This document shows positions 1 to 29,534 of a DNA stretch of 29,534 nucleotides, in pieces (the stretch's first letter is position 1; the number at the start of each line of letters is the position of its first letter). The notes below the pieces were generated by a model, which saw only the letters and a program-made list of their open reading frames with translations, was not told the origin of the DNA and searched no databases. Source of the stretch: a virus. Both the position numbers and the translations under genes were made by a program. The stretch covers positions 1 to 29,534 of IMG/VR virus record IMGVR_UViG_3300048997_000489; one strand, given 5' to 3'.

Positions 1-207
1 ATGACCACCCCCATGATCATCCTCGCCCTCGCGGCTGCCGTGGCGTTCTGGTGCTTTTGGCTGGGGGAGGTGGGCGTCATCGACGTGCCGGACGACGTGG
101 AGTGTGACGGGGTGGGGAAGGTGATTGAGGAAAGAGAGTGGGAGACTCCAAAGAACGGGGAGGATTCTAGTGGCGTAAAAGTGCGAGGTCAGGCAGGGTG
201 GAACTGA
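1..207 (+). CDS. Small membrane-anchored hypothetical protein
   Basis: This 68-residue protein begins at the first base of the window, so its promoter and ribosome site are not visible. Residues 4-22 form one hydrophobic segment (Ile/Leu/Ala/Val/Trp rich), read as a signal anchor or single membrane helix. The rest is acidic, then mixed and hydrophilic, without a motif I recognise. It is on the plus strand, opposite the late operon, and its stop at 205-207 lies just before the next membrane-protein gene (or inside it, if that gene uses a GTG at 198). The pair may form a small operon. Function unknown. The ORF is short, so its reality rests on the hydrophobic start and its position. Confidence 0.45.
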   Translation: MTTPMIILALAAAVAFWCFWLGEVGVIDVPDDVECDGVGKVIEEREWETPKNGEDSSGVKVRGQAGWN

Positions 208-236
208 GCGAAAGGACGTCGCGAAAGCGAGAAGTG

Positions 237-698
237 ATGAAGTTTCAATCGCAGGGAGCGGATCGCAGCACGGGTCAATCTACTTCGCGGGTGATTGAGG
301 CCCCAGATATTGGTCAGGCCCGAATAATCGCGGAGCGGGGTATGATCGTCTCTAAGCTGGCGCTGCTGAAGGATGATCCAGCCCCACCAAATCAGCCGGC
401 AGCAACGAGCACAAGGCCGGCCGCTCCGGATGATGCTTATTCCGACATCGTGAGCGGCGCAAAAGTTCTCCGTGCGATTGCCACGGCCCTTAACCTGCTC
501 GGGGCAATCTCGATTCTGATAGGCGCTGGGGTTTGCGTATTCTTCAGTATGCAAATTGGAGACAGGAGCGCATTAATGATATCCCTTGCATCCTTAATCT
601 CCGGAATCATGTACGCCATACCGCTTTTCGTCGTGGCGGCATTGATTCGGATGCTTGCGGCTGTTGGCTTGGCAATTCGAGACATCGCAAAGGGCTAA
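237..698 (+). CDS. Two-helix membrane protein with a T2SF-N-like N-terminal segment
   Basis: A protein of 153 residues from ATG 237, or 166 from GTG 198. I prefer ATG 237 because the region resembling the N-terminal domain of type II secretion F proteins (Val-Ile-Glu-Ala-Pro, then an Ala-Arg-x-x-Ala-Glu-Arg-Gly-Met-Ile-Val pattern) begins there. A Pro/Ala-rich linker follows. Then come two long hydrophobic stretches, about residues 88-113 and 120-148, read as membrane helices. No catalytic motif is visible. It lies downstream of the small membrane ORF and ends tail to tail with the glycosyltransferase gene, their stop codons overlapping by four bases, so no conventional terminator fits between them. 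It could be a host-type or moron gene. Function is not assigned. Confidence 0.6.
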   Translation: MKFQSQGADRSTGQSTSRVIEAPDIGQARIIAERGMIVSKLALLKDDPAPPNQPAATSTRPAAPDDAYSDIVSGAKVLRAIATALNLLGAISILIGAGVCVFFSMQIGDRSALMISLASLISGIMYAIPLFVVAALIRMLAAVGLAIRDIAKG

Positions 699-2224
699 CA
701 GCATCCCGGCTGCACCTGTGCCACGATCGCCTCCACGGCCTCCAAACACACCGCCTCCAGCCGCCGCGCCACCCCCGCCCCGTCCACCAATGACCGCATC
801 CGGCTCCGCATCGTCGCCCGAAGTCCCGCTAGCGTTCGCAATTCCGTTGACGCCTTGGCGACGTACTCCACTTCGTCCCCCGCAACGAGTCCTGCCAGTC
901 CCACCGCCCCCAACAGTTTATCCCCCATCGAATATTCGTCCCCGCGAAGCACGATCGACGGCACGCCCTGCCAGAGCATGTCGCACGTCGTCGCCCCGCC
1001 GCCGTAGGGGAAGGTGTCGAGGTGGACGTCGAAGCGGTCGGCGAGCCGAAGGTAATCGGCGTGCGCGGCGGGCCGGTCGACCAGCTCCAGCCGGTCGCCG
1101 GGGATGCCGGCGGAAGTAAGCATTTGACGGGCGACCCGGTTGGATTCGCCGCCCTTCACGACGACGATCAGCCGGGAGGTGGGCGTGTTGGTCAGGATCC
1201 TTCCCCACGTCGCCGCGACGCCCTGGTTTATTTTCGCGGCGCGGTTGACGCTGCCGAACGTGACGAAGCCGTTGCGAACGGCCGGCGACTCCGATACGGG
1301 CGGGTAATCGGACGGGTCGTAAGCCCAGCCGACTTCCCGGTCGATATTGCGGCCGATCAGCGTGTCGCCGGCATAGCCAATGTAGGTGAATTGGACCGGG
1401 GCTGGACGCATGGCGTGGACCATGATCCGGCTGCCCCGCTTGTGGCCCTGGGTATCGATAAGTACGTCGATGCCGTTGGCTTTGATCTGTTGAGCAAGTT
1501 CAAGGTCGGAGAGGTTATAGGTGTCTCGCCAGTTCCCCGCTGTCATCCGAAAGGTTTGTGTCATCCTGTTGCATTCCCGCACATCGCTGTAGACGTAAGG
1601 CACGCAACGGCTGTGATCGTGATGGATCAGTACCGGCAGTAGCATTGACGCCACCGCGCAATGCCGGAACACGTCGCCTATGTACGCGATTCGGAGCGGA
1701 CGTTTGCCGTCCCAATCCAGCTTCGCCGGGCTGTGCCAGGGGCCGAACCGTTCGAGCCAGTCCGCATGCGCGGCGAGGTCGTAGCCGGCGTGGAGGGAGT
1801 AGCCGAGGTAAACCGATTCGGCTTCGGCATTTTCGCTGGCCTTCGCCACGGCCTTGATTTCCGGGAGCGCCTCGTCGATCCGCAATTGTTCAATCTTCAC
1901 CATCGCTAGCGCCCCCCTGCATTGCAGGTCGTCGCTCCCGGCGAGCACGTCGACCGCCTCCTCGAATCGACCGGCCCGCGCCAAGAAGTCGCCGAGGTTG
2001 GTGGTCGCCTCCGGGTGCCCGGGCCAGCGCGACAGGACCATCCGGTAGCCGCGTTCGGCGCGCTCCGGCTCGCCCGCGTCCCCGAAGGCAATCGCGAGGT
2101 TGGTGTAAAGGTTCGGGTCATTCTTGTTGAGCGCGAGTTTGCCGCGGAGGACCGCTATCGCTTCCAGCGGTCGTCCGCTTTGGATGAGGGAGATTTCGTG
2201 GTCGTAGGTCATTCGGCCGATCAT
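695..2224 (-). CDS. TPR-containing O-GlcNAc transferase-like (SPINDLY/GT41) glycosyltransferase
   Basis: 509 residues. Residues 4-130 contain TPR-like helices (Asn-x-x-Asp-Pro-Asn-Leu-Tyr at about 33-40 and a Gly-His-Pro-Glu-Ala repeat at about 69-73). Residues 176-500 match the GT41 catalytic region: His188 aligns with the active-site His of human OGT, Arg-Pro-Ala-Pro-Val-Gln at 273-278, Lys331 in a Phe-Gly-Ser-Val-Asn...Lys-Ile-Asn block equivalent to the UDP-binding Lys, and Leu-Asp-Thr-Phe-Pro-Tyr-Gly-Gly-Gly-Ala-Thr-Thr-Cys at 402-414. Family members transfer GlcNAc or fucose to Ser/Thr of proteins. Two oddities: a segment of about 25 residues normally present after the Pro-Ala-Pro-x-Gln block is missing, and the usual His-x-x-Arg near the end is replaced by Ser-Met-Gly-Asp-Lys (432-436), so donor specificity may differ. 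The start codon overlaps the tail-fibre stop (ATGA), which suggests coupling and a tail protein as substrate (inference). Confidence 0.88.
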   Translation of the reverse strand: MIGRMTYDHEISLIQSGRPLEAIAVLRGKLALNKNDPNLYTNLAIAFGDAGEPERAERGYRMVLSRWPGHPEATTNLGDFLARAGRFEEAVDVLAGSDDLQCRGALAMVKIEQLRIDEALPEIKAVAKASENAEAESVYLGYSLHAGYDLAAHADWLERFGPWHSPAKLDWDGKRPLRIAYIGDVFRHCAVASMLLPVLIHHDHSRCVPYVYSDVRECNRMTQTFRMTAGNWRDTYNLSDLELAQQIKANGIDVLIDTQGHKRGSRIMVHAMRPAPVQFTYIGYAGDTLIGRNIDREVGWAYDPSDYPPVSESPAVRNGFVTFGSVNRAAKINQGVAATWGRILTNTPTSRLIVVVKGGESNRVARQMLTSAGIPGDRLELVDRPAAHADYLRLADRFDVHLDTFPYGGGATTCDMLWQGVPSIVLRGDEYSMGDKLLGAVGLAGLVAGDEVEYVAKASTELRTLAGLRATMRSRMRSLVDGAGVARRLEAVCLEAVEAIVAQVQPGCC

Positions 2225-5200
2225 ACAAAGTCAAAACCGCCAGAGACGTTCCAACGGAAGATGCACATGCCGTTGGGATTGACCACGTACCCGTCGATCC
2301 AACTGCAATCCGTCGGGCAAACCGCCGGGGCGGGGCCGATATCGGCGGGCGTTGGGAGTCCGGTATTTCCGCAAGCCGTGCCGCTCTGCCGGGAGCTGCT
2401 GTTGTTCGGGCCGTCGGCACTGTACTTGTGCCACGCGCCTTGCAAAAGCCCGTCGCCCTCGTCGTCCCAGGTGGCGATCGCCGGGCAAGAGCCGCTGGGG
2501 CTCGACCCCGACCAGCCGCCGTTACTGGCGTTGCCGGCGATGTTGGAATAGGCGTACCAGTCGCTCCCGCTGCTCTGGATGTTGACGGCGTTGGTGGCGG
2601 TCCCGTAGGCGTAGCGCCGCCCGACCGCGTAATCGTAGCAGGCGATGGACCCGCCCCCGTTGCACTTGGCGCGGGTGGACGCGGCGGCGAACGGGTTGGC
2701 GTTGGCACCGGACGAACTTGCGGCGTAGTTGGCTTTGGCGTTGTCCTGCGCGCCGCTGCCGCCGGCGAAACTGATGTTGCCGTTGTCCTGGCCGAACTGG
2801 GCATTGTTGGCCCCGCCCCCCGTCCACAGGGCGTTAGCCTTGGTGTGGATCAGCGCGTTCGCCGCCGCCTTCAACTCGTTAAACAGGCCGATTGTCACCT
2901 CGTCGCCCTTGAGTGCCCGCCCGTAGTTGGTGGTGTAGGTCGGTTCGTTGGCGGTGGGGTCGGTGAGCCAGGGGAGGCCGTTGCGCGGGTCGTTGCCGGG
3001 GGGCACGATCCAGGCCGAGCCGTTCCACTGCCACACGCCGCCGGGAGTGTTCTCGGTGATCGTGTACGTGGACCCGACCGGCGGGGCCGAGGCGAGGGCG
3101 GTGAAATACAGCCGCTGGTCGTCGTTGTCGGAAATGGTCAGCGTGTGAACGGTGGCGTCGGGATAGACGAGCGTCAGCGTGCGACCGCGCCACCGGTCCG
3201 CTTCGTACTTCGGCCAGCGCACTTCGTAAGCCTGTCCGCTGGCCGAACTCGGCAGGGCGTCGCCCCAGAAGATCTGCGCCGGGGAGTTGCCGAAGTGGGC
3301 CGTGACCACGCGGTAGTAATCGATCCCCGAAATGGTGACCTTGACCGCGAAGCCGAGCATGCCGGCGGCGCTGAGCCCCCAGAAGCCGTTGCCGTTTTTC
3401 CCGGTGTCGGTCAGGTCGGTGGTGCTGCCGCCGGTGGCCGTGCCGCTCTCGGTGTGCAGCACCCCGCCCGGCCACCAGTTCTTCGTATTATCCGCAATCC
3501 ACATGGTGTCCGACGCCGTGACGGTGCCGCTCATGCTGGCGACCAATGCTGCCTGGTGGGTGGGGTCCAACACCCCCTCGTAGAAGTTGTTGTAATACCC
3601 CTGGAAGCCGTGCGTGTCGCTGGTGAGGATTTCCGGGTGGATGGTGGGGTCGTTCCAGTTGTCGCCATCGTACCGCGCAACACCGGTCGCCCCGGACACG
3701 AAACTGCGGAAGCCGTTGGCGTCGTTGACGATCCCGACCGGGTTGCACTCTTTGTACTTCGCGCTGGCGTTTCGGTTGGTCCAGGTGCCGGGGTTGGCGC
3801 TGGTGGGCGGGTCGATCGGGTTGCCGGTGATCGCGTCGGGCGTCGGCACCCAGCATTGCTTGCGGTAGAGGTATAGAAATGCGTTGCGGTAAATGCGCGT
3901 CCACCCCAGCGAGATGACGCAGGTCCTGCTCTGGTCGTTGGTGCCGAACGACCCGCTGTCTTTGTTCAGGTGGCCCGCGCGGTCGCACGAGCCGGTCCCG
4001 GCGCTCTGGACCGATCCGTCCGCGTTGATCACGGCATAGTAGACGTTGATCGGGAAGTACGGGAACGAGAAGCCGCTGATGTCGATGCCGCCCACCCCGC
4101 CGGTGTTGTCCAGCGACCCGGTCGCGCCGGTCTGCGAATTGATTCCCGCCTGCGAAAACCACGTCGCCCGCACGAGGGACGGAATCACGGTGGCGGTCGA
4201 GCCTTCGTGATTGACCGGCGCGACCCACGCCGAAGCGTTTGGGATGTCCCCCACCAGGTTTTCCAGGGCCAATTGCCAGCCGTGGATCGTGCGGTACAGG
4301 TCGGGGGTGTAATTCTTATCGGCGGGGTTGAGCGTGTCGGTGGGGTCGGTCCACAGGTCGACGTCGAAGCACGCGAAGGGCTGGGCCCCGGAGATGGTGT
4401 TGAGCGTGACCGAAATCGCGGGGAGCTTGGTGCCCCCGACGGTGTCGGTGGGGTTGGTGGGGAGGCGGGTCCAGTAGTTGTCGAATCGCGAGTTGTACCA
4501 CGCGAACGGCGGCCCCGCGTACGGGCTGTTGAGCGAGTGCATGTCGTTGTAGGAGCAGAGGCCGTCGATGAAGCCGTAGAACCGCCAGCGGCTGGGGTTG
4601 CCCAGTGTGTTCAGTGCCGCCACCACGCCGTATTGCCCGCTGACGGTGTAGCTCTGGCGGGCGAAGTAGAGGTTGGTGGCGTCGTTGCCGGTGAGGGTGA
4701 TGCGCTTCAGCAGCGTGTCGGAGCCGGCGACCATGAGCTGGTAGCCGCTGGCCCATGCGTTCAAGGGGAAGCTGGCGGACGCATCGTGCGCGCCGACGGC
4801 GGTACATTGGGCGGTGATTGTGCCGGTGGCAACTAAATCGTCGGGCGAAGCGAGCGTGTAGGTGAACGTGTCGGCGTCCACCACCGTCACACTGAAGGTG
4901 CCATTGAATTGCGAGCCGCTGCTGACGGCCCCGGCAATGGTGACATTGTCGCCGGTGACGAACTGGTGACCGGTGACCACGGCGGTTGCGGTGGTCATGC
5001 CGTCGCCGGTGAGCGATGTGACCGGCTGGAGCGCCCCGGCGGTCAATGCGAGGTCGGCCCATTGTTCCTGGTCATTGGGCCACGCCAGCCACCGCTCGTG
5101 CCACCACTCGCCGTTCTGGCGGATGACGTGGTAGGTTTTGCCCACCATCGCCGCGATGAGGGCCGCGGTGGTGACGGCGGGGTAGTGGAAAGCGCCGGTG

Positions 5201-5580
5201 GCGAGGTCGAGGAGGATGTGGTCGGTCGAGGAATCGACCTTGAGCGTGGTGGATGTGCTGCCGTAGACGTGCAGGTGGATGACCTGAGTCTCGTCGAACA
5301 GGTCGTCGATGATGACGTCGTAATTGGCGGGGGTGGGGGAGTGGCCGGTGAAGCCGAAAAACCGGTTCGCGGCGGTACCGTCGCCGGCGTGGGTGAGGGT
5401 GAAGGACCCGTCGCCGTTGTCGCTGGCGGCGGTGATCGTCCCCGACGACCACGCGAAATTTCCCACCGGCCAGGTGAGCCCGCCGGCCGCCCACGTCCGC
5501 TCGCGGATCGCGCGGGGGAACTGGGAGAGAAACGCATAGTCCATCGCGTCCTGACCGGACGCTGGATTGATCCAGCCCAT
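2221..5580 (-). CDS. Large tail fibre / tail tip protein (putative receptor-binding)
   Basis: 1119 residues, the longest gene here, placed last in the tail module where lambda has its tip protein J, which is of similar length. I see no recognisable J-type or NlpC/P60 domain. The N-terminus is Trp/Phe-rich. Residues about 191-256 form a Gly/Thr/Val-rich beta motif (Thr-Gly-Asp-Asn-Val-Thr-Ile-Ala-Gly, then Asn-Gly-Thr-Phe and Asp-Ala-Asp-Thr-Phe-Thr-Tyr-Thr) of a type common in phage fibres. The middle and C-terminus are rich in Gly, Ser, Asn, Thr and aromatic residues, with several Cys in the last 130 residues, as expected of an extracellular beta-structured adhesin. No strong Shine-Dalgarno precedes the ATG; the previous stop is 13 bases upstream, so coupling is possible. 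Receptor binding is inferred from position and composition. Confidence 0.75.
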   Translation of the reverse strand: MGWINPASGQDAMDYAFLSQFPRAIRERTWAAGGLTWPVGNFAWSSGTITAASDNGDGSFTLTHAGDGTAANRFFGFTGHSPTPANYDVIIDDLFDETQVIHLHVYGSTSTTLKVDSSTDHILLDLATGAFHYPAVTTAALIAAMVGKTYHVIRQNGEWWHERWLAWPNDQEQWADLALTAGALQPVTSLTGDGMTTATAVVTGHQFVTGDNVTIAGAVSSGSQFNGTFSVTVVDADTFTYTLASPDDLVATGTITAQCTAVGAHDASASFPLNAWASGYQLMVAGSDTLLKRITLTGNDATNLYFARQSYTVSGQYGVVAALNTLGNPSRWRFYGFIDGLCSYNDMHSLNSPYAGPPFAWYNSRFDNYWTRLPTNPTDTVGGTKLPAISVTLNTISGAQPFACFDVDLWTDPTDTLNPADKNYTPDLYRTIHGWQLALENLVGDIPNASAWVAPVNHEGSTATVIPSLVRATWFSQAGINSQTGATGSLDNTGGVGGIDISGFSFPYFPINVYYAVINADGSVQSAGTGSCDRAGHLNKDSGSFGTNDQSRTCVISLGWTRIYRNAFLYLYRKQCWVPTPDAITGNPIDPPTSANPGTWTNRNASAKYKECNPVGIVNDANGFRSFVSGATGVARYDGDNWNDPTIHPEILTSDTHGFQGYYNNFYEGVLDPTHQAALVASMSGTVTASDTMWIADNTKNWWPGGVLHTESGTATGGSTTDLTDTGKNGNGFWGLSAAGMLGFAVKVTISGIDYYRVVTAHFGNSPAQIFWGDALPSSASGQAYEVRWPKYEADRWRGRTLTLVYPDATVHTLTISDNDDQRLYFTALASAPPVGSTYTITENTPGGVWQWNGSAWIVPPGNDPRNGLPWLTDPTANEPTYTTNYGRALKGDEVTIGLFNELKAAANALIHTKANALWTGGGANNAQFGQDNGNISFAGGSGAQDNAKANYAASSSGANANPFAAASTRAKCNGGGSIACYDYAVGRRYAYGTATNAVNIQSSGSDWYAYSNIAGNASNGGWSGSSPSGSCPAIATWDDEGDGLLQGAWHKYSADGPNNSSSRQSGTACGNTGLPTPADIGPAPAVCPTDCSWIDGYVVNPNGMCIFRWNVSGGFDFV

Positions 5581-5593
5581 TTGGGAATAACCG

Positions 5594-5857
5594 TTAAATC
5601 AAGGGGTGGAGTCGCGGAAATTCCCAGCCGGTTTGTCGTTGGGCAACCATGGAAAATACTTGTCCTTGGTATTGGCCGATGGGAAGCTTTGCCGCGGCGG
5701 TGGCGGCGGGTTGTTGGGATATGATTTGGGCCGACCGCTGGCTCATGATCCGGATGTTGTGAAAATCGTTGGCGACGTTGTCCCCGCTCAGCGCATCCAC
5801 CTTGTTGATGATGCGCATGAGATTTTCGTACGTTTCGTCGGAGAGCAGGACGGCCAT
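5594..5857 (-). CDS. Small distal-tail protein, hypothetical
   Basis: 87 residues, between two structural tail genes. GGGAG eight bases before the ATG gives a good ribosome site, and the previous gene ends three bases upstream. The first 55 residues look helical (Asp-Glu-Thr-Tyr-Glu-Asn-Leu-Met-Arg-Ile-Ile-Asn-Lys-Val), followed by a Gln/Ala-rich stretch. There is no signal peptide, membrane helix or known motif. Its position suggests a small tail-tip or fibre-attachment component, or a trimerisation piece for the large fibre encoded next. Function is not recognised. Confidence 0.6.
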   Translation of the reverse strand: MAVLLSDETYENLMRIINKVDALSGDNVANDFHNIRIMSQRSAQIISQQPAATAAAKLPIGQYQGQVFSMVAQRQTGWEFPRLHPLI

Positions 5858-5860
5858 TTT

Positions 5861-6913
5861 TTAGACTCCCGGAATTAAGCCGGTAAAGGGAATGTCGCGG
5901 AAGCGGCGGTAGTGGAGGATGTAAATGAAGCCGCCGGGGACGCCCAGGGCGGTTTTCTTTTCGTACCTGAGAAGCGGATTATTGGTGATCGGGGTGGGGT
6001 TCGGGACGGCGGCATTCAGGCCATATCCCACCCTAATGACGGGATCCAGCGGCTTGCCTTCAAGGTCCAGATAGGCGGCCTCCGTCAATTTCACAGGGCC
6101 AATGGTTGTGTCGGGTACTCCAGAGGGGCGGTAGAAGTAGTCGGTAACCGGCCCGTTGCCGGCCGGATCGGTGCTGATTCTCGCCCGCCACCCGATCGTC
6201 CCTTTGTTGACGCGACGCACGTCCCACGCGTCAGAAAATTGATTGACATCGGTCGCGTAACTGCCCCGCACTTCCATGCACCATCGCACTTTAGGGAACG
6301 GCGAGATGTTCGTGAAGGTGCCCACCGGCGCATAGCTCTTGAGTCGCACGGTGCCGGGGCGGAGCGACGTGTTGAAGGCAACGCCCTTGATCTGGAAGGC
6401 GTCGGAATTGAGTGTGTTTTCGATGGTGCCCGCGTAATCCGCGTCGTAAAAGGGAACGAATCTTTCGACGATCAACGTCCGCGTGCCGATATCGGTCATG
6501 CTGGGCGGGTCGAACGGCTGCCCCGCGGCGGTGACGATGGGGGAGCCGTTCGGGTCGTATTCCAACTCGGCCGAAGTCAGCGACGGTTGCCACGAAATGA
6601 TCGGGGGCTGGTGCAGCGGGTCCAGGCCGAGGGTGACGTTGGGGAAGCCGTACTCCCCCGTGACGAGGGTGATGTTGAGTCCCTCGTTGCGGTCCGCCGA
6701 CGTGTTCAGGCAGGACAGGAAACCCGAAAGCGGGTGTTCCGTCCCGATCGCCAGCGGGTAAACGCCCGGTGCGCCCGCCGCGGCGGCGTTGAGCGCGTCC
6801 TGCTCGCTGGCGGCGTAGGCGACGCAGAGCGTGCGCGTCGCCGTCCATTTCGTCACGTCCCAGTCGTAATGGAGACGCCGGGCGGACCAGTTTTCTGTGA
6901 CTTCGACGGCCAT
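5861..6913 (-). CDS. Distal tail / baseplate-like structural protein, unknown family
   Basis: 350 residues, directly after the tape measure gene (two-base gap), where lambda-type phages encode distal tail and hub proteins. The sequence is mixed alpha/beta with many aromatic and Pro residues (for example Trp-Gln-Pro-Ser, Val-Arg-Trp-Cys-Met-Glu-Val-Arg-Gly, and Tyr-Ile-Leu-His-Tyr-Arg-Arg-Phe-Arg near the end). It has no transmembrane segment or catalytic signature I recognise. It could be the distal tail protein or an analogue of the lambda M/L proteins. That role rests on gene order alone; that it is a tail protein is likely. Confidence 0.65.
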   Translation of the reverse strand: MAVEVTENWSARRLHYDWDVTKWTATRTLCVAYAASEQDALNAAAAGAPGVYPLAIGTEHPLSGFLSCLNTSADRNEGLNITLVTGEYGFPNVTLGLDPLHQPPIISWQPSLTSAELEYDPNGSPIVTAAGQPFDPPSMTDIGTRTLIVERFVPFYDADYAGTIENTLNSDAFQIKGVAFNTSLRPGTVRLKSYAPVGTFTNISPFPKVRWCMEVRGSYATDVNQFSDAWDVRRVNKGTIGWRARISTDPAGNGPVTDYFYRPSGVPDTTIGPVKLTEAAYLDLEGKPLDPVIRVGYGLNAAVPNPTPITNNPLLRYEKKTALGVPGGFIYILHYRRFRDIPFTGLIPGV

Positions 6914-6915
6914 GT

Positions 6916-8535
6916 TTATTTAACGGTGATGGATTTAATGAGGTCGTCGAGCGACTGCTGGATCTTCGCGGCGTCTTGCCCCTGGGCGATGATCGCGTCG
7001 ACGATCTTCTGCTGCATTTCGAGTTGCCGGTCCTCGAACGACCGCACCCCGGCGGCGAAAGTCTCGCGCATTCCGGTATCCCCCGCGCCCATTTCGTTCT
7101 GCTGGGAAAACGGGGACGTGGGCGGTCCTATCTGCCCCATCTTCATCTTCGCGACTTCGGCCTTTTGCATCGCGTCGTAGACGGGGAGAAGTGCCAGCAA
7201 TTTCTTCCGCTCCTCCTCCGGAAGGTTCTGCGCTTCGCGGAGGAGGCGGTTGAGTTCCGCCCGCTTGACGTTGTATTTTTCCTGCACCCCCAGCACTTCC
7301 GAGGCCGCCCGCGCCGCCTGATTTCCCATCGCGGCCTCTTCCTTCAGGATGTCAAGACGCAGGGACGCGACCGTGTGGCGGCGCTGGTCCGCCTCGTCCT
7401 GTGCGGAGTTGGCCGAGTCCTGCTTGAGTTTCGCCGCGTCCGCGGAAAACCTTTCGTTGATCGCCTTCCGCTTCGCCTCCGCGTCCTCCTGAATCCGGCG
7501 CGATTCGTCCCCGGCGGCGGCGAACTCGTTGGTCCCGCGCTCCTTCGACCGCTTGGCCGCGGCCTCCTGTGCGGCGGCGATCGCCTGATCCTCCGCCCGC
7601 TCATTTTCCTCAATCTCCCGCTGGTGCTGCCGCATCAACAGGAGCAGATCGGCGTCGCCGTTCTGGTGCTCCCGCCGGAGCCGCTGGGCCTGTGCCTGCG
7701 CCTCAAGGTCCGCCGCCTCCTGCCCACTTCTAAACGTCTCGTCCTTGTGCTGCCTGTTTTCGTCGCGGTCCTGTTCCGTGCGGAGCTTGCGGTAGCGGTC
7801 CCGAATCTCCTGCACCTCGGCCTCGCTCGCCTGCGTCCGGTTCGCCACCTCGGCCTGCATGTCGCCGACCACGCGGTTCTGCGCCGGCGTGCGGTTCCAG
7901 TGCTCCCGCTCATACCGCTCCAGCCTCTCTCTCGCCGCCGCGACCTCGGCCATGCCGGCGTTGGCCTTGGCGTCCACTTCGATCTGTTCCGCCGTCGCCC
8001 CGTTGAGGCGGTCTTGCGCCAAGATCAGTGCGGTGATCGCGTCCGCGTTGGCGTTGTACGCCTCCCGCTGCGCGGCATAGGTTTCGAGGGCGTACCTCCG
8101 CATCCCCTCGCGCGACCGCTGCCTGTTGATTTCCGCTTCGCTGGCCCCCTCCTCCACCAATCTCGCCGCGCGGTAATCCCTCCACGCGCTGATGACCTCC
8201 TCAATCGCGCCGGCCACGTGGCCGAGGACGGGTACGTTTTCTTTGAAGGTGTCGTTGATCGCCAGGAAAATCGCGCGGTCCCGCTCCGCCTCGTTTCCCG
8301 CAAGCTCCATCTCTTCGGTGTATTTGCGCAGGAATCCGGAAGTGATTTCGGCGCTCTTGGCGACCGCCTCGAACGCCCCGACGACTACCGCCCCGCCGAC
8401 CGCAGACTTGACCAATTCCTCGCCGCCGCCGCTCTCGAGGAATTCGGCCAAGCGGTGCTGAAATGAGTTGAACGCGTGCGCCGTCTCGTCCCGCGCGGTG
8501 AGCTTGATCGATACTTCTTTGGCCTGTTCCGCCAT
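6916..8535 (-). CDS. Tail tape measure protein
   Basis: 539 residues, almost entirely charged heptad-like helix (Glu/Arg/Ala/Gln rich) from about residue 100 to 470. A short Gly/Val/Ala hydrophobic patch lies at about residues 42-60. This pattern, together with its place just after the chaperone pair and before the distal tail genes, is diagnostic for a tape measure. It would set tail length during assembly and be ejected with DNA. At the usual rule of about 0.15 nm per residue it predicts a tail near 80 nm, shorter than that of lambda. No peptidase or lytic transglycosylase domain is visible. The start lies two bases after the end of the frameshifted chaperone reading frame. Confidence 0.82.
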   Translation of the reverse strand: MAEQAKEVSIKLTARDETAHAFNSFQHRLAEFLESGGGEELVKSAVGGAVVVGAFEAVAKSAEITSGFLRKYTEEMELAGNEAERDRAIFLAINDTFKENVPVLGHVAGAIEEVISAWRDYRAARLVEEGASEAEINRQRSREGMRRYALETYAAQREAYNANADAITALILAQDRLNGATAEQIEVDAKANAGMAEVAAARERLERYEREHWNRTPAQNRVVGDMQAEVANRTQASEAEVQEIRDRYRKLRTEQDRDENRQHKDETFRSGQEAADLEAQAQAQRLRREHQNGDADLLLLMRQHQREIEENERAEDQAIAAAQEAAAKRSKERGTNEFAAAGDESRRIQEDAEAKRKAINERFSADAAKLKQDSANSAQDEADQRRHTVASLRLDILKEEAAMGNQAARAASEVLGVQEKYNVKRAELNRLLREAQNLPEEERKKLLALLPVYDAMQKAEVAKMKMGQIGPPTSPFSQQNEMGAGDTGMRETFAAGVRSFEDRQLEMQQKIVDAIIAQGQDAAKIQQSLDDLIKSITVK

Positions 8536-8537
8536 GA

Positions 8538-8941
8538 TTAAAATCCGAGGGGTTTGGACGCCCGGAATTGGTCTTCAATCTCCCACGCCAGCCGGCAGCA
8601 TTCGACGAACTGGTGGGACTGGTCGAGGGTTCCCCCCGGAATGGGATAGCGGTTGCGCTTCGCGTCGGGGGCGTAGAACTTCACCAGCCCCCATACGTCG
8701 GGCGTGATGACGTCGAACGGGCAGGTTTCCAGCGGCTCGGGGTCGAACTTCGCGCCGCCGCACCGCGGGCACTTGATTTCGCCTTCGGTGTCGAAGCCTA
8801 CGGAACCGTCTCCGCCGCACTGGAGGCAGGGGATGTTGATCCGGTCGTGGCCGCCGGAAGGCTTGTGGCACTTTCGCTCGCCGAAGCATTCTTCGCAGAG
8901 TTTTCCGTAGCGGATCGCCGTCGCAAGAGCGATTTTTTTTT
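8538..8941 (-). CDS. T-like extension of tail assembly chaperone, reached by -1 frameshift (zinc-ribbon-like)
   Basis: After the nine-A run, shifting back one base gives 131 open codons ending in TAA at 8540-8538, two bases before the tape measure ATG. The frame has no plausible start codon of its own, so it must be translated as a fusion with the upstream G-like protein (117 + 131 = 248 residues). The extension is clearly protein-like: paired cysteines Cys130-x2-Cys133, Cys139, Cys153-x2-Cys156-Gly-Gly-x-Gly, Cys172-x2-Cys175-Gly-Gly and Cys188 (fusion numbering) resemble DnaJ-type zinc ribbons. A Trp- and aromatic-rich tail follows. In lambda, GT is made the same way and recruits the tape measure; the T part binds the tail tube protein. 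A metal-binding T domain would be a distinctive variant. The frame is seen in the sequence; the frameshift is inferred. Confidence 0.75.
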
Positions 8942-9283
8942 AAGCAGGAAGTCGATCTTCACCAACTCCGTGGCCCGCCCGATCAGTTCCCACTTTTCCA
9001 TCGGGGACAGGACGTCGTCGAAGGACCCGACCGCGAAAGGCTTGTCGATGTTCCTCCACGTCACCAACTGAATCGCGAGGACCCGGTTGAGCAGGTCGTT
9101 TATGTCGACATTGACGTCGCCGCCCCGGTCCTTTTCGTAGGCTTCGGCCGTCAGCCGCCCCACCTCGATTGCGTCGCGGCAGGTCAGGTGGCGGCAGACG
9201 AAGGTCGGGCGGGGTTCCGGCTTTTCGGAGTCGAGAACGAGAACGACGTCGACGGTTTGGGAGGGGTCGAGGGCGATGGGCAT
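8798..9283 (-). CDS. Tail assembly chaperone, G-like (zero-frame product)
   Basis: 161 residues, between the tail tube and tape measure genes, the classical place of lambda G/GT. Residues 1-117 look like a compact globular domain (Val-Asp-Val-Val-Leu-Val-Leu-Asp near the start, Cys30 and Cys35, a helical Asp-Ile-Asn-Asp-Leu-Leu-Asn-Arg-Val-Leu segment). After Lys115-Lys117, coded by nine consecutive A, the zero frame continues for 44 residues of Ser/Ala/Thr-rich low-complexity sequence to a TAG at 8800-8798. That tail looks like a non-selected reading of the overlapping frame. No strong Shine-Dalgarno is visible before the ATG. The protein is expected to act only during assembly and not be part of the mature tail. 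Confidence 0.78.
   Translation of the reverse strand: MPIALDPSQTVDVVLVLDSEKPEPRPTFVCRHLTCRDAIEVGRLTAEAYEKDRGGDVNVDINDLLNRVLAIQLVTWRNIDKPFAVGSFDDVLSPMEKWELIGRATELVKIDFLLKKKSLLRRRSATENSAKNASASESATSLPAATTGSTSPASSAAETVP
8933..8941 (-). other. Slippery run of nine A: probable programmed -1 frameshift site
   Basis: On the coding strand the zero-frame codons are Leu-Lys-Lys-Lys followed by TCG, with AAA AAA AAA forming an uninterrupted nine-base A run. This contains A-AAA-AAA slippery heptamers. A one-base backward slip moves ribosomes into the open 131-codon frame that ends beside the tape measure gene. It is the position where lambda and most tailed phages have a tail chaperone frameshift. Confidence 0.78.
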
Positions 9284-9316
9284 GTGGATAACCGAGCTTT
9301 CAATATGTCAAATGGT

Positions 9317-10252
9317 TTACGAGAAGATCATCGTTACTTCGTCGTCCCCGGCGCTCTTGGCGCAGACGAATTCGAGCTGGTCGCGCTTCAGTCCGGACGA
9401 ATCCTTGTCCTCCGGCGCGGAGTTGAGGGCGAGCACTGGGGCCGTCAATTCAAAGGCGTTGCCGGTCGTTCCCACCTTGAGGTCGAACGCGTAAGTGGTC
9501 GCCGCCGCGTGCGCGGCATACCAGTCCTGGGTCCCCAGCGGCAGCGATTCGGGGTCAATGCGGATCATCGGCTTGCGGTCGGTAACGACGGCGGCGCGGT
9601 AGCCGCTCACGTCCGTCGGGTCTTCGCGCAGGTAGACGGTCGCGCCCCAGTCGAATTCGAAATCACTGATGCGGTAGACGGTCCCGCCAACGGTGAACGT
9701 GGCGCCGGCGAACCGTGGGGGGATTTGTGTCGGGTAGGTGATCGCGCTGGGGATGGCGGTCGACGTGGGCGCGACCCATCCGCCGGTGAAGGTCCACGTA
9801 ATGAGCAGCGGGTCGCCGCTCTTGCCTTTAATCTTGAATGTTCCGGCGCACCCCTTGGCGGACATCAGTCGCCCCGCCTCGTAAGAGCCGATCGTCGCCG
9901 TATTCATCGGATTCGCGGCGGTGGCAGTCTGCGGAGTAAACGTGCCCGCGGTGTTCAGCATTCCGCACGCCGGTAGGAGGATCGTCGCCCACGCCGGCGC
10001 TCCGGTGTTGGCGAAAACCTCGCTGGTGAACGTGACGGTCGCCTTCCTCGCCCCGGGAACGGGCTTGAGTTTCGAGAGGTACTGCTGCCCCTGCCGTTCG
10101 TAGGCGGGGATTTCCGGCTTGATGTTGATGTCGCGCAGCACGCCGAAGACGCCGCACGCCGCGGCGTCAATGGCGGCGGCGGTGCCCGTCGTGGTTTCGG
10201 CCGCGACGCCAAAGACCCTGTTGCGGGTCAGGAGGGTTGTATCGAGCGCCAT
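9317..10252 (-). CDS. Major tail tube protein
   Basis: 311 residues, rich in Thr, Ala, Gly and Val. The sequence is beta-rich, with alternating strands such as Ala-Thr-Val-Thr-Phe-Thr-Ser-Glu-Val-Phe, Pro-Leu-Leu-Ile-Thr-Trp-Thr-Phe-Thr-Gly-Gly and a Phe-Glu-Phe-Asp-Trp-Gly segment, as in tail tube subunits of the lambda gpV type. There is no signal peptide. It lies immediately upstream of the G/GT chaperone gene and downstream of the tail terminator, the conserved tail tube position. GAGG eight bases before the ATG is a fair ribosome site. The family-level call is by position and composition, not by a diagnostic motif. Confidence 0.75.
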   Translation of the reverse strand: MALDTTLLTRNRVFGVAAETTTGTAAAIDAAACGVFGVLRDINIKPEIPAYERQGQQYLSKLKPVPGARKATVTFTSEVFANTGAPAWATILLPACGMLNTAGTFTPQTATAANPMNTATIGSYEAGRLMSAKGCAGTFKIKGKSGDPLLITWTFTGGWVAPTSTAIPSAITYPTQIPPRFAGATFTVGGTVYRISDFEFDWGATVYLREDPTDVSGYRAAVVTDRKPMIRIDPESLPLGTQDWYAAHAAATTYAFDLKVGTTGNAFELTAPVLALNSAPEDKDSSGLKRDQLEFVCAKSAGDDEVTMIFS

Positions 10253-10255
10253 GGA

Positions 10256-10480
10256 TTAAACCTCGGTTTGGGTTGATTGGAGCGGGTCGGGCGAGAGCGC
10301 CTTGAAGGCGTACGCCTTGGCTTCCGCCAGCGTCGGGAACGCCAGGACGTCGCCGGTGGTCGGGATCAGGATGAAACCCTGTTCTTCCGGCCACACGTCG
10401 AATCCCGCGTCACAGTGGGCGGGCTGGCCGGGGTGTTGGTCCCGGGGAATGAGCGCAAAATCAGCCAGTTTTTTGAACAT
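10256..10480 (-). CDS. Small hypothetical tail-module protein
   Basis: 74 residues between the tail terminator and tail tube genes, with three- and seven-base gaps. A good GAGGTG ribosome site eight bases before the ATG overlaps the previous stop. The sequence has aromatic and Pro-rich patches (Phe-Asp-Val-Trp-Pro-Glu-Glu-Gln-Gly-Phe) and a helical Ala-Glu-Ala-Lys-Ala-Tyr-Ala-Phe segment. The layout, a beta portion containing Asp-Val-Leu-Ala-Phe-Pro-Thr-Leu followed by a helix, loosely recalls small proteins that present a field to a partner. No family is recognised. Confidence 0.6.
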   Translation of the reverse strand: MFKKLADFALIPRDQHPGQPAHCDAGFDVWPEEQGFILIPTTGDVLAFPTLAEAKAYAFKALSPDPLQSTQTEV

Positions 10481-10487
10481 TGGTGGT

Positions 10488-10970
10488 TCACCTCACGACG
10501 TAGGGGTCGTTGTAGTTGGTGCGGTAGCGGACGAAGCGACGGACCACCACGCCCTCGTGCTCGCCCTGCGCCCGGCGGTACCACTCGGGGGGAGTGGGCA
10601 CCGTATCGTGGGCGAGATTGCCGCGGGTGTAGTCCGCGTCCAACGCCTTTTCGATGTCGCTCCGAACGTAGATCACCAGTTGGTCGGCGCTGACGGTAGA
10701 GTCCTCTACGACCGTGCAGGTGGCGACAAACAAAAACTCCTGGACCCATTCGATGACGTTGGAGTTTTGGTAATCCTTGTAGTCCGACTCCCCCAACATC
10801 ACTTCGACGGTAACGCTAGCGCCGTCGGTCGTCGGCTCGCCCAGCCGCGCAGGCTCAACGCCGATGACATTGACGGTGTAGCCGGTCGCGGGCGAGACGG
10901 CTGAGACGGTGTCGAGCAGGTTCTGGCGGATGAGTTCCAGGACCGGCTTTGCTTCGGGGAGGTTGGGCAT
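10488..10970 (-). CDS. Tail terminator / tail completion protein (gpU-like by position)
   Basis: 160 residues. It starts with a helix (Ala-Lys-Pro-Val-Leu-Glu-Leu-Ile-Arg-Gln-Asn-Leu-Leu-Asp-Thr-Val), followed by beta strands (Val-Thr-Val-Glu-Val-Met-Leu, Phe-Leu-Phe-Val-Ala-Thr-Cys-Thr-Val) and a second helical part, then a Val-Val-Arg-Arg-Phe-Val-Arg-Tyr-Arg-Thr strand. This helix, long sheet and helix plan, its size, and its place between the gpZ-like and tail tube genes are typical of tail terminator proteins that cap the tail tube and contact the head connector. The ATG overlaps the previous stop by one base (TAATG). Confidence 0.65.
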   Translation of the reverse strand: MPNLPEAKPVLELIRQNLLDTVSAVSPATGYTVNVIGVEPARLGEPTTDGASVTVEVMLGESDYKDYQNSNVIEWVQEFLFVATCTVVEDSTVSADQLVIYVRSDIEKALDADYTRGNLAHDTVPTPPEWYRRAQGEHEGVVVRRFVRYRTNYNDPYVVR

Positions 10971-11584
10971 TAGTCGCTTTGGGCGTGGCCGCGGGACAGC
11001 AGCCAGTCGACCTGAGAATCGAGGTTCTTATTCAGCGCCGCCTGGGCGTCGTCGCGAACGGCTTGGAGGGTCTGTGGCTTTTCGGTCAGGACGTCGACGA
11101 CGGTCGGGGCGCGTAGCTCTTTGATGGGGAGTTGGGTCGTGTAGGTCTTGCCGTTCTTCGTCCGCTTCTCCCGGTGGCCCGGTTGCCCGCGGACGAATAC
11201 CCCCGTGTGCCCGGTCGGCATGGTGGCGATGAACGCGTGGGGGATGACCGTCGGGCCACTGGTCCTGACTCTCACTTCGACCCCCGCGTCGGTCTGCCTC
11301 GGCTTGAACCGCATCAGGGGGATGTTTTTGCGGTGGATGTAGATTCGGCCGCTGATGTTCTTCGGACTGGCCTTGATCACCTTCATCGTGTGAAGGATTT
11401 CATTTTTGGGGAGAAGGATTTCTTTGGCGGCGGCATTCTTGATCCCCGTCCGTAGGTGGGGCAGCGTCTTGTTGATGGCGGTGCTGATTGCCTTGGGCGT
11501 CTGGTCGCTCAGGTCGCCCAGCCGCTTCATCACGGCCGCGACCTGACCTTTATCAACCTTGAGAGTGACGTTGAGCCCGGACAT
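10970..11584 (-). CDS. Minor tail protein Z-like
   Basis: 204 residues from ATG 11584, which overlaps the upstream stop by one base (TGATG). Longer upstream readings are out of frame with the neighbouring gene and Arg/His-rich, so I reject them. The features resemble the prophage minor tail protein Z family: an early helix with Val-Met-Lys-Arg-Leu-Gly-Asp-Leu, then Ala-Ile-Ser-Thr-Ala-Ile-Asn-Lys-Thr and a basic Ala-Ala-Ala-Lys-Glu-Ile segment, followed by beta strands with Lys-Asn-Ile-Pro-Leu-Met-Arg-Phe-Lys-Pro and a Gly-His-Thr-Gly-Val-Phe-Val-Arg loop. In lambda, Z is needed for completing the tail so that DNA is positioned for ejection. Confidence 0.72.
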   Translation of the reverse strand: MSGLNVTLKVDKGQVAAVMKRLGDLSDQTPKAISTAINKTLPHLRTGIKNAAAKEILLPKNEILHTMKVIKASPKNISGRIYIHRKNIPLMRFKPRQTDAGVEVRVRTSGPTVIPHAFIATMPTGHTGVFVRGQPGHREKRTKNGKTYTTQLPIKELRAPTVVDVLTEKPQTLQAVRDDAQAALNKNLDSQVDWLLSRGHAQSD

Positions 11585-12441
11585 CAGGCGTAGGTTTCGG
11601 AGGCTGTGTTTTTGAGGGTCCGCGTGGTGATCGCCAGCGCCGCCGGGTTGGCGGGGTTGGTGAGGATCTTGGAGCCGGGGTAAATCCTTCCCGTCGTCCA
11701 CGTCACGCCCGAACTGCCGGAAACGTCGGCGGTTCCGTAGTTGTCGACCGCCGTGACGGTGCCGGTGCCGTTTTCGGTCCATGTGCCGAGATTCATGACG
11801 GCGGCAATGGTGCCGCTCCCGTTGCTGCTTGCGCTGGAGCCCTTGCCGATGGTCAGAGTTCCGGACAAGGCGCTATTCCCGTTGTAGGTTCCCCCGCTCA
11901 CGGTGTTGACACTTCCGACGGCGACGCTCGCCCCGGTGTTGCAGGTTCCGTTGTTGCTGACATTGATGGGCGCAGCGGTACTCAGTTCGTACGGCTGATT
12001 CGTGGCGATCCCGACAGGGCCTCCCGTCACCGAGAAGATATTGGACGCGTGCGTTCCGATGAACCGGATCGCTTCCTGCCCCGCGTCTGCCGATGCCCCA
12101 TTCGCGTTCGCCGTGCAGTTCGTTTGAACCGATCCGAAGTCAATCTTGATGCGACCGCCGCCTGTGACTTTGGAGGTCGTCGCGGAAATTCTCCAATACC
12201 CGCCGTTTCCGGCCGTCCCGATGGTGGGGCCGCCGGTGGGTATGTTGACGGTCAGGCTGTTGAGCGTAACGGTGTGCATGTCCGCCGCATTGATGACGGC
12301 AAGCACCGATCCCGGCACGCCTTGCACTACCGCGTCATCGCCGCTCGTCGGCGCGGTCCCGGTAGTACCGTCGTCTTTGGTCCAGTTGGCCCCGACGGTG
12401 GGGTCGGTGGAGCTTGTTGATGTCCAGAAGTATTTAGCCAT
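11584..12441 (-). CDS. Gly/Thr/Asn-rich beta-structured virion protein, unknown family
   Basis: 285 residues from ATG 12441, five bases after the previous stop. Residues 50-285 are made of short Thr/Val/Gly/Asn/Ser-rich repeats (Thr-Leu-Thr-Ile-Gly-Lys-Gly-Ser, Gly-Thr-Trp-Thr-Glu-Asn-Gly-Thr-Gly-Thr-Val-Thr, Asn-Tyr-Gly-Thr-Ala-Asp-Val), suggestive of a beta-solenoid or stacked beta-sandwich. No signal peptide or membrane segment is seen. Its position between the FII-like joiner and the gpZ-like protein suggests a virion component, perhaps a decoration of the neck or tail. Lambda has no such gene at this place. The gene itself is well supported by coupling at both ends; the role is not. Confidence 0.68.
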   Translation of the reverse strand: MAKYFWTSTSSTDPTVGANWTKDDGTTGTAPTSGDDAVVQGVPGSVLAVINAADMHTVTLNSLTVNIPTGGPTIGTAGNGGYWRISATTSKVTGGGRIKIDFGSVQTNCTANANGASADAGQEAIRFIGTHASNIFSVTGGPVGIATNQPYELSTAAPINVSNNGTCNTGASVAVGSVNTVSGGTYNGNSALSGTLTIGKGSSASSNGSGTIAAVMNLGTWTENGTGTVTAVDNYGTADVSGSSGVTWTTGRIYPGSKILTNPANPAALAITTRTLKNTASETYA

Positions 12442-12445
12442 TAAA

Positions 12446-12817
12446 TCAACCCTTCGCCTCTTCGGCGGTGATCGACCACATTCCGGAATCCTGAGTGGCG
12501 TTGTCGACGACACGGCAGGCGGTCGACGGTTCCCCCACTTGCCATGCCGCCACCAATTTGTCCCCGCGCAGCGGGCGGTTAATGAGCCCGACGCCGGCCG
12601 TCGCACTGACCGGGATTTTGATCCGGATTTGCTTCACGCGTCCGGGGGCTTCCATCATCGGGGCGACCGGCAGTCGGTCGATAACGGCGGTGACGTTGAC
12701 GGTCGCCTGCGCCTTCCCGGCGGCGTACGGGGTGTAGGGAATGGTTTCACCGAACCCGACGTCGGGATCGGCAAACCACCGGCTATCCTGCGCGATGATG
12801 TCGGAGAGGATGCCCAT
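12446..12817 (-). CDS. Head-tail joining protein, FII-like by position
   Basis: 123 residues. The start is Met-Gly-Ile-Leu-Ser-Asp-Ile-Ile-Ala-Gln-Asp-Ser-Arg-Trp-Phe, followed by beta strands (Val-Asn-Val-Thr-Ala-Val-Ile-Asp-Arg, Lys-Gln-Ile-Arg-Ile-Lys-Ile-Pro-Val) and a Gly-Asp-Lys segment followed by Trp-Gln-Val. The size, the beta-barrel-like layout and its place after the capsid genes fit the lambda FII / head-tail connector group, which closes the head connector and binds the tail. The ATG overlaps the previous stop by one base (TAATG). I see no diagnostic motif, so the family call rests on length and order. Confidence 0.62.
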   Translation of the reverse strand: MGILSDIIAQDSRWFADPDVGFGETIPYTPYAAGKAQATVNVTAVIDRLPVAPMMEAPGRVKQIRIKIPVSATAGVGLINRPLRGDKLVAAWQVGEPSTACRVVDNATQDSGMWSITAEEAKG

Positions 12818-13119
12818 TAGCCCTGCCCCCGAAAGACCATGCAGGCGTCGTAAAGCTGATCGCGCTCCGCCTTATTTGCTGCCTCCATCGAACCGACGTA
12901 GGCGTATCCGTCATAGAACTGGACCGCCCAAGTGGCTTGGTCGTGGCTCTCTTTGCCTTCCTCCGGGAACTTTCGCGGAGTGAGACACTTCGGCACGCGA
13001 CGCTCCATCTCGCCGATTCCCCTCATAGCTCGCACCATTTCTACGAGGCCGTGAAGCGACGGAGCGGAGAAGGTCTGCTTTCTTCCGCCAACGCTTAATT
13101 CATAGGTAAACGTAAACAT
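12817..13119 (-). CDS. Small hypothetical protein in the head-tail module
   Basis: 100 residues from ATG 13119. GAGGAG five bases upstream is one of the best ribosome sites in the window and decides for this start over the GTG at 13125, with which the motif would overlap. The sequence begins with a beta hairpin (Phe-Thr-Phe-Thr-Tyr-Glu-Leu-Ser-Val-Gly-Gly-Arg-Lys), continues with a helix containing Met-Val-Arg-Ala-Met-Arg-Gly-Ile-Gly, and ends in a part with Ala-Val-Gln-Phe-Tyr-Asp-Gly-Tyr-Ala-Tyr. It is not a family I recognise. It sits between small head genes and the FII-like joiner and overlaps the latter by one base. Confidence 0.6.
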   Translation of the reverse strand: MFTFTYELSVGGRKQTFSAPSLHGLVEMVRAMRGIGEMERRVPKCLTPRKFPEEGKESHDQATWAVQFYDGYAYVGSMEAANKAERDQLYDACMVFRGQG

Positions 13120-13121
13120 GA

Positions 13122-13346
13122 TCACTCCTCATTCGTGGTCCCCTCCCAGTGCAAAAACTCCAGCGTCCCCGCCGGGCAAATCCCCACGAGGTCCGCTTCG
13201 TGCCTTCGGCAGCAGTTCCAAACCCAAATGCCGATGCCTACCCACCCGCACTCGTCGGCGTACACGATCCGCTTGGCCGCCGATCGACGCTGGGATTCGG
13301 GGAGGTCTTTGAGGATTGACCACAGTTGTTCGCGGGAAATCGCCAC
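13122..13346 (-). CDS. Small Cys/Trp-containing protein, possible readthrough domain of the preceding ORF
   Basis: 74 residues if started at GTG 13346, for which I see no Shine-Dalgarno. The frame stays open upstream to the TGA (13379-13377) that ends the previous gene and is in the same frame. The ten codons after that TGA read Thr-Thr-Pro-Thr-Ala-Thr-Pro-Pro-Thr-Pro, a typical interdomain linker. The domain itself has Glu-Gln-Leu-Trp-Ser-Ile-Leu, an Arg/Ala helix, then Asp-Glu-Cys-Gly-Trp, Trp-Asn-Cys-Cys-Arg-Arg-His and Ile-Cys-Pro-Ala-Gly, so a metal site is conceivable. Alternatives are an independent gene from GTG, or a decayed fusion. A competing frame starting at ATG 13380 is Arg/Pro-rich and looks non-coding. 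Confidence 0.5.
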   Translation of the reverse strand: MAISREQLWSILKDLPESQRRSAAKRIVYADECGWVGIGIWVWNCCRRHEADLVGICPAGTLEFLHWEGTTNEE

Positions 13347-13376
13347 AGGGGTCGGCGGAGTTGCAGTCGGCGTGGT

Positions 13377-13589
13377 TCATTTCAGCAGCTTGCGGGCTTC
13401 CGCGACCGACTGGCGGTGCTTGGCGATTTCTTCATCGGTGGGGACGTCCTTGGGGTCGAGGATGTCCTTGCCCGCGAAGTGGACGGCCCCGCCCGCGTTC
13501 TTGATGACCACTTGCAGGCCCTCCGCCGTCGACACCGTCTTGGTTTGGGCGAGGTGCTTTTTCATGTCCGCGCTTGTCATGTCAGGCAT
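13377..13589 (-). CDS. Small protein after the capsid gene, hypothetical
   Basis: 70 residues. GGAG seven bases before the ATG gives a good ribosome site. It has an early helix with Asp-Met-Lys-Lys-His-Leu-Ala-Gln-Thr, a short strand (Leu-Gln-Val-Val-Ile-Lys-Asn-Ala-Gly-Gly-Ala-Val-His-Phe) and a C-terminal helix (Asp-Glu-Glu-Ile-Ala-Lys-His-Arg-Gln-Ser-Val-Ala-Glu-Ala). It is the first gene after the terminator that follows the capsid gene and lies in the position of lambda FI-like accessory genes, but I see no homology. The TGA stop is followed in the same frame by a Thr/Pro linker and another ORF. Confidence 0.6.
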   Translation of the reverse strand: MPDMTSADMKKHLAQTKTVSTAEGLQVVIKNAGGAVHFAGKDILDPKDVPTDEEIAKHRQSVAEARKLLK

Positions 13590-13600
13590 TGCAAATCTCC

Positions 13601-13651
13601 ATTAAAAGGGAAAGAGGAAAACGGCGGCGGGGCGGTTAATCCCCGCCGCCG
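13601..13651 (-). terminator. Rho-independent terminator after the major capsid gene
   Basis: Transcribed right to left, the arm at 13651-13641 pairs perfectly with 13632-13622 (eleven base pairs of G and C, loop of eight bases at 13640-13633). It is followed by a pyrimidine tract with TTTT, CTTT and CCCTTTT blocks (13621-13604). It begins 24 bases after the capsid gene stop. It would limit read-through into the tail genes. Confidence 0.8.
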
Positions 13652-13674
13652 TGCTTGACCCAACCGTCGTCGGT

Positions 13675-14649
13675 TTAGGTGATGTTGCTGAGGAGGTAGC
13701 CGGCGTTGGACAGCAGGATCTTCTCCTGGACCTCGTGACGACTGCGGACGATGTCGGAGCGTACCGTTTCGTCGCGGTAACTCTCCATCGTGCCGCCGAC
13801 CGTGCTTCCGTCGCCGCCCCAGTGGAGGGTACGGCCGACGCACGGCTCCTGGATGTCGTTGGTTTCGGCGATGTACGCGATCATCGCGTAACTGTCCGAC
13901 CACAGCGGGGACAGGGTCGCCGCCTGACCCTCGTTGGCCGAGTTGTACTGCGCCCCGGCCACGAGCACGTTCTTCACCCCGAACGCCTGGGCCATCGCGT
14001 TGACCGTGATGCTGTCGGTGTTGGGGTCCTGCAATCCGCTGAACTTGATGCGGCTGATCAGGTCGGCGTTTTGCTGGAGGTTGAGGAACACGTGGTAGTT
14101 GAAAATGATCGTGTTGGGGACCACGCCCAATCCGTCATAGACCTTCTTTTTCGCGGTCGCCACATCCGCGATCGGGACGGAGGTGGCCGTCGTGCTCCAC
14201 GCGGTTCCAACGGCGCCGGTCAGTCCCGAACCCGTCCACGTCGTCGTATTGAACACGGCGCTGGCGACGCGCTGCTCGTAGTTGCGGAGCACCGCGTCGC
14301 GGGCGCGGGACGCGGCGAGCTGTTCGGCGACGAAGTAACTGCCGTACAGATTCTTGTCGCGGTCGTCGACCTTTTCCTCCGCACCGTATTCGATGGTCGC
14401 GTAGGCGTCGGTCGTGAATTCCCAGTCCTGCCGGTTGTAACCACCCCGGCTCGTCCGGGTCGTGTTGCGGGCCTGGAGCAGGGATTCGATCTTGATCTTG
14501 CCGAAGGGTCCGGCCTGCTTGTCCACGTCCAGCACGGGAAGAACTCGTTGGGCGATAAAGCCCTTCTGGCTCATGGCCAGGTCGAAAACCATCAACGACG
14601 CGCCGAGTTCGGGGCGCAGCGTTGCGAGTGATGCTGAGGGAGTTGCCAT
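13675..14649 (-). CDS. Major capsid protein
   Basis: 324 residues, no signal peptide, mixed alpha/beta. It lies just after the decoration gene and before the head-tail joiners, as gpE does in lambda. Features consistent with an HK97-fold shell protein are an N-terminal helix, a charged extended segment around 85-110 (Trp-Glu-Phe-Thr-Thr-Asp-Ala and Tyr-Gly-Ala-Glu-Glu-Lys-Val), a long spine-type helix around 115-140 (Ala-Glu-Gln-Leu-Ala-Ala-Ser-Arg-Ala-Arg-Asp-Ala-Val-Leu-Arg), and a later Ala-Gln-Ala-Phe-Gly-Val-Lys-Asn-Val-Leu-Val-Ala-Gly strand, a block common to gpE-like and related capsids. AAGGA six bases before the ATG is the ribosome site and lies within a hairpin. A strong terminator follows. 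The capsid role is secure; the exact family is not. Confidence 0.85.
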   Translation of the reverse strand: MATPSASLATLRPELGASLMVFDLAMSQKGFIAQRVLPVLDVDKQAGPFGKIKIESLLQARNTTRTSRGGYNRQDWEFTTDAYATIEYGAEEKVDDRDKNLYGSYFVAEQLAASRARDAVLRNYEQRVASAVFNTTTWTGSGLTGAVGTAWSTTATSVPIADVATAKKKVYDGLGVVPNTIIFNYHVFLNLQQNADLISRIKFSGLQDPNTDSITVNAMAQAFGVKNVLVAGAQYNSANEGQAATLSPLWSDSYAMIAYIAETNDIQEPCVGRTLHWGGDGSTVGGTMESYRDETVRSDIVRSRHEVQEKILLSNAGYLLSNIT

Positions 14650-14683
14650 TGGGATTCCTTGTTTTGAAGGGTTGCGGAATCCC
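14647..14683 (-). promoter_or_regulatory. Hairpin covering the capsid gene ribosome-binding site
   Basis: In mRNA order GGGATTCC (14683-14676) pairs perfectly with GGAATCCC (14658-14651) around a 17-base loop. The second arm contains the last three bases (GGA) of the AAGGA Shine-Dalgarno and ends two bases before the capsid ATG. Folding would block initiation; melting would allow it. The upstream gap (14684-14780) holds only a short GCCGG/CCGGC inverted repeat and no ORF I would defend. Confidence 0.5.
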
Positions 14684-14780
14684 TTGAGCGGAGGGGGAGC
14701 GTGAAAATCAGCAGGGGCGCCGGTGCTCGGCCGGCTCGTCGCGAAGGGAATGACCCGACGCCAAGCCCCGCTTTACTGGT

Positions 14781-15647
14781 TTAGGCCGCGAGGCGCTCGA
14801 TATTGAGGATGTCCAGACGGCAGGAATTGCCGGCGTTGGCGACCGACCACGTGGCCGACACGCCGACGACCTGCGCCGCCGTGGTGTCGATCGCGGTGGA
14901 GGCGAGAACGGCGTCCTTGTAGGTCGCGGTGCCCGCCGCCGCCGGAACGGACTTGTAAGTCCCGACGCCGACCATCGTGCCGGACGCCCCGGCGGTGCGG
15001 ATGATCAGGTCGAATTCGCCGTCGAACACGTCGTTGTTGGCGACGTCGGTGGCGGCGTGAGAAATCAGGGCGGTCCCGGTCAACCCGCCGATGTACAGCT
15101 TGATCGCGAGCGTGTCGGTCGAGTTGGTGGCCGTGGCAATGCCCTGGTAGCGGACGCGGATGCGGTCGCCCGCCGTCAGCTCATTCGCGGGAATGGAGAA
15201 CTGATTGCTGAAGAGGGTTTCGGTCGTGGTGTTGGTGACCGCGGCGCTCGCGGCGGTGGCGACGTACAGCTTGCCGCTGTTGCCGGGGCCGAGCCGCAAA
15301 ATTTCCACGAAGTCATTGTTGCCGGAAGCGGCGTTGAGTGCTCGACCGATCGGAAGACCGTTGGCCGTCGCCGTCACCTTGCCGCCCGCGTCCGGATAGA
15401 CGAGGGCGTTGGCGGTAATGGCTCCACTGGCGATGGCGGGATGAGTCCCGTTGGCGCTGCGGAGCAGGACGTCCGCCTGATCCAGGTTGGCGAAAGTCGC
15501 GGCGGTCAACATGCCGATTTCGACGTCGTTGATGCCGGCCACGGTAACGGAATTCGCGGTGCTGCCGTTGAGTTTGACCCGGAGGCCGCGTGCGTACGCG
15601 GCGTCCACCGCAAACGTACGGTGGTTGTTCTCGTAATATTGAGACAT
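14781..15647 (-). CDS. Head decoration protein with extra beta-sandwich domain
   Basis: 288 residues. The first 120 resemble the DUF2190 / head-stabilisation type: a strand-rich domain with Gly-Leu-Arg-Val-Lys-Leu-Asn-Gly, Pro-Asp-Ala-Gly-Gly-Lys-Val-Thr-Ala, then Leu-Pro-Ile-Gly-Arg-Ala-Leu-Asn-Ala-Ala-Ser and Asp-Phe-Val-Glu-Ile-Leu. Residues about 125-288 form a second, jelly-roll-like beta domain (Phe-Ser-Ile-Pro-Ala-Asn-Glu-Leu-Thr-Ala-Gly-Asp-Arg-Ile-Arg-Val-Arg-Tyr), of the kind seen on capsid surfaces. It is well beyond the roughly 110 residues of a simple gpD-like decoration protein, so it probably carries an exposed domain. AAAGGA seven bases before the ATG is a strong ribosome site. 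It lies between protease/scaffold and capsid genes, the usual position. Confidence 0.75.
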   Translation of the reverse strand: MSQYYENNHRTFAVDAAYARGLRVKLNGSTANSVTVAGINDVEIGMLTAATFANLDQADVLLRSANGTHPAIASGAITANALVYPDAGGKVTATANGLPIGRALNAASGNNDFVEILRLGPGNSGKLYVATAASAAVTNTTTETLFSNQFSIPANELTAGDRIRVRYQGIATATNSTDTLAIKLYIGGLTGTALISHAATDVANNDVFDGEFDLIIRTAGASGTMVGVGTYKSVPAAAGTATYKDAVLASTAIDTTAAQVVGVSATWSVANAGNSCRLDILNIERLAA

Positions 15648-15676
15648 GGGAATGTCCTTTTTGTAGGGGTTTCAGA

Positions 15677-15695
15677 CCCGGCGGGAATCGCCGGG
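15677..15695 (-). promoter_or_regulatory. Short GC hairpin between protease/scaffold and decoration genes
   Basis: A perfect seven-base-pair inverted repeat, CCCGGCG / CGCCGGG, with a five-base loop lies in the 63-base gap. No T run follows, so it is not a typical terminator. It may set mRNA stability or the level of decoration protein. Confidence 0.35.
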
Positions 15696-15710
15696 ATTGG
15701 GCCGCGGGGA

Positions 15711-16250
15711 TTACCGCTTTACGCGAGGCTTCTGGACGGCCGCGAGGTAGGCCGCGTGAAGCTCGGGTTTCTCGTGCACCACCTTGGCAATCGCGGCCAT
15801 CTGCGTCACGCCGTTTTTCATCTCGGCCTTCCACGCCGTCTCGAAAGCGCCGACGGGATCGACGGTGGTTTCGTCCTTCTTTTCGGCTACAGCGGCGGCT
15901 TGCGCCGACGCGCCGGGAAGCCGGACGGCGGGATTGTCGGTCGCCGCCTGGGCCGCGGTCCTCGCCTGCGCCTGTTGGGCCTCGGCCAGTTTCGCGTTCG
16001 CGGTGGACAGTTCGCCCGCCAGCACGTCGGCGTACTCCGCCTTCGCGCTCTGGACGTCGTGGCCCTTGGCGAATTGCTCGCCGGCGAATTTCTCGCGGCC
16101 GGGAAAAGCAACAAGCATCGCGGCGAGGTCGGCGCGGGCTTCGGTGCGGCCTTCGGCCTTGCCGGCCTTGTGGCCCTGGGCGAGAAGAGATTTCACGGTC
16201 GCGTCTTCGGGGTTGGCCGACGCGAAAGCCTTGAACGATTCGGCGTTCAT
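15711..16250 (-). CDS. Nested in-frame scaffold protein (Nu3-like)
   Basis: From an internal ATG at Met338 of the protease gene this gives a 179-residue product made only of the helical C-terminal part. GGAG lies nine bases upstream of this ATG, a reasonable ribosome site inside a coding region. The product is Ala/Glu/Lys/Gln-rich with long predicted helices (for example residues around Lys-Leu-Ala-Glu-Ala-Gln-Gln-Ala-Gln-Ala), as expected of a capsid scaffold. Lambda Nu3 is made in the same way within gene C. The nested product itself is inferred. Confidence 0.6.
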   Translation of the reverse strand: MNAESFKAFASANPEDATVKSLLAQGHKAGKAEGRTEARADLAAMLVAFPGREKFAGEQFAKGHDVQSAKAEYADVLAGELSTANAKLAEAQQAQARTAAQAATDNPAVRLPGASAQAAAVAEKKDETTVDPVGAFETAWKAEMKNGVTQMAAIAKVVHEKPELHAAYLAAVQKPRVKR

Positions 16251-17261
16251 CTGGATTGTCTCCGTATAAATGGCCTGCATCGCGGCATCGAACGAGGTAA
16301 TCTCGTCAACCAACCCGAGTGCCTGGGCCTTCGCGCCGACGTGAACACGCCCGTCGGCCAAGGCGCGGACGTTTTCGGGAGTCATCTCGCGACCCGTCGC
16401 CACGTCCGCGACGAACAGATCGTTTTGCTCGTTGATCTGCCGCTTGAAGTCGGCCAGTTGATCGTCGGTGATAGGCGTTCCGTCCGCCCCCGCCCCCTTC
16501 ATGGTTTCGCCGTCCGTCGTGTCGGACGTGACCACCATGACCTTCACGCCCTTTTGCTCATACGCCCTGCTGGTGTCGCGCAGGATTGCCATCGTGCCAA
16601 TGCAGCCGACGACGGCATTGGAATTGGCGTAGACGCGGTCGCACTGGGAGGCCGCCAGATAAGCGGCGGAGCACCCGGTATCGGCGATGTAGGCGTAACA
16701 GGACTTGACGGCACAGAAGGCGCGGATGTCCGCGGCGAGGTCGTAGGCCCCCGCGACCGTGCCGCCGGGACTGTCGATGCAAATCATTCCGCACGTCACG
16801 TCGGGGTCGCGCATCGCCATTCGCAGAGCTTGCCGGAGTTCGATGGTGGCGGTGCCCCCAATGAAGTCCTGAAAGGACGTGGGGTATTTGGTCATCGGCC
16901 CGTTGATCGAAAGCAGGGCCACGCCGTTGACGAGCCGGTACGGGAGGTCTTCCGGGTCGTCGTCATCGTCGGGGTCGTAATCCCCGTCGTCCGAACCGTC
17001 CCCGGAATCCGCCTTCTTTTTGCCCGGTCGTTCCGGGCTGAGCGTCGGGAGCGGACTGCCGGGGGCACCGTCCGCCACTGCCGCCGTGCGCCGCGACTCG
17101 GCCAGCGCGACGAGGTCCACCGACTTGGCCGTCTCGACCATCTCCCCGAACCGGCGCGGCTCGATTGCCCACAGGCCGAATAGGGAATCGGGGCGCGTGC
17201 AGCCGGTGGGAGTTGCGGCGCGCAGAACGGCAGATTTGTTTTTGGCGGGTTTTGTTTTCAT
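15711..17261 (-). CDS. S49-type prohead protease with C-terminal scaffold region
   Basis: 516 residues, the equivalent of lambda gpC. An N-terminal Phe-Gly-Leu-Trp-Ala-Ile-Glu-Pro segment is typical of this phage group, then an acidic linker (about 85-105) precedes the S49/SppA-like fold: Val-Ala-Leu-Leu-Ser-Ile-Asn-Gly-Pro (114-122), Ile-Asp-Ser-Pro-Gly-Gly-Thr-Val-Ala-Gly (162-171, oxyanion region), and Thr-Gly-Cys-Ser-Ala-Ala-Tyr (195-201) with catalytic Ser198. Lys239 or Lys241 may be in a functional area, though I cannot place the general base. Residues 338-516 are helical, Ala/Glu/Lys/Gln-rich and repeat-like, the scaffold portion; a probable internal start is at 16250. The protease would process the portal and scaffold during head maturation. 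It lies twenty bases after the portal stop. Confidence 0.88.
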   Translation of the reverse strand: MKTKPAKNKSAVLRAATPTGCTRPDSLFGLWAIEPRRFGEMVETAKSVDLVALAESRRTAAVADGAPGSPLPTLSPERPGKKKADSGDGSDDGDYDPDDDDDPEDLPYRLVNGVALLSINGPMTKYPTSFQDFIGGTATIELRQALRMAMRDPDVTCGMICIDSPGGTVAGAYDLAADIRAFCAVKSCYAYIADTGCSAAYLAASQCDRVYANSNAVVGCIGTMAILRDTSRAYEQKGVKVMVVTSDTTDGETMKGAGADGTPITDDQLADFKRQINEQNDLFVADVATGREMTPENVRALADGRVHVGAKAQALGLVDEITSFDAAMQAIYTETIQMNAESFKAFASANPEDATVKSLLAQGHKAGKAEGRTEARADLAAMLVAFPGREKFAGEQFAKGHDVQSAKAEYADVLAGELSTANAKLAEAQQAQARTAAQAATDNPAVRLPGASAQAAAVAEKKDETTVDPVGAFETAWKAEMKNGVTQMAAIAKVVHEKPELHAAYLAAVQKPRVKR

Positions 17262-17281
17262 GGGAATTGATCCGCTGTTCG

Positions 17282-18958
17282 CTATTCGTCCGTCTCGACA
17301 ACGTCTTCGCCCGTCTCCGGATCGGTTTTGTCGTCGGGCGCGGCGATCGTTTTCGGAGGCAACACGCCGTTCGGAGTCAGCACCGCTTCGCGTGTCAATC
17401 CAGATTTAGAGACGTCAATCACCAACTTCGCCGCAAGGTCCTTCGCCTTCTTTTTGCTCTTGTAGATGTCTTCAAGAGTCCGCCCGTGCTGGAGCGCGAT
17501 GTTCTCTTCCGAGTTGAAGCCGGCGTCGACTTCCATCATCGCCGCTTGAATTTCCTTCACCGGGTCAATCCACGCCCACCCGGGCGCAATCCATTCGTGA
17601 CTCCAATAGGTCGAGGCAATTGCATCCGGAACAATGAGGGTCCCATCCTTCACCCACTTGCTGACGCGCCACTGGTAAATGCGGGACATGACCCGGTCGA
17701 TGAACACCTGCTGCTGCGACCGGAACGCCCGGTAGGACTGGAGAAGTGAAGCGCGGGCGCTGCTGTAGGTGGTGCGGCTGAAATCCAGAAACACCAATTC
17801 GAGGGGAAGACCCAGCGTCAGGCCGGTAAAGCGCAGCAACGTCGAGATGAAATCCGCGAACGTCTGCGTCGGGTGCTCCGGCTTGATCTGCGTCACCTCG
17901 TCCCCGGCGCTGCCGTATTCGATCATCCCCGGCTCCATCGACTTGAGCCGCTGGGGGTTGTTCTTGGCGTTGAGTTGAGTAGGCAGGTTGCCGAGTTGCT
18001 TGGCGCTGTCCCCGCGTCGGATGTAAAGACCCTGACACGCCGCGATACGCGCCGCGACCACCGACGCCTCCACGTAGCCGTCGATCTGGTCGAACAGCCG
18101 GTCGACCTGCGCGAAACACGGCTCACCCCGGACCTGTGAAAAGCTCTTGCGGCGGGCGTAGAAAACGAAGTCCCGCGCCCGCACCGGATACGCTTCCCGC
18201 TGCACCCCGTTCAGCGAAATCCCGACCACGTAAAACGCCGTGGGCTTCCCGTCTTCGTTGAACTGGATTCCGTTGACGACGTTGTTGGCGAGGTCGTACC
18301 CGCCGGTCAGCGTGTCGATCAGGTCGCCTTCGATCGCCTGCAAATAGCAGTCGGACGCGCCGGTGAATCCGTTGGTGCGGCTGACGAGGTTGATTCCCAC
18401 GTCCCCGTCACGGAGGAAGCACCGGTGGAGCATCCGCTGGTATTCCGCCGCACCGCACATGCCGGTGATGTCGGCGGTGGTAATCCAGTCGTTCCAAAGC
18501 TCCTCGACCCGGTCGTTGAAATCGGCGTCGTCCGTCGTCGGCCGCACCCGCATCCCGTGGCCGATGACGTTCTCGGTGGCTCGGTCCAGCATGCCCGTCA
18601 CGAGGACGTTGTTGCGGTCCAGTTCGCGGGCGCGGTCGCGCATCCGCAGCAGCCGCCAGCGGTTCAATGCGGCGTTGGGTCCGCGGAGTGATTGCGACAG
18701 GGGCCACCCGCGGTCGACGCGGGACTGATTGGCCGAGTTGTAAATCGCCTGCGATTCCGGAAGCTGCGCCGCGTTGTCGTCGCTCTCGCGGGCATAACCC
18801 CGCGGGTACGGTCGCTCGTCCACCGGCTCGGGATCCCCCGCCAGCTTCGGCAGTAGTTCCAACGCCTTGACGTAATAGGCGCGTTCCGCCGCGGCGCGCG
18901 GCGAAATGTAACCGATCATCCGTTCGATGAATGGCTGCTTTTGTTTCGGGGTACTCAA
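17282..18958 (-). CDS. Portal protein, lambda gpB type
   Basis: 558 residues from a TTG start (RBS GAAG, ten bases upstream), ten bases after the gpW stop. The next ATG in frame is at 18919. Conserved features of lambda-type portals are visible: Asn-Arg-Trp-Arg-Leu-Leu-Arg-Met-Arg-Asp-Arg-Ala-Arg-Glu-Leu (99-113), Gly-His-Gly-Met-Arg-Val (133-138), a basic Phe-Tyr-Ala-Arg-Arg region, Asp-Gly-Tyr-Val-Glu-Ala-Ser-Val-Val-Ala-Ala-Arg-Ile-Ala (293-306), Tyr-Ser-Ser-Ala-Arg-Ala-Ser-Leu-Leu-Gln-Ser-Tyr-Arg-Ala-Phe-Arg (398-413), and Trp-Ile-Asp-Pro-Val-Lys-Glu (463-469). The portal dodecamer forms the DNA entry ring of the head and docks terminase. The C-terminus is acidic, rich in Asp and Glu. The identity is well supported by motifs and order. 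Confidence 0.9.
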   Translation of the reverse strand: MSTPKQKQPFIERMIGYISPRAAAERAYYVKALELLPKLAGDPEPVDERPYPRGYARESDDNAAQLPESQAIYNSANQSRVDRGWPLSQSLRGPNAALNRWRLLRMRDRARELDRNNVLVTGMLDRATENVIGHGMRVRPTTDDADFNDRVEELWNDWITTADITGMCGAAEYQRMLHRCFLRDGDVGINLVSRTNGFTGASDCYLQAIEGDLIDTLTGGYDLANNVVNGIQFNEDGKPTAFYVVGISLNGVQREAYPVRARDFVFYARRKSFSQVRGEPCFAQVDRLFDQIDGYVEASVVAARIAACQGLYIRRGDSAKQLGNLPTQLNAKNNPQRLKSMEPGMIEYGSAGDEVTQIKPEHPTQTFADFISTLLRFTGLTLGLPLELVFLDFSRTTYSSARASLLQSYRAFRSQQQVFIDRVMSRIYQWRVSKWVKDGTLIVPDAIASTYWSHEWIAPGWAWIDPVKEIQAAMMEVDAGFNSEENIALQHGRTLEDIYKSKKKAKDLAAKLVIDVSKSGLTREAVLTPNGVLPPKTIAAPDDKTDPETGEDVVETDE

Positions 18959-18968
18959 CGTCGGTTCT

Positions 18969-19214
18969 TCAGTTGGGATCGTCGAAGGTCACGACGGCGC
19001 TGTTGCCCGCGCCGCTGGCAACGTTGGCGTCGTCCTGGATGCGCGTTTCGAGCCACTGGATGACCTTCATGACGGTCGCGGGGTCGGGGATCTGCATCGT
19101 GCGACCGCTGATGGTGACGGTCGTCCGGTAGGCCCCCGTGAACAGGGCGTTGCGGTACGCCGCCAGAATCTCGGTGTCGGTGAAGGTCTGGATGGAGCTG
19201 GTGTCGAAGGACAT
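18969..19214 (-). CDS. Head-tail joining protein, gpW-like
   Basis: 81 residues. The plan of an early helix (Thr-Asp-Thr-Glu-Ile-Leu-Ala-Ala-Tyr-Arg-Asn-Ala), two short strands (Arg-Thr-Thr-Val-Thr-Ile-Ser-Gly-Arg-Thr-Met-Gln-Ile) and a second helix (Val-Met-Lys-Val-Ile-Gln-Trp-Leu-Glu-Thr-Arg-Ile) matches the gpW fold, and it lies between TerL and portal exactly as gpW does in lambda. It is expected to cap the head connector after packaging. The ATG overlaps the TerL stop by one base (TAATG). Confidence 0.82.
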   Translation of the reverse strand: MSFDTSSIQTFTDTEILAAYRNALFTGAYRTTVTISGRTMQIPDPATVMKVIQWLETRIQDDANVASGAGNSAVVTFDDPN

Positions 19215-21196
19215 TATTTATTCCACGGCTTGAGAAGCCACGCGGGCCTTTCCTCCAGCACGTCCGGACCCAGGGCGTCCAGCGGCTCCTCCGCCGGCGA
19301 CGCGGCAATCAACCGCACGCCCGCTTCGTACCCTGCCACGCACGCGAGGACGGTTGAATCGAAGTAGTGGTTGATGCGGCTGACCGCCTCCCACCGCGTC
19401 ACGGTCCCTTCCCGCGGCACGAACTCTTCCACCTGCTTTTCCGCCGTCAGGTGCTTGGCGAAACTCAAGTGGTCGTTGCTCTCGTAGAGCGTCATCGCGC
19501 CGGGCTGGTCCGTCGGCGTGTGCAGGCGGGCGTGGACCCACGATTTCCAGTAGTCCACTTTGACTTCCAGGTAGCTCCGGCCGTCTTCGAATTCGATGAA
19601 TGAATAGCCTTCCTTCGTCCAAATCACCTTGCTCCCCGTCGTCCTCTTGTAAGACCCTTCGCGGCGCTGGCCGATGCCGTAGCCGCGGGTCGGGAAGAAT
19701 GGGGGCCCGCTCTCGACCGTGAAATCGATGATCGTGTTCTGCCAGTTGCCAGCGTCCACGAACACGAACGTCGGCCGCATCGTCGTCTCCCCGCACTTCC
19801 AACCCTCCGCCGCCAGTTCGTCCCGCCAGTCCCTCAACGCCAGGAGGATCGCCTGCTCCTCGTCCATCTGGTCGCTCGGAACTTCGATGCGGCCGTAGGA
19901 GACGACGTGCGGCGTGGCGTTCGGCCGCCACGCGAGCGCCGTCCAGTGGCAAAGTCGCTTTCCGATGTCGCAGCCGACGGTGATGCACTGCGTTCCGTCC
20001 GGACAGATTCCGCGACCGCGGCTCAGGGTCCGCCGCATGATCACGAAGGCGTCGAGCTGGCTCACGTCGACCTTCGCCGCCTTCGCCGGCAGCGCCCATT
20101 GCGACTGACAGATGTCGCGGTCGGCCGCGTCCTCGTCCGCCGCCCGCTTCGCCCGCCACTCCAAGCCGGCGACGCGACTCAATCGCTTGGGGTCGATGAC
20201 GCTGCTGACGACCGACCACCGAAACCCGAGCGTGCCGGTCAGGGGAAGCGGCCCCGTCACTTGCCCGTCGGGCGATACCTCCTGCCCCTTATGAACCAAG
20301 ACGCCGTTTCGGTTGGCCTCAAGCCGCTGGTCATTCGTCCACGCCGCGCCACAGTCGGGGCAGACAAGGTGTGCCGACTCCGCGGCCTCGCGTTCGGAGT
20401 CGGCATTTTGCCAGCCGGTCAAGTGCTCCCGTTCGGGCGTCACCCACGCGGCGCAGTGGGGACACTTGAGGGCAATGCGGCTGTGCGTCCCGCGGGTGTA
20501 CTCCTGCCAGGTACGGCCTTGCTCGATGCTGACTGTGCATTCGGCGATCGTTCTGGACCTGTCGCCGAACGCGAGCAGGCGTCGCTCCAGTTGGCTGAAC
20601 TTGTCGCCCTCCCGACTCTTGCTGCCCACGGCATCGAAGCCGTCCGTCTCCGTCACCATCAAATTTGGCGACGTGAAGCTGGCCCGGCTTTTGTCGTCGC
20701 CGCCCGCCGTCATGAACCGCAGTCGCGCGCCGTTGGCGAACTCGAACAGGATCGATTCGCCGTCCTTACTGCCGCGGCCGGAGGTGGGAAGCTGATCCTT
20801 GTACCGTGACGCCGCGATCACCGGCAAAAGATCGACTTTCCATTTGTCGCCCACCAGATCGATCGACGGCACGCCAAGGATGACCGTCTCTTTTCGCTCG
20901 AACAGCAGGTAGCACGTCGGGATCACAAAGCCCAGAAGGCTTTTGCCGTCCTGGTTCGGGCCCGTGATGAATGCCCGCTGCCACCGGCCGCTATCCAACT
21001 CTTTGAACCACAGCCGGGCGACCGGATGCCTGTCCAGCCTGAACCGCCGGCCGACGTAGGGGCCGGACGGGATGATGATTTCCTGCTCTGCAAATTCACT
21101 GATCACCCGAAGGCGGGGCGTCCGCATCTCCGACGCCCATGTTCGGATCAGCGTCGTCTCGCCCGTCTTCTGCTGTGCGACTGGTGCTACTGACAT
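19214..21196 (-). CDS. terL: Terminase large subunit, GpA type
   Basis: 660 residues, normal for the lambda GpA family. ATPase parts: Walker A Gly79-Pro-Asn-Gln-Asp-Gly-Lys-Ser86 and a Walker B-like Asn-Leu-Met-Val-Thr-Glu-Thr-Asp-Gly (178-186). A zinc-ribbon insert Cys245-x2-Cys248...Cys279-x2-Cys282 lies between ATPase and nuclease. The RNase H-like nuclease shows Val-Gly-Cys-Asp410-Ile-Gly-Lys and Val-Phe-Val-Asp481. The enzyme cuts concatemeric DNA and pumps it into the prohead at the portal. Its ATG lies within the small terminase gene, an overlap of 101 bases; even Met24 would keep an overlap of 32 bases. Confidence 0.93.
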   Translation of the reverse strand: MSVAPVAQQKTGETTLIRTWASEMRTPRLRVISEFAEQEIIIPSGPYVGRRFRLDRHPVARLWFKELDSGRWQRAFITGPNQDGKSLLGFVIPTCYLLFERKETVILGVPSIDLVGDKWKVDLLPVIAASRYKDQLPTSGRGSKDGESILFEFANGARLRFMTAGGDDKSRASFTSPNLMVTETDGFDAVGSKSREGDKFSQLERRLLAFGDRSRTIAECTVSIEQGRTWQEYTRGTHSRIALKCPHCAAWVTPEREHLTGWQNADSEREAAESAHLVCPDCGAAWTNDQRLEANRNGVLVHKGQEVSPDGQVTGPLPLTGTLGFRWSVVSSVIDPKRLSRVAGLEWRAKRAADEDAADRDICQSQWALPAKAAKVDVSQLDAFVIMRRTLSRGRGICPDGTQCITVGCDIGKRLCHWTALAWRPNATPHVVSYGRIEVPSDQMDEEQAILLALRDWRDELAAEGWKCGETTMRPTFVFVDAGNWQNTIIDFTVESGPPFFPTRGYGIGQRREGSYKRTTGSKVIWTKEGYSFIEFEDGRSYLEVKVDYWKSWVHARLHTPTDQPGAMTLYESNDHLSFAKHLTAEKQVEEFVPREGTVTRWEAVSRINHYFDSTVLACVAGYEAGVRLIAASPAEEPLDALGPDVLEERPAWLLKPWNK

Positions 21197-21668
21197 CTGC
21201 CTGCCGAATCACGCGGATCGCCGCCGCCTCAAACTCGGCCACGCCCTCGTTGAAAATCTCGCCCGCCTCGTTGCCGTAGCCGCGGGTCAGCCGGTCGCCG
21301 GTCGCCCGCATCGCCGTTGTTCCGGCCCGCAGGGCGTCCCGCATCAGGTTGATGCGAATGACCGTCCCCTCCCGCTCGTCAACGTCCCGCTCGGCAAGCT
21401 TGGCGCGGGCAATGCGCCACCGCTCCAGCGCCGGGGAGTCGGGACCCTCAAAGAAGATCCCGTCCGGGTCATCAGCGGACTTGGGCTTGCGGTAGTCGAG
21501 CAGGGCCTTGACCACTGCCGGGCCGTTGAATCGGAGAGTGCGGGCGGTGCCGCGCTCCCCATCTTTGATGCGGGGCCGGACCACTTCGTCGAACTGCCGG
21601 GGACTCAGGTCGCAGAGGGCGGCAGCTTCGACGCGGGTGAACCACAGGCGGTCATCGTCGGAGGGCAT
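21096..21668 (-). CDS. Terminase small subunit (Nu1-like DNA-recognition)
   Basis: 190 residues. The first 55 form a plausible winged-helix / MerR-like fold (Thr-Arg-Val-Glu-Ala-Ala-Ala-Leu-Cys-Asp-Leu-Ser-Pro-Arg-Gln-Phe-Asp-Glu-Val-Val), the kind used by lambda Nu1 to bind cos. A helical, charged middle (Arg-Trp-Arg-Ile-Ala-Arg-Ala-Lys-Leu-Ala-Glu-Arg) mediates assembly in relatives. The C-terminus is Asp/Ser/Ala-rich and overlaps the TerL start by 101 bases. It is the first gene of the core morphogenesis block. The role is inferred from order and the helix-turn-helix-like start. Confidence 0.8.
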   Translation of the reverse strand: MPSDDDRLWFTRVEAAALCDLSPRQFDEVVRPRIKDGERGTARTLRFNGPAVVKALLDYRKPKSADDPDGIFFEGPDSPALERWRIARAKLAERDVDEREGTVIRINLMRDALRAGTTAMRATGDRLTRGYGNEAGEIFNEGVAEFEAAAIRVIRQADVSSTSRTAEDGRDDADPNMGVGDADAPPSGDQ

Positions 21669-21818
21669 GGCTGGTGGAAGCGGGAATTGAGGTGGTTCGC
21701 GGACGAATCTTTTGGCCGCGACTTACCCGCTCTCTCATAACTCTTGGAAGGACCCGTGTGATATTTTGGCGGAATGTAAGTCCTTATTTTTCATGGGACT
21801 TCCAAAACAAAGGACTTA
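21669..21818 (-). promoter_or_regulatory. Intergenic region before the terminase genes with inverted repeat and repeated GGACTT motif
   Basis: The 147-base gap is less GC-rich than its surroundings. A nine-base inverted repeat (21777-21785 with 21810-21818) flanks 24 bases. GGACTT or its complement occurs at 21778-21783, 21796-21801 and 21812-21817. It may hold a terminator, operators or the start of the packaging operon. I see no convincing -10/-35 pair. A 19-codon ORF starts at ATG 21794 (GGAAG four bases before) and ends at 21735; it may be a leader or chance. Confidence 0.4.
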
Positions 21819-22145
21819 TGCTTCCACAAACCCATCAATGATCGGTGTCCCCGATTCCGTCCACACCTGCACAAGGCCAATCTGCCCAGCCCCGGCCGCG
21901 AAGGGGATCGTCTGTCCTGGGGGTATGACCGCCCCTCCATCCGCACCATTGACGAGCCATGCCCCCGCCGCACCCGGCGCCCCCGGTTGCCACAGCCTCA
22001 CCGCAACGCGAACACTAACAGCCGTATCGCGATTGTGGACGGTGTAGACCTTACACCCTGCGTCACCACCGGCGACGCTGAACAGGGTCTGTGCGCCGCT
22101 GAAGGTGGTGGCCGTGACGGTCGTGTTGGGTGATGCACTTGCCAT
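21816..22145 (-). CDS. Small beta-rich virion accessory protein, hypothetical
   Basis: 109 residues. AAAGGA about nine bases before the ATG is a good ribosome site, and the previous gene ends 13 bases upstream. The composition is Ala/Gly/Thr/Val rich, with alternating strands (Val-Tyr-Thr-Val-His-Asn-Arg-Asp, Ser-Val-Arg-Val-Ala-Val-Arg-Leu-Trp, Gly-Leu-Val-Gln-Val-Trp-Thr-Glu), suggesting a single beta-sandwich domain like those of virion decoration or fibre-tip proteins. There is no signal peptide. It is the last gene before the regulatory gap and terminases. Family unknown. Confidence 0.65.
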   Translation of the reverse strand: MASASPNTTVTATTFSGAQTLFSVAGGDAGCKVYTVHNRDTAVSVRVAVRLWQPGAPGAAGAWLVNGADGGAVIPPGQTIPFAAGAGQIGLVQVWTESGTPIIDGFVEA

Positions 22146-22158
22146 GTCTCTTTATCCT

Positions 22159-22902
22159 TTATGGTGTCACGTTTTCGAGCACGGTCATCAGCCCGGTGAC
22201 GATGGTTGCCCTGTCACTGCCGTTGGTCGCCACCACTGAGAACTTCCACCCCTGAGTGGCGGATCCCGTGACGAGGTTTGTTGTGTCCGCGCTGGTCAGT
22301 TGGAATCGGACGGCCTGTGCCGAGCCCGTGGCAGTCACCACGGTTCCTCCCTTCGTCAGGGTCGCTACTGATCCGATATTGCTGGCGTCCTCGGGTAGTT
22401 TCTTGGCGTTGAGGGTGACGGCCCACGTCGTGAGGTCCGTAGGCCAGTTCGTTCCCGGCGGCTTGACGAAATCTAACTGCCGCCCGTCAGCTAAGAGGTA
22501 GGCGTCACCGCTGACAATCTCCAGCGACGACCTTCCCACCGGGGAAAGCGGGACGAGCGTCTGGCCTGCCAGGGCGTTGCTGACGCCTGTGATCACACTG
22601 GAGAAGTCATCCAAGGGTCCGAGGTCGATGACGCGTGCTTGGGTCGCCCCGCCGAACGGGAAGGTGATCAGCAAGTCGACGTCAGCGCCGGGGGCGTACG
22701 TCGCGGGGATGAGCCCCTGTGCGGTCCAGTCGCCCGTTCCATTGTGCACGACGTTGACCTGACTGGAGGCGGTAACGTCCACAATCCCCGAATTGCGAAC
22801 GCTGACGGTAGGTGTGACGCTGCCGGTCGGGTCGTTGAGTTGGCCGTAGAGCGACGGCGTCAGGAAAGAGCGGAAAAAGTGTTGTCCGGGTTTGTACCCC
22901 AT
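22159..22902 (-). CDS. Beta-rich virion/baseplate accessory protein, unknown
   Basis: 247 residues from ATG 22902, chosen because AAAGGA lies eight bases upstream. The first 50 residues (Phe-Phe-Arg-Ser-Phe-Leu-Thr-Pro-Ser-Leu-Tyr and Thr-Pro-Thr-Val-Ser-Val-Arg-Asn-Ser-Gly) look like an attachment part, then a Gly-Asp-Trp-Thr-Ala-Gln-Gly segment, a helical middle (Phe-Ser-Ser-Val-Ile-Thr-Gly-Val-Ser-Asn-Ala-Leu-Ala-Gly) and a C-terminal Ig-like portion with Lys-Phe-Ser-Val-Val-Ala-Thr. The frame stays open further upstream into the SGNH gene, with no good start. Its neighbours suggest an adsorption or fibre-related role; the family is not recognised. Confidence 0.65.
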   Translation of the reverse strand: MGYKPGQHFFRSFLTPSLYGQLNDPTGSVTPTVSVRNSGIVDVTASSQVNVVHNGTGDWTAQGLIPATYAPGADVDLLITFPFGGATQARVIDLGPLDDFSSVITGVSNALAGQTLVPLSPVGRSSLEIVSGDAYLLADGRQLDFVKPPGTNWPTDLTTWAVTLNAKKLPEDASNIGSVATLTKGGTVVTATGSAQAVRFQLTSADTTNLVTGSATQGWKFSVVATNGSDRATIVTGLMTVLENVTP

Positions 22903-23065
22903 AATTCTTGTCCTTTCGTTTACCATCCCCCCATGCCCACAATCACCCCCGCCCCTTCCCTCAAAAGCCCTCGCCGCCCGCGTCAACCCCGCCGTCTCAT
23001 CCCCCGTCACGGTGGTCGAACTGCCGGTGACGTACTTCCCGTAACTCCCCCACCCCTTCCCCGCG
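22903..23065. other. 163-base gap with open, protein-like frame upstream of the 22902 start
   Basis: No separate gene is assigned. In the frame of the downstream gene the codons stay open from just after a TGA near 23115, and read a Cys-x2-Cys motif, Gly-Trp-Gly-Ser-Tyr-Gly-Lys-Tyr and Ala-Gly-Leu-Thr-Arg-Ala-Ala-Arg. The only start in it is GTG 23010, without a visible ribosome site. It may be a remnant or an undetected start. Confidence 0.3.
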
Positions 23066-24640
23066 TCAGAACATTCCGAGCAACGCCCCTCCGGTTGCGA
23101 GGTCCATCATTGCCACGTTCATCCCCGACGAGGTGGGGGCGGAAGACGTAAAACTGAACGCCGTCGGGTCACCCAAAATGCCATTGTTGGTAAACGTCAG
23201 CGACTTCACACCCGCACTCGCCGGCGTGTATTTAACCGTCACTGTCGTATCCCCAATCGCCGTCGTGTAACTGGCGTGGTCGAACGTCCCGCCGCCCCCG
23301 TTGTCCGAAGGCGTGATCGTCTCTTTGAGGAACGGCCCATTTGAATTGACGGTCAGCGTGAAGGTCTGCTGCACTCCGACCGCGCCGGAACTGTTTCCCG
23401 CACAGGCGTAGGTGACGGCGGGGGTGCCGTTGACCGCGAGGTAGACGTACTGGGCTTTAACAGCCGCCCCGTTGAAGGTTGGGTGCACGCCGTCGATCTG
23501 GTACCAGTCCGTGTCGAGCGGGTCCACGAACCGGAAATCCGAAGCTACGGTGGATACATAATCCGCCCCGTTGCTCTTCGCGACTCGGAACGCGTTGACG
23601 GTCTGGCGGATGGTTTCCTGCCCCGCCGTCAGGGTCAGCGCCTTGATCATCGTTTGCGACAGCACCTTGTAGCCGGTGCCGTGTGCTGCCGTTACGTACG
23701 ACGTGTCGTGAGTTTGAATGACCGCCGCGCTGTCGCCGTTGGAAACGTCGTTGATCCCCGCGTCGATGTTGACGATCCGGTTCGCCCCGAAGGCCGCGTT
23801 TTGCGAGTAGTACGGCGCTACATTCGCCGCGTAGTTGGTCAAGCACGTGGAGAGCGGACGGCCGGCGACCGCGATGTTCCAAAACTTGATTGCCTGCGCA
23901 CCGAAACGCGAAAGCTGAATCGAGTAATAATTGTCCGTCACCGGGGCAGTCAGCCCCAGCCCGGCGGGGATGCTGTCCCCATCCATCACCCACATTTGCG
24001 AGGGCGTGGCCGAACCGACTTTGTAGGTAGCGGCGGCATAGGCCCGCAAAGCCGTAAGGTCGGCACCGCTTAGGACGTGATCGTAGACGAGGATTTCCGC
24101 CCAATCGCTGTTTGCCGGGACGAAGAACCCACCCCCCCCATATTGTCCGATGAATCCGCCGGTCGTAGACGAGTTGACGTTGGCGGCGAGGCTCTGGTTT
24201 TCCCCGTCCAGGTACGCGATGCACGCGCCGGTGTCGCCCGTCATGCCGATCATGGCGGGGGCGTGGGAGTGGTAGATCGTCGAGGTATTGGTGACGTTGG
24301 TGTTGACCGCGACGACACTGTTATTTTCGGGGAACAGGTCGGCGATATTTCCGGCTCCCGGCGAGTAAAGAACGCCGCCGCCGAATCGGAAGATTATGAA
24401 AACTGAGTTCGCGCGGGCGTTGAAGCCGAGCGACGCGGGAAGAGTAAGGGAAGATGCCCCGTCCGACGAGCGAATCCAACTGCTCCCCGCAACCGTCACC
24501 TGTTTCATCGCCCCGGTGACGGTGGTGATGTTGTTGCCGCTGCCGCTCTGGTCCGCGACGGCGGACACGTTGCCGCCGGTGACGGTAATGCCCGTCGAGG
24601 CGAGATATCTTGCGGACAATCCTGTTGAGGGAGGGGGCAT
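23066..24640 (-). CDS. LamG-like/SGNH-hydrolase virion protein (putative glycan esterase)
   Basis: 524 residues in three parts. Residues 5-205 are a LamG/concanavalin-like beta-sandwich (Val-Ala-Asp-Gln-Ser-Gly-Ser-Gly-Asn-Asn and Trp-Ala-Glu-Ile-Leu-Val-Tyr-Asp). Residues 215-405 are an SGNH esterase with all blocks present: Gly221-Asp222-Ser223, Gly260, Gly295-Ile-Asn297-Asp298, Asp383-Gly-Val-His386, so it is predicted active. Residues 410-524 are Ig-like. The LamG part may bind glycan while the SGNH part removes acetyl groups from surface polysaccharide. It lies among minus-strand structural genes, so virion location is likely but inferred. There is no signal peptide. No strong ribosome site is visible at the ATG. 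Confidence 0.85.
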   Translation of the reverse strand: MPPPSTGLSARYLASTGITVTGGNVSAVADQSGSGNNITTVTGAMKQVTVAGSSWIRSSDGASSLTLPASLGFNARANSVFIIFRFGGGVLYSPGAGNIADLFPENNSVVAVNTNVTNTSTIYHSHAPAMIGMTGDTGACIAYLDGENQSLAANVNSSTTGGFIGQYGGGGFFVPANSDWAEILVYDHVLSGADLTALRAYAAATYKVGSATPSQMWVMDGDSIPAGLGLTAPVTDNYYSIQLSRFGAQAIKFWNIAVAGRPLSTCLTNYAANVAPYYSQNAAFGANRIVNIDAGINDVSNGDSAAVIQTHDTSYVTAAHGTGYKVLSQTMIKALTLTAGQETIRQTVNAFRVAKSNGADYVSTVASDFRFVDPLDTDWYQIDGVHPTFNGAAVKAQYVYLAVNGTPAVTYACAGNSSGAVGVQQTFTLTVNSNGPFLKETITPSDNGGGGTFDHASYTTAIGDTTVTVKYTPASAGVKSLTFTNNGILGDPTAFSFTSSAPTSSGMNVAMMDLATGGALLGMF

Positions 24641-24711
24641 GGGTTAATACTTTTTTGGGGGACGTCGGTTAGACTGCTCAACGGATCCAATTACTTTTAT
24701 GGAAGGCCGAC
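24641..24711. promoter_or_regulatory. Divergent intergenic region
   Basis: This 71-base gap separates the minus-strand SGNH gene from the plus-strand methyltransferase gene and must contain control elements for the plus-strand cassette. I see no good promoter pair; the best -10-like hexamer (TACTTT, 24692-24697) is too close to the start codon to be convincing. AAGG five bases before ATG 24712 is the ribosome site. Confidence 0.35.
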
Positions 24712-25461
24712 ATGTCGATCCGGTGGCATCTCTCTACGTGGGCTCAGATTTTGGGACGGTCGGCGAAGTATCCGCTGATGAACCGATTGCAAAAGGAACG
24801 GCTAATCACGGCCTACCACACTTCGCACTCAATGCTTCCGCTGACGAGCATCGAGCGCGTCGTCGGGCGGGAACTGGCGGACGACGTTTCGGTGCACCTC
24901 AAGGCCGTCGCGTCGGTCGATCACAACTGCACCATTTTCGAACTTGTGACGCTGGCGCTACTGGCGAAGCTGGTCAGGCCCAAACGGTGCTTTGAAATCG
25001 GGACCTACGACGGGCGAAGCGTTCTGGCGATCGCGATGAACAGCCGGCCCGACGCGGAAGTCTTCACCTTGAACCTGCCGCCCGATTACGTCGAGAATAA
25101 TCCGGACAAGACTGACGTCGATGTACTTCTCTCGGCCAAGGTGCGGAGCGGGGAGCGGTTTCTTTCGCAGCCCGAAGGCCATCGCATCAAACAACTGTTC
25201 GGAGATTCCCGCTCATTCGATTTCTCAAGCTACGACCGCATGCAGTTCATTTTCATCGACGGTGCCCACGACGAGGAATCCGTGTTGAGCGACAGCAGGA
25301 ACGCACTCAAGATGATTGACCCGGCCGGCGGCATCGTCGCGTGGCACGACGCGACGCGGTACGGAGTGGCACCGGCGCTCCAGCGATTGCTAGGCGAGGG
25401 CCACGCGGTTCAGCAAGTTCAAGGGACCGAGATTGCTTTTCTTCGGTTCTCCGGGCGGTAG
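24712..25461 (+). CDS. Class I SAM-dependent methyltransferase (Methyltransf_24 type)
   Basis: 249 residues. Motif I Phe-Glu-Ile-Gly-Thr-Tyr-Asp-Gly-Arg-Ser (94-103) binds SAM, Phe-Ile-Asp-Gly-Ala-His (181-186) and Trp-His-Asp (211-213) match the Methyltransf_24 / cephalosporin hydroxylase-like group often found in glycan gene clusters. A GGAAGG ribosome site lies five bases before the ATG. It is the first of three plus-strand genes running against the late operon. The substrate is not visible; a sugar or surface glycan is the usual target of relatives near such clusters. A role in modifying the host surface, for instance superinfection exclusion, is inference. Confidence 0.82.
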   Translation: MSIRWHLSTWAQILGRSAKYPLMNRLQKERLITAYHTSHSMLPLTSIERVVGRELADDVSVHLKAVASVDHNCTIFELVTLALLAKLVRPKRCFEIGTYDGRSVLAIAMNSRPDAEVFTLNLPPDYVENNPDKTDVDVLLSAKVRSGERFLSQPEGHRIKQLFGDSRSFDFSSYDRMQFIFIDGAHDEESVLSDSRNALKMIDPAGGIVAWHDATRYGVAPALQRLLGEGHAVQQVQGTEIAFLRFSGR

Positions 25462-25475
25462 ATTGAGGCCAAATA

Positions 25476-26168
25476 GTGAAAAAACTAATGCTCGGATTTC
25501 TGGTGGGCGTAGCAATTAGCTGGGGGCTATTGACCTTTGTTCATCATCGCCGCGCACGGGCGTTGCTCCAACCGGTCGATCCCACCGTACCGATCACCGA
25601 ACCACGCATCCCGACACACCTCGCGATCCTGGAACGCCACAAGCAGGAACACGTCGGGGTTGTGTTTATCGGGGACTCGATCCTCGACTACTGGCGCGAC
25701 CTTCCGTGGCTATGGGATAAATCCTTTGGACGATTCGATCCGAGCAATATGGGAATTGACTCCGATCAGACCGGGCACGTGCTTTGGAGAATCCAAAACG
25801 GAGAACTCGACGGGATTAATCCGAGGGTCGTGGTGCTGCTCATTGGCACGAACAATATCGGCTTGGGTCACGATGACGGCGGTCTTGCGGCGGTGGGCGT
25901 GGGGCGCGTTGCGGGAGAAATCGAGCGGCGATTGCCGGACGCCAGAATTATCCTGTTGGGGATCCTGCCGCGTCGCGACGGACTTGCCGCGGAAGTTCCC
26001 AAGTGCAACGCGGTTCTCCGCAATATGACCGATGGGCACGTGGCGTATTTTGATCCTGGTTCACAGTTAATTGACTCCGACTTCGCTGACGCGATGCACT
26101 TGTCGCCGAACGGGTTTCGACACTTGGCCGACCTTCTCTCCCCCGAGATTGAGAGGCGATACAAATGA
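25476..26168 (+). CDS. Membrane-anchored SGNH/GDSL hydrolase
   Basis: 230 residues from GTG 25476, with GAGG seven bases upstream and the previous stop 14 bases away. Residues 4-22 are a hydrophobic signal anchor, followed by His-His-Arg-Arg-Ala-Arg, so the enzyme should face the outside of the cytoplasmic membrane. Catalytic blocks are all visible: Gly66-Asp67-Ser68, Asn91-Met-Gly93, Gly124-Thr-Asn126-Asn127, Asp205-Ala-Met-His208. It resembles PAF-acetylhydrolase-like SGNH esterases, which remove acyl or acetyl groups. It differs from the other SGNH protein of this phage, which lacks an anchor and carries a LamG-like domain. Its last four bases start the next gene (ATGA). Confidence 0.85.
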   Translation: MKKLMLGFLVGVAISWGLLTFVHHRRARALLQPVDPTVPITEPRIPTHLAILERHKQEHVGVVFIGDSILDYWRDLPWLWDKSFGRFDPSNMGIDSDQTGHVLWRIQNGELDGINPRVVVLLIGTNNIGLGHDDGGLAAVGVGRVAGEIERRLPDARIILLGILPRRDGLAAEVPKCNAVLRNMTDGHVAYFDPGSQLIDSDFADAMHLSPNGFRHLADLLSPEIERRYK

Positions 26169-26341
26169 AGCGGTTACTTTGCCTATTCGGACTTCACCGC
26201 TGGCGTTACCGTTCCGGCCCCGCCACGCCGCCCTACGAGTTGAAGCAGTGGCGGCAGTGCGGGCGGTGCGAACGAATGGAACGACAAGAAATCTTCCCTG
26301 CGATGGGCGGGGCTGATCTGATTTGGACGAAGGTGGATTAA
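26165..26341 (+). CDS. Small zinc-motif protein (DUF1660-like prophage protein)
   Basis: 58 residues. The start overlaps the esterase stop (ATGA), giving a translationally coupled operon. The sequence has Phe-Gly-Leu-His11-Arg-Trp13 near the N-terminus and Gln-Cys32-Gly-Arg-Cys35 after a linker, the His-x-Trp ... Cys-x2-Cys layout of small DUF1660-like prophage proteins, likely a structural zinc site. No enzyme activity is implied. Its role may be to bind or regulate a partner. Function unknown. Confidence 0.75.
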   Translation: MKRLLCLFGLHRWRYRSGPATPPYELKQWRQCGRCERMERQEIFPAMGGADLIWTKVD

Positions 26342-26364
26342 ACTCCCGCCGCCCCCGCAGAAGT

Positions 26365-26493
26365 TCACGCCCGGTAATTCGGATTCACCCCGAACGCGGC
26401 GGCGAGCATCGCAAGATCGTCCTGAGGTTGGCCGAGGTCGTTGGTCCCGGTAATCCACGCCGGACCCGACAGGCCGAAGAGGGCATTTCCCAT
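26365..26493 (-). CDS. Possible small ORF after the glycoside hydrolase gene
   Basis: 42 residues from ATG 26493 to a TGA at 26367-26365. The composition (Phe-Gly-Leu-Ser-Gly-Pro-Ala-Trp-Ile, then Asp-Asp-Leu-Ala-Met-Leu-Ala-Ala-Ala-Phe-Gly-Val-Asn-Pro) looks like real protein rather than the Arg/Pro-rich reading of non-coding GC-rich DNA. No clear Shine-Dalgarno is seen. A ten-codon ORF just upstream ends at TGA overlapping this ATG (TGATG), so coupling is conceivable. It could equally be the remnant of a longer protein. Function unknown. Confidence 0.35.
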   Translation of the reverse strand: MGNALFGLSGPAWITGTNDLGQPQDDLAMLAAAFGVNPNYRA

Positions 26494-26527
26494 CACGCAG
26501 CCGGGACGGTATGGACGGTGAACATGG

Positions 26528-28072
26528 TCAGGGGGCGGAGGCGGTGATGGCGCGGGCGAGGGCCTGAGTGATCACGTTGGGTCCGTCAGTCAGTTGCTGG
26601 CGCGCGCCCCACATTCCCGATCTGCCGTGGTTGCCAATCGCCATGAAGTGACACGCCAGCGTCATCCCCACGCTCCGGCACAGCGACAGCACGTTATCGA
26701 TGAGGACTCCCATCCCGGGGTCGGTCTGTGCGGCGGTCGCAGGATCGGCCAGATACGCCGCGTACTGCGCCGGGGAGATGTCCCCTTGCCAGATCAATTC
26801 CACCGGCGGGGCGTTGGCGGGGTTGGGGGAGAGCGACTGATTCCACTCGTAGCCGACAAAGGTCCACCCGTTTTTCTGTGCGACCGCCGCATTCGCCTTG
26901 AGTCCCGTCGCCAGCGGCCCGTCGATCCACGCCTGACACGCCTTGAGGATGTTGGCGACGGTATCCACGGGCATTCCGTCGGCGGGTTGGAAGTACGGGG
27001 CGACGGCGAGGCAGTCCACGTCGCCGGGCTTGAGCACCGTTGAAGCATTCGCAGCCCACGCCTCCCACCCCGCCTGCGCCCCCAGCACGATCTTCGCGCC
27101 GGGGATGACCGCCTTGACCAGCTTGCCCATGTGGGCGGTGAGCTGGCCGTGGAGCTTGGCCCCGGCGACGTTGGGGTCGGTCGCCAGCCCGGCCTTCACG
27201 CCATCGGCGCGGATCTGATTCCCCTGGTACGCCGGCGAAACATTCCAAAGTTCGTTCGACAGCTCAAAGTACGCGCCGGGACACGCCTTGAAGACGGTGG
27301 CAAGGGCGGTGACGTAGTCGTCGGGGGCGGAATACGGGACACAGACCCACGGCGTACAGCCCGATTCAACGCACAATTCGGCCAGTGCTTCGGCGGGGAC
27401 TTCGTTGGTCGTCCAGTCCCACTGATTCGGCGTGACGCGGGTTGCCCAATTGGTCCGCAGGGTCGGGGGGAATCCCACGCCGTTGACGCGCTGCGCGGGC
27501 ATCAGGCGGATAACGGCATAGGGCTTGACTAGGGCGAGGAAGGCGTCGCGGTAGGTACGACCAGGCTTTGCGTCGGGCGCAAGCAGACTGATTGCGGTAA
27601 TGCCCCCCATCCTCCGGAACTCGCAACGGTCGCCGCTGCTGAACGCCACGGTCGCCGTGCACCCACCGGCTCCGTCACTGACGATGTTCTGGACGGTCTT
27701 TCCCGGAACGGAAAGGCCGATTGCCGGGCCTTTCCAGCTCAGGGCATAATTCCCGGTGGGGTAGCCGAACAGGTAGGTGAAACAAGCCGCTTGGCCCCCC
27801 GTGACGGTCGCGGGGTAGCCGTTGGCGTCGTAGGTGATTTTGGCGGCTCCGACTCCGTACCATCCCGAACATTGCCGGGTCACGTCGCACCATGCCGCCG
27901 CTCCCTGGATCGAGTCATTGGCGAGCAGATTGGTTCCGATAGTAAGCTTGGGTATAGGCGTCGGTAAAGGTGCTGGCGCTGGCGTTGCCGACGGTCCCAC
28001 TGTAGCGGTGATGCTGATCGTCACCGGTGTAGGAGTGGTGCTGGGGGGAATGATGAGGGTGATGTCGCTCAT
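26528..28072 (-). CDS. TIM-barrel glycoside hydrolase-like protein with Thr/Pro-rich N-terminus
   Basis: 514 residues. Residues 8-42 are a Thr/Pro/Ala-rich stretch, likely a flexible linker or stalk. From about residue 170 the sequence reads as a clan-A TIM barrel: Tyr-Phe-Glu-Leu-Ser-Asn273-Glu274-Leu-Trp-Asn (acid/base Glu after Asn at strand 4) and Phe-Val-Gly-Tyr-Glu409-Trp (likely nucleophile at strand 7). Several Cys are present. There is no signal peptide, so it is presumably released by lysis or carried in the virion. Relatives hydrolyse beta-linked polysaccharides; the substrate here is unknown. The ATG overlaps the preceding tiny gene (ATGA). It could be a depolymerase, aiding adsorption or release, or be catalytically altered. 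Confidence 0.7.
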   Translation of the reverse strand: MSDITLIIPPSTTPTPVTISITATVGPSATPAPAPLPTPIPKLTIGTNLLANDSIQGAAAWCDVTRQCSGWYGVGAAKITYDANGYPATVTGGQAACFTYLFGYPTGNYALSWKGPAIGLSVPGKTVQNIVSDGAGGCTATVAFSSGDRCEFRRMGGITAISLLAPDAKPGRTYRDAFLALVKPYAVIRLMPAQRVNGVGFPPTLRTNWATRVTPNQWDWTTNEVPAEALAELCVESGCTPWVCVPYSAPDDYVTALATVFKACPGAYFELSNELWNVSPAYQGNQIRADGVKAGLATDPNVAGAKLHGQLTAHMGKLVKAVIPGAKIVLGAQAGWEAWAANASTVLKPGDVDCLAVAPYFQPADGMPVDTVANILKACQAWIDGPLATGLKANAAVAQKNGWTFVGYEWNQSLSPNPANAPPVELIWQGDISPAQYAAYLADPATAAQTDPGMGVLIDNVLSLCRSVGMTLACHFMAIGNHGRSGMWGARQQLTDGPNVITQALARAITASAP

Positions 28073-28149
28073 TTATAAACCCAAATCACCGCCAGCAAAG
28101 CCAGTGCGGCCCCGGCGGTGAGGATGATGTCAAAGAGGGGATGGTTCAT
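28069..28149 (-). CDS. Tiny single-helix membrane protein
   Basis: 26 residues, almost all hydrophobic after the first seven (Ile-Ile-Leu-Thr-Ala-Gly-Ala-Ala-Leu-Ala-Leu-Leu-Ala-Val-Ile-Trp-Val), ending Tyr-Lys. The stop overlaps the start of the hydrolase gene (ATGA), which argues that it is translated. A holin-like, spanin-like or leader role is possible but unsupported. A longer upstream frame exists but runs through the divergent gene and has no merit. Confidence 0.5.
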   Translation of the reverse strand: MNHPLFDIILTAGAALALLAVIWVYK

Positions 28150-28163
28150 GTTACAATCGGGAG

Positions 28164-28499
28164 ATGAGCCGATTCGAATTGGCGGAGCTGGAAGAAAAGT
28201 TAAAATCCGGCGAAGTCGTGATCGAGCATCTTGAGATTGATCCGGAAGTTTCGCACGTCGCGATTCTGTGTGCCGCTTGCTCCCCACCGATCAGCCTCAG
28301 CCCCTTCTATAGCGTCAATCGACGCAACATTTGGTTCCCGAGTCCCGTCCATTTGCAGCGAACCATCTTCCGCGAATGGCGAGAGGGGCGCGATAAAACG
28401 ATGATTCGCGACACGGCTTATTGGGTCGGTCGCTGCGGGCACTGCGGCAGGTACTACGCGGTCATGCCGACCACGGCCGCTCCGCCTCGGGTCACTTAA
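28164..28499 (+). CDS. Hypothetical protein with Cys-x2-Cys pairs (plus-strand insert)
   Basis: 111 residues. Cys36-x2-Cys39 and Cys91-Gly-His-Cys94 could form one zinc site. The N-terminus is a charged helix (Leu-Ala-Glu-Leu-Glu-Glu-Lys-Leu-Lys-Ser-Gly-Glu). It runs against the minus-strand block, starting 15 bases from the divergent tiny membrane gene and overlapping the end of the next minus-strand gene by eight bases. No ideal ribosome site: GGGAG sits directly against the ATG. It may be regulatory or an accessory (moron) gene. Function not recognised. Confidence 0.6.
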   Translation: MSRFELAELEEKLKSGEVVIEHLEIDPEVSHVAILCAACSPPISLSPFYSVNRRNIWFPSPVHLQRTIFREWREGRDKTMIRDTAYWVGRCGHCGRYYAVMPTTAAPPRVT

Positions 28500-28695
28500 T
28501 TCCGCTCAGTCTCTTGTTCTCCTCCCCCAACTCTTCCACCCGCCGCGTCAGCACCGCCACCAGATTCTCCGCCGCGATGACCCTGACCCACAGTCCGGCG
28601 ATCGTCGCATCGCGGTCCAGCGTCACCGCCCGCCAGTGGCATTCGACGGCCGCCGTCGCCGCGTCCACTCGCTCGGCACAGGGGTCGGAGTTCAT
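28492..28695 (-). CDS. Small coiled-coil protein
   Basis: 67 residues, almost entirely helical with heptad-type spacing at the C-terminal half (Leu-Thr-Arg-Arg-Val-Glu-Glu-Leu-Gly-Glu-Glu-Asn-Lys-Arg-Leu). The start overlaps the stop of the preceding TM/coiled-coil gene by four bases (ATGA), with AAGGA near the ATG. The two may function together, as do spanin or holin-accessory pairs. No membrane segment or lipobox is visible, so a spanin call is not made. Confidence 0.5.
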   Translation of the reverse strand: MNSDPCAERVDAATAAVECHWRAVTLDRDATIAGLWVRVIAAENLVAVLTRRVEELGEENKRLSGIK

Positions 28696-29000
28696 GTCCT
28701 TACGCGGTGGTCGGGAGGTTGCACAGCGGCTTCGATGCGCTGGAGCCTGTTCGTTTGGTCGCGCTGAGAAGCCTTCAGTTCCGCCAAATCCCGGTCCTGT
28801 CTCTCCATCCCCGATTCAACCGCCTTCATGCGGTCCATGATGCACTTCGACCCGTTGTCCGGCACGAGCTGGTCGTAGAGTTTGTCGAGCTTGTCCTGCC
28901 GCTCTTTTTTGCGGTAGGCCCACGTCAGCAGCGCGACAATGCTCCCGACGATGAGGATGAGATTGGTGACGATCCCGAGGATGATTGCGGATTGCTCCAC
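28692..29000 (-). CDS. N-terminal membrane helix plus coiled-coil protein (holin/spanin-like)
   Basis: 102 residues from GTG 29000, with GGAG nine bases upstream. Residues 5-28 are one hydrophobic helix (Ala-Ile-Ile-Leu-Gly-Ile-Val ... Ile-Val-Gly-Ser-Ile-Val-Ala-Leu-Leu), followed by Lys/Arg/Asp-rich helix to about residue 92. This layout is like holin-accessory or inner-membrane spanin proteins of lysis cassettes, and like phage DUF2746-type proteins. The position, among small genes upstream of the hydrolase, supports a lysis role only weakly. No endolysin is seen in the window. Confidence 0.55.
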   Translation of the reverse strand: MEQSAIILGIVTNLILIVGSIVALLTWAYRKKERQDKLDKLYDQLVPDNGSKCIMDRMKAVESGMERQDRDLAELKASQRDQTNRLQRIEAAVQPPDHRVRT

Positions 29001-29036
29001 GGCATGCTTCTCCGAAATAAATGAGGACGAAACGGT

Positions 29037-29393
29037 TTAGACGACCACCGTCTTTCGCGGCCCCTTGAAGGCGTGTGCGATGCCGTGCACCAGCACGCCG
29101 ACGATGCCTTTGCGGTCCCGCCGTGCGTTCCGGGGCTTCTGGTAGTTCTGCCGGGGCAGCGGACCCGCCACGTACGCCGCCTGCAACCGGGCGAACCGTT
29201 CGCGGGGCGTCTGCGTCACCACCGGTTTCTCTTCCCGCCGCGGCCGGCGGACGAAGCGGTCGTTGGGGAAGGTCTGCGAGGCGAGGTACGCGGCGCGGCG
29301 ACGGTCCATTTCCGGCTTGTCGGCCTTCTCCCGGATCACGGACGCGGCGAATGAGGCGAGACGGTCAGCGACGGTGATTTTCTGCTGGTACAT
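29037..29393 (-). CDS. Small basic protein, hypothetical
   Basis: 118 residues. GGAAGGA upstream of the ATG is a strong ribosome site. The sequence is rich in Arg, Lys, Ala and Pro, with two similar patches (Arg-Arg-Arg-Ala-Ala-Tyr-Leu-Ala and Arg-Leu-Gln-Ala-Ala-Tyr-Val-Ala), each near Arg-rich text, which may be an internal duplication. A Val/Gly/His-rich segment (Gly-Ile-Val-Gly-Val-Leu-Val-His-Gly) near the end is short for a membrane helix. It could bind nucleic acid. Family unknown. Confidence 0.5.
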   Translation of the reverse strand: MYQQKITVADRLASFAASVIREKADKPEMDRRRAAYLASQTFPNDRFVRRPRREEKPVVTQTPRERFARLQAAYVAGPLPRQNYQKPRNARRDRKGIVGVLVHGIAHAFKGPRKTVVV

Positions 29394-29411
29394 GAGTCCT
29401 TCCGAAAGGGG

Positions 29412-29534
29412 TTATTCCCACCTGTCCGGCGGGGCGGGTCGGTAGTGGCTGACGAGCAGGGCGCACAGCAGGAATCCCGCGGCGCTGCCGAGGACGAACA
29501 CCAGCGCGAAGGCAAGGATGATGAGGAGGGTCAT
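29412..29534 (-). CDS. Small single-helix membrane protein
   Basis: 40 residues, from ATG at 29534 (the last base of the window) to a TAA at 29414-29412. Residues 3-29 are hydrophobic (Leu-Leu-Ile-Ile-Leu-Ala-Phe-Ala-Leu-Val-Phe-Val-Leu then Gly/Ala/Leu), the tail is Ser-His-Tyr-Arg-Pro-Ala-Pro-Pro. Its ribosome site is outside the window. It lies first in a run of four small minus-strand genes and may be holin-like, though no partner endolysin is seen. Function unknown. Confidence 0.45.
   Translation of the reverse strand: MTLLIILAFALVFVLGSAAGFLLCALLVSHYRPAPPDRWE

Follow-up and report, generated by a model that had tools for sequence, protein, structure and literature searches.

A lambda G/GT-type tail chaperone locus of a bacterial virus with a conserved -1 frameshift site and a probably metal-binding T domain

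How two overlapping reading frames between the major tail protein gene and the tape measure gene of a bacterial virus are expressed, and what kind of domain the second of them encodes, is the question raised by a contig obtained from a metagenome. The window, i.e. the whole stretch of 29,534 nt analysed here, comprises positions 1-29,534 of IMG/VR record IMGVR_UViG_3300048997_000489, and all of its features named below lie on the minus strand. A preliminary description of this DNA had noticed a run of nine A and had proposed that it serves as a -1 slip site as in the G/GT gene of phage lambda, giving access to a metal-binding T part. We verified in the sequence that the run (8933-8941), located in an ORF of 161 aa (9283-8798), consists of three in-frame Lys codons (zero frame CTT AAA AAA AAA TCG) and includes the heptamer A AAA AAA. 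The -1 frame is open from 8933 to 8541 (131 codons), carries no start codon (ATG, GTG or TTG) ahead of the first CxxC and terminates with TAA (8540-8538) two bases from the ATG of the tape measure gene at 8535, all as described before. This T part (8538-8933) is accessible by frameshifting only. The G part, comprising the 117 codons from the ATG at 9283 through the A run (8933-9283), is common to G and GT, and a -1 slip at any point of the run gives an identical product (KKK-IALA) of 248 residues. Without a slip, G is extended by a Ser/Ala/Thr-rich tail of 44 codons followed by a stop (8798-8932). The A9 is unique in the window; in dinucleotide shuffles, the mean number of such runs was 0.12, and at least one was found in 8 of 100 shuffles.

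The gene in front of G (9317-10252) encodes the major tail (tube) protein (PHROG 290, E 8e-11), which is the presumed partner of T. The gene behind T (6916-8535) was assigned to the tape measure protein, the presumed partner of G, by its position and by the coiled-coil look of its 539-aa product; a profile search with this product gave no match, and the relatives described below show clear tape measure sequences. Beyond the tail genes, the window encodes a 509-aa protein (695-2224) that by eye resembles a TPR protein whose second half is glycosyltransferase-like.

Neither a direct tblastn search with the 248-residue fusion against isolate phages nor a single-protein scan of viral contigs returned a relative. 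The neighbouring PHROG 290 tail protein, used as query, led to one relative (L001, 47% identity), which shows the same pair of overlapping frames and whose T part is 34% identical to that of the window. From an alignment of these two tail proteins, 14 loci were obtained, all of which have G followed by T in the -1 frame, and wider tail-protein alignments yielded 66 and 80 loci. The only match from one scan of bacterial genomes was a contig of 4.4 kb (L029, 1-4456) from a Microbacteriaceae MAG, perhaps a prophage or else phage DNA that was misbinned. Gene order is not the same throughout: a tail-region protein of 330-350 aa lies behind the tape measure gene in the case of the window (5861-6913) and ahead of it in L001 (7816-8799). 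In L001 (6988-7461), the G part also has an insert with four cysteines of its own (CEGC ... GC ... DC), which might form an additional metal site.

For a test of the reading frames, the open frames of every locus were compared with profiles of G and T. Both parts were found in 119 loci (88 distinct), and T was at -1 of G in 119/119 of them, with no case of a fused or a +1 arrangement. The junctions of the 100 distinct T loci carried A AAA AAA (61), A AAA AAG (24) or A AAA AAC (7), i.e. a heptamer of the type A AAA AAN in 92 cases, and this heptamer was kept in 21 of the 23 non-isolate clusters (50% identity). The remaining eight included C CCA AAA in two loci (L017 and L018), G GGA AAC in RHph_I4 and four isolates for which the automatic pick was misplaced, the actual sites being A AAA AAC (RcZahn, JP1), A AAA AAG (RcDurkin) and G GGA AAC (L338C). 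The sole non-canonical site among the 100 was G CTT TTT in L001. With regard to stimulatory signals, nothing clear was found in the window for a downstream RNA structure (z -0.6), and the family mean z of -1.4 was calculated with codon constraint uncontrolled. Shine-Dalgarno-like tetramers upstream of the site were present in 34/76 cases compared to 58/270 control stretches, codon constraint being uncontrolled here as well; both signals are suggestive at most.

These data allowed us to weigh other origins of the two frames. Since A9 runs are error-prone and the window contig is metagenomic, G and T could in truth be one continuous gene that was split by a homopolymer error in sequencing or assembly, and a one-base difference of this kind had been named beforehand as a possible refutation. 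This is extremely improbable, as the -1 offset recurs without exception, also in relatives resembling cultured phages and at sites with no more than A7, A6G, A6C, A4 or T5, and no relative had T in frame with G or at +1. The family is thus not a sequencing artefact, because the same offset is shared by some 90 distinct sequences whose slip sites differ. Transcriptional slippage is possible on runs of nine or more A, and the window does carry such a run, on which RNA polymerase might slip and give rise to a mixed mRNA pool coding for both products. The A AAA AAG, A AAA AAC, C CCA AAA and G GGA AAC sites of the relatives, however, are typical ribosomal tandem-slip heptamers whose runs are too short for the polymerase. 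The conserved offset and the variety of the sites therefore favour tandem ribosomal slippage, and slippage by the polymerase appears quite improbable.

A separate T protein, initiated at an internal or a non-standard start or arising through reinitiation, would fit with the ATG, GTG or TTG codons that precede the first CxxC in 64 of the 100 distinct T frames and with gene 28 of RcZahn, which is annotated with a start of its own. We regard this as very unlikely, since there is no such start in the window, 84 of the 100 frames have no ATG in this region and the junction has a conserved slip heptamer. In addition, reinitiation would lose the first Cys pair of the window, which precedes the zero-frame stop. 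T halves are missed by gene callers, as they have no start codon.

In order to assess whether the second frame is under selection, which the preliminary description had left as a possible point of failure, pN/pS values were estimated from relatives, as the window is without a close neighbour. Past the overlap, the value was 0.09 for the T frame compared to 1.7 and 2.5 for the other two frames (135 pairs), and inside the overlap, it was 0.02 for the -1 frame and 2.6 for the zero-frame tail (177 pairs), all of these figures being descriptive since the pairs are non-independent. In a clade with 51-codon tails, the respective descriptive values in the overlap were 0.31 and 1.1. These values indicate that T is under strong purifying selection in the relatives. 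The low complexity of the zero-frame tail, noticed before, is real, and the corresponding tails of the relatives are unconstrained; the tail probably arises as a by-product of the overlap with the T frame, which would explain its low-complexity look.

The Cys pairs reported earlier for the T part (130/133, 153/156 and 172/175 in fusion numbering) were recovered, as was Gly-Gly behind the last two of them, but the resulting count of six cysteines has to be corrected: the motif has eight, and the two that had been overlooked, C139 and C188 (C22 and C71 of the T domain), rank with the best-conserved positions of the family. The eight cysteines fall into an outer quartet (8721-8897) consisting of C13 (8897-8895), C16 (8888-8886), C22 (8870-8868) and C71 (8723-8721), and an inner quartet (8760-8828) consisting of C36 (8828-8826), C39 (8819-8817), C55 (8771-8769) and C58 (8762-8760). 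In an alignment of 100 distinct T domains, the outer cysteines were each present in 95-98 sequences and the inner ones each in about 80. Counted per sequence, with truncated contigs and isolates set aside, 75 T domains had both quartets complete, 11 had the outer one only, one (L132) had the inner one only and one (L001) had four outer and three inner cysteines, its inner motif being shifted (CVC ... CPLC, one residue fewer). After thinning at 70% identity, these classes contained 29, 6, 1 and 1 sequences, respectively. None of the counted T domains had lost two cysteines, and the isolate phages have the outer quartet only.

The loss of whole quartets, outer and inner separately, points to two Cys4 metal sites, and the proposal that T binds metal thereby becomes a strong one. 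The patterns fit two independent sites of this type in T, probably occupied by zinc. The cysteines might also form disulphides, a redox switch or an iron-sulphur centre, and the weak profile matches of T, none of them near its cut-off, do include IBR and a ferredoxin-like family besides zinc ribbons. Such non-zinc roles are nevertheless unlikely, as most of these matches are zinc ribbons and as the CxxC pairs vanish in fours, independently for the outer and the inner set, just as Cys4 metal sites would. In the Synechococcus phage MinM1 (L153, ON981384.1, 1-403), the zero frame ends in ...DAAKN and a stop, and a -1 T-like frame follows, which has the LP..GG..DQ.AW half, is free of cysteines and, by eye, belongs to the same T family. 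A helical half without cysteines implies that metal is not required in every T member and, together with the outer-only isolates, makes a structural role of the metal more likely than a catalytic one.

The cysteine pattern of T resembles the central CXXCXGXG domain of DnaJ in that there are four Cys groups, for which pairing of the outer with the outer and of the inner with the inner groups is possible, and one motif (CLQCGGDG) fits that of DnaJ. In contrast to DnaJ, only one repeat of the four does so. The profile check suggested in the preliminary description gave 12.6 bits with the Pfam DnaJ-type zinc domain compared to a cut-off of 32.7, and the DnaJ structure 1exk was matched at E 8.5 only. 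Homology of T to DnaJ is thus unsupported and the likeness is one of analogy. A functional variant of this comparison, in which the Cys4 sites act as a DnaJ-like client-binding module that holds the major tail protein, metal occupancy gates the start of the tail tube, and the sites are gained or lost whole with the frameshift being retained, seems doubtful to us.

Compared to Pfam and NCBIfam, T gave nothing at a curated cut-off, and its PHROG matches were weak, scattered and in no case convincing. The AF2 model of T (mean pLDDT 69.7) shows a short helix at the N-terminus and further helices in the second half (8541-8720), with a poorly defined Cys region between them. This half contains the conserved columns CP and LP/IP..GG.LDQS followed by a long C-terminal helix, with helices modelled at residues 78-92 and 103-125. 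A fold search with T in PDB and BFVD, with the Cys region poorly modelled, gave nothing significant. The AF2 model of G was of higher confidence (pLDDT 90.7). Foldseek found no match to it at E < 0.001, and in a second fold comparison the HK97 tail assembly chaperone 2ob9 appeared with a Z of 5.2 (rmsd 4.7, 89/107 aligned) that ties with unrelated PARP chains, so that this likeness is no more than suggestive. Among 61 G parts of the family, 9 matched Phage_TAC_4 of Pfam (PF08748) with E values of 0.1 or lower (best E 8e-5), and one (L006) exceeded the curated cut-off (21.3 vs 21.1 bits); the G part of the window itself matched no Pfam family including this one.

In phage lambda, a -1 slip produces GT at a ratio to G of about 1 to 30, and G binds the tape measure protein whereas T binds the major tail protein (PMC5009743). 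The window shares with lambda the order of major tail protein, G, T and tape measure protein, the location of T at -1 without a real start of its own and the slip site near the end of G. It differs in the slip site (A AAA AAA compared to G GGA AAG) and in T, since lambda T is without cysteine and has no evident likeness to the window T. Counterparts are found in the cultured phages RcZahn, RcDurkin, RHph_TM16, L338C, RHph_I4, JP1, P24 and Mae-JY22, which have the outer quartet, an LP..GG..Q core and canonical heptamers. A profile of these eight T parts plus that of L017 matched the window family with a probability of 99.3% (E 3e-20). Unlike in the window, the cultured-phage T parts have the outer site only, and they were deposited as hypothetical (in most cases), truncated or separate genes. 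For the Rhodobacter phage RcZahn (L005, MW677529.1), no clear frameshift signal was reported (PMC8601537). Around 6344-6368 of this genome, we found a canonical site (A AAA AAC) and a T domain at -1. GAA AAA AAC lies in frame four sense codons ahead of the stop of gene 27, and the -1 frame there leads straight into an outer-quartet T. The phages S-CBS1, S-LBS1, RC1, ThpS-P1, ZX4290 and Loki likewise have a -1 overlap after a related or equivalent tail protein, with A AAA AAC or G GGA AAC as slip sites and a T without Cys quartets. For the first five, no homology between these T parts and those of the window family was detected by profile comparison; Loki was judged by eye only.

Taken together, the locus is very probably a chaperone gene of the lambda G/GT type that uses programmed -1 ribosomal frameshifting and whose T belongs to an undescribed, probably metal-binding family. 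In this scheme, for which we infer the frameshift efficiency, the zinc and the binding partners, most ribosomes would produce G with a meaningless 44-residue tail and a minority would shift back by one base within the A run and produce the 248-residue GT. By analogy to lambda, G would coat the tape measure protein and T would recruit the major tail protein to it, with T predicted to begin with a short helix, followed by two nested Cys4 sites that most likely hold structural zinc and by the conserved helical half.

While the frameshift mechanism is of an already established kind, the metal-type T domain is undescribed in the libraries and papers searched, and an earlier description of zinc or CxxC in tail chaperones was not found in the open-licence literature. 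The slip site of RcZahn is at odds with the published remark on this phage. T constitutes a recognisable family that is absent from the searched family libraries and whose sharp motif is carried by about a hundred viral contigs and several cultured phages. As small and possibly foldable metal domains, its members lend themselves to structural studies, and the loss of entire metal sites in some of the phages amounts to a natural experiment on the role of the metal.
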